From the NCBI GenBank assembly GCA_023379805.1, contig JAMCPI010000012.1, positions 221,777 to 285,776 of the forward strand: a DNA stretch of 64,000 nucleotides. The letters run 5' to 3'. Source of the DNA: Nitrososphaerota archaeon. Its GTDB lineage: Archaea; Thermoproteota; Nitrososphaeria; Nitrososphaerales; JACPRH01. Shown piece by piece: positions 1 to 64,000 of the stretch. The position numbers and the translations under genes are program-made. The stretch's first letter is position 1; each line of letters opens with the position of its first letter. The notes below the pieces were generated by a model, which worked only from the letters and a program-made list of their open reading frames with translations, did no database searches and was not told the origin of the DNA.

Positions 1-446
1 TGCTGGTCTACTGAGAAGAAACTGTCCACCTCGAACTGGTTACCGCTACTGCTGAACCTTACTCTTTGACGATACTCTAGCAACAGGTGTTTCAGAAGAT
101 CCAATCGGTTCTGCTCAGCATATTCTTGGCCGAATAGTCTCTCATAATGTGTTGTGTCTCCTGTGTCATGATGGTTGAGGATGACCTCCGCCACCTGATC
201 TCGCTTCCTGATTTGTAGATGTGCGGACTTCAGGTAGGCGTTGAATATCCCATCATCGTAGGTTTCGACTAGCTCCATCTCGCTGTTGTTGAATGCGTAG
301 ATGATTCTTTTTCCTTGAAAGTACTTGTGCTTCAGAACTGTGTAAGGAGTCTTCGACAGCGCGGCAACTTTGCCGTCGAGCAGAACTATCAGGAGATCCT
401 TTCTCTCTTCAAGGATGATACTGCTGTTGCTACTACTGCTACTCAA
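1..446 (-). CDS. Partial hypothetical protein, C-terminus beyond the window
   Basis: The minus-strand frame is open from about position 446 to the left edge with no stop, so this is a real partial gene of at least 148 residues. The likeliest start is TTG at 446-444, which overlaps the TGA of the GHKL ATPase gene (445-443) in a TTGA junction, as expected for translational coupling. The protein begins with a serine-rich stretch and continues as a mixed alpha/beta sequence containing LDGKVAALSKTPYTVLKHKY and a charged helical part near the edge. I do not recognise the family. It is the last visible gene of the operon beginning at 5064. Confidence 0.7.
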   Translation of the reverse strand, partial: MSSSSSNSSIILEERKDLLIVLLDGKVAALSKTPYTVLKHKYFQGKRIIYAFNNSEMELVETYDDGIFNAYLKSAHLQIRKRDQVAEVILNHHDTGDTTHYERLFGQEYAEQNRLDLLKHLLLEYRQRVRFSSSGNQFEVDSFFSVDQ

Positions 447-2689
447 CTTGCTTGCTTCACCGCCACCACCATCACTTTTTCCGTTAGTCGTTTGTTGAGC
501 TCCAAGACGTAGTTCTTCATTGATGAGATTTCTTCTGCATCTCTGCTGTGCCTTGCTGCGTTGAGGAACAGGTTGAGCAGCTTCTCATCACGAACCTCCT
601 TTTCGGCGTGAATGATGCTGTATGTGATTTCGCTATCCCCTATCTTCTCGTAGCCTGAGTCGTTGATGAACTCGCTTCGATACATCTTCTCGCCTAGAAA
701 ATCCCTGAACGCATTGCTGCCTGAGCCGTCATACTCATAGATCACATCGTGGTACTTGAGGTAAACCATGAGCTCGAAGAGCACATCAGCATCTCCAATG
801 ATGGTGAGTTTGCTATCCGACTTCAGATGCTTCGATAGGCTTGGGTCGCTGTAGAGTCTCAGACTGATATCTTTACTTGATTTGGCGATTTCGCTGAACT
901 TCATTCTTCCATCGCTAGTCTCCACCATCTTCGAAGCCACCTTCTTCTGCACGAACTCCTGTAGCGAGACACCTCTTTGGAGCCTAGCATCATCCTTCAC
1001 GATCTTGTATCTGGTCCTGATAGTCGACAGCAGTTCGAGGTATGTCTTCATTCTACCTTCAGGTATTCTGATAGTGTTAGCCGCTCCAAATCCATACTCG
1101 CTTACTCTCTCTGTGTGTCTTCTGACGGTCTGGAACCTGCCCCAGCTGTACCATCCCAGGCCGGCTGAGTGAAGCACGACTTCTTCTAGAGGCGTAGCTG
1201 CTCTTCTCTTCTGCCTGAGCTTGTTCTGCTTGATGAACTCATCTCCGAAACGCACTCCAAACCGGCTCATCAGCTCAACAGACTCGTATGCGAAGTCCCT
1301 CTTAGGTATCTTGAAGGCAATCGCATCCGGGACCTTCGACCTGATTAGGGCGATCTTGTCTATGTTGAGTGAAGGCAGGTAGAACAGGTTTCTTGAATAC
1401 CGCAGGAGTTCGCCTATGGTTCTGGTACTCCGGTCACCGTCTGCCTTGACGGTTATTCTGGTGAACCTGCAGATGTTCACTGTTTGCTGTGAAAGATACT
1501 TTTCTAGGCGGAGGCTGTCGCAGGCCTTGTAGATGTCTTTGAAGCTTGAAGAGAGATAGTCGTCGAGCGTCCTGAGCTCGAGATGCGCCAACGCCTCCTT
1601 CAACTTGGCACCTATCTTCTTCGATATGGATTCGACAGCCTCGTCGCAAAGCCTCTCTCTATCCGCTGTAGGTTGATATTTCCGCTCGTCCTTGATGTTA
1701 AGGATCCAAGCTGAGAATGGGAGGTCCAGTGAAGCTTCAATTGGTGTGCCTACAAGGTATACTTCGCCTGAGCTGCTGCTCGGCTTCTCAACTTGTCTGA
1801 TGTTGTCGTATCCTGACCGAACTGTAAAGACTCCGTAGAGATAGAACGACTCGTCGTCCACTTCGATCGGGATTAGCTCCTCAACCTTCCAGTAGCTTCT
1901 AGCCTCGTTTTTGATGCGCTTGACCAGATACTCCTTGAAGCTCTCAGGTCCCAGCTGATATCTGCCAGCTTTCTCCGGTATTGTTTCGTCACGTTGATAG
2001 TATTCGTCGCCTAGGTCTTCCTCGATGTTCAGGTAGGTCTCTACGCCGGAGAAACGCGATACTGTCACTATTGTTTCGACTATTCTCCTGAGATCTATGT
2101 TTTCCCTAAGCGTGAGGGTGATTCTGGTTCCTGGCTGTTTGAGATCTGGCTGCGGCAAGAGGTTGAAGCCTACCCCGTTTTTCCCCAGAGTAGCATACTG
2201 CTCACCCGTCTCTCTGCTGAATGTCTCCAGAATCATGATGTCTGACATGGTTGAGTAGCTGGCTCTTCCAAAGCCGAACATTCCTACTTCTTTGCCGTCC
2301 CAGTTGTCGCTTCTTCCAAGAACTGTGTAGACTGTTAGGAACTTCTCCTGAGATATGCCTAGGCTGTCTATTCCGTGGATTACAAGCTTCCTTTCAGACG
2401 GTATGAGTGAGATTTCTATCCTCGGCTTTGCACCGTACTGCTTAGCGGCTATTCTGCAGGCCCTTGCCTCATTGTTGTAGAGCTCTCTGAAACCTGATTC
2501 TGGTTTCGCGTAGAGGTCGTGGGATATCCGCTGAATTACTACATCCTGCTCAAGCTGAACGGGGATGAGACCATTTTTGGATGCGTTGAGCAGCTTCGGA
2601 GCATATGCAAGTTCTGCACTGTCCAGCGGGAGTGGCTTCTCATCTATGAGTGTGGGCTTGTAGATTCTAATTGTTGTTTCATTTGCCAT
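443..2689 (-). CDS. GHKL-family ATPase (Hsp90/MutL/RIIA-like), 748 aa
   Basis: The N-terminal third carries the Bergerat ATP-binding fold: an N-box with E69...N73 in FRELYNNEARA, a D108 motif in IHGIDSLGIS, and a glycine-rich lid at 136-141 (GMFGFG) followed by RASY. Around residue 330, KYQPTADRERL resembles the basic segment after the transducer domain in RIIA-like and MutL-like GHKL proteins. The C-terminal half is unrecognised and helical. Such proteins couple ATP-driven dimer clamping to DNA transactions or signalling; the substrate here is unknown. It is preceded by five small genes in the same direction with overlaps or short gaps, so it probably acts with them. No catalytic nuclease motif is visible, so a MutL repair role is not supported. 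Confidence 0.75.
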   Translation of the reverse strand: MANETTIRIYKPTLIDEKPLPLDSAELAYAPKLLNASKNGLIPVQLEQDVVIQRISHDLYAKPESGFRELYNNEARACRIAAKQYGAKPRIEISLIPSERKLVIHGIDSLGISQEKFLTVYTVLGRSDNWDGKEVGMFGFGRASYSTMSDIMILETFSRETGEQYATLGKNGVGFNLLPQPDLKQPGTRITLTLRENIDLRRIVETIVTVSRFSGVETYLNIEEDLGDEYYQRDETIPEKAGRYQLGPESFKEYLVKRIKNEARSYWKVEELIPIEVDDESFYLYGVFTVRSGYDNIRQVEKPSSSSGEVYLVGTPIEASLDLPFSAWILNIKDERKYQPTADRERLCDEAVESISKKIGAKLKEALAHLELRTLDDYLSSSFKDIYKACDSLRLEKYLSQQTVNICRFTRITVKADGDRSTRTIGELLRYSRNLFYLPSLNIDKIALIRSKVPDAIAFKIPKRDFAYESVELMSRFGVRFGDEFIKQNKLRQKRRAATPLEEVVLHSAGLGWYSWGRFQTVRRHTERVSEYGFGAANTIRIPEGRMKTYLELLSTIRTRYKIVKDDARLQRGVSLQEFVQKKVASKMVETSDGRMKFSEIAKSSKDISLRLYSDPSLSKHLKSDSKLTIIGDADVLFELMVYLKYHDVIYEYDGSGSNAFRDFLGEKMYRSEFINDSGYEKIGDSEITYSIIHAEKEVRDEKLLNLFLNAARHSRDAEEISSMKNYVLELNKRLTEKVMVVAVKQAS

Positions 2690-2696
2690 ATATTAC

Positions 2697-3284
2697 TCAC
2701 TCACCGCTGCTTTCCGGCAGCTGTTCCTGTTCTTCTTCAGCAGGCTTGGCCTCGTTGTACTGTTTGAGGAACTCCTCTTTTGACAGGTTGCCGTTCACGA
2801 AGTCTGAGAACAGTTCTTGCCGTCTCTCGTTTGCCTCTTTGTCTCCGCCTTGGTAGTATCCGTAGGCAGCTATTCCTCCCCAAGCAACATAGTTGTCGTC
2901 TATGATTGCATCTTGGAAGCTTTCCTTGTCCTGTTCTGAGATTTCGTCTTCGTCCTCAACTTCCTCCAAGGCCTTGTCTTTGACAGCCATCACGAAGTTG
3001 CCGAAGTTGATTGAACCTAGTTCCTCCTTCAGATCGACTGCTCGATCGATTGTGCCGGGATGCTTTTCCTCCATATCGTAGATGCACTGGAGATCTGCTG
3101 TGCCGCAGTCAATCACTTCTGAGAGGATGCTTTCAGCAGACCTGAGCTGTTCTCTGGTCTTCCACAGCTCATCCTTGATTTCTTGATAGTGCTTGTAGAA
3201 GCCAGCAGTATCCTTCTCGACTTCCTTTCTCAGCTCTTCAATCTTCGCTGCGTCTCTTTCCTTTTCTTTACCTTCGTTAGCCAA
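2697..3284 (-). CDS. Acidic coiled-coil hypothetical protein
   Basis: A strongly acidic, Glu/Lys-rich protein with long predicted helices (repeated KEE, EEVEDEDE and similar). The frame can be extended to 3368, but that would overlap the upstream gene, which ends at 3301, and the added residues (MCWAERCSSPLAIRG) look non-native. A TTG at 3284-3282 (reading LANEGKEKERD), with GGAG about 10 nt upstream, is the more likely start, giving about 195 residues. It ends 7 nt before the GHKL gene. Function unknown; it could be a partner or adaptor of the GHKL ATPase because of the operon position. Confidence 0.6.
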   Translation of the reverse strand: MANEGKEKERDAAKIEELRKEVEKDTAGFYKHYQEIKDELWKTREQLRSAESILSEVIDCGTADLQCIYDMEEKHPGTIDRAVDLKEELGSINFGNFVMAVKDKALEEVEDEDEISEQDKESFQDAIIDDNYVAWGGIAAYGYYQGGDKEANERRQELFSDFVNGNLSKEEFLKQYNEAKPAEEEQEQLPESSGE

Positions 3285-3300
3285 GGGACTTCTGCTCCAT

Positions 3301-3645
3301 TTATGTTCCGAAGAACGCCTGCTCCCACGTATCGCCAGAGGTGAACTGCATCTCTCTGCCCAACACATTGTGGAGTGTGCGCTTCACGTCCGGGTTCAGA
3401 TCCTTCTCAGGCACGATTGGCAGCTTCTTGTGGTACTTGCGGCAGCAGTCTAGGCATAAAAGTCCCCAGAGACTGTAACCGTCTTTCCCATAATCCAGCA
3501 TTAATCCGTGCACAGTGAAGCTTTTGCTGTTCCCATCGTCATCGTTCTCAGGTAACGGTTCACTGCACGAGTCGCAGAGAGGAGGATTCTTGTCTTCACA
3601 CAAATCCTGCTCTGCGATTGTGTACTCAGCTATGTAGTCAGGCAT
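3301..3645 (-). CDS. Small putative zinc-binding protein, 114 aa
   Basis: Two CxxC pairs are visible, C24-x2-C27 (LCDSCSEPLPEN) and C64-x2-C67 (LLCLDCCRKYHKK), about 36 residues apart. This spacing suits a single treble-clef or zinc-ribbon-like knuckle. The rest is acidic and not recognised. It overlaps the upstream gene by 8 nt and belongs to the operon leading to the GHKL ATPase. Zinc binding is inferred from the cysteine pattern only; the molecular role is unknown. Confidence 0.6.
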   Translation of the reverse strand: MPDYIAEYTIAEQDLCEDKNPPLCDSCSEPLPENDDDGNSKSFTVHGLMLDYGKDGYSLWGLLCLDCCRKYHKKLPIVPEKDLNPDVKRTLHNVLGREMQFTSGDTWEQAFFGT

Positions 3646-4153
3646 CTGATAGGTTCACTCCTACTATCCCATGTTTGGCGAGAAGCGCCTCTGCACGTGC
3701 GATGTCGTTCGCTCTCGCTTCAGCCTGCAGCTTCTCGTAGAGATCTGCCTTGAACCCGCTCATCACCTGACACATTGCATTGTTCACATCAGAGTAGTCT
3801 CCCTGTATCCACCAGAGTGCTCCGTACTCTACTGACTTGAGGCCGAAATCAGAGTCGAACTGTCTGATGAATCTGATTGTGTCCTCTGGATTCTCGAAGT
3901 ATGTATGGTAGAAGCCTTCACGGTTGAAATGTGCGATGAAGCTGCAGTGCAGGTGCAGATGATCGTAGATTTTCTTGGTGAAGTCTTCCTGTCTGAAGTC
4001 GTTTTCTATGAACCTCTTCCACTGCTTCAGGATGAGCGCCTTTTCTTGAGCGGTAAGGAACTCTGAGTCCTTGAGATCAAAGTTCAAACCGGTCTTCTCT
4101 CCTCGACGCCTTGTTTGCTTGATGGTTCTTGCGGTGGAATTACGTGTGGACAC
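3638..4153 (-). CDS. Hypothetical protein, 171 aa, GHKL operon
   Basis: A basic N-terminal tail (TRRRGEK) is followed by a compact alpha/beta domain rich in His and aromatic residues (HLHLHCSFIAHFNREGFYHTYF) and a helical C-terminus. No catalytic signature I know is present. The His cluster could bind metal, but no family assignment is possible by eye. It overlaps its neighbours by 14 nt and 8 nt, so it is cotranscribed and translationally coupled within the six-gene unit. Confidence 0.55.
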   Translation of the reverse strand: MSTRNSTARTIKQTRRRGEKTGLNFDLKDSEFLTAQEKALILKQWKRFIENDFRQEDFTKKIYDHLHLHCSFIAHFNREGFYHTYFENPEDTIRFIRQFDSDFGLKSVEYGALWWIQGDYSDVNNAMCQVMSGFKADLYEKLQAEARANDIARAEALLAKHGIVGVNLSDA

Positions 4154-4772
4154 TCCACTTCATCCTCTCGTTGTACAGCCGCTCATCTTCTGCTGCCTGT
4201 GTTTCTGTGTGGAGGAGTATTCCTCCATCCATTACAAGCCGGTCTTCAAAGTCATATCCCCTGAAGTGCAGGCCATACTCTCCATCAGGGTAGACTGCGA
4301 AGTGGTATCCGGTCGGCTCGTACTCCTTGGTTATTCCTGTGAGAAATTGGAGGCAATCGATGAGACTCTCAATCGGGCTTCGGTATGACGGGTCTTTCTC
4401 ACGCATCTGGTTTACGTGTTGAGGACTTGGCGTATGCTCTATTGTGAAGAGGATCAGTTTCGCCAAGTGCTCAGGATTTGCAATGAGAATCTTAGGACTG
4501 AGGTACTGCTTAGTAGTCAGTTCTCTGTCAGGGCCGTTCAGGAACTCTGCTATCCGCTCATAGTTCAAGGTTTCTTCGTTGACTTCGCCGCTTCCTAGGT
4601 TCACTGTGCATATTGAGCTTCCAGCTCTACCTGCACCGTGAGCAACTGCGAGAAGCAACCGTGTGCTTGGGCTGATCTGCTTTCCAAGTTTCTTCTCCAT
4701 CAGTGCTGTGAGATGGTTGATGTCCATCTCTTTGATGTTCTTAGCCGTGTAGGCTGTTGTTGTAGAGGCCAT
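4140..4772 (-). CDS. Hypothetical protein, 210 aa, GHKL operon
   Basis: Unrecognised alpha/beta protein. Notable stretches are LLLAVAHGAGRAGSSICTV near residue 45, which has a small-residue turn but is not a P-loop, and YHFAVYPDGEYGLHFRGYDF in the C-terminal third, which looks like a beta-hairpin. No signal peptide or membrane segment. It follows the 94-aa gene by 7 nt and overlaps the next gene by 14 nt. Confidence 0.55.
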   Translation of the reverse strand: MASTTTAYTAKNIKEMDINHLTALMEKKLGKQISPSTRLLLAVAHGAGRAGSSICTVNLGSGEVNEETLNYERIAEFLNGPDRELTTKQYLSPKILIANPEHLAKLILFTIEHTPSPQHVNQMREKDPSYRSPIESLIDCLQFLTGITKEYEPTGYHFAVYPDGEYGLHFRGYDFEDRLVMDGGILLHTETQAAEDERLYNERMKWSVHT

Positions 4773-4779
4773 GCTTAGT

Positions 4780-5064
4780 TTAGCCTCCTGCTACGGTGGG
4801 CAGGCCCAGAAGTGCACCGCTTGAGTCTCGAAGGATTCTTGCCTTCTCGGGAACTTGGTCAATGGGCCTTACGAAGTATACTGCAGCTGTTGCTTTTGCT
4901 GTTGTTGCTTCTTGTTCGCTGGTTTCTACGGCGATGTAGGAGTACTTCTTCGCGATGTATTTCTCCGCCTCAGTCAGCAGTGACAGGAGCGGAACCTTTC
5001 TATCCGCCTTCGGGCATTCTCCCAGAGGCCTAGCCTTCTGCAGGATTATGCTCAATTCCTTCAT
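4780..5064 (-). CDS. Small protein with C-terminal Gly-Gly, first gene of the GHKL operon
   Basis: A 94-residue protein with a beta-strand start (MKELSIILQKARPL), a helix around 30-45 and a second strand region around 60, ending exactly in TVAGG. The size and terminal GG recall ubiquitin-like modifiers, but no E1, E2 or JAB partner is recognised in the operon, so that reading is speculative. The start is well supported: ATG at 5064 with a strong AGGAGGTG Shine-Dalgarno 5 nt upstream. It opens the operon that ends with the GHKL ATPase and the partial gene at the left edge. Confidence 0.6.
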   Translation of the reverse strand: MKELSIILQKARPLGECPKADRKVPLLSLLTEAEKYIAKKYSYIAVETSEQEATTAKATAAVYFVRPIDQVPEKARILRDSSGALLGLPTVAGG

Positions 5065-5069
5065 GTTGA

Positions 5070-5077
5070 CACCTCCT
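5070..5077 (-). promoter_or_regulatory. Shine-Dalgarno of the GHKL operon
   Basis: The minus strand reads AGGAGGTG five bases before the ATG at 5064. It is nearly fully complementary to an archaeal 16S tail and fixes the start of the first gene. It contrasts with the leaderless promoters of several other genes in the window. Confidence 0.7.
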
Positions 5078-5428
5078 ATGTCGATCTACTACTCCTCTGG
5101 CTTGAGCATCCGCTGATAGGCTCCCCTATGGTCGTCTAATGCCGCTTGAAAGAAAATACGGGTGAGATGACCTCATCGCTAAATCTGCAGTCTGGGCTTT
5201 TGATGCTCCCAACTATGCTGATGGATAGAGAGCCGTCCTAGACGTGATGGAATAGCTCAAAGAGAAGCCTAAAGATGAAGCCTTACCAAAAGAGTAAGCT
5301 GTTTGTTGGTTTGCCACCAGTCTACTCACGAGATGAGCTGAGGCCAGGACTTGGACGCCTCATTCAAAGGCTGGATACGCGTCAAATTACATCAATCTGG
5401 ATACGGGTGTGGTTTCGCTGGGATTCAT

Positions 5429-5639
5429 TGGGAGAAACTGGGAGAAAAATTGGGAGAAACCAAGACAGTGGGAGAAGTTAGGCGTGCCTGAGATGTGGAT
5501 TGGGAGAAGATTACTGGGAGAATTTTGGGAGAAGCAGGAGCATTGGGAGAAAATTAGTGAGAGTGGGATCGTATTGGGAGAAGAATTGGGAGAAAAAGAT
5601 GTGGTTTCTCGATGGAGATAAGTAGGGATGTTGGGAGAA
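5429..5639 (+). repeat. Iteron-like array, 11 copies of TGGGAGAA
   Basis: The octamer TGGGAGAA occurs at 5429, 5439, 5451, 5469, 5501, 5515, 5526, 5544, 5575, 5587 and 5632, always on the plus strand. Start-to-start distances are 10, 12, 18, 32, 14, 11, 18, 31, 12 and 45 nt. Many are near one or three helical turns and several are not multiples of three, so the repetition is not codon-driven. It lies in the long gap upstream of the GHKL operon. Such directly repeated short boxes are typical of plasmid replication origins (iterons) or partition sites; which applies is not decided by the sequence. Confidence 0.75.
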
Positions 5640-5666
5640 AATTTCGGTGAGTTTTAGGGTGGGTGC

Positions 5667-5750
5667 GGTATATGACGCGCAGATCATTACTGCACTGATG
5701 CTATTTAAGGAGCGAAAAACCAGATACTGTTGCGTCTTTTGTCATATACC
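5667..5750. repeat. 10-bp inverted repeat beside the iteron-like array
   Basis: GGTATATGAC at 5667-5676 and GTCATATACC at 5741-5750 are perfect inverted copies 64 nt apart. They enclose a TATA-like CTATTTAAGG around 5701. Together with the adjacent octamer array this looks like a composite control or origin region. The rest of 5065-5777 shows no convincing gene. Confidence 0.5.
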
Positions 5751-5777
5751 TGAGATACAGACTAATGTAATTGACCT

Positions 5778-6512
5778 TTACTTCTTTACAGTGAATTGAA
5801 GTTCAAGCCAGTTGAAAGGGCCCTGCGAATTGACAAAGCCGGGCCTCCACATTATAGTGTAGTTTCCTTCGGGAACAAACTTGCCTGTGTAACTGACTGA
5901 TCCGTTGATGTTTTGGAGCTGTTCTAGGTTCCACGTTTTTGATATGTAAGGTATTGTTTGTGTTTCGAACGGCTTTAACGTAGTATCCCATCCTCTAGGT
6001 GGACGAAGACCTTCTTCTTGGAAAGCTCCCTCAGGTGCAGTCCAGACTTCACGGTCATTGCCTCTGTTAACTACGAGCACTTCGTACTGCATTAACCACT
6101 GCCAAGCATCTACCGGGCTAGTATTCGTTATTGTAGCGGTGATGCCCACCTTTTCCCCATAGTGGAATTCAGAGCCATTGATTGAAAGAGTGACAAGAAC
6201 ACCTCTGTCAGGAATCAGTTCGCTCACAGTTCTAGAATTATTGTTACCAAATGTTTGTGGCAGTAACCTGATTGTTGAGACCGTGACTGTAGATGTAACG
6301 TTACGCGTAGAGGTGGTTGTCTGAGTTCTAGTTTCTGTTATCGTTGTAGGCACTGTAGTGATGCTGGAAACTGTAGAGTAGGCTGTCTCAGTAGTGGTCT
6401 TTGTTATTATGTTCGAAGTAGAAGAAGATGCACCAATCATATAGCCCAGAATTGAGGCTAACAAGATAAGCCCCAAACCAAGCATGTAGAGTATCGGTGG
6501 TTGAACCTTCAA
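5778..6512 (-). CDS. Membrane-anchored extracellular beta-sandwich protein
   Basis: An N-terminal hydrophobic segment at about residues 6-28 (ILYMLGLGLILLASILGYMIG) acts as signal or anchor. A Thr/Ser-rich linker of about 60 residues, probably glycosylated, follows, then a domain resembling an intracellular-proteinase-inhibitor or CARDB-like Ig fold (VLVTLSINGSEFHYGEKVGI, ITNTSPVDAW). Similar Ser/Thr-stalked surface proteins are common in thaumarchaeal genomes. It sits at the edge of the conjugation-like cluster and could be a surface component, but nothing ties it to transfer directly. Confidence 0.6.
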   Translation of the reverse strand: MKVQPPILYMLGLGLILLASILGYMIGASSSTSNIITKTTTETAYSTVSSITTVPTTITETRTQTTTSTRNVTSTVTVSTIRLLPQTFGNNNSRTVSELIPDRGVLVTLSINGSEFHYGEKVGITATITNTSPVDAWQWLMQYEVLVVNRGNDREVWTAPEGAFQEEGLRPPRGWDTTLKPFETQTIPYISKTWNLEQLQNINGSVSYTGKFVPEGNYTIMWRPGFVNSQGPFNWLELQFTVKK

Positions 6513-6673
6513 TCAGGTCACTTATAGCAAGGCTCAAGATAAGTATATCTTGACTACTTTAGGTCATGACATAAGACGCAACAGTATCAAAAACCAGATG
6601 GATGGTCAGAGCCATCACCCATTTTCAAATGAAGAAGCGCTACTCAGATACGATCTCAAATTAATCCTACTGC

Positions 6674-9211
6674 TTATTCCTGAGCTAGAAGGTCGGGCTG
6701 CGTTTTCAAGACTGCTTCAAGTAACGGGCCGTCTATTGCTCCGATGTACTCCTCTACCCTTCGCCCCTGCTCGGTTTTGCGAGCAGAGAGGTAACGCCCC
6801 TTACCATGCTTCGTTACTTTTAGAGTGAAACCTTCCTGTTTGTAGCGATTGATTCTTTCTATCTCCAACTGAACTCTGCTGGCAGAACGGCTGCTGCTGG
6901 ATTGAACGTCATCACCGTTTTGACTGGCTGATGAAGCACCAGCAACGTCAGATAGATCTGTTTCTAGTTTTTGCGGTACTACCGCTGCTGTTGCCTCGGA
7001 TGTTGCGGTTTGGTCTAGCGGGGCTGTTGTTGCTGATGATGGTTCCGCTGTAGTTGTTACGTTTGCATCTGTTGTTATGGGTTGGATATCGATCTGTATG
7101 TTTCCTGCTACGTGCTTTTCTAAAATGTTCTCAACGATATTCCTGCCTTTCCCTTTCTCCTCAAACATTTTCCGAATATCTTCCCATCTCTTTTCGCTGT
7201 CAACAACAAAGACTGTTGGCAGTCCAAGGTCTAGGTTCTTCTCCCAGTTCTCATAGACCCTCTCAAGATGCTTCTCAGGTTCAGCTTCAACCTCCACAGC
7301 AAATCTATGGGGCGTATCCCATATCTCCGGGTTTATTTCTCGTCCACCTTTCGATGTGTCCACCTCCAGATACGGGTAGACTAAGATGTCAGGTAGTTTT
7401 CTCGCAGGCTGCTGACCGGTGTCGATGATGCAGTAAAAGCCGTCCCGATGATACATGTCGACTCTCTTTCGGATGAGGATGAGGTGAAGATCGCTGCCTC
7501 CCCTCTGCCCCTGAGGAAGAGTACGGAACTGCTCGATGCCTTTGGGAGATATGCTGTAGTATCTCTCCCTCCTCTGCCTATCCTTCTCAACACTTTCTCC
7601 TTCCTCACCCCCATCCGCCTTTTCTTTCCAGTGCTTCTCCTCATCCCTGTAAGTGATGAACCCCTCACTCTCCAGCAGGTGAACCGCCTTCTCCACAGTT
7701 TTGCAGTCTAGACCCCGGTCCCTCAGCAGCTTAGTGGCTAGCTCCTCTTGCGTCCACTCGCCATTCTCAAAGAAGAGCACTGCCAACACGTTCCAGCTTG
7801 ACGGTTTGAACCACTTAGGATAAGCAAGCTTCTGCTGATGTTGAGATTGAGTCTGAGAAGCAGCAGAAGTATACTGCTCTTTCACAACCGGTCTCCCGTA
7901 AATTCTCAGGCTGTGCTTGACCACTTCTTCTTGTTGCTGTTGCTGCACCGAGGATTGGTTGCTGTGCGTGATATCTATTGTCTTCAATGCTGCGAACTCC
8001 TTTACTCCCTTCACCTTTGCGCTTGCAGCGAACCAGAAGTTGGGGAGAGACACCAGCTGCTCATAGGTGTAGTAGGGCTGGAAGAACTCTTCAAGCGTCT
8101 GAGCTGTCTCCTTACCGACCCTAAAGCAGATCATCGTATCGCAAAGCGAAGGTATGGCTTTTGAGATCTCCTTAGGATACTGATCAACATACTGCGATGC
8201 GATGGTGGCATAAACCTTGTACTTTCTCAGCGCTTCAAGAATATCCTTCGTACTTGTGGTGGTGAACCTGTGCGCCTCATCAATATAGATGTAGTGGGGC
8301 ACACGCTTCTCCTCAGGCGTATCCTCTCGGCTCATCCCTGCAAAGAAGAGCCTTGCAAGGATGAGAGAGCCAAGAAAGTTGCTTAGATCAGAAGTTATCC
8401 TGCCTTCGCCAAGATTCACTATCACGTACTTCGACTCATCCATCAGCTGCCTGAAGTCGATGGAGCTCTCGTAGGCGTCGAATATCGGCGTAATAATTTT
8501 CTCCTGAATGATGCGGTATATCTTGGTGAGCACCGCGGAGCTCGCGTCGCGAGGCATCCGTTTGTACTCGTTGCACCAGAAGGTGAGAACCTTCGGATCC
8601 TTCACATTCTGCAGATAGGTGTCCCGAACCGCCTCATCTGCGATGATGTAGTAGAGGTCGGTGAGCCTCACCTCATCCTGATCAAGCAGAGCATACAGGG
8701 CATTCAGCAAAATCATGTCCAGCCGCGGGCCCCAGAACCGCTGGTAGATCTTTGCCAAAGAATCCATAAAGCTCCTCGCCACCAAGCTCCGATCAAGTTC
8801 TCCTGAAAGCTGGAGAAAGTTGATCTTGACCACGGAGCCGTACTGAAAAGCTGTCATCGGATCGATGTATACTACTCGGTCCCACTGATCTCTGGGGATG
8901 AAGGTGAGAACCTTCTTTGCCAAGTCACCATGAGGATCCATCAGCGTAAATCCGCTCCCATCCTGCACATGTTGGACGATTAGGCTGAGAAGAAAGGTGC
9001 TTTTCCCTGTGCCAGGGAAGCCGAACACCGCCGTATGCACCCGATCCTGCTTGAAGATTCCGTACTCCTTTCCTTCACGATCGGTTCCAAAGGTGTAGGT
9101 ATGACGATTTTGGAGGCGGGAAGTCTCGTTCGCTCCTTGTGTTTGTGGTTCCTCCTTTTCAACAGCCTTCTTCTCTGAAGGCTGCCCCAATATTTTCCTC
9201 AACAGGTTCAT
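6674..9211 (-). CDS. VirD4/TraG-type coupling ATPase of a conjugation-like system
   Basis: Walker A lies at residues about 64-71 (GFPGTGKS), followed by the typical LMDPHGDLAKKVL strand, and Walker B is at about 306-313 (IYIDEAHRF) with a following ASQ motif. This is the HerA/VirD4 motor layout. After the motor, a winged-helix region (about 440-520) and a long tail (to 845) with an acidic Ala/Thr-rich linker probably read DNA or partner proteins. No N-terminal membrane helices are present, as in soluble coupling proteins. I take ATG at 9211, which makes an ATGA overlap with the upstream membrane-protein gene; a TTG two codons earlier is possible. Such proteins deliver DNA to the transfer channel. 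Confidence 0.8.
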   Translation of the reverse strand: MNLLRKILGQPSEKKAVEKEEPQTQGANETSRLQNRHTYTFGTDREGKEYGIFKQDRVHTAVFGFPGTGKSTFLLSLIVQHVQDGSGFTLMDPHGDLAKKVLTFIPRDQWDRVVYIDPMTAFQYGSVVKINFLQLSGELDRSLVARSFMDSLAKIYQRFWGPRLDMILLNALYALLDQDEVRLTDLYYIIADEAVRDTYLQNVKDPKVLTFWCNEYKRMPRDASSAVLTKIYRIIQEKIITPIFDAYESSIDFRQLMDESKYVIVNLGEGRITSDLSNFLGSLILARLFFAGMSREDTPEEKRVPHYIYIDEAHRFTTTSTKDILEALRKYKVYATIASQYVDQYPKEISKAIPSLCDTMICFRVGKETAQTLEEFFQPYYTYEQLVSLPNFWFAASAKVKGVKEFAALKTIDITHSNQSSVQQQQQEEVVKHSLRIYGRPVVKEQYTSAASQTQSQHQQKLAYPKWFKPSSWNVLAVLFFENGEWTQEELATKLLRDRGLDCKTVEKAVHLLESEGFITYRDEEKHWKEKADGGEEGESVEKDRQRRERYYSISPKGIEQFRTLPQGQRGGSDLHLILIRKRVDMYHRDGFYCIIDTGQQPARKLPDILVYPYLEVDTSKGGREINPEIWDTPHRFAVEVEAEPEKHLERVYENWEKNLDLGLPTVFVVDSEKRWEDIRKMFEEKGKGRNIVENILEKHVAGNIQIDIQPITTDANVTTTAEPSSATTAPLDQTATSEATAAVVPQKLETDLSDVAGASSASQNGDDVQSSSSRSASRVQLEIERINRYKQEGFTLKVTKHGKGRYLSARKTEQGRRVEEYIGAIDGPLLEAVLKTQPDLLAQE

Positions 9212-10377
9212 AGACAAAAACCGGCTTCACTATCTTCGCTTTTCCTAGTGAATCTTTGGTCAGCTGAGGCTATCCCAACTCTTGTAGAGGGTGTGCCTCC
9301 GAACTGCACTGGAATCTTCTTCAGCTGCGACGGCAGGTTCACAAGAAGCCCTAACTCCTTGGATGACAGAATTATCGGGTAATGGTTTCTGAAGGCCACG
9401 CCTAGGACGAAGGATGTGGAAGCTGCGAGTAGCAAGGTGGAGTAATCGGTGAAGGTAGGTTCGCTGCTGAGGAAGTGGATGGGGTTGAAGAGGCCTAGCC
9501 AAAAGGAGAGCGCCACCATAGCCAAAGGAGCGATCTTCCAAAGATGGTTCAGGAGCGGTCTTACCAGAGGTTTAGAAGGCTCAATTATTTCACCTATGTG
9601 CGGTTCGTCCCGCATCATCTTCTTCTTGTTCTGCTTGGGTTTGGATGCTTTGAAGCTGTTTAGGCCGTAGTTAGGTAAAGAGTCCGCAATAACCTTGAGG
9701 TCTTCAGGAGTATTGCTGTATATTCTGATACTGACTAGGAAGAGGTTGCTAGTAGCTTTCTTCCGAGCCTCATCGCTCAAGGCTTGGAGTGAGGGGCTCA
9801 GAGTCTTTCTCTGAGAGTAATTCTCTCGGTGGCGTGTAGTGCTCTGCCCAGATGCTAATGCACCTAGGATTCCGAGAAACACCTCTGCAAAGCTTTGATG
9901 GAAGGATTCGCCTTTCACCGTTTTCTTCAGCAAATACCGTTCTATCTCGAACTTGGCTCGATCATCCCGCTTTGCAGTTACTTCCAAGAAGCACTCATCT
10001 CTAATCATGGCTTGAGCAATAGTGTCAACAGGATTATCCTTCGATTCTGGCGTAGTAGCAGAAGGAGCAATCGGCAGCGCCGGGTTCTGAGCCAGCTCCA
10101 GACTAATCTGGTACTGGAATGCCTTTTTCGGAGGCTCAATCTCAACTATCTCAGCATCGATAACTGATGAAAGAAAGTTTCTTACGAAGGGTTTGAGGGT
10201 CTCGTTTACTTCGAAGAAGAACTGTAGGGTCTTTCGCCCCTCAACTGTCGGGCTTTCTCCATACTTTATCAGAAACCTGAACGATTCTCCTGAAGCGTGC
10301 AAGGCATTGAGCTGGTTGATGAGTGCTTGGGCTTCGACTTTGGCTGTCTGCAGAGGTCTGACTTCAAGCCAAGGCAT
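9208..10377 (-). CDS. Conjugation-cluster membrane protein with cytoplasmic domain
   Basis: I choose ATG at 10377 (MPWLEVRPLQ) because the upstream extension overlaps the preceding gene for 90 nt and is basic and atypical. The roughly 390-residue product has a soluble alpha/beta N-terminal region of about 270 residues, then two close hydrophobic segments (PLAMVALSFWLGLFNPIHFL and TLLLAASTSFVLGVAF) and a short tail. It overlaps the coupling-ATPase gene by ATGA. A membrane protein translated directly ahead of a soluble VirD4-like motor is a plausible membrane anchor for it. No family name assigned. Confidence 0.6.
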   Translation of the reverse strand: MPWLEVRPLQTAKVEAQALINQLNALHASGESFRFLIKYGESPTVEGRKTLQFFFEVNETLKPFVRNFLSSVIDAEIVEIEPPKKAFQYQISLELAQNPALPIAPSATTPESKDNPVDTIAQAMIRDECFLEVTAKRDDRAKFEIERYLLKKTVKGESFHQSFAEVFLGILGALASGQSTTRHRENYSQRKTLSPSLQALSDEARKKATSNLFLVSIRIYSNTPEDLKVIADSLPNYGLNSFKASKPKQNKKKMMRDEPHIGEIIEPSKPLVRPLLNHLWKIAPLAMVALSFWLGLFNPIHFLSSEPTFTDYSTLLLAASTSFVLGVAFRNHYPIILSSKELGLLVNLPSQLKKIPVQFGGTPSTRVGIASADQRFTRKSEDSEAGFCL

Positions 10378-10849
10378 CTTTACCAATCGTCCTGTCCTTC
10401 TTCTTCCGCTCAATAGAATAGTTGTGAAGCGCGGCGTCGAAGTGTATGATACCAAGCATCAAGGCTGCCGCCCAAAAGCCAGCCCAAGTCTCACCGAGAC
10501 CTACCGTTAGTCCTTGAGTGATAGCATAGTAAGACGGCGATAGGATGAAAGTGGCTACCACAGCTAGCGGTACTTCAACAATAAGGATGAAAATAGGTAT
10601 GGCCAAAGTGAAACCTAGCCATCTCACGAGCTTGGGGAAAAAGCGGTTTCTTTCATGGATACTGAAGTTCTCAGGATCAAGAACAAAGAACCTCTTAGTG
10701 GTCGTGATATCTGATACGAATCCTAGACACCATATTGTAGCAAAGAGAGGAACAGCAAACTTAGTGGGAAGAGCGTTGTAAAGAAGAAAAGCCATAGGCG
10801 ATACTAGTCCCACTATCACTATGACCCTGAACGTATCCAGCGGCAACAT
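10364..10849 (-). CDS. Four-helix membrane protein of the conjugation-like cluster
   Basis: Almost entirely hydrophobic: segments at TFRVIVIVGLVSPMAFLLYN, FAVPLFATIWCLGFV, LGFTLAIPIFILIVEVPLAVVA and TWAGFWAAALMLGIIHF. I choose the internal ATG at 10849 over that at 10885, because the latter lies 32 nt inside the upstream gene. It overlaps the next gene by 14 nt. By position and topology it is a candidate inner-membrane component of the transfer channel (VirB8- or CedA-like role cannot be told apart). Confidence 0.55.
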   Translation of the reverse strand: MLPLDTFRVIVIVGLVSPMAFLLYNALPTKFAVPLFATIWCLGFVSDITTTKRFFVLDPENFSIHERNRFFPKLVRWLGFTLAIPIFILIVEVPLAVVATFILSPSYYAITQGLTVGLGETWAGFWAAALMLGIIHFDAALHNYSIERKKKDRTIGKDALA

Positions 10850-10853
10850 CGAT

Positions 10854-11438
10854 TTACTTGGAAGCCTTTCTGCTTCTTCTTGCAAGCTGGATGCCTCCGT
10901 AGATCAACCCGCCTACGACTACTACGCCGCCCAAATACTGCAGCAGAGTGAGGAGGTTGTTCACCATCGTGATTAGAGCTGCTGGTAGGTTGCTGCCGGG
11001 AGCGGTAGGATCTATGCCTGTGAGCCAGAACGCTACAGGTTTGGCTAGAAACATCACAGCCCCTCCTAGAACGCCTCCTGCAATCACCTTCTGCGCCCTA
11101 GCCTGCTCCTCCGCGCTCTCGGCTCTCACCAGCTGCACAAGTATTGAAGAAAGAGCGGAAATCACGACTACTCCAGCCAGCCAAGTGAAGAACGCAAAGT
11201 TTTGATCAAGGGGAAAGAAGAATGAAAATAAGGGTAAGATCGCAAAGACCCGGCTTTGCAGAAGAATCTTGTCAACCTTCTCCTTTATCGCTGTCCGGAC
11301 AAACTCAGATCTATTCTTGAACCCGGCCTTTTCCATAGCCTGCTTAAGCATCTGTGGCAAAGGCTGCTGAAGGTCTACTGAAACGTGAAGAAGAAGCTTG
11401 CTATTGTCGTCGTCATGATCACCATCATGATTTTCCAA
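10854..11438 (-). CDS. Ribbon-helix-helix domain fused to VirB2/TrbC-like membrane region
   Basis: Residues 14-60 form a recognisable ribbon-helix-helix unit (strand LLLHVSVDLQQ, helix PLPQMLKQAMEKAGF, then NRSEFVRTAIKEKVDKIL). It continues directly into a hydrophobic part with about four membrane segments. The last two, an AEEQARAQKVIAGGVLGG start and a GGVVVVGGLIYGGIQLARR end, resemble the two-helix pilin-like VirB2/TrbC/CedA1 proteins. A DNA-binding domain on a pilin-like membrane protein is unusual. It is the first gene of the minus-strand group leading to the coupling ATPase, and a perfect palindrome sits just upstream, suggesting autoregulation. Confidence 0.6.
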   Translation of the reverse strand: MENHDGDHDDDNSKLLLHVSVDLQQPLPQMLKQAMEKAGFKNRSEFVRTAIKEKVDKILLQSRVFAILPLFSFFFPLDQNFAFFTWLAGVVVISALSSILVQLVRAESAEEQARAQKVIAGGVLGGAVMFLAKPVAFWLTGIDPTAPGSNLPAALITMVNNLLTLLQYLGGVVVVGGLIYGGIQLARRSRKASK

Positions 11439-11443
11439 ATCTT

Positions 11444-11465
11444 ACTTTACACCGAAGTGTAAAGT
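11444..11465. promoter_or_regulatory. Perfect 9-bp inverted repeat, probable operator
   Basis: ACTTTACAC and GTGTAAAGT flank CGAA, forming a perfect palindrome 6 nt before the ATG at 11438. On the minus strand a TATA-like CTTAAAAGC is centred near 11479, putting the expected transcription start inside the palindrome. It lies between divergent genes, so either the ribbon-helix-helix fusion or the plus-strand regulator could bind it. Confidence 0.6.
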
Positions 11466-11593
11466 TCTAGGAGCTTTTAAGGCGCCAAAAATGATGATAT
11501 TTGCTTAAAACAAACAAGCATCTGGCGAGTAACCATCGTTATCACTACTATTACCACCATCACCATAACTTTGATATCATACCACGAGTAAGG

Positions 11594-12640
11594 ATGGGAA
11601 GATTGGTTACGTCTGGCGGTTCGTCGAGTCTAAAGAGGCATGGCATAGCGACTGTAACGCAGTATCCTTGTCGAATAACCAAGATACCAAATCTTGAAGC
11701 GGTTCTTTACGTTTTGTCTAGTCCAAATGCTATGAAAATTTTCAGAGAGGCAGCTACTGGTTTTAGGGGTTGCAAAGAGTCTGAAAGAAAAATGGGACTG
11801 ACTAAGAAGCAGTACTACACCGCTCTCCTAGCATTAGAGAAATGTGGTCTCGTAACGCGGAAGGATGGTGTCTACAGGCACACATCTTTCGGTGCATTGG
11901 TGCTCAACAATCACGTAAAGCCTCTTGAGGAGGCCTTAATCAGATACTGGCACTTCTTCGCAATAGATGAGTTGAAAGTTTCAAGATCTATTCCAGAGCA
12001 GGAGCTGGGAAAAATAGTCGAAGTAATCCTAAGCGATACAAAGCTCAGGAAACCCAGCATTGACAACGACGACGAAAACGGTAATAGCAATAGTAATAGT
12101 AGTGGTGGCGGCTGCCTGCCATCAGTAGCTAAAACCATCAACACATATGATGAGATGATACAGGATACTATCAGACTCATCGAATCCGCCAAGTACGAGA
12201 TATTCATCGCATCAAGATACTTTGACGCTAATGTAAGCCGCGGACTGTTAGACAAGATTGAGGAAGGTATTATCAACCTAAACATCTTGAATGAAGCGGC
12301 CAATCCGCTGCTTGACCCCTCCTCTTCACGAAAACTACAACAACTACCGGGACTTATTCAACCCGAATCGAAACCGAATGATAATCCTGAAGCAGCACAG
12401 CGCTCATCGATCGAAGCGACAACGCCTGAGGTATCTAAAGTCAGGATCAAAAACACTAGTAAAGTGGAATACAGCTTCGTGGTGGTGGATCGGGAGTACT
12501 GCTGCATCGAAATCTTGGAACCAAAGAACCGTAGGGAGTTCAACCTAGCGATCGAGATGAGCGACCCGAACCTGAGCCAAAAGATGATTGAAGTATTCGA
12601 GAAACTATGGAACTCGAAAGAAGAAATAACCAGCATCTAA
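11594..12640 (+). CDS. Winged-helix transcriptional regulator with PLD-like sensor domain
   Basis: After a poorly conserved start, residues about 35-110 (numbered from ATG 11594) form a winged helix (AVLYVLSSPNAMKIFREA, GLTKKQYYTALLALEKCGLVTRKDGVYRHT). A Ser/Asn-rich linker follows, then an alpha/beta domain (YDEMIQDTIRLIESAKYEIFIAS) like the phospholipase-D-type sensor half of archaeal TrmB-like regulators, without a catalytic HKD. The frame is open from 11501, but the added residues are His-rich and unlikely. It is divergent to the transfer genes and probably regulates them. Confidence 0.65.
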   Translation: MGRLVTSGGSSSLKRHGIATVTQYPCRITKIPNLEAVLYVLSSPNAMKIFREAATGFRGCKESERKMGLTKKQYYTALLALEKCGLVTRKDGVYRHTSFGALVLNNHVKPLEEALIRYWHFFAIDELKVSRSIPEQELGKIVEVILSDTKLRKPSIDNDDENGNSNSNSSGGGCLPSVAKTINTYDEMIQDTIRLIESAKYEIFIASRYFDANVSRGLLDKIEEGIINLNILNEAANPLLDPSSSRKLQQLPGLIQPESKPNDNPEAAQRSSIEATTPEVSKVRIKNTSKVEYSFVVVDREYCCIEILEPKNRREFNLAIEMSDPNLSQKMIEVFEKLWNSKEEITSI

Positions 12641-12707
12641 TCAATCAAGAACATGTGTGGATTTGTTTCGATTCCAGTGTTGCTGAAGCGCAATTATAGT
12701 TAGATGT

Positions 12708-14585
12708 TCAAGATGAATCAGGCGTGGTCGAATCACTCGGCTTGGTTGTAAAGAGCGCATACTCCTCCTTTGATGCGAGGAATTGGATTGGGACATGGAC
12801 ATTTTCAGCGATGAGAATGCCCTGTCCCGGCCTGAGATCCACAATCTGATCTCTCTCCATCTCTGACAGGCCGAAGGTCTCCGCAACCGTGTTGGCGGAA
12901 CTCTCATCCTGCTTTAACAGGATCTTGGTGGCGCTGTTCTCGATAATTGTTCTTCCAGGCCCCGGCTTATCCCTGCTCTCACCTAAAACATCGGCGGGTC
13001 TTTGAGTCATGACCAGAAAGAGGATGTTTCTCTTTCTTCCAAGCCTTGCTGTCCGCTCTAGAAACTTTGCTGCAGCTGGAAGAGCCATGTAGAGCCACGC
13101 TTCATCAACTACAACTATCTTCTCAGCCTCTCTGGCAATGAATGCGTCGTCGTTAAGCATCTGCCATATCTTACCGAAGATCAGTATCGAGATGACCTGC
13201 TTGAGGAATTCGCTCTCAAGGTTTCTGAGCGAGAAGACCATTCTCGGCGTGAACTCCAAAGGCTCACCTTGAAAGATAAAGGCTTCAGGCCCGCGCACGA
13301 TACTTTCCAGGTACTGCTTAACGTTTCCCGGCAGATCTGTGTAGAGATCCTCTAAGTTCCTGTGTTTGTTCACAAGAGTCCTTAGCGTGGCATGGCGCTG
13401 TGGTGGAAGATGGGTTATGTCGGCGATTATGTCTGCGGCTTCTAGCTTAGAGAAGATACTGATGGGATCCAGACCCAGCTTCTCTCCGGGAGAGAAGGTG
13501 ACCACATTGGCCCCTAGGAGTTCCCCAATCTTTCCATACTCATTCTCAGGATCTATTATGAAGAAAGGCGTTCCCTCTTCCCTTTTTTGAAGCATTCTTG
13601 TGAGTAGCATCTTGGATGAGAAGGATTTGCCTGAGCCGGTCACACCAAGTATCGAGATGTTGTAGTTGCTGCGCAGATATGGGTCAAAAAGTATTGGAGC
13701 ACCGGTAAGCCTATTCATTCCTAGAAAGAGTCCGTCGGGGAGCTCGATTACATCTGCGCTTACGAAGGGGAAGAAGGTTCCAGCTGTAGCTGTGTCTATA
13801 ATGAGCTTCTTTCCTGCGCTTCCAGTTGCCATATGATATTGGAAATATCTTGGTGAGTCAAGCCTTATCATTCTGCTTTGAAGAGTATCCCTGACAATCT
13901 TCGCATTTGCGTTCAGTTCCGCTCTATCCTTGCCTGAGACGGTGAAAACTGCTCGGGCTTCGAAGAGCCTGCTTCGACCGGATATGACTGTGTTTAGCGC
14001 CTCTTCAGCCATCTGGTACTTGAGCAGCCTCTCCGCATCCGGTGTTCTTCGCCTAGCCTCATCGGCTAGAAGCGTGCCTCTCAGGAACTTCACATACTTG
14101 TTTGTCTTGACTGTTGCTTGCTCAGGAGGTATGGGTTTCAGCTCGACAGATACCTGCTCTGAGGCGCCGTAGGCTTCGCTGATGAAGCCCTCCACCAGCT
14201 GCCCGGGCAGCGTGTAAACTGTGTAGGACTTCATTAACCTGCCTTCAGGCAGAACAAGGTGTTTTGGGAAGACTCTGACTACATCAAATTTCGGGGTCTC
14301 AATGACTCTCTGGTAAAGCAGTCCAAAGATTGACAGCAAGTTATCCAGCGCTTCGCCGTAGCTTTCAATGAAGAAGCGGTAATAGCTCATCTCAAAGCTC
14401 TCCTCCCCCTCTGAGATGTTTATCGTCCTGCTTCCCTTCGCCACCAATATTCTGACTCTGATGTTCAGTGCGTTGAGGAACTGGTGGAACCGGTTGATCA
14501 GCTCCTCCTGCTTTACTTCGGGTAGCATGATGAAGTTGACCGGCATCACTTCATAGGTAAAGACCTGCTCGCCATTCTTCTTCAT
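12708..14585 (-). CDS. VirB4/TraC-type conjugation ATPase
   Basis: 625 residues, close to the usual VirB4 size for archaeal and Gram-positive systems. An N-terminal region of about 300 residues is followed by a RecA-like motor with Walker A at 314-321 (GVTGSGKS), FFIIDPENEYGKIGELLGAN at about 340, Walker B at about 490-496 (IVVVDEAWLYM) and a MTQRPADVL motif. VirB4 proteins energise pilus assembly and substrate transfer at the membrane. Its ATG overlaps the stop of the PrgI-like gene (ATGA), the same gene pair as in Gram-positive conjugation operons. Confidence 0.85.
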   Translation of the reverse strand: MKKNGEQVFTYEVMPVNFIMLPEVKQEELINRFHQFLNALNIRVRILVAKGSRTINISEGEESFEMSYYRFFIESYGEALDNLLSIFGLLYQRVIETPKFDVVRVFPKHLVLPEGRLMKSYTVYTLPGQLVEGFISEAYGASEQVSVELKPIPPEQATVKTNKYVKFLRGTLLADEARRRTPDAERLLKYQMAEEALNTVISGRSRLFEARAVFTVSGKDRAELNANAKIVRDTLQSRMIRLDSPRYFQYHMATGSAGKKLIIDTATAGTFFPFVSADVIELPDGLFLGMNRLTGAPILFDPYLRSNYNISILGVTGSGKSFSSKMLLTRMLQKREEGTPFFIIDPENEYGKIGELLGANVVTFSPGEKLGLDPISIFSKLEAADIIADITHLPPQRHATLRTLVNKHRNLEDLYTDLPGNVKQYLESIVRGPEAFIFQGEPLEFTPRMVFSLRNLESEFLKQVISILIFGKIWQMLNDDAFIAREAEKIVVVDEAWLYMALPAAAKFLERTARLGRKRNILFLVMTQRPADVLGESRDKPGPGRTIIENSATKILLKQDESSANTVAETFGLSEMERDQIVDLRPGQGILIAENVHVPIQFLASKEEYALFTTKPSDSTTPDSS

Positions 14586-15244
14586 TTCATATCCCTCTTC
14601 GCAACAAGATCTCTTTGCGCTGGCTGCACGTTAACTACGAGTGTTTCCAGAACCTGCGTGTAGCCTTCAGGTTTTACCTCAACCTTGAAGGAGCCATACG
14701 ATTCTGGTATGAAGTAGACTGTGAAGAAGCCCTCATCGTCGGTGCTGCCCTTAGTGTAGGATTTGCCTTCAACAAGCACCTCAAACCCTTTTCTCTGGAT
14801 CGCCCTGCCGGTGGCTGGATTCTTCAAAACACCCACAACCTTCACGGGAACTATGCTCTGTATATCCTGAGTTGATATGTTCAGAGCCTTAGCCTCCAGA
14901 GGTTTGGATGTAGACTCTGTCGCAGGTGATGCTGGGATGGGCTTTGGTTTCGGTATTAATTTTGTTGAAGTGGAGGAGGACAGCATAAGCAGGATACACA
15001 TCTCAGGTGTTACTGTCTTGACCCTCTGAAACGCAAGAGCTAATCCAACGATGAAGATAGATCCGCCAAGGAGAAGTTTGAGCATCGCGTCAAAAGCAAG
15101 TGATGTTGCTCCCCAAGCTAACGCACCAAAGGTTACTATGATTAGCATCTGCCTGAATGTAAGTTTCCCGAGAGGAGTATCAAAGAAGGGTTCGCGGAGA
15201 AAACTCAACTCCTCAAACCAAAGGGTCCGTATCACTCTAGGCAT
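14582..15244 (-). CDS. PrgI/VirB3-like membrane protein with C-terminal carboxypeptidase-regulatory-like domain
   Basis: The N-terminus (FFDTPLGKLTFRQMLIIVTFGALAWG and a second helix LLLGGSIFIVGLALAFQRV) matches the two-helix PrgI/VirB3 layout, and it sits directly before VirB4 as those genes do. After a Pro/Ser linker the last 80 residues (VVGVLKNPATGRAIQRKGFE, GFFTVYFIPESYGSFKVEVKPEGY) form a carboxypeptidase-regulatory-like beta-sandwich, which is not part of ordinary PrgI proteins. A leader of about 8 nt is likely, from a TTTAAAG box near 15279. Confidence 0.65.
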   Translation of the reverse strand: MPRVIRTLWFEELSFLREPFFDTPLGKLTFRQMLIIVTFGALAWGATSLAFDAMLKLLLGGSIFIVGLALAFQRVKTVTPEMCILLMLSSSTSTKLIPKPKPIPASPATESTSKPLEAKALNISTQDIQSIVPVKVVGVLKNPATGRAIQRKGFEVLVEGKSYTKGSTDDEGFFTVYFIPESYGSFKVEVKPEGYTQVLETLVVNVQPAQRDLVAKRDMK

Positions 15245-15400
15245 TAGTAATCAACAAAGACGGACATTATGAAGACTTTAAAGCGGAGTCAACAGAGGAT
15301 TTAGATCGTATAATTTGGTGTAATCATGAATTAGGATACCCTGACACACAAAGTCATCAAAATCGAATAGCATTACCGTTAAATACAGCTGTCAAATCAA

Positions 15401-18217
15401 ATGACTGCGAATTTTGCGTTGTCAAGATATGTAGCTTCAATAAATCTTCAATGGCAAGACTACACTGAGCGTCACAAGGAGGTCAGAAATTACCTCGAAC
15501 AGAGAATAAAAGAATATCTCGACGGAAAGAAAGTAAATCCAATTGCAATCAGGGGCGGAATAGGACAAGGCAAAACTCAGCTCCTCTATCACGCGTTTAG
15601 ATATACTTGGGAGAATGGCGGTATCGCACTTTACACGACTTTGGACAGGCTTTTGCCACAACAAGATCTTCCCCCTAATACCTTTGCTGAACACGTAGAT
15701 ACGCTGGTTCAGGAGGAATTAGTGAAGTTTCAGACAGGGTCGATATCCACAATGGTGCTTCTAACAGATGATATGAAGGCGTGGTTGGAGTCCCAGAGAT
15801 TTCAAAGTAATTCTAACTGCCCGGTGATATTGGTTGACGAAATGGAGCGAAGTTACAGGCAGCTTCTGACAAAAGTACCTACGGATGACAGAAGCCCGCT
15901 CGGATATTGGCTTGAGCATACCAAGTATCTTCCCATCGGAGCCTTTGCCCCTCTTTCGCACTATGAAATACTGTATGGGGAAGCTGAAAGAAGGCGGTGG
16001 GATACGGTCACTTTACAGCCGATAAACGCAACTGTACTTCGGCAACGTGAGGGTAGCCCCGGAAACTTAGTTTGGTGGTTATCCCGAGGTAGACTCGGTA
16101 TCTCATATAAAGCGGGAGACGTAATCAGTAAACAGCTACCAAGTTCTTACAAGGAGTTTGAGGAAGCGGCGCAAGCAATTGGATCAGTAGCCGAGGTGCC
16201 GGCGGCTGACCTAGATGTCTTAGCGAGCATTTCCAACACGTCTGGCGCGCTGAAATATGTAGCTGAATTATTTCCACATGAACAACAGGACTTAACGCAT
16301 CTTACTGATGGACAGATTGTACAGACAACAGAAGTTGTTCGTCAAATCAAGTCCGCCCTAAAGGATCAGGGATGGGATAGTAGGTCAATAGAGTTCTTTG
16401 GTTACTACCTCAACATTATCACTGATGCTCTCTCGATGGATGGCAAATTCCTACTTCCTGACAGCCATGAGGAATTCTGGTCTCTCTTCAAGTTGGCAAT
16501 GGACCTAGCAGTTGAAACTGAAACCTCGGAAAATGAGACTGTCAGAAAAATACTAGATAAAACAAGCGATCTGGAGGAGGGAGGCAAGTTTCCCCTTCTA
16601 TACTATACTGGCCTATTTCAACGGCTGAGGAGAGACTCTAACAGCCGAGGGTCTGTATTGTCGTATACAGAAGTTTCCAACTTATTTCCTATGCCAATCA
16701 CTTCCCCAAGTTTTGGCGGCATATCGCCAGCTGAGGCAAGGGACATTCTGCTCAGCAAGCAAAAAGATGCATTCCTTGGAACGGACCTAATCTCAACAAG
16801 TAGAGGAACGATTAAGTTTCTCTATTTCATTAATCCTACCAAAATGAATGAGTACCTATCTTCAGGTGAACTTCTAAACTTCATTCCACCGCATATGGGA
16901 GTCGTTTGCATTCTTCTTGGCGGCGATACGCACGAGATTGAGCCGAATGGGGTTGCAGCATGGCTTAAGGAGAATGGAAGGTTACGGATAGAAAGCCCCT
17001 CTAAAGCTGTTCTTGGTGACTTTCTAGCCTGCTTCTCAGCTTGGGCCCTTGAGAAAGGAGTAAAGGGAAGTACAGATACCCTTACGGGTCTTATCGAAAA
17101 ACAGATAGAAGAATTAGGCGATTCCGAGAAAGAATTGGGTAGAAAGGCTGCACATTATCTGAAGATGTTGACAACATTCTTGGAACTTTCGTTAAGTGCG
17201 CTTCTGCTTGATCAAACCAAGTTCTCAACAAGAATTTCCAAGGACGCTGTAGTTCGGTACGGGACTCGCTACAAACGTTTCGCTGATGTTGTTGGACTTG
17301 CATTCATTGATAGCAAACAGGAAAGAGAGTTAGTGTACCGGTTCCGAAAGCTGCTTCAGGACAGTAAGGAGTTGAAGGAGCTGCGGTCGGGAATTTCGGG
17401 AATGCTAGATGACGTATCGTATACAGCTAAAAAGGATCTGGCTGGTCCGTTGCAGAACATAAGGGCAGATTACGAGCCGCTACTCCAAGATCTTAAAAGT
17501 ATTGCGCATTATGTTTCTGAGGATGACTTTTGCAGGCTCGCTGAAGACACAGAAAGCAAAACTATACTCATCGGCATATACCGATTTGTTCGGACTCCAG
17601 CCTCACTAATCAGCTTGACTGAGGCAAGAACAGTATCATCGAAAATAATCTCCAACATCGAATCACTAGCCAAAGAACGAGAAAATCTAGCCGATTCCCT
17701 CAATATCAAGTTGCAGCCATCCGCAAGCGAACGGAATTATCACCAGATAACTGAGTTAGATAGTATTTTGGGCAGTTGCAGTGATGCATCACCATTTATT
17801 CAACACCTCTTGGCCGATTTTGCCAAGCAAGTACTCACCGACTTTGAAGATGAATATCTGCACAAAGATCAAACAACGCTCAGCAAGTGGCAAGGCAAGA
17901 CGGATACGGCCACCACTTTTAAGCAGAAGTTAGAAGTAGTCAAGACACTTAGCAATGAGCTATATGAATGGCTTGGGGTGACTAGGGAACAGGTTTTGGC
18001 CGGACTTGAAGAGAGTTATAAGAAGTCAATTGAGGCATTGACAAGATACAACCAGCAAGTAGATTGGGATAATGTAGACGGACTAGAATGGACACCGTAT
18101 GAAGAGGGTATCAGTGGTGCAACCGATATGATTCAACAATTTGTAGACCTTGATACCGACCTAAAACGTACTCTGGCGCTTGCGAAAGAAATCAATGTCA
18201 AGCTTAAACAAAGGTGA
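15401..18217 (+). CDS. Large P-loop ATPase, first gene of a three-gene cargo operon
   Basis: 938 residues with Walker A at 52-59 (GGIGQGKT) after the strand NPIAIR, and Walker B at 142-148 (PVILVDEME). These define an AAA+/STAND-like N-terminal motor of about 350 residues. The rest is mostly helical, with Glu/Lys/Leu-rich coiled-coil-like stretches. The architecture (N-terminal NTPase, long helical remainder) resembles defence ATPases such as BREX BrxC/PglY in outline, but I see no specific signature and no methyltransferase or BREX neighbour. The stop overlaps the GTG of the next gene (GTGA). It is inserted on the opposite strand inside the transfer cluster. A TTAAATA box about 22 nt before the ATG suggests a leaderless transcript. 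Confidence 0.7.
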   Translation: MTANFALSRYVASINLQWQDYTERHKEVRNYLEQRIKEYLDGKKVNPIAIRGGIGQGKTQLLYHAFRYTWENGGIALYTTLDRLLPQQDLPPNTFAEHVDTLVQEELVKFQTGSISTMVLLTDDMKAWLESQRFQSNSNCPVILVDEMERSYRQLLTKVPTDDRSPLGYWLEHTKYLPIGAFAPLSHYEILYGEAERRRWDTVTLQPINATVLRQREGSPGNLVWWLSRGRLGISYKAGDVISKQLPSSYKEFEEAAQAIGSVAEVPAADLDVLASISNTSGALKYVAELFPHEQQDLTHLTDGQIVQTTEVVRQIKSALKDQGWDSRSIEFFGYYLNIITDALSMDGKFLLPDSHEEFWSLFKLAMDLAVETETSENETVRKILDKTSDLEEGGKFPLLYYTGLFQRLRRDSNSRGSVLSYTEVSNLFPMPITSPSFGGISPAEARDILLSKQKDAFLGTDLISTSRGTIKFLYFINPTKMNEYLSSGELLNFIPPHMGVVCILLGGDTHEIEPNGVAAWLKENGRLRIESPSKAVLGDFLACFSAWALEKGVKGSTDTLTGLIEKQIEELGDSEKELGRKAAHYLKMLTTFLELSLSALLLDQTKFSTRISKDAVVRYGTRYKRFADVVGLAFIDSKQERELVYRFRKLLQDSKELKELRSGISGMLDDVSYTAKKDLAGPLQNIRADYEPLLQDLKSIAHYVSEDDFCRLAEDTESKTILIGIYRFVRTPASLISLTEARTVSSKIISNIESLAKERENLADSLNIKLQPSASERNYHQITELDSILGSCSDASPFIQHLLADFAKQVLTDFEDEYLHKDQTTLSKWQGKTDTATTFKQKLEVVKTLSNELYEWLGVTREQVLAGLEESYKKSIEALTRYNQQVDWDNVDGLEWTPYEEGISGATDMIQQFVDLDTDLKRTLALAKEINVKLKQR

Positions 18218-19419
18218 TAATATTGGATATTAAAGAGCTGGTTAGTCAAAAGTCAAATGAAGTTCTAGGGATAGAAGCGAAGCTGAAGGGTTTATCTGAA
18301 GTAACCGGAGTACCAGAAAACATTCCCCCATTGTGGAACGGAGACTTGAAGCAACTAGGGGGCTTTGTAACTGAGTTAGAAGAATGGGTAAAGAGCCCAA
18401 AGGTAAAGAGAGCCAAGCAAATCATAGAAGTGCTGAAGAAAGGTTGCTTGGATAAGCGCGGATTTCAAAATATCCCAGAGGGCTATCTAGTATCCAGCTT
18501 AACCGACTTGGAGACTGCTTTGACTCTTTTCAATGGAAGATGGGATAATCGGCTAAAATCTAAGTTCGCGAAAAATATCCTTGACGAGCTTTTAATGCAA
18601 GGCTCAATCGATACTATTGCTGAAGAATTGAGCAAATATAATTCCGCGGTACAGGAACTAATTGATGAAAAAGTGGTTGGTGATTTTCTTGAGCTTGTCA
18701 AAAAGAGCGCCGTGGATCTAATCTTAGAGTCGAAAGAGCCTGACTTCACAGAAATTGAAGTCGCACGAAAAAACTTGGAGAAAGCCCGAAACGCTATCGA
18801 ACTGCTCGATGGTTCAGGTATTAGTATGAGCGCATACACTAAGAGTTTCAGCAGTTCAAAATCAGTTGACATCGTTTGGCAACAGGCAAACAGTATACGA
18901 GAACTGCTTAACAAGACCGCTCTTAGATTCACAGCGCCATTAGTTGAGCCGTTCGCTAAGGCAGTAGAAATTGATCAAGAAAGGGTTCAAAGTCTTCAAA
19001 AGGAGACATTAAGTGATGTGCAGAAAGATTTGGAAGAGAACTATCGATTGCAGAAAGAATGGCGAAAGCAGTTGCACGAGGCTTTTATTCAGGAGTTCGA
19101 CAGAGTGAGCATATTACTGAACATTGCTAATCTCAATGTAAACTTAGACGAAACAAAAATACAATTCGCAGAGAAGATCAATGACTCACAGGATGTCCAA
19201 GAGCTTTTTACCCTGTACTCAAGACTATTAGAAGCAAAGCAAGATGCGATGAAGGTTCTTGAGAGCCGGATTTCGGATCCGAACCAGAGAAGAATTATTG
19301 AGAGTATTGACGATGCTGATGAACTAGCCGAGGAGATGGGTGAACAGTTTTGGGATGCACTGAAGGAACTCAGAAAGTCGGGTCTAGTTAGAATACATCT
19401 CAGTGGTGGTATGGAATAA
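18214..19419 (+). CDS. Coiled-coil protein, second gene of the cargo operon
   Basis: 401 residues, nearly all helical with repeated heptad-like Leu/Glu/Lys patterns (ELVSQKSNEVLGIEAKLKGL, DVQKDLEENYRLQKEWRKQL). No enzymatic motif, signal peptide or membrane segment. The GTG start at 18214 overlaps the ATPase stop, and a TTG at 18223 is an alternative; either way translation is coupled. It probably scaffolds or regulates the ATPase. The family is not recognised. Confidence 0.65.
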   Translation: MIILDIKELVSQKSNEVLGIEAKLKGLSEVTGVPENIPPLWNGDLKQLGGFVTELEEWVKSPKVKRAKQIIEVLKKGCLDKRGFQNIPEGYLVSSLTDLETALTLFNGRWDNRLKSKFAKNILDELLMQGSIDTIAEELSKYNSAVQELIDEKVVGDFLELVKKSAVDLILESKEPDFTEIEVARKNLEKARNAIELLDGSGISMSAYTKSFSSSKSVDIVWQQANSIRELLNKTALRFTAPLVEPFAKAVEIDQERVQSLQKETLSDVQKDLEENYRLQKEWRKQLHEAFIQEFDRVSILLNIANLNVNLDETKIQFAEKINDSQDVQELFTLYSRLLEAKQDAMKVLESRISDPNQRRIIESIDDADELAEEMGEQFWDALKELRKSGLVRIHLSGGME

Positions 19420-19433
19420 GCGACGAAACCAAG

Positions 19434-19829
19434 GTGCATGAATTTATCGAGAAGTACAGAGGGAGCTGGAATGTTAAAACTAAGTATGGCGAAATTGTAG
19501 TTTCTCTTAGACCGTACAGAATCGGTTACGGAAGCCGAAGAGGAAGGCCCGATGAGCTAATCGAAGTTGAACTACGCATCTCAATATTGGGTGAGTGGGC
19601 TTCGATTGTGGCCCCGATATTGATTGAAGCAGAAACTAAAGGCGGATTGAGTTCTGCTGAAGAAGATCTAAGCGAGTTTTCCAAGAGGACAAGAGCAGGC
19701 GAACAAGACAGCCATTTGAGTATCCCATATTTAGTAATAGGCAAGAAACGTCAACGTACTCGTACAGATACTGTTCTTCCAGTCAAGGTAAAGGCTGTAG
19801 AATTACCAGAAGGAATAATCAAGGAATAA
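19434..19829 (+). CDS. Candidate PD-(D/E)XK-fold small nuclease, third gene of the cargo operon
   Basis: 131 residues starting at GTG 19434, 15 nt after the coiled-coil gene. The core has a strand ELIEVELRISIL, then a hydrophobic strand with the acidic-x-Lys signature (PILIEAETK), a helix SSAEEDLSEFSKR and a final strand SIPYLVIGKK. This order is that of restriction-endonuclease-like folds, with E...ETK as the candidate active site. The assignment is by eye; a non-catalytic member of the fold or an unrelated alpha/beta domain is possible. As partner of a large ATPase and a coiled-coil protein it would complete an anti-invader system. Confidence 0.45.
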   Translation: MHEFIEKYRGSWNVKTKYGEIVVSLRPYRIGYGSRRGRPDELIEVELRISILGEWASIVAPILIEAETKGGLSSAEEDLSEFSKRTRAGEQDSHLSIPYLVIGKKRQRTRTDTVLPVKVKAVELPEGIIKE

Positions 19830-19886
19830 GATACACTTTCTTTGAAATTTGTCATGATCCAGAGTTGAATTGGGGTAAGCGAAAGA

Positions 19887-19920
19887 ATTTTATAGATGTA
19901 TCCACTCATCTACAAGTGGA
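19887..19920 (+). promoter_or_regulatory. TATA box and palindromic operator for the ribbon-helix-helix gene
   Basis: A TTTTATAG box at 19887-19894 is centred about 29 nt before ATG 19920, fitting a leaderless transcript. Between them TCCACT (19901-19906) and AGTGGA (19915-19920) form a perfect inverted repeat that ends at the start codon. This is the expected place for an autoregulatory repressor site. Confidence 0.55.
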
Positions 19921-20177
19921 TGAAATTGGGCGAGAGTAAAAGGACCTGGAGCCTGAGGCTGAGTCCTGAAACTATCTCTGTTATAGAGAACATTATGAGT
20001 GACGTGAAGATGGAGATGGTGAGAAGCCAGAAACGGAGCTGGAGCATCTCTGAAGAAGAGATTTTCAAAGAGGTGCTGAAGGAGTTCCTTAGAAGCCTCA
20101 AAACCAAGGATAAAGCAAGATACGAAAACATAGTGAAACAGATAGAACTAACAGGCGGAGGAAAGTTCTTTGAGTGA
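19920..20177 (+). CDS. Putative ribbon-helix-helix regulator, 85 aa
   Basis: Begins with KRTWSLRLSPETISVIENI, a short basic strand followed by a helix as in ribbon-helix-helix proteins, then a second helix (SEEEIFKEVLKEFLRSL). I prefer ATG 19920 over 19896 because a TATA box lies 29 nt upstream and a palindrome separates the two. It is probably a small autoregulated repressor; it may control the upstream cargo operon or only itself. Confidence 0.5.
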   Translation: MKLGESKRTWSLRLSPETISVIENIMSDVKMEMVRSQKRSWSISEEEIFKEVLKEFLRSLKTKDKARYENIVKQIELTGGGKFFE

Positions 20178-20234
20178 GAGCGTTTTCGTCCGTTGCATGT
20201 TAACTGCTAAGCAGGTAAGAAGAGACTGATTGGT

Positions 20235-20978
20235 ATGATTGTTTTGCAGGAAGGAGAGCGTATCATAAGGCAGGATGACGCTACTCTTGAGAGTGAGGGA
20301 AGATCTCTTGGCGAAGGAGCGCTCTACCTTACCAATACAAGAATAATGTTCGAATCAAAAGAGGGCGGAATACCACGTATGTTGACAATTCAGATGATTC
20401 AAGCGACTACACTACTGAGGGAGAACCGTTTAGCCATATCGTATCTTAGTGAAGATGGTCGCGAGATTCATACCGACAAATACAGGCTGAAAGGTCATGC
20501 ACGAGTTGAAGAGTGGCATGATGACTTCGATGCATTCCTGAGCAGCCGGCGAGGTGGTGCTCAAGAGAGTGGGCAGAAAGAAATACTGCCAGCTCCCGAT
20601 ATGTTCACAGATGAGAACGTATCGCAGGCCCACGGAGATGAATCCGCAAGCACTGTGAAAATTGATTTAACCAGCAAGACGATGAAATGGCAAAAGATTC
20701 CTAGCTGGAGAAAGTTCCAAGACGAGCATATCTGGCAGGGAAGGCAAAGAATGGGAGATATGACCAAGGAACAATGGTTTGCCTACAAACAGGAAGCATC
20801 AATATTAGACAAAAAACTGAGCGAGCTTCGTATCGATTACTTCGAAGCTAAGAAGAGGGATAATAAAAAGAGAGGAAGAGAAATCAAAGAGGCGATGAAA
20901 ATAGTCGATTTAGAACTTTACGGAAAAGGAGATGTCCCATATACTAGCATCAAAGCCGATACTTGGCCCGAAAACTGA
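20235..20978 (+). CDS. PH/GRAM-like domain protein, 247 aa
   Basis: Residues about 5-105 look like a PH/GRAM beta-domain: VLQEGERIIRQDDATL, then GEGALYLTNTRIMFESKEGG, the pattern of such domains (x-G-x-LYLTxxRI). After a polar linker the last 90 residues are basic and helical (KWQKIPSWRKFQDEHIWQGRQ, then KKRDNKKRGREIKEAMK) and could bind nucleic acid. No membrane segment. It is the last plus-strand gene of the cargo block and converges on the VirB6-like gene. Confidence 0.55.
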   Translation: MIVLQEGERIIRQDDATLESEGRSLGEGALYLTNTRIMFESKEGGIPRMLTIQMIQATTLLRENRLAISYLSEDGREIHTDKYRLKGHARVEEWHDDFDAFLSSRRGGAQESGQKEILPAPDMFTDENVSQAHGDESASTVKIDLTSKTMKWQKIPSWRKFQDEHIWQGRQRMGDMTKEQWFAYKQEASILDKKLSELRIDYFEAKKRDNKKRGREIKEAMKIVDLELYGKGDVPYTSIKADTWPEN

Positions 20979-21015
20979 AGACGATTTCCTTTTGTCCATA
21001 TAATAACCACCATCA

Positions 21016-22746
21016 TCATTCATCAGTACTAGGTTCAGCCTTTTTATTTTTGAATAGGCTATTCATTAGAGCATCTGTATTCGAAGGATACTCTTGGTAT
21101 CTTAATGTGCGTTCTTTCTGTCTTTTCTGACCTCTGAAATGATTGACCTCGTTCTTGAGATTATCGGAGAAAGTAGATTTGTTCTGGTTAAGTCTCGCAA
21201 TAGTTTCCTTTGGTGGAGATCCTCGCTCTTTGAAGAGATCTAAGTGATGGGATACTCTACTCGCGAGCTGAGGATGCTGCTTCAGTGTATCTACGAAACT
21301 CCTAAATGATTCTGCAGTGCGATGTGGATCTTCTGCTAGAGACGGCTGACCCATCTGATCCGCTAGTTTTTCGGACAATCTATCATCACTTAGATCCGTA
21401 ATATCATTTACGTACTGCCAGCCGTGACCAGCACTTTCTCCTTGGATCGGCTTGAAGGCGATTGATGCGAGAGTTCCTTCAAGCTGAAGGCGGGCTGTAT
21501 CATATGATGCTGTGTCGCGGATGGTTTGAAGCTGGCGTCCCATTACCTGCGAACCGAGTGAGACTCTTCTGGGGAAGCCTGTGCCGTCAAACCTTAACCC
21601 TCTTGAAACGGCTAATGTACCCTGTGTAAACCCGCTTGTTCCACCTTTCATCATAGCAGGCGTCATCAGCCTGAGGCCATGCGTGAAGCCTACCACTCTA
21701 TTTCCTAGTCCAGCACGTAGTCCAGTACCTGCGAATGTTGATGCTGGGCCGAAGACATTCCCTATGCCTCCTGCTGTCTGGATAACGCTCAATCCGGCTG
21801 TACCTGCACCGACTGCAGATACACCCCCGATGACAGTGGCTGCTGTTCCACCTGCCGTTATTACTCCCGCGGTGGTTGAAAAGACGCTTCCCAATCTGGG
21901 TGCGAGCACAGTAGGCATCATCGCAGCCGCTACGAGGGTGCCGAAAGCTGCAAGCATAGCCAGCAGTCCACCCCACTGCTGAATCACCTCGAAGCCGAAT
22001 CTTAGAAAGATCGCCGCTATCACACTAGACAGCATCAAACCGATAAGCATCTCAATCAAGGACTCCGCAACCCCTTTGGTCAGCGGAATAAGCCTGAGAA
22101 TTAGCAGCAGAGGAAGCATCACCACCAAAGCGCCAACAAAGAATATTCTCAATGCGCCTAGAACCGCTATCGCCACCAGCGCTATCAAGTCGATGATGAA
22201 TACGAAGATTGCCATGATGTAGTTGAGGAAGGCCTGAGCGGCATTGACTGGTGGAGGGCTGATCGTTGTCTTTAACACACTCATTATCATCCCAGGTTCC
22301 AAGATCAATTTTGAACCTGGATCGGTGAGCACGTTGAAGAGCGCTGCTACCGCATTGTATATTGGTAGGGTGAGGAAGATTACGATTAACGTGAAGACGC
22401 TTCCGGTCAAGATGCCTGATGCTGTTCCCTCCCTCATCACCCCGAAGGACTCCAGCGCATAGCTCAAGCCAGCCACAAGCAGAACTACCGCAAAGAAAGC
22501 GAGCGACACATTCCTGATGACTTCAAACACATTCACCATGGCAGGACCAATACCGCCTGCAGCGACATCGGCTATTGGGAGCTTGACGAGGAAGAAGTAG
22601 ACTCCACCTTCTCCACCTAGGCTGTTCAGGATTAGCTCGAAGGCGCCTGCTAAAGAATTGGTGAAGAGCTGAAAAAGCAGGGTGAAGAACTGGTTAGCCC
22701 AGTCTGAAGGATCTAGAGATATCGGGAGGGAGCTCACCAGCACCAA
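21016..22746 (-). CDS. VirB6/TrbL-like polytopic membrane protein
   Basis: 576 residues. The N-terminal 290 contain about seven hydrophobic segments (VSLAFFAVVLLVAGLSYALE, LTGSVFTLIVIFLTLPIYNA, FVIDLIALVAIAVLGALRIFFV, and LLAMLAAFGTLVAAAMMPTVLA). The C-terminal half is soluble, Gly/Ala-rich and then charged. This topology and the link to VirB4/VirD4 suit a VirB6/TrbL-type channel protein. The cargo block 15401-20978 separates it from the PrgI-VirB4 pair. A decayed copy of its 5' end lies at 25858-25950. Confidence 0.65.
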   Translation of the reverse strand: MVLVSSLPISLDPSDWANQFFTLLFQLFTNSLAGAFELILNSLGGEGGVYFFLVKLPIADVAAGGIGPAMVNVFEVIRNVSLAFFAVVLLVAGLSYALESFGVMREGTASGILTGSVFTLIVIFLTLPIYNAVAALFNVLTDPGSKLILEPGMIMSVLKTTISPPPVNAAQAFLNYIMAIFVFIIDLIALVAIAVLGALRIFFVGALVVMLPLLLILRLIPLTKGVAESLIEMLIGLMLSSVIAAIFLRFGFEVIQQWGGLLAMLAAFGTLVAAAMMPTVLAPRLGSVFSTTAGVITAGGTAATVIGGVSAVGAGTAGLSVIQTAGGIGNVFGPASTFAGTGLRAGLGNRVVGFTHGLRLMTPAMMKGGTSGFTQGTLAVSRGLRFDGTGFPRRVSLGSQVMGRQLQTIRDTASYDTARLQLEGTLASIAFKPIQGESAGHGWQYVNDITDLSDDRLSEKLADQMGQPSLAEDPHRTAESFRSFVDTLKQHPQLASRVSHHLDLFKERGSPPKETIARLNQNKSTFSDNLKNEVNHFRGQKRQKERTLRYQEYPSNTDALMNSLFKNKKAEPSTDE

Positions 22747-22958
22747 AGAGGTTCATCAGTAATTGGATCATTGTTTTAAAAAGCGAATGAAAAGTGGGTT
22801 CTGTTCCATTTTTGGGTGATTACGCAGAGTGAGCAAGCACATATCACCCGAAGAAGAGACAGAAGACTCCTAAATCATCTCGCGAGGATCCTTGCCTGTA
22901 ATGGCTCTGTTAGCTCTTCGGGAAATGGCGTTTATATTTTGTCGATGGAAGTAGTTCA

Positions 22959-24230
22959 TTGTTGCTACCGGTAAAGGCAATTCAGTTCAGATACAGAGCT
23001 TCGAGTGAACTTGACTCTCTCTTCGAAGGTTTTCGCTTAATGTGCAACGATGCGATTCGCATCGCGTTCATGGAGAAGCCTAAGAGCAGGTTCAAGCTAA
23101 TCGAATCAGCCTACTTCCGCCTTAAGCAATACGGGCTTCATACCCACTACCTCTTGTCAGCATGCGAGATAGCCTACTCAGTTTATAAGAACAAGAATAG
23201 AAAATCGAGCCCTTATGTTAAACAGGCATTCCTCAAGCTCGATAACCAATCCTACACTCTGAACCATATGCTTCTGAGAATCCCGGTCAGGCCAAGAGAG
23301 TTCATCTACCTCACGCTTCAAGGATCAGATTATCATTTCCAGTACATCGATGATCCGACGCTCAAGAGAGGCTCAATTACGCTGGGTCGCAACAGCCTGA
23401 GCATCGCCTTCTCAAAAGAGGTTGCTGATGAGATTAAGCCTCTAGGAAATGTTGGTATTGATGTAAATGAGAGGAATATAACAACGTCCGATACACTAGG
23501 CGTTACAACCGCATTCGACACATCTAGCGTAATGGAAGTCAAGGAACGTTATAGGGCAATCAGGGCAAAGATAGGACGACAAACAAGACAGGACGTAAGG
23601 ATTAGCCAGAGACTCTACGCCAAGTATGGAAGAAGAGAGAAGAATAGAACAGTGCAACGACTCCATATCGTGTCGAAGAAGATTGTTCAGCAGGCCAAGG
23701 AGAAAAAGCTCCGCATCATCATGGAGAATCTGAAGGGGATAAGAAAACTCTACAGGAAGGGCAACGGCCAAGGCGCATTATATCGTGGACGAATGAACTC
23801 ATGGACATTCCGTGAAGTTCAACGCCAAATCGAGTACAAAGCAGCATGGGAAGGCATACCCGTAACTTATGTGAATCCGAGAGGCACATCCCGAAACTGC
23901 CCAGAATGTGGCTCCCGCGTCGTTATGCTGGCAGAGAGGAAACTCTACTGCCCAAGATGCGACAAAACATGGGATAGGGACGAACTAGCCTCACTAAACA
24001 TAATGAGCAAGAAGAAGATGAAGAAGATGACCTGCGTGGTTCCGCAGGCTCGGTCATCCATAGATGAAGCTGTGAAGGGGAACGAGCAGACAGTCAGACG
24101 AACAGCTCCAATCCTCCAAGCAGAAGGATGGAAGTTAACTCTTGTCCCGAAGAGTTATCAGAACCTAAAAGCGGGTTCTGTATATCTGCCGCATCGAAAC
24201 AGTCATCATAATCCCATAGATATGGGATAA
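22959..24230 (+). CDS. tnpB: TnpB-type RNA-guided nuclease / IS605-family OrfB
   Basis: 423 residues with the RuvC-like triad: D168 in VGIDVNERN, E256 in RIIMENLKGIR and D341 in WDRDELASLNI. A four-cysteine zinc finger lies between the last two (C314, C317, C331, C334; CPECG and CPRCD). Known TnpB proteins are RNA-guided DNA nucleases encoded in IS200/IS605 elements, with the guide RNA arising from the 3' end of the element. No TnpA is present, so the element is non-autonomous. The start appears to be TTG (22959 or 22962). A GGGTGAT/ATCACCC stem at 22814-22849 may mark its left end. The tail after the DRD motif is unusually long (about 80 residues). Confidence 0.85.
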   Translation: MLLPVKAIQFRYRASSELDSLFEGFRLMCNDAIRIAFMEKPKSRFKLIESAYFRLKQYGLHTHYLLSACEIAYSVYKNKNRKSSPYVKQAFLKLDNQSYTLNHMLLRIPVRPREFIYLTLQGSDYHFQYIDDPTLKRGSITLGRNSLSIAFSKEVADEIKPLGNVGIDVNERNITTSDTLGVTTAFDTSSVMEVKERYRAIRAKIGRQTRQDVRISQRLYAKYGRREKNRTVQRLHIVSKKIVQQAKEKKLRIIMENLKGIRKLYRKGNGQGALYRGRMNSWTFREVQRQIEYKAAWEGIPVTYVNPRGTSRNCPECGSRVVMLAERKLYCPRCDKTWDRDELASLNIMSKKKMKKMTCVVPQARSSIDEAVKGNEQTVRRTAPILQAEGWKLTLVPKSYQNLKAGSVYLPHRNSHHNPIDMG

Positions 24231-24258
24231 TCCCATGAATATGGGATTTGTTTAAATA
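24211..24258 (+). promoter_or_regulatory. Tandem palindromes and TATA box upstream of the AbiE-like operon
   Basis: Two consecutive palindromes share the half-site ATCCCAT/ATGGGAT: 24211-24228 and 24229-24248. A TTTAAATA box follows at 24251-24258. AbiEi antitoxins repress their own operon by binding inverted repeats, so two adjacent sites fit cooperative autoregulation. The first palindrome overlaps the end of the TnpB gene, so it could also be part of the transposon right end. Confidence 0.6.
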
Positions 24259-24302
24259 AGGGCGGCATGTAGGTTGGTACAGAAAAGTGGGCGGTGACGA
24301 TA

Positions 24303-24998
24303 ATGGTGAGACTAACAGCTCCACAAACATACATGGTCATCACATATCTGCTCGCGCATCAAAGGAGCTCCCAGATCGAGATCTCAAGAGCGGTCGGGGC
24401 ATCGAGAAACCTGGTAAACCACGTAGTCAAGGAGCTGGAGGCCCCAGGAATAGTGGAGCAGAGAGCAAAGGGGCATCTGGAACTCAAAGACCCGCTCAGA
24501 CTGCTAGAAGTCTTGTCAACGGAGCGGCCGCTCTCGAGGCTAGTCGTGAAGGAGATCAGAACTGAGGAATCAGAGGTATCGAAGGTCGAGAGAATGGTGA
24601 GAAACGCGGCGGCAGTTCATAACGGCGCCTATGCGCTGACCGCATTTTCTGCTCTTTCCAAGTACATTGAGTACTACATCACCTATCCGATGGTTCACGT
24701 CTACTCGGATAGGCCGCTCGAACTCTCAGACCATATCACGGCGGGAAGAGGCGATGTGACGGTCCAGATACTTAGGCCCGATTCGGAAGCAATACTGCGG
24801 GACGCAAGACAAGTTAAGGAGTTTAACGTTGTCGAACCAGTGCAGGTTGTGATCGACCTCTTCTGCGGCGGCGGCGCCGGCAGGGACGGCGCCATGAAGC
24901 TGTATGCGGCTGCTGCGGATCTCTCATCCTCGCTAACTGTTAGACCGCGAGGCAGAGACGGCGTTACGTTACGAAGATCTAGTGAAATGACAGGATAG
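24303..24998 (+). CDS. AbiEi-like antitoxin / transcriptional repressor
   Basis: Residues 5-75 form a winged helix (APQTYMVITYLLAHQRSSQIEISRAVG, then NLVNHVVKELEAPGIVEQR). The rest is an alpha/beta domain typical of antitoxins paired with nucleotidyltransferase toxins (ALTAFSALSKYIEYYITYP, VVEPVQVVIDLFCGGG). It lies 8 nt before the nucleotidyltransferase gene. In type IV toxin-antitoxin systems AbiEi neutralises AbiEii without binding it and represses the operon. ATG 24303 is chosen; GTG 24294 is possible. An overlapping out-of-frame reading at 24287-24565 is a shadow. Confidence 0.7.
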   Translation: MVRLTAPQTYMVITYLLAHQRSSQIEISRAVGASRNLVNHVVKELEAPGIVEQRAKGHLELKDPLRLLEVLSTERPLSRLVVKEIRTEESEVSKVERMVRNAAAVHNGAYALTAFSALSKYIEYYITYPMVHVYSDRPLELSDHITAGRGDVTVQILRPDSEAILRDARQVKEFNVVEPVQVVIDLFCGGGAGRDGAMKLYAAAADLSSSLTVRPRGRDGVTLRRSSEMTG

Positions 24999-25006
24999 AA
25001 GAAGAA

Positions 25007-25828
25007 ATGGTAAACAACAAAGCACCGGTAGGCTCGGAGATGGTAGCAGCCTCGTACGCGGAGCTTGTCAGCTTCCTGCGCTACTACCGCCACTTCGGTA
25101 CCCCAATCATAATAGGAGGGTGGGCAGTCTACTTCTACAACCCCTACTACGGCTCAGTTGACATAGACGTAGTCGGGCGGAGCTTCAAGGGCGGCTTTGA
25201 CGGAATTATAGAGGGTTACGAGCGGTCCCACGGCTACGAGATCATCCAGCAAGATCTTATCGGGACAGCTATAACGGCTAGCAAGCCAATCGTATCGAAA
25301 AAGACAGGCGAGAAGATCGGCGACATGGAAATAGATGCCTGCAGCTACGAACGTGCCGGTGCAAGCGAGTTCCACGAAGATGAGTCGAAAAAGCTCCCGT
25401 ATTCGCTGTGCGAAGATGACGGCTGCAAGAAGGAGGTCAGGCTGGAGAAGGACTGTATCTGCTACGTGCCCAGCAAAGCGCTCCTAACTCTATTCAAGGT
25501 GAAAGCTAGGCGAGACAGGTCGTACGATATCAGAACCAAAGGCGCAACAATGAATCCACAGAGGCTTGAGTGGCTGAAAGGCAAGGTGGTCAAGGATGGC
25601 TCTGACATCATCGCGCTGCTAGATCCTGAAGAAAGAGAAGGAGTATCGATACTGTCCGAACAGATAGACTATAGACAGATGAAGGAGCTTGCGTCTAAAT
25701 CTGATCTAACTGAACTAGTGGTCGAAACCCTGCAGGAAGTCCTAAGCGACAGAGAGGCATTAAGAAACTACGGCAGAACTGTAAATACGAAATCCTTGCT
25801 TAAGCAAGTAGCGGATCTCAAAGCCTGA
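25007..25828 (+). CDS. AbiEii-like nucleotidyltransferase toxin
   Basis: 273 residues with the nucleotidyltransferase signature GGWAVYF at 37-43 and the catalytic pair D52-x-D54 (GSVDIDVVG) after the expected spacing. A later conserved Lys region (KALLTLFKVKARRDR) matches the toxin family. AbiEii-type toxins transfer nucleotides onto tRNA or other targets and cause abortive infection in bacteria. The start is 8 nt after the antitoxin stop. Some Cys-containing insertions (EDDGCKKEV, KDCICYV) are atypical. Together with its neighbour it can stabilise the mobile element or act in phage/virus defence. Confidence 0.75.
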   Translation: MVNNKAPVGSEMVAASYAELVSFLRYYRHFGTPIIIGGWAVYFYNPYYGSVDIDVVGRSFKGGFDGIIEGYERSHGYEIIQQDLIGTAITASKPIVSKKTGEKIGDMEIDACSYERAGASEFHEDESKKLPYSLCEDDGCKKEVRLEKDCICYVPSKALLTLFKVKARRDRSYDIRTKGATMNPQRLEWLKGKVVKDGSDIIALLDPEEREGVSILSEQIDYRQMKELASKSDLTELVVETLQEVLSDREALRNYGRTVNTKSLLKQVADLKA

Positions 25829-25857
25829 CTAGAAACTCAATCCTCGCCCACTAAGCT

Positions 25858-25950
25858 AAGCTGTTCAGGACGAGCCCGAAGGCACCTGCTAAGTAACCTA
25901 TGAAGAACTGGTTGGCCCAAGTCCGAAGCGATCTTAATGGGATCACTGCT
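25858..25950 (-). pseudogene. Decayed copy of the 5' end of the VirB6-like gene
   Basis: The plus strand reads CTGTTCAGGACGAGCCCGAA and, further on, GAAGAACTGGTTGGCCCAAG. The genuine gene at about 22620-22720 has CTGTTCAGGATTAGCTCGAA and GAAGAACTGGTTAGCCCAG. The order and orientation are the same, with a deletion of about 25 nt between the blocks and scattered substitutions. It is not translatable. It marks a duplication that flanks the TnpB-AbiE segment. Confidence 0.65.
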
Positions 25951-25984
25951 GGGAAAAGTGGCTATTCTACCGAGTTGCGCTTGC

Positions 25985-26218
25985 CTATGTGAATTCAACG
26001 GTCTCGCCGTCAGCCAAATGGATGTCGTACTTCTCTACGAGACTTTTTGCATATGCGTTGTAGTTGTCGATGTCTGTTTGGCTTCCGAGGTTCCGCGCCT
26101 TATCCCATAGTCTCCATAGATGCATCCACTCCTCGACTGAGACCTTGAGCCTCAGGCCTTGGCTCCCAAGTCTCAGGGTTGGTCGCCCCTGTATTTCTGA
26201 CTCGATATTGTTCTCCAA
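25985..26218 (-). CDS. Hypothetical protein, 77 aa
   Basis: A small charged protein with two helices (VSVEEWMHLWRLWDKARN, TDIDNYNAYAKSLVEKYD) and no cysteine, signal or membrane segment. No recognised family. It is divergent to the AbrB-like gene at 26299 with an 80-nt gap. Confidence 0.4.
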   Translation of the reverse strand: MENNIESEIQGRPTLRLGSQGLRLKVSVEEWMHLWRLWDKARNLGSQTDIDNYNAYAKSLVEKYDIHLADGETVEFT

Positions 26219-26298
26219 GGCCCGATCCTCATCTGTAGAAACGGCTGCAGTATTTATTGTTAGTGTATCATTATGGTTAATCTTAGCAGTCTACCTGT

Positions 26299-26640
26299 AT
26301 GGTAATCGAATACGGTTATACAATCGGCGTTACTAAACCGTTGCTCAGGTCAGTCAAGCATGCGGGAAGGAAGGGATCCGGGATAGCAAGGAAAGGTATC
26401 GGCACCGTCATAGGGCGGAAGACCGCCAGTGGTGGAAGGACCTACACAAGAGCATGGATATACGTGCCTACAGAGGTTTTCAGGGACACCAGCTTTCCCC
26501 TAGACATCGGTGATCCCTGCTGGGTAGAGATTGACACCGAACAGAAGCGGCTCATAGTCTCCCCTATCCCAGTGGATGAGGCTGAGCGTGAAGGATGGGT
26601 CAAAAGGCAGAGAGCAACAGCAGATCACTCACCTGAGTAA
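26299..26640 (+). CDS. Putative AbrB/MazE-like small DNA-binding protein
   Basis: 113 residues. The central part (RAWIYVPTEVFRDTSFPLDIGDPCWVEID, then KRLIVSPI) follows the AbrB/MazE swapped-hairpin pattern: strand-IP-strand, a short loop with GD, then a terminal strand ending in a proline-hydrophobic motif. The N-terminal 45 residues are basic (KHAGRKGSGIARKGIG). It may be an orphan antitoxin-like regulator; no toxin lies beside it. The following 26641-26822 shows no gene. Confidence 0.4.
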   Translation: MVIEYGYTIGVTKPLLRSVKHAGRKGSGIARKGIGTVIGRKTASGGRTYTRAWIYVPTEVFRDTSFPLDIGDPCWVEIDTEQKRLIVSPIPVDEAEREGWVKRQRATADHSPE

Positions 26641-26822
26641 TCGACTGATTGATACAGCGGGCTCTTTGATTGATTTTTTATTTCTGATTTGAATGAATAA
26701 CGGTTTGCATTTGCGAGTATGCGCGAGATATAGACTGCCTTCTGGAAACCTTGAAGCCGCCGGGATTCATATCGTTTTTGGTTCTCGATTTGGGCTGAAT
26801 CCTGGGCAGTTCCATCTGTCTA

Positions 26823-28244
26823 TTAATCGGTACAGCAGCTCATCTTAGATATGTCTTTTCTGAATGATTGGGCCACCAGTTTGATGGATTCAGCCATTGT
26901 TGGGAAGATGTGGACCGTGTCGATTATGTAGTCGATAGTGAGTTTGAGATTCACCGCTAGGACTGCTTCGTGGATGATGTCGGCGGCTAGTGCGGACAGG
27001 ATGTGGACTCCGAGTATGCGGCCTGTCTCGTTGTCGATGACCATCTTCACCAAGCCGCGGGTATCGCCTGTAATCTGAGCCTTTGGTACTAGGGACATGT
27101 CAAGCACGCTGCAGTTGCACTGGTATCCTTTTGCCACTGCTTCAGCATCCGTTAAACCGACGCTGGCGACTTGAGGCATCGTGAATATCGCGTGAGGAAT
27201 GGCGGAGAAATCCATCGTCCTCTTGGTGTTTGATGTTGCTAGAGCGTTTTCAGCCGCTATCGAGCCTTCCTTGGCTGCAACCGTCTCAAGCATCGGCTTC
27301 CCCAGAACATCTCCTGCGGCCCAGATGTGCGGCGCCGTAGTCTTCATTTCATCATCCACAAGTATCGCTCCTTCCTCGCTCAACTTGACGCCTGTCCTCT
27401 CCAATCCTAAGCCGAATGTGTTCGGGGTTCTTCCAGTGGCCATCAAAACCTGTTCCCCTTCGAACTCTTTTTCTCCCCGTCCTTCCACACCGGCAGTAAT
27501 CACTTTAGATCCGTGTCGGTTCTCGATCTTCTTGACCGATACACCTGTATGTATTATGATGCCTTCTTCCTCAAGATATGTTCGCAGTGCGTCGGATATC
27601 TCTGGTTCCTCTTCAGGTACTATCCTCGAGCTCCTCTGAAGCAGCGTAACCTCGGTTCCTAGATGGGCGTATATCTGAGCGAACTCCAAAGCAAGCGCCC
27701 TTCCCCCCACAATCAGCATAGTTTCGGGAAGATCTTTGAGACTGAGCGCTTCAACATTGGTGAGGTAGTCCCCCTGGTCGATTCCCTCGATTTTGGGTAT
27801 GCTTGGTGTTGATCCGGTTGCAATGAGGAACTTCTTACCCGTAATTACTTGGCTGTTAACTTTCACTTGGTTCTTTGAGATGAATTGGGCTAAGCCCTTG
27901 ATGAATTTGGTGTTGGGGAGGCTTTCAACTACGTTCGAGTATTTTGCTGTTCTTAGATTGAGGACGATGTCATCCTTCTGCTTCACAATTGATTCGAGAT
28001 CTACTGCCCCGGATTTGACCTCTACTCCCTTGTAGTCGTGGCCATTATAGTAGTAGGTTTCTCCGACCGTCAGCAGGCGTTTGCTGGGTACACAACCAAC
28101 ATTGACGCAGGTTCCGCCTATGGTTCCACGCTCGATCATCGCCACTTTTTTTGCATCGAACTCAGAGGCTTTGATGGCGGCAGCAAATGCGGCTGATCCG
28201 CTGCCGATTATCACAAAGTCGAACTCTTCCATATAATCAATCAC
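26823..28244 (-). CDS. merA: Mercuric reductase
   Basis: FAD/NAD(P)-dependent pyridine-nucleotide disulfide oxidoreductase: FAD motif VIIGSGSAAFAA at about 11-22, redox-active C46/C51 in GTCVNVGCVPSKRL, NAD-binding MLIVGGRALALEFAQIYAHL and an ATGRTPN motif. The C-terminus ends with a vicinal Cys pair (MSCCTD), the feature of MerA that hands Hg(II) to the active site, which separates it from lipoamide dehydrogenase. The N-terminal metal-binding domain of many bacterial MerA proteins is absent. Its ATG overlaps the stop of the MerT-MerP gene (ATGA). It reduces Hg(II) to Hg(0) with NAD(P)H in the cytoplasm. Confidence 0.9.
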   Translation of the reverse strand: MIDYMEEFDFVIIGSGSAAFAAAIKASEFDAKKVAMIERGTIGGTCVNVGCVPSKRLLTVGETYYYNGHDYKGVEVKSGAVDLESIVKQKDDIVLNLRTAKYSNVVESLPNTKFIKGLAQFISKNQVKVNSQVITGKKFLIATGSTPSIPKIEGIDQGDYLTNVEALSLKDLPETMLIVGGRALALEFAQIYAHLGTEVTLLQRSSRIVPEEEPEISDALRTYLEEEGIIIHTGVSVKKIENRHGSKVITAGVEGRGEKEFEGEQVLMATGRTPNTFGLGLERTGVKLSEEGAILVDDEMKTTAPHIWAAGDVLGKPMLETVAAKEGSIAAENALATSNTKRTMDFSAIPHAIFTMPQVASVGLTDAEAVAKGYQCNCSVLDMSLVPKAQITGDTRGLVKMVIDNETGRILGVHILSALAADIIHEAVLAVNLKLTIDYIIDTVHIFPTMAESIKLVAQSFRKDISKMSCCTD

Positions 28245-28999
28245 CTTACCCTGTCCTGCAGTATCTCTGCAGTGTAACCCAGTTGGGTTATTGTTTCGGA
28301 GATTTCTTCAGTTGTTATCCGCGTAGAGTTGTAGATGACTGTGCCTTTTCCTTCTGAATAGGTCACATTCGCTTTCACTACCCCGAGTTTCTCTTCGAGG
28401 GCGTATTCGATGGCGGATGCGCATCCTTCACATGTCATCCCGCAAACCTTCAGAGTAACTTCATGCAGGCCCGCAAGCGTAGTGATGTCTGCTTCCTGAT
28501 ACGAAGCTGACGATGACGATGATAGGTTGCTGTAAACTGTCTGTGACAGACCGGGCAGGATGAAAAAGTATGTTGTGGTGAAGAATACGGCGAATACAGT
28601 GGTTGTTATCAGAAGGAATCGTGCATCCTTTCTCATTGTGGTGAGGTTAAACTGGCCGTGTTTCCGTTTCAGATGCAGATAGATTGAGAGGAGAAGGAAG
28701 GCTGTTCCCAGTGATAGGAAGTACGGCCTGTACTGCGTGAAGCTCAATGCGGCTGTGATGCTGCCTACCCCCGCTAGAACAAAGATAACAACCAAGATGA
28801 GGGGTATGATGCAGCAGGCAGATGCGATTATTCCAGATGTGACGCCGATCTTGAATCCTTTCCAACGTGATTGTTGTTCAGTGCCGGATTTATCAGACGC
28901 CTCATTTCCATTTTGAACATCCGGCTCCTCCTGAGTCTTCGGAGGGCAGCAGCTGCCGGTTTCGGATTCCTTTCTTCCTTTTTTCTGCTGTTCGCTCAT
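28241..28999 (-). CDS. MerT-MerP fusion, mercury transporter with C-terminal HMA domain
   Basis: After a cytosolic Cys-containing tail (GSCCPPK), the first membrane segment carries the MerT vicinal pair before proline (IIASACCIIPLILV). Two further membrane segments follow (YFLSLGTAFLLLSIYLHLK, FLLITTTVFAVFFTTTYFFI). The last 70 residues are a heavy-metal-associated domain with CGMTCEGCASAIEYAL, equivalent to MerP. Bacterial MerT and MerP are usually separate. I start at ATG 28999, which overlaps the ArsR stop (ATGA), rather than 18 nt earlier. It brings Hg(II) across the membrane to MerA. Confidence 0.85.
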   Translation of the reverse strand: MSEQQKKGRKESETGSCCPPKTQEEPDVQNGNEASDKSGTEQQSRWKGFKIGVTSGIIASACCIIPLILVVIFVLAGVGSITAALSFTQYRPYFLSLGTAFLLLSIYLHLKRKHGQFNLTTMRKDARFLLITTTVFAVFFTTTYFFILPGLSQTVYSNLSSSSSASYQEADITTLAGLHEVTLKVCGMTCEGCASAIEYALEEKLGVVKANVTYSEGKGTVIYNSTRITTEEISETITQLGYTAEILQDRVR

Positions 29000-29325
29000 C
29001 TTTTCAGTGCCTCGCACTCAAGCAGATTGGTTGCGTAGCTGTTCAGGTGCTGATCAACAATCTTCAGCAGTGGCGCTACTGTCTCATCATTCAGGGAGTA
29101 TACCTTGTTTTTGCCTTTTCTTTTACTCTTTACAAAGCCGCAGAAGGACAGGCATGCCAGGTGGTGTGACACCATTGACTGCTCAAAGCCTAGTTCTTTG
29201 CTTATCTCGCCGCTGTTTTTCGGGCCTTTCTGCAGCAGGTTGATGATCTCAATCCGAGCAGCGCTGGACAGGGCCTTGAAGAATAATGCATAGGGTTTCG
29301 CAACTTCACATGACAGTTCTGTCAT
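28996..29325 (-). CDS. ArsR/SmtB-family mercury-operon repressor
   Basis: 109 residues with the ArsR winged helix (FKALSSAARIEIINLLQKG, GEISKELGFEQSMVSHHLACL, GFVKSKRKGKNKVYSLND). Cysteines at positions 6, about 58 and 62, and near the C-terminus (LLECEAL) could sense Hg(II). It is the first gene of the mer operon, and its ATG lies at the centre of a long palindrome, so it very probably represses itself and releases on mercury. Confidence 0.85.
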   Translation of the reverse strand: MTELSCEVAKPYALFFKALSSAARIEIINLLQKGPKNSGEISKELGFEQSMVSHHLACLSFCGFVKSKRKGKNKVYSLNDETVAPLLKIVDQHLNSYATNLLECEALKR

Positions 29326-29357
29326 ATGACAGAGTTGTCATATTTGAGTATTTATAG
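29310..29357 (-). promoter_or_regulatory. Leaderless mer promoter with operator centred on the start codon
   Basis: A 32-bp near-perfect palindrome (29310-29341) is built from two nested repeats of TGACA...TGTCA around TCATATGA. Its centre is the ATG of the ArsR gene. On the minus strand CTATAAATA at 29349-29357 is centred about 28 nt upstream of that ATG, so transcription should start at or next to the first codon. Repressor binding would cover the transcription start. Confidence 0.75.
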
Positions 29358-29563
29358 ATTGTGGGAATAATGTCCCCTTCATCAACAGATGGTTGCGAGT
29401 AATGGATGAACGTGCACTGTCTGAAGAGAATATAGAATCCAGAACTACATTAACGTAGAGCAAAAAATATCTTATGATTAGACTTTAGAACACTATACAC
29501 AGATAGTATAAGATTGATGTTTATTTAGGATAAATACTGGAGGGAATGCCGAGTTACGGCGAC

Positions 29564-31741
29564 CTAGGGGATTGGTGGGATTACGCCCATCAATCCGCTC
29601 ATGAGGCTCTGCACAATCGCGGTGGTCAAGGATATGCTTACGACTGCGATGGCTACGTTCACCGCTATCCTCAACGAGTTTTTCGCGGTCAGGTCGATAG
29701 CCCTGCTGGCGATTAGCGCCATGCTCATGGATGCCGTGACGATCATCAGGTTGGTCAGATCAGTAAGTGCTTTCGGCACCGTAGCTATCTGAGATAGGAT
29801 CCCTACCTCAGCTCCAGGAGCTATCGTATTGGAGAAGGTTGTCATCAGACTAATCATGAAGGCCACGGACAGCGAGAGCCCTACCGGCGTAATGTAGGTG
29901 AGCATCTCATACAGCCTCATCATGGACCTTGTCTCACTCTTCACCCGGTTCACATGGCTCACAAAGCTGGTCAGCGACTCCAGAGCGGATGCTGTTCCAC
30001 CACCTGACTCCACTATCTCGCCGAGGAGGAAGAATACTACTCTTGAGAGCCAAGAATGCATCTTAACTAGTTCTACTTCGCCAAGCCTCAGGCCCATGCT
30101 CACCTGCCTCGCAATATTTCTGAGCAGATTATCGAATACAGCGTTGTAATGGTTCTCTTCAGCAATCTTCAAAATAGCCTTGTTTACGTCGTAACCCATC
30201 TTCTTGTACTCAGTCACATCCCTCAGGAATTGGGGTAGAGCCTTCTCCACCATCCCAATCTCCCTCCTCTGAGCCACCACCGAGGAACCGTAGAACACTG
30301 TGGAAGCTATCAAACCCGAGGCGAGGGAAAGCCAGAGAGGCAAAGAGAAGGTGGTTGATATGAAGAAAACTGCTCCACCCACCAAACTACTCAGGAGTGT
30401 ATGCCCGTGGATCTCGTCGTAAGTCTTGGGCTGCATGCTGCTGACAACCATGAATACAAACACCGTTAGAAGCGGTATCACCAGCGCTATGATCAGCCCC
30501 ATCAAAGACACGGTCTGGGCTGGAAAGATGAATGCCGCCGTAAGGACCAGAATGGGAAGAATGAAGAAGAGGCTGACCATCACCTCACCAATATCGCCCG
30601 CAGTACTAGCATATCTCTGCCAACGGAAACGCATGTCAAGCAGGAAGTCGCTGGCCTTAGCCTCAAGGTAACCAGCCATATCGCCTCCGGAGCGCCATTC
30701 GCTCGTGTATCCCAGCAGGAGGGTGCGCATCTTCTCGTTTGGATGTGTTCTCCCAGCCTCCTCGAGAGATTCCACCTGGCTTTTGAAGAAGAACTCTGAA
30801 TTCCTCTTCACCATCAACGCCTCCCTCTCAATGTGCCTGAAGATGCTGCGCCCCACAATACTCTCCAAGCTGTTGTATAGAGATAGGCCGACGCTCTGCA
30901 TTATCGAAGCGTAGGTGGTGAAGAACGGAATCTCATCCTCAGCACCACGCCTCCTGTCACCAACAAGGCTTAGCAGCCTCAGCCTCGGGAAAAGCAGGAG
31001 AACAACCGGAACTGCAGCAACCAGTATCAGAGCTGGGTGAACCAAGATAGCAAGGATGATTGCAGACGGTATCGATAAGATCAGAGCAATTAACGTGTAG
31101 AACAGAAAGCGGCTTGAAAGCGCGTAGGGGCTTACGGTCAAGCCTGACCGGATAACATCTTGGGAAAGGCTCTGGCTCAAAAACTTAGCGAAACGTGAAA
31201 GCATAGGACTCTTAGATACTGTTCTCAAGGCGAAACCGCGGCTCACCGGCTTCACAACCATCGTAGTCGTCGTAGTCGTGGTTGACGCTTCAGAAAGCTG
31301 TGCTGAAGCAATTCTACGCCGAGCTTTGACTAGGAATACAGTAAGCACTATAGTTAGACTGATAATCACTACGATTATCGCAAGTCCCATAGTTCTCGTT
31401 ACGACCTGCTCAAGCATGAATCTGAAGACCAGCATGTATCCGAGATAGGCGCAGAACCAAAGCAGAATCATCACTACAAAGTAGAGCAGCCTCTTGTCAC
31501 TCTTTCGAAGCCTAGGGCCTCTCACCTCAAGGATCCGGGGCTTCTTCCAGTGCTGCAACACGTAGCTGATTGAGGCAAGCACGCCTCCTACACCTAACCC
31601 GATGAGAACTGCTCCTGAGAACTGCACATAGACTTGATCGGTCTGCCCAGCATATGCTGAGAGGAGCATGTAGCCGATGAGGCTCCATATGCTCATCAGC
31701 AGCGTGTTGATGAGATGAGGGACTCTGGCGTCAATTTTCAA
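29564..31741 (-). CDS. TadC/FlaJ-like secretion platform protein, double length
   Basis: About 725 residues, roughly twice the FlaJ/TadC size, with the T2SF-type domain apparently duplicated: two cytoplasmic helical blocks (DEIPFFTTYASIMQSVGLSLYNS and ALPQFLRDVTEYKKMGYDVNKAI), each followed by paired membrane segments (VMVSLFFILPILVLTAAFIF; MLTYITPVGLSLSVAFMISL). This is the form seen with archaeal type IV pilus operons. I prefer the TTG at 31741, overlapping the ATPase stop, to the 31768 start, which is 27 nt inside the ATPase gene. It is the membrane platform turned by the ATPase. Confidence 0.75.
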   Translation of the reverse strand: MKIDARVPHLINTLLMSIWSLIGYMLLSAYAGQTDQVYVQFSGAVLIGLGVGGVLASISYVLQHWKKPRILEVRGPRLRKSDKRLLYFVVMILLWFCAYLGYMLVFRFMLEQVVTRTMGLAIIVVIISLTIVLTVFLVKARRRIASAQLSEASTTTTTTTMVVKPVSRGFALRTVSKSPMLSRFAKFLSQSLSQDVIRSGLTVSPYALSSRFLFYTLIALILSIPSAIILAILVHPALILVAAVPVVLLLFPRLRLLSLVGDRRRGAEDEIPFFTTYASIMQSVGLSLYNSLESIVGRSIFRHIEREALMVKRNSEFFFKSQVESLEEAGRTHPNEKMRTLLLGYTSEWRSGGDMAGYLEAKASDFLLDMRFRWQRYASTAGDIGEVMVSLFFILPILVLTAAFIFPAQTVSLMGLIIALVIPLLTVFVFMVVSSMQPKTYDEIHGHTLLSSLVGGAVFFISTTFSLPLWLSLASGLIASTVFYGSSVVAQRREIGMVEKALPQFLRDVTEYKKMGYDVNKAILKIAEENHYNAVFDNLLRNIARQVSMGLRLGEVELVKMHSWLSRVVFFLLGEIVESGGGTASALESLTSFVSHVNRVKSETRSMMRLYEMLTYITPVGLSLSVAFMISLMTTFSNTIAPGAEVGILSQIATVPKALTDLTNLMIVTASMSMALIASRAIDLTAKNSLRIAVNVAIAVVSISLTTAIVQSLMSGLMGVIPPIP

Positions 31742-33347
31742 TCTTTGACGACCCCCTCGATGAAGCACTATCGTTATCGTCCTCTTCCTTCAGTCTAGAT
31801 GCGTAGAAGCCCCTTATGGCCTCAGTCACCTGACTGAAGCTGAGAGTACCCTCTTTCACGAGATCTTCCAGCAGGGTTTTTCTTTGCTCGAGTTCCTCAA
31901 CCAGATCGTTTCTAGTCCACCCGGTCAGTTTGCAGAGTTCGCTCAGCCTGTAGCTTGCTTCAGCTACCTTCTTTGCCTCATCTGGTCTAAATGCATCGTC
32001 CCGTGGATCCCATTCGAATATGCGTTTGAGCTGAATTACGCCCTCTTGCTGCGGTATGACTTCAGTGCTCGATAACGCCCTACGAATTACTTGGCCATGC
32101 TTGTCCTTCACCCTGTTGAGCAGCAGAAAGCTCCAGATCAGCATTTGACCGGCCAGCTTCACATCCATAGGCGGAGAAGACATCCTGACCAGCGCGGCCT
32201 CAGGGTTCTCGGCGTGCAGCGAACAGATGCAGCCGTGCCCTATAGCTGCAGCCTGAATCAAGGCGCTGATCTCTTCTCCCCTGACTTCGCCTAAAATGAT
32301 GTAGTCGGGCCTGTAGCGCATCGAGAGTTTCGTCAGATCCATGAGGTCCACGTCAAATCTTGACTCTGTGATGGAGTAGCTGCGTCTGGACTTGAAGCGC
32401 TGCCAGTGAGCATGTGGTAGCTTGAGTTCGGGCGTATCTTCGATGGAGGCAACCTTCAGGCTTGGCGGTATCATAGTAGCCAGGGAGTTGATGGTTGAGG
32501 TTTTGCCGGAGCCCATTGGCCCGATTGTCATCACGAAACCTCTGTACTCGATTAGCATCCAGAGGTATGCGGCCATCAGCGGCGGAAGAGTGTTGAAGCT
32601 GATCAGATGGGCTATACTTAGAGGCTCCTGAGGGAACTTTCTGATGTCAAACGTGCTGCCGGGCAGCGTAACCTCCGAGGTGAATGTGACTGCTACTCTG
32701 TGGCCCTCTTTTGTCATCGAGTCCGTGAATGGAGTTGCAACGGTGACGCTCTTGCCTGTCTTTAGCGCCAGCTTCTGAACAAAGCTTCTCAGCATGTCCT
32801 CGCTTGGAAACTGAATGTTTGTGTCGAGCCAGTCGTACTGCGTGAAGCGCCTGTGGATAACTGCGACAGGTCTGCCGTATCCTTCGCAGCTGATCTCCTC
32901 AATGTCTGTATCCTTCATGGGAACATCGATGAGGCCGTAGCCAAGAGCATCTCTTGTGATGAAGTACCTGTACTTGGGATAGGCCTTCTCCACCTGATCG
33001 ACTAGACCTAGTTCTTCAGCAGCCTCCCAGATGTAGCCTTCAACATACTTGATGGGGTCATCAATTCTGGCTACAGGCTTGAGTGAGAAGAAGAGGCTCT
33101 CCATAATGTTTGAGTATATCCTGTGCTCCTCTTCGCTGAGAGTCGGTTCCGATACAATATATCGGCCTCTACTGTGATCGCCCTCCTCCACGACGTAGAC
33201 TACGGCTTGGTCGACTTGGTACTGGTCTAGGATCTCGCCGCTTATTACTGAGACGAGGGGTTCAGCCCTGAACCTCAGATCGACTCCTTCCTCTCCTTTT
33301 CCTCCAATGTGTTGCGGCAGAAATGGGATCTTGATTTTCTTCATCAT
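31731..33347 (-). CDS. Type II/IV secretion ATPase (TadA/FlaI/PilB-like)
   Basis: 538 residues. Near residue 270 is Walker A (GPMGSGKTS), followed by the Asp-box region IEDTPELKLPHAHW, Walker B (YIILGEVRGEE) and the His-box (CICSLHAENPEAAL). The N-terminal domain (GYGRPVAVIHRRF) matches archaeal FlaI/TadA proteins. It powers assembly or secretion of the pilin-like proteins encoded just upstream. Gene order is pilin, giant adhesin, ATPase, platform. Confidence 0.85.
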   Translation of the reverse strand: MMKKIKIPFLPQHIGGKGEEGVDLRFRAEPLVSVISGEILDQYQVDQAVVYVVEEGDHSRGRYIVSEPTLSEEEHRIYSNIMESLFFSLKPVARIDDPIKYVEGYIWEAAEELGLVDQVEKAYPKYRYFITRDALGYGLIDVPMKDTDIEEISCEGYGRPVAVIHRRFTQYDWLDTNIQFPSEDMLRSFVQKLALKTGKSVTVATPFTDSMTKEGHRVAVTFTSEVTLPGSTFDIRKFPQEPLSIAHLISFNTLPPLMAAYLWMLIEYRGFVMTIGPMGSGKTSTINSLATMIPPSLKVASIEDTPELKLPHAHWQRFKSRRSYSITESRFDVDLMDLTKLSMRYRPDYIILGEVRGEEISALIQAAAIGHGCICSLHAENPEAALVRMSSPPMDVKLAGQMLIWSFLLLNRVKDKHGQVIRRALSSTEVIPQQEGVIQLKRIFEWDPRDDAFRPDEAKKVAEASYRLSELCKLTGWTRNDLVEELEQRKTLLEDLVKEGTLSFSQVTEAIRGFYASRLKEEDDNDSASSRGSSKIEN

Positions 33348-33366
33348 CTAACATCTCTCCTGTCTT

Positions 33367-36300
33367 CTATGGGTTGGTGGGGCTGAACTGGAGCGTGACA
33401 ACGATGTTGTTCGTGGTCCAGCCGTAGCCTTGGCTGTACCTCATCTCGAAGTTGGAGCCTTCTGCCCAGAGGAAAACGGAGGTCAGCAGGTCTCCCGCTA
33501 TAACTTGGTTGGGTGAGAAAACGTGTGAGGCGGATAGGCTTCCGCTGAACGACCTTGTGTTGCTCCAGTCTGGTGAAGGACTCGTATCTCCTTTGTCGTT
33601 GTATGTGTCACGGTATCTGAAGTACAGCCCTTGGCCTGAATCGCTTGAGACCCCGTTAACGCTTAGGCTTCCCGTGTAGCTTGCTGTTAGAGAGTTTACC
33701 GGGTAAACGTGGGTGGCGGGTGTTAAAGTGCTGCTCCATTTGAAGGTCCAAGGGTTACTGTATCCCCAGGTCGCGTAGTCGTGGGCTCCGAAGTAGGCTC
33801 CGTTGGTGTCTGTCCAGCCTTGGTCCTGCCACTCCCATCCCTGCAGCCAGTTGCTGTAGCTATTGCTGTAAGGCAGAGTTACTGATCTCAGAACAGGGTT
33901 GCCCAGAGGATCTGTGTTCGACGGGTCTGCCACCTCAAGCGTGTACGTTGATGGCTTGAGAGTGTACTGCTGCCATGCGATCGGGTAGTATGCGGTGTAG
34001 GTTGCCGGCCCGTTTACCGTGATGCTTCTTGGATTGGAGGTGCTTAGATCCTCCCACCACATGAACTGGAAGTTCCTCACATCGACTGCGGACGTAGCTA
34101 CTGTCTTCGATGTGTCTGTGAGGCTGATCTGATACGTGCCTCCATTCGATACTGTGAAGGTGGCGGTGCCTTCAGCATCGGTGTGGATAGTTGAGCCTCC
34201 CACCGTAACTGCGACGCCTGAAAGAGGCGCTGTGGAGAGGCTTCCATAGGTTGCCAACGTCTTCACTGTTATCGTGGAGACCTGCTGGAATGACGCGGTC
34301 TCATGCAGGGCCGAGTTCATTGTTACCGATGCAGGGTTGTTTGCTCCAGAGTAGGAGCCGATTCCGGTGCCTGTCCAGCTCTCGAACATGTAGCCTGAAT
34401 ATGCGGCAGCCGATATCGATACACCTGCTCCGGCATCGTACCAGCTGCTAGATGGAGAAACCCAGCCCCCATTCGATGGAGATGCTTCCGTAGTCAGGTA
34501 GTACTGCTTCTTGGTCTGCGCGGTGTAAGTTGTCGAGCCTGAGATAGTTACGGTTCTAGGGTTTGAGGTGGTTCCATCGCTCCACTGCGTGTAGAGGTAC
34601 CTAATGCCAGTAGAGGGAGAGTATGTGGATTGGACGCTTACCGTGTGGCTTCCAGCTGCTGTGGGTTGGACGACTTGACCGTTTGCATCGGTTGAGTAGG
34701 CGGTTGAATCAATAGTTAACTGTATTCCTTGGACTGGGGAGTTGAACTGGTCCTTCACTAGTATTGTGAGGATGTTCGAAGTCTCCTGAATCGCTAGCGA
34801 AAGAGCTGTGCTTCTTGAACTGCCGTCTGAACCTGTGCCTGTGATAGTGATGGAGTAGGTGCCTGGGCTTGCTGTTGAGGATATTGATAGGGTTAGTGTG
34901 CTTGTGTAGCTTGGGTAACCGTTTTGAGGAGTGAATGAGTAAGACGATACAACAACACCTGCAGGCAGGTTTGATGCTGATAGTGTTACGGGGTTGCTGT
35001 AGCCGTTAAGCGCTGTGACGGTAACGGTGGTGGAGCCTGAGCTTCCCTGCGAGATAGAAAGTGAGCTTGGTGATACTGAGACTGTGAAGTCAGGTACATC
35101 GGTAATGGTTAGTGTGTAGGTGGTGGAGTGGGTGAGACCTCCTCCAGTGCCTGTTATTGTGATTGTGTAGGTTCCTGTTGGAATGATGTCGGCACCCACT
35201 GACAAGGTCATAGTGCTAGTAAAGTCTGGGCTTCCTGACACCGGGTCGAATGAGACGTCGAGGCCTTGGGGCACTCCTGATGATGTTGCTGAGAGAGAAA
35301 CGGTTTGGCCGGAAGAAGAAGAGCCGGCAAGAAGAGCAACCGTGACGGTTGATTGTATGGTGCTTCCGCTTTGGGGCGCGGACCCGCTGGAAGGATCAAC
35401 AGAGAGCGAAAAATCGAATGGCTGAGGTGCTTGAGTAACTGTTAACATGTATGTTGCGGTTCTTGCTAATCCTCCGCCGGTGCCTGTTACCGTGATGCCA
35501 TACGTTCCAGCAGGAGTACTTCCTGATGTTGTAATTGAAAGAGTGCTCTGGAAGGTTGGGCTTCCTGAAGATGGGCTGAAGCTGTATGTTGCGCCGTCCG
35601 GAAGTCCTGAAGCTGAAAGGCTGACTACCTGTGATGAGCCACCGGTTAGAGTAGCCGTTACGGTGGTTTGCAGGCTTCCTCCCTGTTGAACCGAGCCGCT
35701 TGAAGGGTTGACTGATACCAAGAAGTCAAGTGAAGCGGCTACTGTGAGAGTTATGCTTGTAGATCTTACCTTCCCGTCGGAGCCGGTCCCAGTAGCTGTC
35801 AGCAAGTATATGCCAGTGGCGGCGCTGTCGGCGCTTATCGTCAATGTACTGGAGTAAGTCGGCACGCTTGAGCTGGGATTGAACATGTAAGATGCGCCTG
35901 AGGGCAGGCCTGAGAGCGAAAGCGAAACCGTGTTAGAGTAGCCGCCTATTGACGATACTGTCACGGTAGCGGAGCCGCTTGACCCAGTCTGAACAGTAAT
36001 GGATGAAGGGTTAGCTGATACCGTGAAGTCTTGGGTTGTTGAGCCTTGGGTGAACACTGCTGTTAAGCTATGATCTTGGCTCATCGTCACTGTAGTAGGG
36101 TTTGTTATTCCGAAGTTCGAGCCATCCAGCAGCCAGTTGCCAAAGACCCATCCAGAGTATGGCAGGGCTGTTACCTGCACCTGCTGGCCCGACTGATAGC
36201 TGTATGTTCCCGGAGACGGGTTTGTGGTACCGCTGCTTGATGATGCGCCTCCGCCAGGACCCGCTAACCTGACATTGTCGTACCGGTTCATTTGGCCCCA

Positions 36301-38769
36301 GTTTGAGCCCCATGAATCATACAGGTAGAGAACTATCCTTATTCTTGCATGACCAGAAGCATAGCTTGAAACATCCTTGCTGTATGAGCGCCAGCCCGTG
36401 TCGTAAACTCCGCCCCCTATCAGCCTCTCCACGTAAAGAGACTGACCTGTATCTGCATCCTCTATTCTTAAATTTGCGTTTGTTACTTCGCTGCCCGCCC
36501 AGCTCGATGTAGCCCTCCAGTTGAAGGTAAGAGTCAGGGAGCCGCTTGTCCAGGTGGAGATGTCTACAGTCTTCCTCATGCCGTCGATTAGCGTGTTGTA
36601 GTTGTCACCGCTGATCAGGGCTGATGGGGCAGGCTGACCAGTCGAAGAGTCTCGAGATAGGGTATAACCTGAGGAGCCGGTGTAGCTCCACCCGCCCAAG
36701 TCTGAAGTAAAGGTGTCGTAAATGAAGTCGGATGACGAGCCGGTCTGCGGCGATACTGATACAGTCAGCTTGTAATTGGCTAGCACCTGCAGTGTGAATG
36801 ATGTGGCGTGAGTCTTCCCGTCGGAGCCTGCTCCAGTGACTGTTATCGGGTAGGTGCCTGATGCAGCCGATGTTGAAGCTGAGATAGATATGGTGCTTGA
36901 GAATGTTGGTGTGCCGCTGCTCGGGCTGAAAGATATAGTCACTTCTGATGGAGCGCCAGATGAGGATAGGCTGACGAGGTTGCTGTAACCGTTAACCGGC
37001 GTGACCGTTGCGGTATTCGATGCTGATCCACCTTGCTGCACTGATACGCTGCTTGATGAGAGGGCTATTGAGAAGTCCTGCAGAGCTGTGATCGTCAGGC
37101 TGTAAGTGGCGATTCTAGTTAACCCTCCGTCAGAACCCATTATCGTTATGCCGTAGGTGCCAGTAGGAGCGTCAGATGGAACCGCTATGTTGAGTGTGCT
37201 GGTGAAGACTGGATATCCGCTTTGAGGGCTAAAGGTGTAGGATGCTCCAGACGGGCCCCCTGTCGCTGATAGAGAAACTAATTGTGTTGTAGACCCAGAT
37301 TGCTGCAGTATGGTTACAGCGGTTGAGATGCTTCCGCCCTGCCCGACTGAGCCGCTTGCAGGGCTAACTGAGGTCGAGAAGTCAAAAGGAGAAACGATCA
37401 CTAGCGTGAATGAAGCAGTATGGATTCTGTAATCAGATGTGCCTGTTCCGGTTATCGTTAAGGCGTAGGTTCCCGGGTTAGCCGTACCTGTGTTTATGGT
37501 AAGCGTGCTGGTAAAGGAGGGAGCTCCTGAGCTCGGGTTGAAAGAGTAGTATGCTCCATAAGGAAGACCGCTCAGGCCAAGGATGACCGAGCCGGAATAC
37601 CCGTTCAAGGATTGAACAGTCACGCTGGCTGTTCCTGAGGTACCTGCATTAAGAGAAATCACATTGGGTGTTACTGATACAGTGAAGTCAGGCTGGGCCA
37701 ATACTTGGAGTGTGAATATGTCATGATGAGTCAGATAACCATCGCTGCCTAAGATGCTTACCGCATAAGATCCAACTGAAGTTGTGGATCCCACGTTGAT
37801 GCTTAAGGTGCTTGTGAAGGGAGGAGTTGCAGATAGAGGGTTGAATGAGTAGGCCGCACCCGGCGGGAAACCCGAGGCGGATAGGCTTACCGTTCCGCTG
37901 TAGCCGTTCAAAGGCTGCAGGGTTATTGAGACGCTTCCAGCGGAGCCCTGCTGAAGAGTAACGGTCTTGGGCGATACGCTCAGCGTAAAGTCTTGGTTCA
38001 ATGGAGAGTTGACTTGGAGAGTGAAGGAGGCTGAGCGAACCTTGCCCGCTCCATCATCTCCGAAAACCGTTGCTGAGTATATTCCAGCAGGGGTTGATGA
38101 TGTGCTGACAGTTAGGGTTAGGATACTCTGGAAGGTAGGTGTTCCACTTCCGGGCTGAAAACTGTATGCGACGCCCTCCGCTGTCCCTGATACCGAGAGC
38201 GATACTGGCCTGCTGTAGCCGTTTATGGATGCTACTGTAACAGATACGGAGCTTGTGCCTCCCTGCTGCACGGTAACTAGACTAGGGATGACAGACAGCG
38301 AGAAGTCAGAGGTGGGATAGTCGGGCGGGGCGTTGGGGTCAACCCAGAACACATTCCCCATACTGGTTAGGACTCCAGCTTTCGTATTCGTGCCGCCGCT
38401 CGGCACTTGGTATGCGTATTCGTATTTCTGGCCGGGGGAAATCATGATGCTAAGCTGGTTTAGCCCAAGTTTCCCGTTGCTGTCGTCCGCTTCGAGAAGC
38501 CCAACAATCTTGCTGGTGATTGAGCCGTCGTTACTGATCAGAATAGTGTTGCTTGAGGCTGTGTATGCCTTCAGGTGCTCCTTGCCCTTCATCGTGACGA
38601 GCTCGCTGGTCTTCTTGACAGCAAGGTTGTAGCTGCCCTGCTCGCTGATAATGAATGCGAGGCTCACTATGATGCTGACAGCAATTAAGAGGAAAATCAG
38701 GGCGCCAAGCGCGGCAGAAATGCCCCGCCTCCTTCGAGCCTTGCCTAACTTTGACTTTCTTTGACTCAT
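33367..38769 (-). CDS. Giant pilin-anchored adhesin with nine Ig-like repeats
   Basis: About 1800 residues from ATG 38769 (a start at 38817 would overlap the pilin gene). The N-terminus has a class III, type IV pilin-like signal: basic KLGKARRRRG directly before ISAALGALIFLLIAVSIIVSL. Nine repeats of about 95-100 residues follow (pattern DF-SVSPSS-QGG-VT-NGYS-VSLSASG-P-YSF-PSSG-PTF-STLTI-GTY-ITVTG). Between repeats 5 and 6 lies a jelly-roll, carbohydrate-binding-like insertion with an InlB-type repeat. After repeat 9 come a peptidase-regulatory-like domain, more InlB-type segments and a unique Trp/Tyr-rich C-terminal domain of about 200 residues. It is probably a surface or pilus-tip adhesin exported by the adjacent machinery. 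Confidence 0.75.
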   Translation of the reverse strand: MSQRKSKLGKARRRRGISAALGALIFLLIAVSIIVSLAFIISEQGSYNLAVKKTSELVTMKGKEHLKAYTASSNTILISNDGSITSKIVGLLEADDSNGKLGLNQLSIMISPGQKYEYAYQVPSGGTNTKAGVLTSMGNVFWVDPNAPPDYPTSDFSLSVIPSLVTVQQGGTSSVSVTVASINGYSRPVSLSVSGTAEGVAYSFQPGSGTPTFQSILTLTVSTSSTPAGIYSATVFGDDGAGKVRSASFTLQVNSPLNQDFTLSVSPKTVTLQQGSAGSVSITLQPLNGYSGTVSLSASGFPPGAAYSFNPLSATPPFTSTLSINVGSTTSVGSYAVSILGSDGYLTHHDIFTLQVLAQPDFTVSVTPNVISLNAGTSGTASVTVQSLNGYSGSVILGLSGLPYGAYYSFNPSSGAPSFTSTLTINTGTANPGTYALTITGTGTSDYRIHTASFTLVIVSPFDFSTSVSPASGSVGQGGSISTAVTILQQSGSTTQLVSLSATGGPSGASYTFSPQSGYPVFTSTLNIAVPSDAPTGTYGITIMGSDGGLTRIATYSLTITALQDFSIALSSSSVSVQQGGSASNTATVTPVNGYSNLVSLSSSGAPSEVTISFSPSSGTPTFSSTISISASTSAASGTYPITVTGAGSDGKTHATSFTLQVLANYKLTVSVSPQTGSSSDFIYDTFTSDLGGWSYTGSSGYTLSRDSSTGQPAPSALISGDNYNTLIDGMRKTVDISTWTSGSLTLTFNWRATSSWAGSEVTNANLRIEDADTGQSLYVERLIGGGVYDTGWRSYSKDVSSYASGHARIRIVLYLYDSWGSNWGQMNRYDNVRLAGPGGGASSSSGTTNPSPGTYSYQSGQQVQVTALPYSGWVFGNWLLDGSNFGITNPTTVTMSQDHSLTAVFTQGSTTQDFTVSANPSSITVQTGSSGSATVTVSSIGGYSNTVSLSLSGLPSGASYMFNPSSSVPTYSSTLTISADSAATGIYLLTATGTGSDGKVRSTSITLTVAASLDFLVSVNPSSGSVQQGGSLQTTVTATLTGGSSQVVSLSASGLPDGATYSFSPSSGSPTFQSTLSITTSGSTPAGTYGITVTGTGGGLARTATYMLTVTQAPQPFDFSLSVDPSSGSAPQSGSTIQSTVTVALLAGSSSSGQTVSLSATSSGVPQGLDVSFDPVSGSPDFTSTMTLSVGADIIPTGTYTITITGTGGGLTHSTTYTLTITDVPDFTVSVSPSSLSISQGSSGSTTVTVTALNGYSNPVTLSASNLPAGVVVSSYSFTPQNGYPSYTSTLTLSISSTASPGTYSITITGTGSDGSSRSTALSLAIQETSNILTILVKDQFNSPVQGIQLTIDSTAYSTDANGQVVQPTAAGSHTVSVQSTYSPSTGIRYLYTQWSDGTTSNPRTVTISGSTTYTAQTKKQYYLTTEASPSNGGWVSPSSSWYDAGAGVSISAAAYSGYMFESWTGTGIGSYSGANNPASVTMNSALHETASFQQVSTITVKTLATYGSLSTAPLSGVAVTVGGSTIHTDAEGTATFTVSNGGTYQISLTDTSKTVATSAVDVRNFQFMWWEDLSTSNPRSITVNGPATYTAYYPIAWQQYTLKPSTYTLEVADPSNTDPLGNPVLRSVTLPYSNSYSNWLQGWEWQDQGWTDTNGAYFGAHDYATWGYSNPWTFKWSSTLTPATHVYPVNSLTASYTGSLSVNGVSSDSGQGLYFRYRDTYNDKGDTSPSPDWSNTRSFSGSLSASHVFSPNQVIAGDLLTSVFLWAEGSNFEMRYSQGYGWTTNNIVVTLQFSPTNP

Positions 38770-38770
38770 G

Positions 38771-39277
38771 TTAAAGCCACCACGAGTATGCTTGGTTGTC
38801 CTCGGTGAGGAGGACAAGCTCGTAGCCTTGGCTGGAAAGCACGCTTTGAGCCACGTAGGGTGCAGTTAGGATGATCTTGCTGATCTGGCCGGGCTTGATG
38901 GCGTCGACAGGATTACCGTCCAGATCAGTTAGCTGGTAATTCTTGTATGGCTGGGTGTCGATTAGGATGAGTTTTGGTTTAGCATCTGTATACCCGTAAT
39001 TGTATATGGTTACCTCGATTCTTGTCTGTGTGCCTTCAATGCTCTCCCAGTGGTATAGAGTGGTGAGGAGCTGGCCCTGCTTGATTGTCCCCTTCCTCAA
39101 GGCTTCTGTGATGGATGAGGTCTCAACTCTTGTCTGGTTGAAGAGGGTGCCCGCATAGGCTGTGAAGCCAGCGATGGCGATTACAGCAATTATGAGCGCG
39201 CCAAGAACCTCACTTGCGCCCCGCCTGTTATGATTACGAGTATTTACAAAACGGATGTTGACAAAATGATTACCCAT
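38771..39277 (-). CDS. Type IV pilin-like protein, first gene of the pilus operon
   Basis: 168 residues with a class III signal peptide: short basic leader ending RRGA, then the hydrophobic helix SEVLGALIIAVIAIAGFTAYAG. The remainder is a beta-rich domain (TRIEVTIYNYGYTDAKPKLI, ISKIILTAPY). It lies 1 nt upstream of the giant adhesin gene start. Prepilin peptidase processing at the Arg-Gly-Ala region is inferred. Confidence 0.75.
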   Translation of the reverse strand: MGNHFVNIRFVNTRNHNRRGASEVLGALIIAVIAIAGFTAYAGTLFNQTRVETSSITEALRKGTIKQGQLLTTLYHWESIEGTQTRIEVTIYNYGYTDAKPKLILIDTQPYKNYQLTDLDGNPVDAIKPGQISKIILTAPYVAQSVLSSQGYELVLLTEDNQAYSWWL

Positions 39278-39448
39278 TCACTATCATAGTGCTGCCTTTG
39301 TGAGGCAATTAAAGCGGAGAAAATAGTGCAGATTCGAGTTTTGTAATGAGCGTTTCTTTCAGGATTTCATCGGCTATCTTTCTTTAACGAGATGAAGCCT
39401 GTGACAGGTAAGAGACGGAGTAACGGAGCAGTCCAGAGTAACGGCTAG

Positions 39449-40345
39449 TTAGTGTATCAGTTCGTCTTCGCAGTGTTCTTCGATTTGGATTGTGGCGTGG
39501 TTAATTTCGAACTTGTCTTCGAGCATTTGCTTGGCGTTGCGTAGTACTTCTGATCCTTGGCCGAGGCTGTCGATAACGAGGTGTACGCTGAGTGAGTGGA
39601 TTCCAGAGGAGATTGACCAGACGTGTAGGTCATGCACATCTTTGACGTCCTGCACGTTCCTCAGTTCGTTCTTCACTTGGTATATCTCGACTCCTGATGG
39701 GCAGGATTCTAGGAGTATGTTTGAGGATTCTTTTAGAATCTGGTAGATACTTGGTATTATTATGATGGCTATGAGCATGCCCGCTATAGCGTCTAGAATG
39801 TATATGCCGGTGAAAAACATCAAGATACCTGCGGCAATTACACCTACTGAGCCGAGTGCGTCAGCGATAACGTGGATAAAGGCGCTTCGGATGTTCAAGC
39901 TTCGCTTCGAAGCCCGGCTTAGTATCTTCGCGCTGGCTAGGTTAATCAAGAGACCACCTACTGCTACTGCGAGCATTTCGGCGCTCTGAACCGGCTGAGG
40001 TGAGAGAAATCGTTGATAGGATTCGTATAGGATGTAGATGTCGATTGCGATGAGGACGATGCCGTTGACTAGTGCGGCGAGAATTTCGACGCGGCGAAGG
40101 CCAAAGGGTCTCTCAGGTGTTGATGGTTGGCATGCTAATGTGACGGCCACTAGACTGATAGCTAATCCGCCTACATCTGAGACCATGTGCCCAGCGTCTG
40201 AGAGTAGCGCGAGACTGTTGGTTAACAGGCCTCCGACGACTTCGACAGCTAGGTAAATTGCGGTTAAAAACAGCACAAAAGTGAGAGTTTTGCGGTCGCC
40301 AAGAGTCACCATGTGCGCATGATGGTTTTCCAAGGTGAGTGACAT
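39449..40345 (-). CDS. Cation diffusion facilitator (CzcD/ZitB-like metal exporter)
   Basis: Six-helix CDF protein with the metal-site pairs SDAGHMVSDVGG (helix 2) and HVIADALGSVGV (helix 5), and a cytoplasmic domain with DVHDLHVWSISSGIHSLSVHLV. The short His-containing N-terminus (ENHHAHMV) is typical of the Zn/Co/Cd subgroup. ATG 40345 is taken; the longer frame adds a non-conserved hydrophobic tail. It exports divalent cations by proton antiport. Because it is divergent from nikR, the exported ion may include nickel. Confidence 0.85.
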   Translation of the reverse strand: MSLTLENHHAHMVTLGDRKTLTFVLFLTAIYLAVEVVGGLLTNSLALLSDAGHMVSDVGGLAISLVAVTLACQPSTPERPFGLRRVEILAALVNGIVLIAIDIYILYESYQRFLSPQPVQSAEMLAVAVGGLLINLASAKILSRASKRSLNIRSAFIHVIADALGSVGVIAAGILMFFTGIYILDAIAGMLIAIIIIPSIYQILKESSNILLESCPSGVEIYQVKNELRNVQDVKDVHDLHVWSISSGIHSLSVHLVIDSLGQGSEVLRNAKQMLEDKFEINHATIQIEEHCEDELIH

Positions 40346-40440
40346 GGATGAAAAAGCCCTCTTTATTAATACACTGCTAAGCAAGAGAACATTTTTAATA
40401 ATCTTTAATAACAATTCACCACAATTTTAATGCGAACGAC

Positions 40441-40845
40441 ATGACTGTAATCAGCATATCCCTCACCGGAGATCTCCTAAACCGATTAGACGATTATGTT
40501 CAGGACAAGGGTTATTCAAGCCGATCCGAAGCAATACGCGACTCCATCCGGCAATACTTATCCGACAACGATATACACCGCTTCATTCACGGAAGTATAA
40601 CCGCTACGATAACCGTGGTCTCCGAGCATGAGAACCATGATATCGATGAAAAACTGACACGACTAAGACACGAGCATAACAACCTAGTCACTGGGAACAT
40701 GCATCTCCATCTTAGTGAGCATCACTGCCTGGAGGTGTTCATCGCAAAAGGCGAGGCGGAGGACATAATGAACTTCGTCGGAAGAATCCGCGCCCTAAAA
40801 GACATCCAGCAAGTCCGATACACCATCACCTCGCTCACAACGTAA
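40441..40845 (+). CDS. nikR: NikR-family nickel-responsive regulator
   Basis: 134 residues, the standard NikR length. An N-terminal ribbon-helix-helix (VISISLTGDLLNRLDDYVQ, RSEAIRDSIRQYL) is joined to an ACT-like metal domain with the conserved ligands H88-x-H90 and C96 in NMHLHLSEHHCLEVFIAKG, plus His at 77/79. NikR normally represses nickel uptake when nickel is bound. Here it shares a 95-nt AT-rich intergenic region with the CDF exporter. A TTTTAAT box about 25 nt before the ATG suggests a leaderless message. Confidence 0.85.
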   Translation: MTVISISLTGDLLNRLDDYVQDKGYSSRSEAIRDSIRQYLSDNDIHRFIHGSITATITVVSEHENHDIDEKLTRLRHEHNNLVTGNMHLHLSEHHCLEVFIAKGEAEDIMNFVGRIRALKDIQQVRYTITSLTT

Positions 40846-40933
40846 AGCGTGCTTAGGAACGTTCGCTTCTTAACTTAGAACGCATTAAAGGCATATCGAT
40901 CAGTCTGTGAGTATGTTATCCAGTTGATGTTAG

Positions 40934-41165
40934 ATGTATCCATCTACTCGGCTGAGGGAGTGCAGGATTCAGGCCCGCCCCTACGAGCCCAGGCAAACCT
41001 TTGCGACGCAGCTGATGCTTGTGGAGAGCCGTGGCCGGATACTCCGAGACTACAGGGCCTTCTTCATGGGCCATAAGGGTGATATTGAACCGGTACACCA
41101 GGAACAAGCATAGTAGCCTACCGGAGAAGATGGCTGAGTATGCGTGCAAGCTTCGCAAGATCCTT
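40934..41165 (+). pseudogene. C-terminal remnant of a tyrosine integrase, frameshifted
   Basis: The frame at 40934-41112 gives QARPYEPRQTFATQLMLVES, then RGRILRDYRAFFMGHKGDIE. This is the Arg...His-x-x-Arg-like C-terminal block of archaeal tyrosine recombinases (MGHKG box). The catalytic segment continues in another frame as RYTRNKHSSLPEKMAEYACK, with the nucleophile-like Tyr in RYTRNK, so one frameshift lies near 41090. A TAG precedes the fragment at 40931-40933 and no N-terminal half is present. It is evidence of past site-specific integration. Confidence 0.7.
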
Positions 41166-41310
41166 GCCCCGGCACCGCTTCTTTTCAAGGTGCCTATCGT
41201 AGTCGATCGCATTGTGGTAGGGCGGGGAAGTAACCGTCAGCGCCACCGAGCCGTCGTCGATGAATGAGAGGTCGCTCAAGTAGCGGCGGACGACGTCATC
41301 GATCGAGTAG
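41118..41310 (-). pseudogene. Fragment of a DNA methyltransferase (TSPPY type)
   Basis: The minus strand encodes DDVVRRYLSDLSFIDDGSVA followed by LTVTSPPYHNAIDYDRHLEK. This holds the catalytic SPPY motif and flanking strand of beta-class amino-methyltransferases (N4-cytosine type). Beyond HLEK the reading becomes unrelated and runs out where the integrase remnant begins. The N-terminal end merges with the tail of the membrane-protein gene at 41276. Only about 50 recognisable residues remain. Confidence 0.6.
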
Positions 41311-41824
41311 CATCGACCGGTTCGGGTGATGCTCCTCCTGAGGAGATAAAACCTTTCAGGCTGAGGAAGACGTTCGGGAGGAGCAATCCGATGCTGATCC
41401 CCATAAACGGGAGCGTGTATCTGGAGAGAGCGACACCGATCTCGGGAGCTAAGGCGTAGATGAATGGGTATCCGCACACGCCTTCGTTGGTGAAGAAGGC
41501 GAGGAACCCTCCGGCCACGAACAGAAAAACGCGCACGGGGAGACGGGCATCAGGGTGGCTAAGGGAGTAGATGTTAGCCGCGATCATGATCGATATCGCG
41601 CCGATGAAGAGAAGGTTACCGAGCGTAAAGCAGAGGATTAGGTGGCTCGTCGGATAAAGGCTCACCACCAAGACCTCCTGGGATCTGTACAGGCTGAACG
41701 ACGGAATCGGGAATCGCTCCGACAGATCCAGATTCGTGTAGAGGATCAGCCCGGTGAGCACCGCATAGAGCAGAGCATAGGCGAGCGCGCCCGTGACCGC
41801 CGTCCCAAATCGTCCACCAAACAA
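41276..41824 (-). CDS. Four-to-five-helix membrane protein with TNEGVCGYPF motif
   Basis: 182 residues with hydrophobic segments ALAYALLYAVLTGLILYTNL, LILCFTLGNLLFIGAISIMI, VFLFVAGGFLAFF and a C-terminal helix. The conserved-looking loop FTNEGVCGYPFIYALAPEIG is shared with a second, broken copy at 56502-57051, so this is a small family. No known transporter signature. It lies among integration debris and metal genes. Function unknown. Confidence 0.6.
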   Translation of the reverse strand: MFGGRFGTAVTGALAYALLYAVLTGLILYTNLDLSERFPIPSFSLYRSQEVLVVSLYPTSHLILCFTLGNLLFIGAISIMIAANIYSLSHPDARLPVRVFLFVAGGFLAFFTNEGVCGYPFIYALAPEIGVALSRYTLPFMGISIGLLLPNVFLSLKGFISSGGASPEPVDATRSMTSSAAT

Positions 41825-41931
41825 TCTTCAGCCCCGAAGAGGCATTAGCCTTAAAATCTTTTTGATCGCGCTGAGGGCTGTGTAAACTTAACGTGGTTTT
41901 GTCTGTAGTCTAGGGTGTCTTTTCTTCTGCG

Positions 41932-42492
41932 GTGTATATCGAATGGAAGGGTGTTCTCCCTCCTTATGTTGCTATTCGAAAGAGAGAGGCACCTTCTCAG
42001 GCAGTATTGTACGGTCTTTACCTATATTTCTTGGGTTTGAGTTTCAGAGGCGTATCATGTGCGTTGGAGCCATTCGTTAGGAGGAGCCACATGGCTGTTT
42101 GGAAGTGGGTGCAGCGGTACAAACCTCATGGAGTCTTCAAGGTAAAGAGGGTTCAAGCCTTTCTGGTAGATGAGACATATGTGAAGGTCGGCCCATCAGA
42201 GGCGTGGGTGTGGGTGGCTGTTGTTGAGCCGGTGCACAGATACATTCTTGGAGTCCACCTGTCGAGGCATCAGAATATTCTGGTGGCGGAGATCTTCCTG
42301 AAGAGCCTCATCGAGAAGTATGGGAAGCATCTGGTCTACTCAGATGGAGGCACATGGTATCCTGAGGCCTGCAGGGTGTTAGGGCTGGAGCATTTCAGTC
42401 GAAGGACAACCCGCGATATAGACATACTTCTGGTTGTGACTGACCCGACGGCTAAGGGAGTGTTGACCGCTCAAACCAAGCCTATTTCTTGA
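41932..42492 (+). pseudogene. Truncated IS6-like DDE transposase
   Basis: An N-terminal helix-turn-helix region (LYGLYLYFLGLSFRGVSCALEPF) and the first two catalytic acids (D in AFLVDETYVKVG, D in LVYSDGGTWYPEAC) are present. The sequence departs from the transposase after HFSRRTT, near 42405, and the catalytic Glu region is missing. The frame ends by running 11 nt into the 3' end of the cytochrome gene on the other strand. The element end was probably lost by deletion. The 107 nt before it (41825-41931) carry no gene. Confidence 0.7.
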
Positions 42493-42949
42493 CGTACGGC
42501 TTATGGCAGCCTCTGCAGAGACTTTGCGTATCTTCTTTTGGAATACCCAGATAGAACTGGTGCTGGATATGGCAGGTTGTGCACCTCGCAGGCATATGCG
42601 CAGTCTTCGAGTGAGCATCTATAGTAATGCGATCCGAGAGCCACATGAACTTTGTCTTATTCGATTTATCATAATCTTGGTGGCAGGTTAGGCATTGAGC
42701 ATCAGTGTTCGGGCTTTTGTACTTGTGGCAGTCCATGCAGGTTACGTTCCCTTTATAGTGGGGAGAGTCCTTGTATCCTGCAACGTAAGGCACCTCGTTA
42801 TGGCAAGAGGCACAGGCCTCAGAATTATCTCGGTAAACTAAGCCACCTACAGATATCGTATTCGCCAGAGAGAACGTGATGACAGAAGCTATGGTGAAGA
42901 CAAGTATGATGTATACGATGACCGCCATCGTCGCCGCGTTGCGCGCCAA
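42482..42949 (-). CDS. NapC/NirT-like pentaheme cytochrome c
   Basis: 155 residues with one N-terminal membrane anchor (AVIVYIILVFTIASVITFSL) and five CxxCH haem motifs at 46-50, 71-75, 86-90, 123-127 and 145-149. The layout of CASCH-NEVPY and CMDCH with downstream His suggests the NapC/NirT/NrfH group of membrane-anchored quinol-oxidising cytochromes, which usually carry four haems. It would pass electrons across the membrane to a reductase that is not encoded nearby. Confidence 0.85.
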   Translation of the reverse strand: MARNAATMAVIVYIILVFTIASVITFSLANTISVGGLVYRDNSEACASCHNEVPYVAGYKDSPHYKGNVTCMDCHKYKSPNTDAQCLTCHQDYDKSNKTKFMWLSDRITIDAHSKTAHMPARCTTCHIQHQFYLGIPKEDTQSLCRGCHKPYVKK

Positions 42950-43022
42950 CTTGTACCTTGTTCAAAACCAGACTCATATATCTGCTTACTTTTGGCTCTA
43001 TTTCACTTAGGGTTGGTGCGTG

Positions 43023-43050
43023 CGTGCCTGCCTGCCTGCCTGCCTGCCTG
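43023..43050. repeat. Tetranucleotide microsatellite (TGCC)7
   Basis: Seven perfect tandem TGCC units in the gap upstream of the cytochrome gene. Nothing else in 42950-43201 looks coding. It lies about 75-100 nt before the cytochrome start codon on the minus strand, so length changes could alter spacing of its promoter. Confidence 0.8.
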
Positions 43051-43201
43051 CCCTGCCGTTCCTTCGCTACCAACCATCAACTAATACATCAATCATTTTC
43101 TACGTTACTATAATCGGCAATAGACCAACTGGGCGTACGTATATTGAGACACGACGAAAAAGTACTGGTGAGCCGGTGTCTCTGCTCTTGTCGTCTTGTG
43201 C

Positions 43202-43621
43202 TCAGGATTCTGATGGTCTCCAGCTCAGCGCCAAGGCGCCACCTACGATTCCGAGTATCGCGCCGATAAAGAACCCGCCCATTCCTAGGAGGCTGATTAT
43301 TGAGAAGATCAGAATGATAATGCCCCATGTAGTGTGCTCTGCGGGGCGCGTATTAAGCATCAGTGCGCCGATGATCACGAGTATTCCGGACACCAATCCT
43401 AAGAGTGAAAGACCACTCATAAAGCCGAAGGGAACCCCGAAGCCACCCATCATCCCTCCATACCCGCCCATCATGCCACCATATCCACCCCCCATCATTC
43501 CGCCGAAGCCCTGTGATCCAGACATGAACCACATGGATGATAAGCCTCCGCTAACAAGCATCAGTATTCCCCCTATCAGCGATAAGGCGAACGCAGTTCC
43601 GGGGCTTCCCTGCGAACTCAT
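43202..43621 (-). CDS. Met/Gly-rich membrane protein (GGMMGG repeats)
   Basis: 139 residues: an N-terminal helix (FALSLIGGILMLVSGGLSSMW), a loop with several GGMMGG(G/Y) repeats, then three hydrophobic segments (LSLLGLVSGILVIIGALML, IIILIFSIISLLGM, FIGAILGIVGGALAL). Clustered methionines in an exported loop are typical Cu(I) ligands, so copper handling is plausible. It resembles 55628-56065 in layout and the Met-rich loops of 54701-55549. It is downstream of the P1B-ATPase, separated by 48 nt. Confidence 0.6.
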   Translation of the reverse strand: MSSQGSPGTAFALSLIGGILMLVSGGLSSMWFMSGSQGFGGMMGGGYGGMMGGYGGMMGGFGVPFGFMSGLSLLGLVSGILVIIGALMLNTRPAEHTTWGIIILIFSIISLLGMGGFFIGAILGIVGGALALSWRPSES

Positions 43622-43668
43622 GCAGTGAACCTCTATTCACTTAAACCGCGCAATTACTAATAAGCGTT

Positions 43669-45573
43669 CTATGGACGATATCTCAGGAGTGGTAGAGCAT
43701 TTGCTATCACCAGCAACGTTAGACCGTCATCCCCAATGATTGCGAACCACAGCGGTATCAGACCTGATGCGCCCATGATAATCATGAGTGCTTTGAGGCT
43801 TAGAGCCAGGGCGATATTGATCCTGATCTTGGAGGATACTTTCCGGCCCAGCTTGAGCAGGTGAGGGATAGCTTTCAGGTTTGACCCCATCAGCGCAGCA
43901 TCAGCAGCCTCAATAGCCACATCATTGCCAGCTGTGCCTATCGCTATGCCCACGTTAGATTCTGCGAGCGCCGGTGCATCGTTTACACCATCACCAACCA
44001 TAGCTACGCTCCCCTCATACTTCTTCTTCAGCTCTCCAACCAACCTAACCTTATCTTCTGGAAGAAGATCGGCGTAATAAGACTCCTCCTCCAAGCCAAT
44101 CGCCTTCGAAACTTCTTGGGCAGTAGCGGAATTGTCCCCTGTCAGCATAACCGTTCTAACACCCATGGAACGAAGATCATCCAAGGTCTCACTAGCCTCA
44201 GACCTGATCTGATCCTCGATGCATATCAGTCCAGCCATCCTCCCATCCACCGCTACAGCCACCGTCGTTCCGCTCGGAGGCAGCGACTTCAGGACGGCTT
44301 TATCACTATCAACCTCTATGCCGGCTTCTTTCAGGAACGATATTTTGCCGACCAGAAGAGTGTGTCCTTGATTCATAACGGCCTTCAGTCCCTTTCCCGC
44401 AACATCAACCAACTGTATTTCTTGATACAATGCGTCTCCATGACGTGCAGAGCCAGATTTTTCCAGAATAGCATTCGCTATCGGGTGGCTTGACTTCGAC
44501 TCAGCTGCTGCTGCAAGCTCCAGAACCTGTTCTTCAGTAAACCCGTTCAAAGTAACTATTTTCGAGACCTTCAGCTTTCCGTAGGTCAAGGTTCCTGTCT
44601 TGTCGAAGATCACTGTTCTGACCTTCGCCAGCTCTTCAAGGTATCTTCCTCCTTTGACAAGGATGCCGCTCCACATCGCTCTGGTGAGTCCCATCAGCAC
44701 CGTGACTGGTGTGGAGATGACTAGGGCGCTTGGGCATGCTATCACCAGCACTATGAGGGCTCTGTAGAGCCATGTGTCGAAGGGTTGTCCTAAGGCTAGT
44801 GGAGGAATCAAGGCGATGCTTGCTGCAGTTAGAATCATAGAGGGGGTGTAGTATCGGGAGAACCTGTCGATGAAGCGCTCTATCTTCGCCTTTCTTTCAT
44901 GGGCTTCAGTGACCATCTCTACAATCCTGCTTACAGTGGATTCTTTGTAGGGTTTCTCTACAAGAACCTCCAGTGAGCCATCAACGCTAAGACTCCCTGA
45001 AAAGACCGTGTCACCTACGTTTTTTTCTATCGGTATGGACTCACCAGTGATCGCGGACTGATCTATGCTTGACTTCCCTGATGCAATCTTTCCATCTACA
45101 GGGATTCTCCAGCCTGCCTTTACAATGATGACATCCCCTGGGCTAAGAGTTTCGACAGGAACCTCGTCGAGCCGCCCCTCCTTCTTGAGGAGAGCTCTTT
45201 TGGGCAGAAGCCCAGCAACTCTCCCTGCGATATTTCTCACCCTATCCACCGTATAGTCCTCAACCCTTTCCGCGATGTTGTACAGTAAGAGGACAGCTGC
45301 ACCCTCCGCCCAAACCCCGATTGCTGCTGCGCCGATAGCTGCTATGCCCATGAGCAGGTCTTCGTTGAAGGGATACTCTCGAATCCTTCTCACAGCGTCA
45401 TAGAGGACCGGTGCTGCAACGAGGATCAGTGAGATGCCGAATAGCCCTTCTCGACTAAGCTCGGCCAGCACATGGGTAAGTGAGGTTAACAGACCGATGC
45501 CGAGAAGAATTCCAGAGGCCACCGTCAACCATACTCTAAGTCTTCCTCCCTCATGCTCCTCCTCTTCGTGCAT
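43669..45573 (-). CDS. P1B-type heavy-metal ATPase (ZntA/CadA-like), copy 1
   Basis: 634 residues with phosphorylation motif DKTGTLTYG, the SHPIANAIL nucleotide site, MLTGDNSATA and GDGVNDAPAL. There is no N-terminal HMA domain. The membrane metal motif reads IACPSALVISTP: CPS instead of the CPC of typical Zn/Cd pumps. An acidic/His start (HEEEEHEGG) may bind metal. It is cotranscribed with the ArsR gene 23 nt upstream and is a close paralogue of 52044-53996. It probably exports Zn, Cd or a related divalent ion. Confidence 0.85.
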   Translation of the reverse strand: MHEEEEHEGGRLRVWLTVASGILLGIGLLTSLTHVLAELSREGLFGISLILVAAPVLYDAVRRIREYPFNEDLLMGIAAIGAAAIGVWAEGAAVLLLYNIAERVEDYTVDRVRNIAGRVAGLLPKRALLKKEGRLDEVPVETLSPGDVIIVKAGWRIPVDGKIASGKSSIDQSAITGESIPIEKNVGDTVFSGSLSVDGSLEVLVEKPYKESTVSRIVEMVTEAHERKAKIERFIDRFSRYYTPSMILTAASIALIPPLALGQPFDTWLYRALIVLVIACPSALVISTPVTVLMGLTRAMWSGILVKGGRYLEELAKVRTVIFDKTGTLTYGKLKVSKIVTLNGFTEEQVLELAAAAESKSSHPIANAILEKSGSARHGDALYQEIQLVDVAGKGLKAVMNQGHTLLVGKISFLKEAGIEVDSDKAVLKSLPPSGTTVAVAVDGRMAGLICIEDQIRSEASETLDDLRSMGVRTVMLTGDNSATAQEVSKAIGLEEESYYADLLPEDKVRLVGELKKKYEGSVAMVGDGVNDAPALAESNVGIAIGTAGNDVAIEAADAALMGSNLKAIPHLLKLGRKVSSKIRINIALALSLKALMIIMGASGLIPLWFAIIGDDGLTLLVIANALPLLRYRP

Positions 45574-45596
45574 TATTTATCCGGACCTTCTTTTGT

Positions 45597-45923
45597 CTAT
45601 TCGTTGTATTTGGTGCATGCCGCTATTTCGTCATACACCTGCTTCAGCACCTCATCTGCACCTTCAAGCATCTTCTGCACCTTGTCGATTCTGATGCTGT
45701 AGTAGATGTTCCTCCCGTCCCTCCTGTTTCTCACGAGGCCGCAGTCCATAAGGCATGAGAGATGGTTTGAGATGTTGGACTTGCTCTGGTTCAATCGCTT
45801 AGCTATCTCCGTGGCTTGGACCTCACCGTCTCTAAGGCATTCCAGTATGGCTAGCCTTGTGGGATCTGCAAAGCCTCTGAAGAACTTGGCCTTCAGTTTA
45901 AGGCGCTCAACAGCAATTATCAT
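45597..45923 (-). CDS. ArsR/CadC-family metal-sensing repressor, copy 1
   Basis: 109 residues with winged helix FADPTRLAILECLRDGEVQA, TEIAKRLNQSKSNISNHLSC, LMDCGLVRNRRDGRNIYYS. Candidate ligands are the Cys pair around CLMDC and the terminal TKYNE region with one Cys (AACTKYN). A perfect 16-bp palindrome sits 5 nt upstream. It is nearly identical in build to the ArsR at 54023, forming a duplicated regulator-pump pair. Confidence 0.85.
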   Translation of the reverse strand: MIIAVERLKLKAKFFRGFADPTRLAILECLRDGEVQATEIAKRLNQSKSNISNHLSCLMDCGLVRNRRDGRNIYYSIRIDKVQKMLEGADEVLKQVYDEIAACTKYNE

Positions 45924-45928
45924 TATAG

Positions 45929-45944
45929 TTCATTAATTAATGAA
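45929..45944. promoter_or_regulatory. Perfect palindromic operator of ArsR copy 1
   Basis: TTCATTAATTAATGAA is a perfect 16-bp palindrome located just before the ArsR start codon. The second ArsR-pump pair has TTCATTAACTAATGAA at the equivalent place, a single mismatch. Confidence 0.75.
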
Positions 45945-46358
45945 TTATTGGACTAATAAGGTTTTCTGAATGGCACAGCAACATTAAGCACCATAAATTC
46001 CATCAGGAAAATACATCCGCGCGACACATTATGGGTTGATGACGTCAAGAATCAGATGCGTCTGCGGCTTATTTCCAAGCGTAAAACTTAACGGCCAATT
46101 TTTCGGAAGTCAAAGACAGCATAAGAAGTATGCCCTAATGTTAGCCATAAGCAATCGTAGGTGAAGTCGCGTCAAATTTTTCACGCAGGCGTTCCTTTGG
46201 TGGATGGCTAGCACGTAGGGGAAGGCTACAAAACAGGCACGAATCGGTCATTCCAACGCTATGAAATACTGCGAACACGGGAATCCACAAGCCCCGCTTT
46301 TCTGTGTGACTTACAATTTATTCCCGTCAAAAAAATGGGTGGAGCCATCAGCCGCTGT
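45945..46358. other. Gene-poor gap with a possible IS605-type right end
   Basis: No convincing gene is visible. Around 46277-46302, GGGAATCCACAAGCCCCGC resembles the conserved right-end sequence of archaeal IS200/IS605 elements. A short frame before it reads ARIGHSNAMKYCEHGN, which could be the frayed tail of a TnpB gene. The hairpin expected at a complete right end is not clear, so this is only a possible remnant. Confidence 0.3.
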
Positions 46359-46859
46359 TTACGCTGATCTGCACATTACTGAGGCTGTGTATGTGAAGGT
46401 GCTTCCGTCTGAGAGCGTTGCCGCAATCACTAGTGAGTAAGTGTTGCCGACCACGTATGTGCCGGGTAGGCTTGCTCCGCCGATCCATGAACCGGATGTT
46501 GTCTGTCCCGGTTGGAGAGGGCTGGTTGTTGATGGTTCGGGATCTAGGCTGGTTGATGCGAGTGCGCTGCCTGAGAAGGTTAGGGTGATGCCTGTTACCG
46601 GCTTGTTTCCAGTATTCTTTATTGTGGTGCTGAAGACAGTTGCTCCTTCCGTGGATCTTACGAGGTCGATGGATTCGACCTGCACCTGTGCTTTAGATGC
46701 GATTGTGCCTGCTGTGCTGAAGAAGACGTTGTATGTGAGCAGTCCTCCCGCGATCGTTATCGCGATGAGAACTATTGTGGCAAGGATTGGGCTGATGGCC
46801 TTCCTATCGTGTAGAAGTTTTGGTTTATTATTAGAGTTCGAGGTTCTACACCGAAAACA
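46359..46859 (-). CDS. Pilin-like secreted protein, start codon unresolved
   Basis: The open frame contains, upstream of the first GTG, an archaeal pilin/archaellin-type signal: HDRKAISPILATIVLIAITI followed by AGGLLTYNVFF. A beta-sandwich with a CARDB-like pattern follows (FSTTIKNTGNKPVTGITLTF, GNTYSLVIAATL) and ends in CRSA. The signal proves the real N-terminus is upstream of 46685, but there is no in-frame ATG, GTG or TTG between it and the stop at 46860. Either a rare start codon is used or an indel is present; an ATGATG lies just upstream in another frame. Confidence 0.55.
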   Translation of the reverse strand, partial: CFRCRTSNSNNKPKLLHDRKAISPILATIVLIAITIAGGLLTYNVFFSTAGTIASKAQVQVESIDLVRSTEGATVFSTTIKNTGNKPVTGITLTFSGSALASTSLDPEPSTTSPLQPGQTTSGSWIGGASLPGTYVVGNTYSLVIAATLSDGSTFTYTASVMCRSA

Positions 46860-46932
46860 TCATTTTTCGTATCAATAAAAGCGGAGAAATTAATCGCGTA
46901 TGGTTGTGTATTGCCAGCCGACTTACTGATAA

Positions 46933-47364
46933 CTACAGTAGCCTCGTGATTTCTTGAACTTGAGATTCGAAGAACCTTCTAAGACGATACGCTTCGAGAA
47001 TGCCGTCCTTGGTCAGCTTGAAGTAAAAGTCTCTGTGTCCCGGAAACCGCAGCGCCTCCACCAGTCGAAGCTTCCTGAGCTTCCTGATGCTTCGATCGTA
47101 CGCGGCTATCCTGTTACCTAGGCTTGTTCCCTCAGCCTGAGAAGTGATCTCTCTAAGCGTCATAGAGTTCTCCCTCTGAGCGGGAGCCTTGTAGAGAATC
47201 AGGAGAATCTTCTTCATTGTGCATCCTAACAACAACACAGCGTCCTGCTGTTGTTGTTGCTGCTGCAACACCGCATTCTTTGAAGAAAAGGTGGTGCAGG
47301 CTGAACCACCTTCTTGTGCAAAAGCGTGGTCTCGATTATTATTGTCATCACTCTCACTGCTCAA
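46933..47364 (-). CDS. Winged-helix protein downstream of ParB
   Basis: 143 residues. A low-complexity start with seven glutamines is followed by a winged helix (KKILLILYKAPAQRENSMTL, SIRKLRKLRLVEALRFPGHR, FYFKLTKDGILEAYRL). Its ATG overlaps the end of the parB-like gene by 11 nt, so it is cotranscribed with TFB and ParB. A plasmid-type regulator role is likely; a later start at MKKILL (about residue 50) is possible. Confidence 0.6.
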   Translation of the reverse strand: MSSESDDNNNRDHAFAQEGGSACTTFSSKNAVLQQQQQQQDAVLLLGCTMKKILLILYKAPAQRENSMTLREITSQAEGTSLGNRIAAYDRSIRKLRKLRLVEALRFPGHRDFYFKLTKDGILEAYRLRRFFESQVQEITRLL

Positions 47365-48460
47365 GTCTGCTCATCTCCCACTGAACTTCATGGTTCAAGT
47401 AGTCTATTGATGCGGTTGCGCTTCTGCAGGCTGGGCAGGTCTCCTTCATCTTTGACGGCGTCCCGTCCTGCTGCACCGCCTTCAGATGGGTCCCATTCTT
47501 CTTAAGCGACAACACTCTCTTTGTGCTGTAGTTTACGAGAAACTGGTCGCTGCAACCGGGGCAGGTGAAGACCTCCTCCACTTTTTGGGATCTAGGTTTA
47601 GAGGGCTGCTTAGGTGAAAGTGGAGGCGGCGGCTCAACATTATCAACATATTCTCGGTCATCCACACTCTCCTCCATCTCTGGATGTTCTTGGTCTCGAT
47701 TTTGATATTGGCCTTCTTTATCTCGATCCTCTGCAGCTTCTTCTAATTCGTTCTCCTGCTGTTGCTGCGGCTCTGTTTCTCTGGTCTTTTCCCAGTCCTT
47801 CAGCTCTTCAACTCTGTTCTTGACTTGGATGTCAAGTTCGTCGAAGCTAAGTTTCATATCGATCATCAGCTTCCCGTACATTAGCTGATCTTTCGGATGC
47901 TTCAGCCTAGCTAAAACGACCAGGTGGCTGAGCGAAATTTGGAAGTCCTCTTGAATCTTGCCTGAAGACCTGTATGTGTCAATTAGATCTCTTGCTTCTC
48001 GGCTTATCGCTCTTAACGATAATACTCTCTGTATGTACGTCTTGCTGAACAGGCCGTGATACTTCTGCTCCAGCACCCTCATTGAAAGATTGCCGCTTCC
48101 TTCCTCCCACTCCTCGTTGAGGAGATCGAAGAGTTTGAGCGGATCTATTCTTCCCTTTGCAAGATTCATGGCTAGGCACTGATATTTCGCCTCGTCATCG
48201 TCTGAAATCTGCTTCAACAGCGCGTAGAGACCTTTCCAGTTTAGTTCTTTTGCTGCTTTGAAGCGCTGCTCACCATCTATTATCTCGTAGTTAAGGTCAG
48301 GTAGAAGCCTGACCAGAATCGCAGGAGTATTCTCTGGGCCGCGGCTCTTCATCCCCTCCTTTAATGCGTCAAGCTCCTGCCTGCTCATGTAGTTGCAGTT
48401 CCACCGGTTTGCCCGCAGCGCATCTATCTCTATGAACTGCTCAAGTCTTTGGGCGCTCAT
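47354..48460 (-). CDS. ParB-like partition protein with C-terminal zinc ribbon
   Basis: 368 residues. The ParB/Srx N-terminal domain carries its nucleotide-binding box as YEIIDGEQRFKAAKELNW (residues about 57-74). A helix-turn-helix-containing middle follows (SKTYIQRVLSLRAISREARD), then an acidic/Gln-rich linker and a C-terminal zinc ribbon with CPGC and CPAC. ParB proteins load on parS-like sites as CTP-dependent clamps for segregation. A zinc ribbon in place of the usual dimer domain is uncommon. The gene starts immediately after the TFB stop. Confidence 0.75.
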   Translation of the reverse strand: MSAQRLEQFIEIDALRANRWNCNYMSRQELDALKEGMKSRGPENTPAILVRLLPDLNYEIIDGEQRFKAAKELNWKGLYALLKQISDDDEAKYQCLAMNLAKGRIDPLKLFDLLNEEWEEGSGNLSMRVLEQKYHGLFSKTYIQRVLSLRAISREARDLIDTYRSSGKIQEDFQISLSHLVVLARLKHPKDQLMYGKLMIDMKLSFDELDIQVKNRVEELKDWEKTRETEPQQQQENELEEAAEDRDKEGQYQNRDQEHPEMEESVDDREYVDNVEPPPPLSPKQPSKPRSQKVEEVFTCPGCSDQFLVNYSTKRVLSLKKNGTHLKAVQQDGTPSKMKETCPACRSATASIDYLNHEVQWEMSRLEQ

Positions 48461-49444
48461 CTAGTTGTGAGCCACCTTCCTCAACCGATCCCTCATGGCG
48501 GTGATCCTGAGTTTGAGTTCGGTTTCGTCAGGTTCAAGCCTGAGTCTAGCGGATCTCTTGATGAGGGCGAAGGTTTCGTTGATGTTCGATAGGCCGCATC
48601 CAGCAACCCTTGAGACCTCTACTCTGCCTATTAGCCCGGTGCCTCCTGAAAGCATCTGATCTGCAAGGCAGATGCTGGAAGCCGCCATAAGCCAGGGGCT
48701 CTTCCCTTCCATCGTTATCCTACTTACTGTACTTAGGATCGCCAAGGTCTTTCTGTGCAAAAATCTGGCATAATCGTTGGGGTTGATGATGTACTGAGAG
48801 ATTGAGTTCCCTACCTGCTTGTCACTTATCAAGCGGTTGACGAGATAGCCGGTGTAATCGTTCGGGTCGTAATGTCGGTACTTTACTCCTGATGATAGTA
48901 CCGATTTCAGAACTTTTCTAAAGACATCATGCCCCTTGGCCTCAAACCCAATTCTTTTACCCGCATAAACTACGTCTTTAATCGACCGGGGAATCTTTGC
49001 TACTCTGCAGGAGAGGATTAGGCTGCTTATTGCAATATCCTCGACGGTGAGCCTCTCGCTGCTTATGCCTTTGGCTCTAACTTCTCTTGCCGCCTTCAGA
49101 ATTCTTCTAGAGAGCATGACAGCGCCTCCCTTCACAGAGATAGGCAGCCCCAATTCATCGCCAAGCTTCTCAATCATCAAGGCAGTTCTTAGCTCAGTTC
49201 TGTCTTTCGAGAGAAGCCTAGATTCGCCGTCTTTGAAGCTGGTGTAGTTCCACACGGAGGGTTTAACGCGGGACCTCTCCTCACTGTTCTCATCATTATT
49301 ATGATTGGCTTGACCCAGAACTGCTCCACAAGAGGTGCAGATGATTTCCCCAGAATCCTGTATAGTTTGTCCTCCGCATAGAGGACATCGTGCGCCCGCC
49401 TCTACGATCTGGACGTTGCCTGATGATCTGCTCTGGGTCGACAT
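48461..49444 (-). CDS. tfb: Transcription initiation factor TFB (TFIIB-like)
   Basis: 327 residues from ATG 49444 (the open frame to 49681 overlaps the upstream gene and encodes an Arg-rich shadow). The N-terminal zinc ribbon has CPLCG and CTSCG spaced as in TFIIB. Two cyclin-like repeats follow (LGDELGLPISVKGGAVMLSR, RVAKIPRSIKDVVYAGKRIG, then SPWLMAASSICLADQML). TFB recruits RNA polymerase to TATA-TBP. A copy inside a plasmid-type operon could redirect host transcription to element promoters. Confidence 0.85.
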   Translation of the reverse strand: MSTQSRSSGNVQIVEAGARCPLCGGQTIQDSGEIICTSCGAVLGQANHNNDENSEERSRVKPSVWNYTSFKDGESRLLSKDRTELRTALMIEKLGDELGLPISVKGGAVMLSRRILKAAREVRAKGISSERLTVEDIAISSLILSCRVAKIPRSIKDVVYAGKRIGFEAKGHDVFRKVLKSVLSSGVKYRHYDPNDYTGYLVNRLISDKQVGNSISQYIINPNDYARFLHRKTLAILSTVSRITMEGKSPWLMAASSICLADQMLSGGTGLIGRVEVSRVAGCGLSNINETFALIKRSARLRLEPDETELKLRITAMRDRLRKVAHN

Positions 49445-49458
49445 CTTGATTACCTCAC

Positions 49459-49701
49459 TTAAGAGAAGAACAGTTCTTCGCCTGTCTCTCTTACTATCTG
49501 GAGGAAGCCCTGTCTGGTGCAGAAGCCGAGAATCTCCTTTAGCTTTGGATCTTCTTTCTTGAAGGTGGCTTGGTATCCGAACCTGCCCACCATAACCCGG
49601 ATTTCTTCTTCGTCGCCCAGATCTCTGGTTTGGTAGCAGCCGTATCGGCAGTAAGCTGCATAATCCTTCAAGGCGTCCCAATCGTCAAGAACATGAACCA
49701 T
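49459..49701 (-). CDS. Hypothetical protein, 80 aa, first gene of TFB-ParB operon
   Basis: A small protein with three cysteines (YCRYGCYQT, FCTRQGF), a strand-rich middle (EIRVMVGRFGYQATFKK) and a short helix. Not recognised. It precedes the TFB start by 14 nt, so it is the promoter-proximal gene of the TFB-ParB-winged-helix operon. Confidence 0.55.
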   Translation of the reverse strand: MVHVLDDWDALKDYAAYCRYGCYQTRDLGDEEEIRVMVGRFGYQATFKKEDPKLKEILGFCTRQGFLQIVRETGEELFFS

Positions 49702-49750
49702 TGACTATCGGGAGTACTTACTAATCCATGTTAGCGTTTTATCAAGTTTG

Positions 49751-49768
49751 CTAACATATGTATGTTAG
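49751..49768. promoter_or_regulatory. Palindromic operator of the TFB-ParB operon
   Basis: CTAACATA and TATGTTAG are perfect inverted copies two nt apart. A related half-site pair, CTAA...TTAG, lies at 49721-49734, nearer to the start codon at 49701, with a minus-strand TATA-like TTGATAAAA between them. Confidence 0.5.
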
Positions 49769-49789
49769 TAGCGTCAGATCATCTTGCAG

Positions 49790-50185
49790 TTAGCACAGCA
49801 CAACTATCTGTGAGTCGTGGATGTGCCAGTAGAGGATAGGGCAGGTAGCCTCGTTAATCATCCACAAGCCCTCTCTGTTCACACAGAAGCCCTGCTTCTC
49901 CAGCTTGTGCAGGGCCCGGTAGATTGTCATAAGTTTGTAGTGGAGTCGCTCAGCCATCTCTGCAGCAGTGTAATCTTTCTCCATTAGTAGAAGCGCTACG
50001 TCAAAGACGGATACCCAGAGCCATTTCCGGCCCTTTGCGGCAGTGAAGATGATGGCGAACTCATCTCTAATGTTGTGAGATTCTCGGCTTGGTGGGAAAA
50101 GCCTCTCAAGCCTACTCGTCAAGAGCTCCGATACCCTTTGTGTTAGGAGCTCAGAGTACTGCTTGAGCAGCTCTTCCGAAGACAT
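49790..50185 (-). CDS. Helix-turn-helix regulator, 131 aa
   Basis: A helical N-terminus (LLKQYSELLTQRVSELLTSR) is followed by a winged-helix core (ALLLMEKDYTAAEMAERLHYK, LMTIYRALHKLEKQGFCVNR) and a C-terminus ending CPILYWHIHDSQIVVLC. It resembles MarR/TrmB-type DNA-binding domains. It transcribes towards the TFB operon and lies next to the AT-rich repeat region; a copy-number or partition regulator is plausible. Confidence 0.6.
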   Translation of the reverse strand: MSSEELLKQYSELLTQRVSELLTSRLERLFPPSRESHNIRDEFAIIFTAAKGRKWLWVSVFDVALLLMEKDYTAAEMAERLHYKLMTIYRALHKLEKQGFCVNREGLWMINEATCPILYWHIHDSQIVVLC

Positions 50186-50304
50186 CTATGCAGCGCACTC
50201 TCGATGATGATTTGATTGTTGGAGATAGGCGCCTGAGAAGGATGGCGGCGAGGATGGCAACAATACTAATCGATAGCAGACAGCTGCAGGATGTATAAAT
50301 AAAA

Positions 50305-50400
50305 TCAATTAATTAATTAAATCGCAAGTTAAATAAGTTAGGATTTAATTAATTAACTACTTAACTAATTAATTAATCCGCTTTTTAAGGATTTAATTAA
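50305..50400. repeat. AT-rich TTAATTAA repeat cluster, possible origin
   Basis: Several overlapping copies of TTAATTAA/AATTAATT are packed here. They include an imperfect inverted repeat at 50341-50379 bounded by GGATT and AATCC, and a further direct copy of GGATTTAATTAA at 50389. The block is far more AT-rich than its surroundings and is flanked by regulator genes of plasmid type. It could be a replication origin unwinding element or a multi-site operator. Confidence 0.5.
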
Positions 50401-50547
50401 TGTGGCACATTTCAGTTCATCATCAAGAACAGATGCAAGGAACGTGTTCGTAATTTTTTCAACCGGTATCTCATTCGTAATTGAGAGGACCCTTATGCGT
50501 TTGTGAATATCCCGATCAACAGTTAGGTGTTTATTATTATCGCCCAT
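50365..50547 (-). CDS. Putative ribbon-helix-helix protein, 60 aa
   Basis: From ATG 50547: MGDNNKHLTVDRDIHKRIRV, then LSITNEIPVEKITNTFLASVL, which is a strand followed by two helices as in CopG/Arc proteins. The frame can be extended 8 codons to 50571. The 3' end lies in the AT-rich repeat cluster. Such small proteins commonly control plasmid copy number or partition. Confidence 0.5.
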   Translation of the reverse strand: MGDNNKHLTVDRDIHKRIRVLSITNEIPVEKITNTFLASVLDDELKCATLIKSLKSGLIN

Positions 50548-50608
50548 CCTATTTTTCACCAACTCGGGCAACTAGTAGCGGTTGAGTCCTTAAAAGGGTT
50601 ACTAACGC

Positions 50609-50642
50609 ATATATAATGCATATAGAACGGTTCCGAACCGTT
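50609..50642 (+). promoter_or_regulatory. TATA box with 17-bp palindromic operator
   Basis: ATATAATGC near 50611-50619 is a TATA-like box. AACGGTTCCGAACCGTT at 50626-50642 is a perfect 8-bp inverted repeat with one central base, placed at the expected transcription start for the gene at 50697. It may also act on the divergent gene at 50547. Confidence 0.6.
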
Positions 50643-50696
50643 TATTAACAGGCACGACACATCGCTGACGACGTAAGTAGGCAGGTAGTAGGTAAA

Positions 50697-51086
50697 ATGG
50701 TCAAGAAAGGATGGACTCAAGTCATACTGAAAGATGAGCTGGCCTGCACTTTGCTGGCCAGGCTGGAAGAGGTATACAAGAACAAGCCGCGCAAGCCCGA
50801 GCTAAGCACCTTCATCCAGGATATTCTGTGGGAGGTAATTGAGTCCGAAGAGATTCTTCGGAGATATGGTCCCTTCCTCTCCAAATTCGCTGTAGAACCC
50901 GGCAAAGTCTTCCTGCGAGACAACAGGAAGGATACTCTCGTAGAGCTGGACTTCAGAGATGGAGAGCTCTTCTGCCAAGAGGATGAGCGGTTCGACTGCG
51001 TGCATGTAGGCTTCGCGTGGGCGCTCCCCGAAGTCTACAAAGCCCTGAACCTCTACGGCAAAAAGAAACCAAACATTAAGGACTAA
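50697..51086 (+). CDS. Hypothetical protein, 129 aa, possible DNA-binding
   Basis: The N-terminus (TQVILKDELACTLLARLEEV, then ELSTFIQDILWEVIESEEILRRY) reads as strand-helix-helix, compatible with a ribbon-helix-helix unit. A beta-rich C-terminal domain follows (KVFLRDNRKDTLVELDFRDG, RFDCVHVGFAWALPEVYKAL). The start is at ATG 50697. It is probably a regulator of the AT-rich maintenance region; no name can be given. Confidence 0.55.
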   Translation: MVKKGWTQVILKDELACTLLARLEEVYKNKPRKPELSTFIQDILWEVIESEEILRRYGPFLSKFAVEPGKVFLRDNRKDTLVELDFRDGELFCQEDERFDCVHVGFAWALPEVYKALNLYGKKKPNIKD

Positions 51087-51168
51087 TTAAACCGCCAGCA
51101 TTACCTGCGACTGGAAATACCCGTATTAACTTCACCATTTTCACAACAATCAGCTTATATGCTGTGTT

Positions 51169-51729
51169 TTGACGAAATGCGGTGGCGGTAGATGTGCCCA
51201 GTTGAAAATTGATGAGATTGACGCTAAATTATTGACTGCTCTTACCGAAGACGCCAGCATCTCTGTGCCTAAGCTGAGCAAGAAGATCAAGGTGAACCCC
51301 TCAGTCTGCTACAGCAGGATTAAGCGGCTAGTAAGGCGAGGCTATATCAAGAAGTTCACTATCGTTGCGAGCGAGGAGCTCCTAGGATACCACGTTACCG
51401 CTCTGGTGGGGCTGAACATAGACGTGAAGAAACGCGCGAATATTCTCAATAATATTACGGCGCTTGCAGAGACACGGTCGGTTGAGGAAGTAACCGGACG
51501 CTTCGATATCTTGGTCACAATCAAGGCACGCTCCCTAGACGACATGCACAGCATTGTGACCGAGAAGATCGGCAGCATTGACGGAGTAAACAAGAGCGAA
51601 ACCTTCATAGAACTGAAGATTCAGCAGAAAGAACCAATCTTTGAAGAACAGGCATCGCTAGGCCGCGAGTTATCCTTACGCCAGCATAATGGGCTAGTTT
51701 CAACGAGTAAGGGGAGTCATGACAAATAA
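51169..51729 (+). CDS. Lrp/AsnC-family transcriptional regulator
   Basis: Helix-turn-helix at residues about 12-60 (IDEIDAKLLTALTEDASISV, LSKKIKVNPSVCYSRIKRLV) and an Lrp-type ligand/oligomer domain (VTALVGLNIDVKKRANILNN, EEVTGRFDILVTIKARSLDD, GVNKSETFIELKI). The usual length is about 150; extra residues lie at both ends. The start is TTG 51169, or TTG about 30 nt later at LKIDEID. The Cys-rich start (MTKCGGGRC) would be odd for Lrp and favours the later start. Confidence 0.75.
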   Translation: MTKCGGGRCAQLKIDEIDAKLLTALTEDASISVPKLSKKIKVNPSVCYSRIKRLVRRGYIKKFTIVASEELLGYHVTALVGLNIDVKKRANILNNITALAETRSVEEVTGRFDILVTIKARSLDDMHSIVTEKIGSIDGVNKSETFIELKIQQKEPIFEEQASLGRELSLRQHNGLVSTSKGSHDK

Positions 51730-51806
51730 CACAGCAGATTGCGCAGCGAACGCCTCGAGACTCTGGAGCCCACACCAGTAACAACTCAAAGATACATTAT
51801 GTCTAA

Positions 51807-51955
51807 TAGACCTTAGTCGCAATTATGCAGGGTTAGAGCTCCTTAGATAATTGGAGCGAGTAGGCTAATTCTCGAATATACTTACCTTCTATTTTGACTT
51901 CCACTTATCAAAAGCTGCAAATATTACAGGGGTAAGTAATTGCGACTAAGGTCTA
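51807..51955. mobile_element. MITE-like 149-bp element with perfect 19-bp terminal inverted repeats
   Basis: TAGACCTTAGTCGCAATTA at 51807-51825 and its exact reverse complement at 51937-51955 bound a 149-bp, AT-rich, non-coding stretch. The outermost bases are TA on both sides, as expected for elements that duplicate a TA target (IS630/Tc1-like). No transposase is inside. It lies 3' of the Lrp gene and 3' of the second P1B-ATPase. Confidence 0.65.
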
Positions 51956-52043
51956 ATCAATTAATCGAGTGAGCCCTTCCCTCCTGTTCTACCACATTGT
52001 TTGCGTTTCCAGCGGGTTATGCACACCTACTCTATTCACTCAC

Positions 52044-53996
52044 TCATACGCGGAGCCTCAGTAGCGGTAGCGCATTTGCTATGACCAGGAGCGTCAGACC
52101 ATCATCTCCTATGACTGCAAACCATAGTGGTATCAGACCTGCTGCACCTAGGATTATCATGAGCGCCTTCAGGGTTAGGGCGAGCGCAATGTTGATTCTA
52201 ATCTTTGAAGACACTTTTCTGCCAAGCTTGAGCAGGTAGGGGATGCTCTTCAGATTGGAACCCATCAGAGCGGCGTCGGCAGCCTCGATAGCCACATCGT
52301 TGCCGGCTGTGCCCATTGCTATTCCAACATTAGATGCTGCAAGCGCTGGTGCATCGTTTACACCGTCACCAACCATAGCCACGCTTCCGTATCTGCCCCT
52401 CAGCTGCTCAGCGAGCCTCACCTTATCCTCCGGGAGAAGATCCGCATAGTACTCCCCAACGCTGATAGCGGCTGAAACTTCCTTGGCTGTAGCCAGATTG
52501 TCACCCGTCAGCATCACAGACCTGACACCCATAGAGTGAAGCATTCTTAGGGTGTCCTTCGCCTCGCTGCGGATCTGATCCTCGATATGGATGATCCCGG
52601 CCATCCTTCCCTCCACCGCAACACCCACAGTTGTTCCACTGGCTGGGACAGACTGCAGAAACATCTGGTCGCCGTCCTCGCCGCCCCACCCGCCGCTCCT
52701 CTTATCATCATCAACTTCCACTCCCGCATCCTTAAGGAAGGAAATCTTGCCCACCAGAAGAGTGCTTCCGCCGCCAAGAACCACCCTCAACCCCTTCCCA
52801 GCAATATCCGTAAACTGTGCTGCTGCTTCCGACACTTCTCCGTCTCCTCCATGAATGTGGCCTGCCCTTTCTAGGATGGCGTTGGCTATTGGATGGCTTG
52901 ACTTTGACTCGGCTATCGCTGCAAGCCTTAACACTTCATCCTCGCTGAAGCCGTTTAGAGGAATGATTCTTGAAACTTTCAGCCTGCCCTCGGTCAGCGT
53001 CCCGGTCTTGTCGAAAATGATTGTCTTGACCTTCGCCAGCTCCTCAAGGTATCTCCCACCCTTTACAAGGATGCCGCTCCACATAGCTCTGGTCAAACCC
53101 ATCAACACTGTAACTGGGGTAGAGATTACTAGCGCACTGGGGCAGGCAATCACCAAGACTATCAGGGCTCTGTAGAGCCATGTGTCGAAGGACTGACCTG
53201 GAAGAGCCAGAGGCGGAAGAAGCGCTACCCCTGCGGAGAGCAGAATCATAGTGGGCGTATAGTATCGGGAGAACCTGTCGATGAAGCGCTCTATCTGGGC
53301 CTTTCTCTCATGGGCCTGTGTAACCATCTCAACAATCCTGCTGACCGTAGACTCCCTGTAGGGCTTCTCCACCAAAACCTCTATCGAGCCATCGACGCTG
53401 AGGCTCCCTGAAAAGACCCTGTCCCCCGCAACCTTTTCGACAGGTATGGATTCTCCAGTGATGATTGCCTGATCCATGTTGGATCTTCCAGCCAGTATCT
53501 TTCCGTCAACAGGCACCCTCCAACCTGCCTTTACAATGATGACGTCTCCCGGGCTCAGGCTCTCAACCGGAACCTCCTCCAACCGCCCATCTTTTCTTCT
53601 GAGAAGGGCTCTTTTGGGCAGCATCCCAGCCACCTTCTTAGCGATATTTCTAACTCTGTCAACTGTATAGTCTTCGACTCTCTCAGCGATGTTGTAGAGA
53701 AGGAGAACTGCGGCACCCTCCGCCCACACACCTATAGCTGCTGCGCCGATACCCGCGATACCCATGAGCAGGTCTTCATTGAAGGGCTGCTCCCGGAACC
53801 TCCTAATAGCATCATAGAGGACTGGTGCTGCAACCAGAGTTAACGATAGGCCAAATAATCCCTCTCTGAGGTTGATCGGCACATCTGAGAGGAAGCTGAG
53901 AAGGAGACCTACACTGAGCAGAATGCCAGAAATCACTGCCAACCACAGTCTGAGCCGTCCCCCCTCCCCTTCGTGCTCCGCCTCCTCCTCATCCAT
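52044..53996 (-). CDS. P1B-type heavy-metal ATPase (ZntA/CadA-like), copy 2
   Basis: 650 residues, very similar along its length to the pump at 43669: same DKTGTLTEG, SHPIANAIL, MLTGDNLATA and GDGVNDAPAL motifs, no HMA domain, and the same IACPSALVISTP metal motif. It differs by a roughly 15-residue acidic/Gly insertion (DDDKRSGGWGGEDGD) in the nucleotide-binding domain and by a different N-terminal acidic stretch (DEEEAEHEGEGG). It is cotranscribed with the ArsR at 54023. The pair is a duplication that has had time to diverge. Confidence 0.85.
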   Translation of the reverse strand: MDEEEAEHEGEGGRLRLWLAVISGILLSVGLLLSFLSDVPINLREGLFGLSLTLVAAPVLYDAIRRFREQPFNEDLLMGIAGIGAAAIGVWAEGAAVLLLYNIAERVEDYTVDRVRNIAKKVAGMLPKRALLRRKDGRLEEVPVESLSPGDVIIVKAGWRVPVDGKILAGRSNMDQAIITGESIPVEKVAGDRVFSGSLSVDGSIEVLVEKPYRESTVSRIVEMVTQAHERKAQIERFIDRFSRYYTPTMILLSAGVALLPPLALPGQSFDTWLYRALIVLVIACPSALVISTPVTVLMGLTRAMWSGILVKGGRYLEELAKVKTIIFDKTGTLTEGRLKVSRIIPLNGFSEDEVLRLAAIAESKSSHPIANAILERAGHIHGGDGEVSEAAAQFTDIAGKGLRVVLGGGSTLLVGKISFLKDAGVEVDDDKRSGGWGGEDGDQMFLQSVPASGTTVGVAVEGRMAGIIHIEDQIRSEAKDTLRMLHSMGVRSVMLTGDNLATAKEVSAAISVGEYYADLLPEDKVRLAEQLRGRYGSVAMVGDGVNDAPALAASNVGIAMGTAGNDVAIEAADAALMGSNLKSIPYLLKLGRKVSSKIRINIALALTLKALMIILGAAGLIPLWFAVIGDDGLTLLVIANALPLLRLRV

Positions 53997-54022
53997 GGAT
54001 GGTCACCTGCCTACCTACCCGC

Positions 54023-54352
54023 CTATTCGTTGTACTTGACGCAGGCTGATATCTCGTCGTACACCTGCTTCAGTGCTTCATCCGCATCTTCAAGGATCTC
54101 TCTCACCTTGTCGAGCCTGATGCTGTAGTGAATAGTCCTGCCCTCCCTCCTGCTCTGCACAAGGCCGCAGTCCATGAGGCAGGAGAGGTGGTTTGAGATG
54201 TTGGACGGGCTCTGGTTCAGCCTCGCAGCTATGTCTGTGGCTTGAACCTCACCGTCTCTAAGCAGTTCCAGTATAGCTAGCCGGGTAGGATCGGCGAAGC
54301 CTCTGAAGAACTTCGCCTTCAATTTGAGACGTTCGACATCTGCAATCTGCAC
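54023..54352 (-). CDS. ArsR/CadC-family metal-sensing repressor, copy 2
   Basis: 109 residues, nearly identical in plan to the ArsR at 45597 (KLKAKFFRGFADPTRLAILE, IAARLNQSPSNISNHLSCLM, DCGLVQSRREGRTIHYS, ACVKYNE). The start is GTG 54352. It lies 26 nt ahead of the pump gene. The main changes are in the loop before the recognition helix. Confidence 0.85.
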   Translation of the reverse strand: MQIADVERLKLKAKFFRGFADPTRLAILELLRDGEVQATDIAARLNQSPSNISNHLSCLMDCGLVQSRREGRTIHYSIRLDKVREILEDADEALKQVYDEISACVKYNE

Positions 54353-54357
54353 GATAC

Positions 54358-54373
54358 TTCATTAACTAATGAA
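54358..54373. promoter_or_regulatory. Palindromic operator of ArsR copy 2
   Basis: TTCATTAACTAATGAA starts 5 nt upstream of the GTG start. It matches the operator of copy 1 except for one base, so the two repressors may cross-regulate. Confidence 0.7.
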
Positions 54374-54700
54374 TTAAACTAAATATAAGGTTTCCGGAGA
54401 ACGCTACTCAGCACTAGTTAGCTGTTCCCTAACGTGGTAATGTAAACTTAAGATGTGTCGCCTCCTAGGAAAATAATAAGAGCTACAAACCTGAGGGGGT
54501 CTCCTCCTTGCATAGTGCAAGTCGAGACGGCTCGAGGTATTTCTGAGCGCCTCTACGTACGTGCTTCTTCAAATATTTCACGTGATTAGGAGAAGATAGC
54601 TAGCTCAGTCATCAGGATCCGACGATTATCACTTCGTGAGCCCTATGTCTAGGATGAATGGTGTTATTTTCTTGTTTTGTTTCGTTCGTTCAGCTTCGGT
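54374..54700. other. Gap without a recognisable gene
   Basis: No supported coding frame, tRNA or clear repeat. It separates the ArsR-pump pair from the Met-rich protein gene whose 3' end is at 54701. Confidence 0.5.
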
Positions 54701-55549
54701 TTAAGTTGTCTCCACTTCAGAGATGAACTTGCCGTGCCAAGTGTGGTACCATATCTCGCCGGTGTAGCCGTTTATGCTCAGCATGCCGTAATGCCCCCCA
54801 CCGATCGTGGTCATGATAGTGTAGTACCCGTCGAATGCGGTGATTTCATCGACTGTTGTACCAGGATATGTGACGTTTAGGAAGCTCTGAGCAATCTTAG
54901 TAGCATCCTCGGGTGTAACAGTAACTGCTGCGCCGCTCCTCTGCTGACCGCCATACCAACCACCATACCAGCCACCCATCATACCACCACCGCCCATTCC
55001 GCCGTACTTGGTGTTCCACATCATGCTCTGAGGCTCAGGGTACACATAGCCGGTGAACCGGTCTATCAGGATCTCTGCTACACTTTTGCCGGTGCTCTTC
55101 TCCACGATAGAAACGTAGAAGTTGTAAGAGTACTCCTCGAACTCACCGATCCCGAGATTCGGGTTGTTGACAGACGCCAGGTAATTGTTCGCAATCTGAA
55201 CTGCCCTCTCATGCGTCAAAGCAGTAGGAACCTGCGAATAATACCCCATCATCCCGCCCATCATACCGCCATAGCCGCCTCCCATCATTCCACCACCCAT
55301 CATACCATGGCCGTAGTATTGCTGCGGGGGCTGGTTGTTGTTAGGTGTCGCTTGCGGGTAATACTGCTGGTTGTTGTGGCCTCCCATCATGCCACCGCCT
55401 CCCCACATCATGCCTCCGGGGCCGTATCCTTGGTTTTGCCGGTATCCCGCTGCTAAGTACGGTGTGACGGCGTTTGCATAGGCCAGTGATGCCGCTATGC
55501 CCAGCGCGGCGACTGCCACTGCGATTACGACTAACTCTTTCTTATTCAC
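54701..55549 (-). CDS. Exported Met/Gly-rich PepSY-like protein
   Basis: 282 residues. Signal/anchor helix ELVVIAVAVAALGIAASLAY, then three Gly/Met-rich blocks (GGMMWGGGGMMGG, GMMGGGMMGGGYGGMMGGMM, GGMGGGGMMGGWYGG) alternating with two PepSY-like repeats (HERAVQIANNYLASVNNPNL with VSIVEKSTGKSVAEILIDRFTG; PEDATKIAQSFLNV with HYGMLSINGYTGEIW). The methionine clusters suggest Cu(I) binding outside the cell. It probably belongs to one regulon with the next two genes upstream (55628, 56078). Confidence 0.65.
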   Translation of the reverse strand: MNKKELVVIAVAVAALGIAASLAYANAVTPYLAAGYRQNQGYGPGGMMWGGGGMMGGHNNQQYYPQATPNNNQPPQQYYGHGMMGGGMMGGGYGGMMGGMMGYYSQVPTALTHERAVQIANNYLASVNNPNLGIGEFEEYSYNFYVSIVEKSTGKSVAEILIDRFTGYVYPEPQSMMWNTKYGGMGGGGMMGGWYGGWYGGQQRSGAAVTVTPEDATKIAQSFLNVTYPGTTVDEITAFDGYYTIMTTIGGGHYGMLSINGYTGEIWYHTWHGKFISEVETT

Positions 55550-55627
55550 TGTTCATCTGACCTCTAGCATGCTTTATAGCCTGAAACAAGATATTATGGT
55601 TTTGTGAAACAGTTTCATCCGAGAAAA

Positions 55628-56065
55628 TCAACTCTGTATCCTCCTCGGCGGATACCATGTTAACCCGATTATGCCTGCTGTGAACATAAGGAGCGAGCCT
55701 ATCATGAAGCCCCACATTGTGGGGAATGCGATGATCGATGTGACTAGCACTAATGTGGCGCCGCTCCTGATCTTTCCAAGGTCTGAGGTATTCAGCCACA
55801 TTGTTCCAAGCAGGCCTAACGCGATAACCAGTACTGCTAAAGCTGCTGTTAAGGGTGACCAGCCGAATCCTAAGCCGAACCACGGTACACCACCGCCCAT
55901 CATCATTCCAGGCCCCATCATGCCGAAGCCGGGGAACATGCCCCAGCCGTAGGTTGAGCCGAAGATCGCTGCGGGAATTGTATACAGGGCGGCGATACCT
56001 TGCAATGCCAGACCTATTACTGCGAGGGTGAACGCGGCTACAGGGTGCGCTTGGTATTCAGTCAT
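55628..56065 (-). CDS. Met-rich four-helix membrane protein
   Basis: 145 residues with four hydrophobic segments (AAFTLAVIGLALQGIAALYT, LTAALAVLVIALGLLGTMWL, ATLVLVTSIIAFPTMWGF, LLMFTAGIIGLTW) and an exported loop rich in Met/Gly (GMFPGFGMMGPGMMMGGG). The layout matches 43202-43621. It lies 12 nt after the ArsR gene, so it is probably induced by the metal that ArsR senses, possibly copper. Confidence 0.6.
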   Translation of the reverse strand: MTEYQAHPVAAFTLAVIGLALQGIAALYTIPAAIFGSTYGWGMFPGFGMMGPGMMMGGGVPWFGLGFGWSPLTAALAVLVIALGLLGTMWLNTSDLGKIRSGATLVLVTSIIAFPTMWGFMIGSLLMFTAGIIGLTWYPPRRIQS

Positions 56066-56077
56066 CTTCTTTCTTCA

Positions 56078-56407
56078 TCACCTTTCAACTATCTTGGAAA
56101 GCTGCTCTGTTTCTCGGAGCTGCTCGACGAGTACCTGCCTCATCAGCTCGCAGGCTTGAATGATCTTTGGGTTTGAAACCTTGTAGTAGATGTTCGTTCC
56201 CTCCTTCCTTGTTGCTACTACTCGTCTTTGCCTTAGTATGGCAAGGTGCTGTGAGACATTTGCCTGCCTCAACCCTAATGTTTTGGAGAGTTCGTTGACT
56301 GTCTTCTCTCCATCCTTAAGGGCTCTGAGAATCTCTATTCTGGCGGCGCTCCCCAGAGTTCTGCATATCTCTGCGTGGAGCTGAGAGACTTGACTAATCA
56401 TTATCAA
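56078..56407 (-). CDS. ArsR/SmtB-family regulator, third type
   Basis: 109 residues with winged helix TLGSAARIEILRALKDGEKT, ELSKTLGLRQANVSQHLAIL, RRVVATRKEGTNIYYKVSNP. It is clearly distinct from the CadC-like pair. Cys at 13 and in QACELM are candidate ligands. It is the first gene of the Met-rich protein operon and has its own palindrome upstream. Confidence 0.8.
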   Translation of the reverse strand: MIMISQVSQLHAEICRTLGSAARIEILRALKDGEKTVNELSKTLGLRQANVSQHLAILRQRRVVATRKEGTNIYYKVSNPKIIQACELMRQVLVEQLRETEQLSKIVER

Positions 56408-56410
56408 TCA

Positions 56411-56441
56411 ATTAATCATATATTCGCATATATGAATTAAC
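56411..56441. promoter_or_regulatory. Palindromic operator of the third ArsR
   Basis: TCATATATTCGCATATATGA at 56416-56435 is an almost perfect inverted repeat, extended on both sides by ATTAA/TTAAC. It ends within 10 nt of the ArsR start codon. The sequence differs from the other ArsR operators, in line with a different sensor. Confidence 0.65.
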
Positions 56442-56464
56442 TTAAGCTTTCTTTGTTCTGTTCC

Positions 56465-57152
56465 CTTAACTCTTCAGCATCTGCTGAGGAAAAGATTCGC
56501 ATCAGCTGCCGAAGACAACAAAACCAAGATTACTAGGCGTCAATTTTTTGCGGCGGAAGGCTCTGGTCAATATTAGGTTTAAAAGCAGCAGACTACTGCT
56601 GACCCACATAAAGTGTAAAGTATTTGTGGATAGAGACACGGAAATATTAGGGGCTAGGACATATAGGAAAGGATATCCGCACAGTCCTTCATTAGTGAAG
56701 AGGACGAGGAATGCTCCTATCAGAAATAGGGAATATCTAAATCTTACTGGGAATCTGCTGTCATCTCGTTGCATAAGAATGAGTAGGTTCGCTCCAACCA
56801 GAATCGAAATCATCAGAATGAACAGTATGTTTACAAGCGGAAAGCACAGAATCAGGTGGCTTGTCGGGTAGAGCATCACCACAAAAGTCTCCTGAGATGT
56901 GTATAGATTAAAGTAGGGAACCTGAAATCGTTCCGAAAGGTAAGTCGGTGTAGAGTATCAGACCCGTAAGTACCGAATACAGTAAAGCGTAAGTGAATGC
57001 TCCGGCAATCGCGATTCGCCCCCTCTTACTATACAACCTTCCACTCAACATAAGAATCATCATCAAAAGTCTTTCGATTAGGCGCGAAAAGGGTTTTGTT
57101 GTCTTCGGCAGCTGATGCGAATCTTTTCCTCAGCAGATGCTGAAAAGTTAAG
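56465..57152. mobile_element. 688-bp structure bounded by 61-bp inverted repeats
   Basis: The segment 56465-56525 and the reverse complement of 57092-57152 agree at 60 of 61 positions (one C/T difference near the outer end). Both contain CAGCATCTGCTGAGG and GATTCGCATCAGCTGCC. The inside holds only a membrane-protein gene, whose last codons lie in the left repeat. No transposase is present. Inverted repeats this long around a single passenger gene look like a non-autonomous transposon or a recent inverted duplication. Confidence 0.7.
56502..57051 (-). pseudogene. Frameshifted copy of the TNEGVCGYPF membrane protein
   Basis: From ATG 57051 the frame reads MLSGRLYSKRGRIAIAGAFT, then YALLYSVLTGLILYTDL, matching the intact protein at 41276-41824. 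Near 56948 the frame is lost; the other frame continues LSERFQVPYFNLYTSQETFV, then VMLYPTSHLILCFPLVNILF and the shared FTNEGLCGYPFLYVLAP motif, ending at 56502. One indel explains the break, so it is a recent pseudogene or a sequencing error. Confidence 0.7.
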
Positions 57153-57205
57153 AAAACATAAATTAGCAACGTTATTATTGTTGCTTCTAGACTCGGCGAA
57201 CCAAG

Positions 57206-58027
57206 ATGAAGGATCAGAAGATACCGCGGCGGCAGCGGGAACGGCAGAGGAAGAAGATGGTTAGACGAGTAATCTATCTGTCACTGATTGTAGCGGTGGT
57301 GCTGGTTGTAGCTATTGGTCTTTACTTTAGCACGAGCAGCAAGAGCCCGCTGGATACCCAGATTGGCCAGCCGGTTCCGGCTGAGGTGTATTCGGCGTTG
57401 GAGCGGGCTGCGGCTCAGCCGTATGGGGCGAGTGATTCGTCGACGCTTTCTAGGATTCAGCCGTATCAGGGCACACCGTTCTCTCAGGGTGGTAAACCGG
57501 TTGTGGTTTATATTGGCGCGGATTTTTGCCCGTACTGTGCTATTGAGAGGTGGCCGTTGATTATTGCGTTGATGCGTTTCGGTAACTTCTCCGGCTTGGA
57601 GTATACGGCGTCAAGCAGTAATGATAACCCTGCGAATATACCTACCTTCACGTTCGTGCGCAGCAGCTACACCAGCCAGTACCTGGTGTTCCAAGGCTAC
57701 GAGACCGCGGATAGAACCGGACAACAGACGCAGACGGTTCCCGACAACTACTCATCGGTAGTGAATGAGTTTGGAGGAGGCATACCTTTCATCAACTTCG
57801 ACAACAGATACGTTCTGCGGGGCGCAACAGTCCCCATCGACTTCTTCTTCCAGGATCCGCCTAATAACAGGAACCCGAAGAACTGGACCCAAGTGCTGAA
57901 CGATCTCGACTCAAACTCTCAGGCAGGCGTAGCGATAAAAAGAGCAGCTAACGCAATAACCGCCTACATTTGCAAAATCAACGGCGGACAACCGTCAAAC
58001 ATCTGCGCAGCATTCCCAATCAGCTAA
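57206..58027 (+). CDS. DUF929-type membrane-anchored thioredoxin-fold protein
   Basis: 273 residues: basic start, membrane helix ([20 protein letters not shown]), then an extracytoplasmic thioredoxin-like domain with C108-PY-C111 in [20 protein letters not shown] and later [13 protein letters not shown] containing the cis-Pro-like segment. The architecture matches the archaeal DUF929 family. It converges with the VKOR gene (4-nt overlap), which would reoxidise its CPYC site. An AGCAAC/GTTGCT inverted repeat at 57165-57185 precedes it. Confidence 0.8.
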
Positions 58028-58497
58028 TACACCCCAGCCCCAGCCTTATCATCATCAACTTCACCGTATTCCTCACCTGTCATCATCGCTAATATGGGCA
58101 CTATGAGCAGCAGCCCCGCTGCATGGGCGATTGTGCAGTACAAGCAGATAGCGTGGAGCACGAAGAGTTCAACGTAAATCAGGTAGCCTGCGAAAATCGC
58201 TCCTGCAAGCCAAATCGGAAACACCACATACACGTAGAATGAAGGCTTCTTCACACCCAGCCACAGTATAGCGGCAAACCAGAAAATCGCGATGAAAGCA
58301 ACAGGAACCCCGTAGAAGTAACTATACGGACTCGAAGTAACCTTCTCACAGTTAAGAATATCACCCGAAGGACAAATACTAGCCACCGTAGGATAAATCG
58401 AATCAGAAGCAAGATACGCAGAAACAACAATACCAACAACACAAAGAACAAGCAACACCTTAGTCCAAGTATCCAACGATCCTATCTGCCTCATCAA
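58024..58497 (-). CDS. VKOR-family disulfide-generating membrane protein
   Basis: 157 residues with four to five membrane helices and all VKOR landmarks: loop Cys C42 and C50 ([13 protein letters not shown]), conserved Ser near 55, and the quinone-side C118-LY-C121 in [18 protein letters not shown] passes electrons from periplasmic thiol oxidases to quinones. The neighbouring DUF929 protein is its obvious partner. Confidence 0.85.
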
Positions 58498-58531
58498 ATC
58501 AAGTCACCGCAAATATGCAGCTAATTAACTA

Positions 58532-58717
58532 ATGGGTTACCGGTTCGATGTTGCGAAGCAGGTTCAACGCTTCCTCGATGCAGGAGGCGAGATCTTGGCC
58601 TGCGGAACATGCCTCAATCTGAGAAAGAAGGTCGAGATGAAAATCTGCCCCATATCCACGATGCAGAACTTACTGGAAATCGTGGAAAGCTCTGACAAGG
58701 TCATCACCTTCTCCTGA
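58532..58717 (+). pseudogene. DsrE-like C-terminal fragment
   Basis: 61 residues (VQRFLDAGGEILACGTCLNL, then KICPISTMQNLLEIVESSDKVITF) match the second half of DsrE-family proteins, including the ACGTC cysteine site and the terminal strand. The N-terminal half (about 55 residues) is missing, and an in-frame TAA lies just before the ATG. It may be expressed as a mini-protein but is more likely a truncated remnant. Confidence 0.55.
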
Positions 58718-58834
58718 AACCATTCAGGATAACATCCAGTGCTGTTCAATGCGCCATCGGGACCTTTAGCCTCTAACGAAGAGGATAGGGTCGACTTAAA
58801 CTGAGGTGACACAAACCGCTTTTTCAGCGACTGA

Positions 58835-59041
58835 CTAGTCAGAACGGTAGATAGCGTAGATGATGACGATGATGCCTGCCAGTGTAAAGACCATATTCAG
58901 TTCGATCAGCCGCAGCATGGTATCCATATCAAACCACTCAGGCCTATAGGTCGGATGGTGAAAAACGTAATTCAAGACACTCCAAAACATGCTGATGACG
59001 ACTAGAATAACTCCGACGACGGCAAGCGACTTCGATTTCAT
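58835..59041 (-). CDS. Small two-helix membrane protein
   Basis: 68 residues: helix LAVVGVILVVISMFWSVLNY, a loop with HHPTYRPEWFD, helix IELNMVFTLAGIIVIIYAIY. It is the last gene of the ABC operon, 52 nt after the ATPase gene. Not recognised; it may be an accessory subunit. Confidence 0.5.
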   Translation of the reverse strand: MKSKSLAVVGVILVVISMFWSVLNYVFHHPTYRPEWFDMDTMLRLIELNMVFTLAGIIVIIYAIYRSD

Positions 59042-59093
59042 AGCAACTTTTCACCCAACAGAAATAGCAGTACTCTATATATATATGCAGGTG

Positions 59094-59765
59094 TTAGATC
59101 TGGATTACCTGTCCCGACGACATCTTCAGATGTCGAGTCGAGTAGTGAATTAAATCAGTATTATGTGTCACCATCACGATAGTCAATCCTTCACGGTTCA
59201 GTCGGTGAAGAACATTCATCACCTCTATCTCTGTTTCCTCATCAAGGTCTCCAGTCGGCTCGTCAGCGAGCAGAATATCTGGGCGATTTATCAGTGAACG
59301 CGCAAGAGCGATACGGCGCTGCTCTCCACCGGAGAGCTGAGACGGGTACGCGTGAATCTTATGGGTGAGCTCCACCATTTCAAGCACCTCTTCACTACGC
59401 TTATCGGTGTCAAAACGCGCATGCTGAAATATTGCAGGAAGCCTCAGGTTATCCTTAACATTCAGTGTCGGAATCAGACTGAAGAATTGGAAGAGAAAAC
59501 CAATCCTCTCGTTACGAAGCCTCGATAATTCACGGTCATCGAGTGTCCAGATGTCAAGCCCGTTGAAAAGCACCCTTCCAGAAGTTGGACGCGCGAGCCC
59601 ACCCATCATGCTCAGCAGCGTCGTCTTACCGCTCCCCGATCTCCCCGTAATCACGATAAACTCTCCCAATTCGATATCAAGGCTTACGTTGTCAACAGCC
59701 TTAACCTGCATCACATCTCCACTCCGATAGATCCTGCTAACACTGTCGAGACGCAGCATACTCAC
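59094..59765 (-). CDS. LolD/MacB-type ABC transporter ATPase
   Basis: 223 residues with Walker A GRSGSGKT, Q-loop FLFQFFSLIPTLNV, signature LSGGEQRRIALARSL, Walker B ILLADEPTGDLDEE and H-loop MVTHNTD. It pairs with the MacB/FtsX-like permease gene 6 nt upstream. Such complexes are mechanotransmission ATPases acting on extracytoplasmic proteins or exporting substrates. Confidence 0.85.
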   Translation of the reverse strand: MSMLRLDSVSRIYRSGDVMQVKAVDNVSLDIELGEFIVITGRSGSGKTTLLSMMGGLARPTSGRVLFNGLDIWTLDDRELSRLRNERIGFLFQFFSLIPTLNVKDNLRLPAIFQHARFDTDKRSEEVLEMVELTHKIHAYPSQLSGGEQRRIALARSLINRPDILLADEPTGDLDEETEIEVMNVLHRLNREGLTIVMVTHNTDLIHYSTRHLKMSSGQVIQI

Positions 59766-59771
59766 GATCGG

Positions 59772-60977
59772 TTACTCACCCCCACGGATCGCTGACAAAG
59801 GTTCCATCCTGCTAATCCGCCACGCCGGATAGAATGCTCCAACCAAGCCGGTCAGTAACCCAATGCCCATGCTGAGCAGGATAAGAATCGCTGTGTAATT
59901 TGGAGAAGGCCAGAGATACGGCATCTGCAGAACGCTTAGGATGTAGGAGCCGAAGGCGTACAGTGTGCTTCCACCTGCAGCGATACCCACCGATACCCCT
60001 AAAACTGTGAGCAGAACAGATTCCATCAGAATCAACCTGAGTACCTGCATCTTGGTGGCGCCCAGCGCCCTTAACAGCCCGATCTCCCGCCGCCTCTCGT
60101 TCACAATCATGGAGAAGATAGCCGCTACCATCATGGCTGAGAGAGCCCAGACGGCGACGGTGAGCACAAGCATGGTTTGGGTGATTGCAGCAAGGTGAAC
60201 AGTTACTCCTTCAACGAGCTGATTGGCCACTACGACTGAGACTCCGGGTACACCGGCTTGGATTTTCAGCGCAACCTCAGCTGGGGTGGAGACAGACCTA
60301 TCAACGCGGACTAGGACTGCTGATATCTGATCCGGCTCGATATTCAGCTTCTGCACAGCCTTCGTACCGGACTCGGCGATCATCTCACGCGCACCTTCCA
60401 TCGGGATGAGCACAGCCCGGTCGAGCCCCATACCGGTAGGCTCAAGCCTTCCAGTCACAGTAAACTCGTGGCCGTAAAAGATGAGGGGCGCACCAACTGG
60501 GGTTATGATGTAGTGGCCCACGATAACATCGTTCGCACCTGAAGGCCGAGTTACGCCGCTTCCCACCCACGCTTGAACAGAGAAGTCGCTCGCCGGATCA
60601 TAGCCGACCAGTTGAGTGTTACCTGAGATGCAGCAGGATGCAAGCAGAGACACTATGTAGATCTGAGGAGACACCTGTTTAACTCCATCTATGGACGCGA
60701 TCCTGTTGACAACATCCTTGCTCATGTAAAAGGTCGTTGGAGTCCCCATTAACAGCAACCTTTCAGCCTCAGAGGTAGTTCCCTGTGGAACAACAAGAAG
60801 ATCCGCGCCCAGCCTATCAGATCCTATTTTCACACCCTGTCGAACGCCCTGCGTCAGGATGCTGGTGGAGAAGAGCAAAGCTGTCGCTATCCCTACTGAG
60901 ACCACCAGCACAAGCGTTCTGAAGAGCTTCCGCTGGATGTTGCGCCTCGCAATGAAGAAGAGTCTGAAAGGCAGCAC
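59772..60977 (-). CDS. MacB/FtsX-like ABC transporter permease
   Basis: 401 residues: N-terminal helix (LFRTLVLVVSVGIATALLFS), a roughly 200-residue extracytoplasmic MacB-type domain with a Cys pair (LASCCISGNTQLVG), then three C-terminal helices with the FtsX motif NERRREIGLLRALGATKMQV. The vicinal Cys in the extracytoplasmic domain is unusual and could bind metal. It is transcribed with the ATPase gene and follows the beta-propeller gene by 70 nt. Confidence 0.8.
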   Translation of the reverse strand: MLPFRLFFIARRNIQRKLFRTLVLVVSVGIATALLFSTSILTQGVRQGVKIGSDRLGADLLVVPQGTTSEAERLLLMGTPTTFYMSKDVVNRIASIDGVKQVSPQIYIVSLLASCCISGNTQLVGYDPASDFSVQAWVGSGVTRPSGANDVIVGHYIITPVGAPLIFYGHEFTVTGRLEPTGMGLDRAVLIPMEGAREMIAESGTKAVQKLNIEPDQISAVLVRVDRSVSTPAEVALKIQAGVPGVSVVVANQLVEGVTVHLAAITQTMLVLTVAVWALSAMMVAAIFSMIVNERRREIGLLRALGATKMQVLRLILMESVLLTVLGVSVGIAAGGSTLYAFGSYILSVLQMPYLWPSPNYTAILILLSMGIGLLTGLVGAFYPAWRISRMEPLSAIRGGE

Positions 60978-61047
60978 AGATCACCATCTCATTTACTTTA
61001 GATGCAATAAATATCACATGGTTCAGCTGAAAATAAATGATGGTGCT

Positions 61048-62559
61048 TCAATCTGAAGACCTCCGATTGATTCGCCGGTACAGGATGATCACTGCCACAG
61101 CCATTAGCGGTGTCAGTCCCAGGAACAATACCTCGCCCCATGTCTCGATGAAAGATGTGCCGGTGTTTGGTGAACTGACGATGAGATGCACTGCGGCTAA
61201 ACGGTTGATTCCATTGTATCGACTGTTAACCATCAGGGTATAGATGTCTGGTGGCAGCGAGCTTTTCACTTTCAGCGTCATAGTTGAGTTGTGCTGCGAG
61301 GCAGATAATTCGGTGGGTTCAAATGAGACTGAGAGTCCGTTGATAACTCCTGTCCCAGTTGTGGTTCCAGACGCGGAGAGCGTCACAGGGGAATCGAGAG
61401 TCTCTTTCAATAGGAGCATAACGCTGATTTCTTTCTCGCCTCCTCGCTCGATACTGATATTTCTTTCAGAAAGTTCAATGTTGAACGGAATCTGCTTGCG
61501 GCTGTCTAGAACAGCTATCTTGTTGGCTGTCCACTCCGTGAACCAGATGTTGTCGTTCTTATCCACTGTTAATTGGAGGGCGTCCGCGATGCCGCCGAAC
61601 CGTGGATTATGGGTTGGAATACTGTACTCTGTCAGAACCTCGCTTTCAGGATCGATTACTGCGATCGCGTTGCCATAATGCTCATTCATCCAGATTTTAC
61701 CATTCGAGTCGGGGGCGAGATAGTACGGGAGGGAGACGTTAAGCGGTGGTGGTGGTTGGGATGTCGAGTATTCGGTGAAGACATCGGTATCTGGGTCGAA
61801 CCGGTAGAACTCGCTTGAACCGTGATCAGTGATCCATAAGCACCCCGCCGTATCCAGTGCTAAGCCGACCAATGTGAACACTGACGCCGGCATAATGTAC
61901 TCCTTGAAGCGTATGGTTTGGGGATCGAACATCCCCACTTTTCTTGAAAAGGGCTCAGTAAACCAGATTCGTCCGTTCCTGTCGAAGCTGAGGCTGATTA
62001 CTCCAGCGTCAGGGGTCGGGATGAGGTATTCAGTGATTCCTTCACGGGTGTTGTTCACAACCTTTGAAGAATCAAGCCGGCCGATCTGATTTCCGTGGAG
62101 CTCGGTGAACCATACTACACCCGAAGAATCGACAGCTATCTGGATAGGGAATACGTCTGGTTGAAGCGGAAACTTCTCGAACGTCTCGGCGGAGGGATCG
62201 AACCGCCATATCGCAGCCTCTGTTGCTTCGGTGAACCAGAGGCATCCTTTCGCGTCGAACGCCATCCCCCAGATATTGGCGCCTTTCTTCCTGAGCGTAT
62301 CGGTGAGTGGGAGCGCATATTCCTTGAAGGTTAGATTACCCGGGCTGAAGCGGGCGATTCTGCTTACATTTGTTTCCGCAAACCATATCAATCCACTGGG
62401 ATCTGCGGTGATTCCGATAGGGCCAGAATTAGGAGTAGGAATATCATACTCTGTGATATACGTGGTTCCGTCTGAAACTGCGGCAACAGGTGCTATCGAT
62501 GGCTGAAGCCCCGCAACCAGCATGAGTACCATGAGAATGGTGATAGCTTTAATCAACAT
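61048..62559 (-). CDS. Secreted streptogramin-lyase-like beta-propeller protein
   Basis: 503 residues. A signal peptide (ITILMVLMLVAGLQPSIAPV) is followed by about seven propeller blades of the Vgb pattern (GLIWFAETNVSRIARFSPGN, GCLWFTEATEAAIWRFDP, GVVWFTELHGNQIGRLD, and so on). An Ig-like domain (ERNISIERGGEKEISVMLLL) and a C-terminal membrane helix (VLFLGLTPLMAVAVIILYRR) complete it. Such proteins are frequent in Thaumarchaeota, and lyase activity is not implied. It may be the surface partner of the ABC system transcribed after it. Confidence 0.75.
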   Translation of the reverse strand: MLIKAITILMVLMLVAGLQPSIAPVAAVSDGTTYITEYDIPTPNSGPIGITADPSGLIWFAETNVSRIARFSPGNLTFKEYALPLTDTLRKKGANIWGMAFDAKGCLWFTEATEAAIWRFDPSAETFEKFPLQPDVFPIQIAVDSSGVVWFTELHGNQIGRLDSSKVVNNTREGITEYLIPTPDAGVISLSFDRNGRIWFTEPFSRKVGMFDPQTIRFKEYIMPASVFTLVGLALDTAGCLWITDHGSSEFYRFDPDTDVFTEYSTSQPPPPLNVSLPYYLAPDSNGKIWMNEHYGNAIAVIDPESEVLTEYSIPTHNPRFGGIADALQLTVDKNDNIWFTEWTANKIAVLDSRKQIPFNIELSERNISIERGGEKEISVMLLLKETLDSPVTLSASGTTTGTGVINGLSVSFEPTELSASQHNSTMTLKVKSSLPPDIYTLMVNSRYNGINRLAAVHLIVSSPNTGTSFIETWGEVLFLGLTPLMAVAVIILYRRINRRSSD

Positions 62560-62733
62560 ATGGGCGAAAAGTGGGCCGCTTCATAAGGACATCGATAAGA
62601 TTGTGGGCGCTGTAAACTCGATACAAGGGCAAGAGCTATTTGACGGTCAATCCTCATTCAGTAGCGCATGCCTGAAAGCGAATGGTCTGTCCTAACTAAC
62701 CGTTAGAGAAGATACAGCCCAAAGGATAAGGAG

Positions 62734-62901
62734 ATGGCAAAGATCAAGGGTCTAACTGTTGATGAGATGATAAACCAACTCATTACATCAACCCTAAGGG
62801 GAAGGAAGGTCCGTATACGAAGCCTGCGGTGTGACGGTCAGAAATCAAACATTCATGAACAAATGAACAGAGTACAACCGAAGTTGACTGCCAAAGCATA
62901 G
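62734..62901 (+). CDS. Small hypothetical ORF, 55 aa
   Basis: ATG 62734 follows a GATAAGGAG purine run 5-6 nt upstream. It encodes MAKIKGLTVDEMINQLITST, then a basic stretch (LRGRKVRIRSLRCDGQK) to TAG at 62901. The first half looks like a short regulator-type helix. With no family evidence it could be a chance frame in the 62560-62978 gap, which otherwise shows nothing. Confidence 0.3.
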   Translation: MAKIKGLTVDEMINQLITSTLRGRKVRIRSLRCDGQKSNIHEQMNRVQPKLTAKA

Positions 62902-62978
62902 CCATTAAAACCACTTATGTTTCCACTGCCCGATTATGACGTGGTTTATCACGATTATTTCACCCATGTCAGTGAGAA

Positions 62979-63694
62979 CGATGTTGTTAGGATAAGCCAT
63001 TGATTAGCACCCAGTTGTAGATGGCTGTGAATGCTTCTAGGAATCTTTTGGTTGATTGCATAGTTGAATGGTAGGGAAAGTTGTTGTAGAAGCGTTTCAG
63101 CTTGGCCTTGAGAATGCCGAACCATCTTTCGATGCGGTTCCTCATACCAAAGGTTTCATGCCTAGACTGGTTTCATGCCTGTACTCTAGGCCAAGCCTCT
63201 TGAATGCCTCAGGATACCAAGGCCCTTTGTCCACTAGAAAGAGCGGTTTATTCGTGCAATACTGAAGAACATCTTTGAGGAACAGCTCCGAGTCAAGGAT
63301 GCTTCGGGCAAATGAGCATCTTATAGCCAGAACCTCCTTTGTATCAACGTCGCGGGCAGCCCAGATGAAGATCTGCTACCCAACCAGCTTAGTCTTGGTC
63401 TCATCAACAGCTATGCAACTACGGCTCATCTTCTCGGGCTCAGGAAAAGCCTTCCTCAACGCAATGAACGCATCCCTGATACTGACGTAAGAAATGCTTC
63501 CACCCATTAATTGAGAAGCCTTCCTGTATCATAGACCTGCAAAGCACAGCATAGCTGCAAGAACCTTACTTTCAGCAGGAACCTTATTCCTCTGAAACAC
63601 GCCAGACTCCCTAAACCCTACCAACCACCACCTCAAGAGCACACATAACATCATAATGTGCACAGAACCGTAAAACCCTATCCTAACAACATCG
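62979..63694. mobile_element. Decayed insertion sequence with 16-bp terminal inverted repeats
   Basis: CGATGTTGTTAGGATA at 62979-62994 and its exact reverse complement at 63679-63694 delimit 716 bp, a normal size for an IS6-type element. It contains one degraded transposase on the minus strand. No target-site duplication is apparent in the flanks. Confidence 0.75.
62987..63655 (-). pseudogene. Degenerate IS6-like DDE transposase
   Basis: Read in pieces on the minus strand: SISYVSIRDAFIALRKAFPE, CIAVDETK (first Asp), ARDVDTKEVLAIRCSFARSI, FLVDKGPWYPEAFKRLGLEY (second Asp), then after a frame change NRIERWFGILKAKLKRFYNN (catalytic Glu) and a C-terminus NWVLINGLS whose stop lies in the terminal repeat. 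At least two in-frame stops and one frameshift disable it. It belongs to the same broad family as the truncated copy at 41932. Confidence 0.75.
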
Positions 63695-63762
63695 ACAACC
63701 TCCAGTTTTTAGAGAAAAGAGTTATCTATATCTCCCTAATTATTGCAACAAAGGTAAGTTGC

Positions 63763-64000
63763 TTGGTCAAGACAATTGTTCTGCTAGCCGCGGTTGTTAC
63801 CATGATAGTGGCGGGAGCAGCAGTTTACTTCCTTTTTATCGCCGCACCTCAATCAAATGCACCTTCTAACGGCTCCAGCAACCAGACCGCCCAAACCGAT
63901 CCTCAAACCAGACAAGTCAGAGTAAAACTTACAGAAATGGATGACAAAACCGAAACATGGATCCCCTCCACCATCTACATGAAAAAGGGACAAACATACG
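63763..64000 (+). CDS. Partial membrane-anchored, possibly cupredoxin-like protein
   Basis: From TTG 63763 an N-terminal hydrophobic segment (TIVLLAAVVTMIVAGAAVYF) is followed by a Ser/Asn/Gln/Thr linker. Then comes QVRVKLTEMDDKTETWIPST, and IYMKKGQTY at the window edge. A strand followed by a 'KKGQT' turn is how cupredoxin-type domains begin, but the copper ligands would lie beyond the window. The frame is open to the edge. Confidence 0.55.
   Translation, partial: MVKTIVLLAAVVTMIVAGAAVYFLFIAAPQSNAPSNGSSNQTAQTDPQTRQVRVKLTEMDDKTETWIPSTIYMKKGQTY

Follow-up and report, generated by a model that had tools for sequence, protein, structure and literature searches.

What might a large ATPase, a coiled-coil protein and a small nuclease-like protein, encoded together on one strand, be doing among the transfer genes of an archaeal conjugative element? 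We analysed this question in a 64,000-nucleotide stretch of a Nitrososphaerota genome (contig JAMCPI010000012.1; hereafter, the window), in which ORF calling reproduced exactly the three plus-strand reading frames of the initial annotation, with their coordinates, lengths and GTGA overlap. The cassette and the region upstream of it are as follows.

15245..15400, no strand: intergenic region, divergent from a PrgI-like gene; presumed cassette promoter region; marks the left end of the cargo slot
15401..18217, plus strand: gene A, 938-aa AAA+ ATPase of ORC/Cdc6 type whose long C-terminal half (residues about 535–937) is modelled as helical; ORF with ATG start
18214..19419, plus strand: gene B, 401-aa protein rich in coiled coil and ending in a winged-helix-like domain; ORF with GTG start
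19434..19829, plus strand: gene C, 131-aa protein, candidate PD-(D/E)xE nuclease; ORF with GTG start

Gene B starts inside the end of gene A, at a 4-base GTGA overlap, and gene C starts 14 bases past the end of gene B. GC content is 0.42–0.45 over A-B-C compared with about 0.49 in the flanks, and no direct repeats that would mark an insertion were found around the cassette. Comparison of the three proteins with Pfam, NCBIfam, PADLOC and PHROGs assigned them to no family and returned only weak P-loop or coiled-coil matches, and a PDB sequence search gave only chance-level and generic coiled-coil or P-loop matches. The reading frames are nevertheless more than chance ORFs, as judged from the significant homologues that A and B have, in the same order, in other archaea. 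By these comparisons A-B-C is a previously unnamed family that combines an ATPase, a coiled-coil partner and a small nuclease-like protein.

The cassette lies in a slot between genes of a conjugative transfer cluster, which we annotated as follows.

6674-9217, minus strand: VirD4/TrwB-like (TrwB_AAD_bind 1.1e-4, DUF87 2.9e-7)
10854-11438, minus strand: T4SS-pilin-like (weak)
12708..14585, minus strand: VirB4/TraC-like conjugation ATPase (TIGR02746 2.5e-27; 54% identical in genomes G055/G082)
14582..15244, minus strand: PrgI-like T4SS gene, left neighbour of the slot (weak, E 0.12; 40% identical in loci L088/L089)
19896..20177, plus strand: 93-aa ORF, element backbone, outside the system (57% identical homologue in L088)
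20235..20978, plus strand: GRAM-domain ORF, 247 aa, element backbone, outside the system (Pfam GRAM 2.4e-5)
21016..22746, minus strand: VirB6/TrbL-like membrane protein, right neighbour of the slot (by position and length; 54% identical and in the same position in L088/L089)

The membrane protein at 21016..22746 has no Pfam match. The description of A-B-C as a plus-strand operon interrupting a minus-strand transfer cluster holds, with the amendment that two more plus-strand ORFs 3′ of C belong to the element backbone. Syntenic conjugative elements in G055 and G082 (loci L088 and L089) lack A-B-C; both carry the GRAM-domain gene, 38–42% identical to that of the window and adjoining the VirB6-like gene, and one also carries the 93-aa ORF. 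This synteny rules out the ORFs at 19896-20177 and 20235-20978 as members of the system, and it defines the slot as the interval from the PrgI-like gene to the 93-aa and GRAM-domain ORFs. In L088 the slot holds GIY-YIG-like, AbrB-like and GNAT-like genes, and in L089 a VapC-type PIN and AbrB-type pair with a GIY-YIG-like fragment, all functions being read by eye from sequence. Because the related elements lack A-B-C and fill the slot with other genes, A-B-C is exchangeable cargo of the conjugative element.

This arrangement bears on two further readings. Flanked by transfer genes and divergent from its PrgI-like neighbour, A-B-C could belong to the conjugation programme itself, acting in entry exclusion, transfer control or the processing of transferred DNA. 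However, homologous elements whose VirB4 and VirB6-like proteins are 54% identical to those of the window lack A-B-C, and relatives occur on plasmids classed as non-mobilizable or on chromosomes where no transfer genes are recognised nearby; we regard a role in conjugation as improbable. The VapC/AbrB-type pair in the same slot of L089 raises instead the idea of an addiction (toxin–antitoxin-like) module in which C or A-B would be toxic upon loss of the element. Two large proteins, one an active-looking AAA+ ATPase, are unlike known toxin–antitoxin pairs, and A-B relatives reside in restriction loci, which together make addiction an improbable explanation.

Gene A contains the Walker A (GGIGQGKT) and Walker B (VILVDEME) motifs that had been read in it, and both are conserved in homologues. 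In the homologue alignment, Walker A K58, Walker B D146-E147, R199 and N222-WW-R231 are invariant or nearly so. R199 falls between helix 188-197 (helix 4) and strand 201-204 (strand 5) of an AF2 model, the finger position, and R231, after the WW motif, occupies the sensor-2 position, with both roles assigned by position. Residues 17-184 of the model have pLDDT values mostly of 70-91 and the remainder is poor; Foldseek searches with the ATPase domain returned ORC/Cdc6/DnaA proteins as top matches (E about 1e-5), with the N terminus of BrxC at rank 41. A is thus an AAA+ ATPase of the ORC/Cdc6 type; the model is reliable in the ATPase domain only and suggests that the C-terminal half of A is helical. 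ORC/Cdc6-clade AAA+ ATPases work as oligomers on DNA, and the invariant or near-invariant Walker residues, finger arginine and sensor-2 arginine point to oligomeric, ATP-dependent action of A.

That the best fold matches of A are replication initiators is also an argument for a different reading, in which A-B would chiefly maintain the chromosome or other DNA, as an ORC/Cdc6-like loader paired with a coiled-coil protein. On this reading, elements and restriction loci borrowed the machine, and in the window it would aid replication, segregation or stability of the element, with C as an accessory. Yet the syntenic conjugative elements manage without A-B-C, and the window already contains a ParB-domain gene. 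The behaviour of B likewise speaks against maintenance: it is less conserved than A in 5/5 pairs compared, a fast divergence that is expected for a recognition part. A C-terminal block of B (LGLxxEExxxLI...LCxxGIxRCxV) is conserved in the alignment, and rapid evolution combined with a winged-helix-like end would suit a DNA-contacting or sensing part.

The initial annotation had proposed looking for conserved co-occurrence of the three genes in other archaeal genomes. A translated plasmid search with A identified two haloarchaeal plasmids, from Natrialbaceae AArc-T1-2 (NZ_CP127176) and Haloquadratum walsbyi (PL100), each with an operon of four unnamed proteins (554/551/513/139 aa and 572/562/792/136 aa, respectively). 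Haloarchaeal A is split in two genes: the first protein (A1) corresponds to the N-terminal half of A with E 1.7e-19, and the second (A2) aligns by hhalign with the C-terminal half of A from Thermoproteota at a score of 53.6, where 120 column shuffles gave at most 23.0. The third is a coiled-coil protein with a winged-helix-like end, as in B, and the fourth, of 139 and 136 aa (L002/L003), is similar in size to C and stands in the same place. The three-gene cassette therefore recurs outside the window genome as A1-A2-B-C on two plasmids, both typed non-mobilizable. In a tree of the ATPase part, window A groups with haloarchaeal A at 100/100, a grouping that we hold loosely, as window A forms a long branch. 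That both other A-B-C loci are on plasmids can also be counted in favour of a maintenance function.

Comparison with the haloarchaeal proteins refines the proposal that the IEAETK core of C is a PD-(D/E)XK active site. The motif of C takes the form P39-D40...E65-x-E67...D78, in which P39-D40, E65 and E67 are invariant across three homologues. Both glutamates and the upstream PD are thus conserved, but the lysine is not: residues aligned with K69 of the window protein are Thr and Ser, which leaves an ExE form. Some nucleases of the PD-(D/E)xK group use PD...ExE in place of ExK, and the ordered acidic motif makes C a candidate PD-(D/E)xE nuclease. Its homology to the haloarchaeal fourth-gene proteins is supported by synteny and by a modest profile score (23.9, above the maximum of 19.9 among 200 shuffles, in an alignment that pairs PD with PD and ExE with ExE). 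A single-sequence AF2 model of C reached a pLDDT of 43.7, too low to give a confident fold, and our searches for C elsewhere in Thermoproteota gave no convincing homologues.

Searching 398 Thermoproteota with a profile built from the N-terminal region of A gave members in nine further genomes (E < 1e-15). We compiled 15 intact loci from the window, the two plasmids and twelve other genomes, four of them further members of family f32; B directly follows A or A2 in 15/15, from haloarchaeal plasmids to Thermoproteota. The co-occurrence check, set in advance, thus found A-B-C together on the two plasmids and A-B together in every intact locus. Within the class of the window genome, no true A was found in any other of the 390 genomes, a single occurrence that fits recent acquisition; weak matches across the class resemble generic P-loop hits and were set aside. 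Searching 400 genomes of the order with the single sequence returned only the query itself, and pattern scans with A, A1 or C over genome and viral contigs found no relatives, so that no viral carrier was seen at the sensitivity of such scans.

The neighbours of A-B differ among these genomes. In G474, G627 and G697 an HEVCHH-motif protein (2/3) comes first, A and B follow, and after them come a DpdJ-like helicase, another large protein and, last, a DpdK-like PLD nuclease; a DpdA gene above the curated cut-off lies within about 2 kb of this operon in each genome, and the DpdJ-like helicase of locus L027 matches its PADLOC model at 3e-40. Farther out than DpdA, G474 also encodes a BrxD-like ATPase and another TGT-like protein. 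G711 carries the same gene set on two contigs, A-B-J1 and J2-K-DpdA, and its DpdA also qualifies as genuine, as do those of G474, G627 and G697. In G643 the next genes after A-B encode a protein of 130 aa and a DEAD helicase, and in G664 a truncated A adjoins cas1/cas2/cas4 (Cas1 by profile; cas2 and cas4 read from sequence). A-B is patchy in family f38, where it occurs in 3/25 genomes, and when present it lies inside a Dpd locus, a distribution that counts against a maintenance machine. Family f32 presents the strongest caution against a defence reading: there A-B is found in 11/20 genomes, throughout two genera, with conserved chromosomal neighbours and no adjacent nuclease. It stands alone there and is vertically inherited, and because no nuclease adjoins it, A-B can serve a function that needs no effector. 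This clade-wide conservation supports the maintenance explanation, which, set beside the patchiness in f38, we consider unlikely as an account of the window cassette.

By genome context, the nearest known system is the restriction half (DpdD-K) of Dpd, the system for 7-deazaguanine modification and restriction of DNA, which the initial annotation had left out. That half likewise contains a large P-loop ATPase, a coiled-coil protein, a helicase and a PLD nuclease in order; bacterial dpd loci fetched for comparison show DpdG-H-I-J(-K) at corresponding places, and in f38, A-B takes the places of DpdH and DpdI beside DpdJ-like, DpdK-like and true DpdA genes. In the window, however, the third gene encodes a small PD...ExE protein, no DpdA, DpdJ or DpdK gene belongs to the locus, and neither a DpdJ helicase nor a DpdK PLD nuclease was found beside A-B-C. 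The window genome (G000) gave only a weak DpdA match (1.7e-4), of a strength typical of tRNA TGT. Gene order suggested that A might be DpdH and B might be DpdI, but profile comparison did not support either identity: A and DpdH align at the P-loop alone (probability 29.7), and B and DpdI at probability 0.5. One relative, the B protein of L027, has a weak DpdI match (0.014). A-B and DpdH/DpdI thus share position and build, which is not proof of common descent. dpd islands are described as widespread in bacteria, and archaea go unmentioned (PMC11888242).

The defence systems to which the cassette had first been likened proved more distant. Wadjet (JetABCD) shares with it the idea of plasmid targeting and the combination of motor, coiled coil and nuclease. 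The Wadjet motor is an SMC-like ABC ATPase, whereas A is AAA+; no window protein has a PADLOC match to JetC or JetD, and the cassette has no JetD-like Toprim protein. Lamassu (LmuA/B/C) also joins a nuclease-like effector to an ATPase and a small partner; LmuB is SMC-like, and no window protein matches Lmu in PADLOC. A closer likeness in build is to the BrxC/PglY and DUF499/DUF6079 ATPases of BREX and related systems, in which a coiled coil comes after an AAA+ domain of ORC/Cdc6 type (PMC12839542), but A has no BrxC, DUF499 or DUF6079 match in Pfam, NCBIfam or PADLOC, the cassette lacks PglZ, BrxX and BrxL, and none of its proteins matches BrxC/PglY, PglZ or the methyltransferase in NCBIfam or PADLOC (E<=1). 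BRC systems combine components of BREX and Dpd around PglZ and HerA/FtsK, with a TGT (PMC12839542); their mixture of BREX-like ATPases with a TGT enzyme recalls the f38 loci, which have DpdA and a BrxD-like ATPase, but PglZ and HerA/FtsK are absent from A-B-C and unrecognised among the proteins of the f38 operon. The observation that the components lack signatures of Wadjet, BREX and Lamassu is therefore borne out in every library. To judge by these comparisons, A-B-C falls outside Wadjet, BREX, Lamassu and Dpd proper, and in build it resembles the restriction half of Dpd and BREX-type machines.

Taken with the element context, these results lead us to favour, with fair though not strong confidence, the reading that A-B-C is a defence cassette of restriction type that an archaeal conjugative element carries as exchangeable cargo. 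The recurrence of A-B-C, the strict pairing of A with B, the company of Dpd loci, the cas-side remnant, the patchy distribution and the cargo slot together make a defence role reasonably likely. The initial suggestion of defence is supported in part by the co-occurrence of the genes, their mobile cargo position, the DpdA/DpdJ/DpdK and cas neighbourhoods and the PD...ExE motif; the comparison with Wadjet, BREX and Lamassu finds no library match. Because relatives lie inside a known DNA-restriction system, A-B-C probably attacks rival plasmids or viruses. The winged-helix end and coiled coil of B may contact invading DNA, A would load on the captured DNA as an ATP-dependent oligomer and remodel or move along it, and C would be the effector that cuts it. 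The choice between self and non-self would probably depend on a feature of the incoming DNA and not on a base mark, because the operon has no modification gene and the genome no DpdA; such a modification-free cassette would benefit the element by excluding competing plasmids or viruses.

The partners of A-B vary by lineage: in one case the pair adjoins a small PD...ExE protein, in another a DpdJ-like helicase and a DpdK-like PLD nuclease together with DpdA, in a third a DEAD helicase. More tentatively, A-B could act as a transferable motor and sensor at the core of an archaeal restriction superfamily that has not been described. The pair would be joined to lineage-specific killers, with or without a 7-deazaguanine mark, and the window would hold a minimal, mark-free version directed at competitors. 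The defence repertoire of Thermoproteota, ammonia oxidisers included, is poorly catalogued, and the A-B-C family is invisible to PADLOC, Pfam and NCBIfam. For the poorly understood step of DpdH/DpdI, A-B offers a counterpart in archaea, and the presence of A-B both in an archaeal Dpd locus and in a compact, mark-free mobile cassette would pose a testable question: can a restriction half discriminate self from foreign DNA without a base mark?

A separate similarity concerns the small acidic-motif proteins. Haloarchaeal C can be aligned in register to the PD...ExE domain that ends the VirD4-like protein of the window (24.1 versus at most 19.3 in shuffles), an alignment that is only suggestive of a tie between the two.

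In Thermoproteota, the genes for the AAA+ ATPase (A) and the coiled-coil protein (B) also occur in loci of the 7-deazaguanine modification/restriction (Dpd) type, adjoined by DpdA, a split DpdJ-like helicase and a DpdK-like PLD nuclease.

Archaeal Dpd-type loci of Thermoproteota carrying A-B (coordinates of each fetched locus)
L026, 1213-15805
L027, 6776-18733, and L096, 1453-6035
L028, 3712-16397
L032 and L097

The Dpd-type locus of genome G474 also includes a BrxD-like ATPase (5.5e-9) together with a second TGT-like gene and a gene for a wHTH-like protein, and an HEVCHH (HExxH-like) protein is the first gene in two of the Thermoproteota loci. Family f32 retains A-B clade-wide across two genera as a unit with conserved neighbours and without a nuclease, and a domesticated or housekeeping role is possible there.

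A-B as a two-gene chromosomal unit, family f32
L030, L033, L034, L114-L117

Upstream of A in genome G643 lies a 90-aa ORF (L029 7503-7775) with a PD-(D/E)xK-like motif (DPFLIEIKVSS...QI), which may be the effector of that A-B locus. In genome G664, an A gene truncated to 160 aa immediately adjoins cas1, cas2, cas4 and probable cas6/csa3 genes (L031 534-4900).

Two syntenic conjugative elements without A-B-C carry other genes between the PrgI-like and GRAM genes.

Slot contents
L088, 9471-11373, GIY-YIG-like, AbrB-like and GNAT-like genes
L089, 8598-9900, VapC/AbrB-type pair

This interval is a variable defence/addiction slot of these elements. The VirD4-like protein of the window (6674-9217) bears a C-terminal domain (about residues 590-700) with the motif PD...VEVEAEP...ENW. 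Conserved in other elements (L089, L094), this domain seems to be of the PD-(D/E)xE type, carried here by the coupling protein of a conjugation system.

A TnpB/Cas12f1-like protein (22959-24230; Pfam TNB domain, 1.3e-20) adjoins the transfer cluster. Further along, positions 39449-62559 encode two P-type ATPases, a cation efflux protein, a TFB-like factor adjoined by a ParB-domain protein, and a virginiamycin-B-lyase-like propeller protein, likely further element cargo or chromosomal genes.
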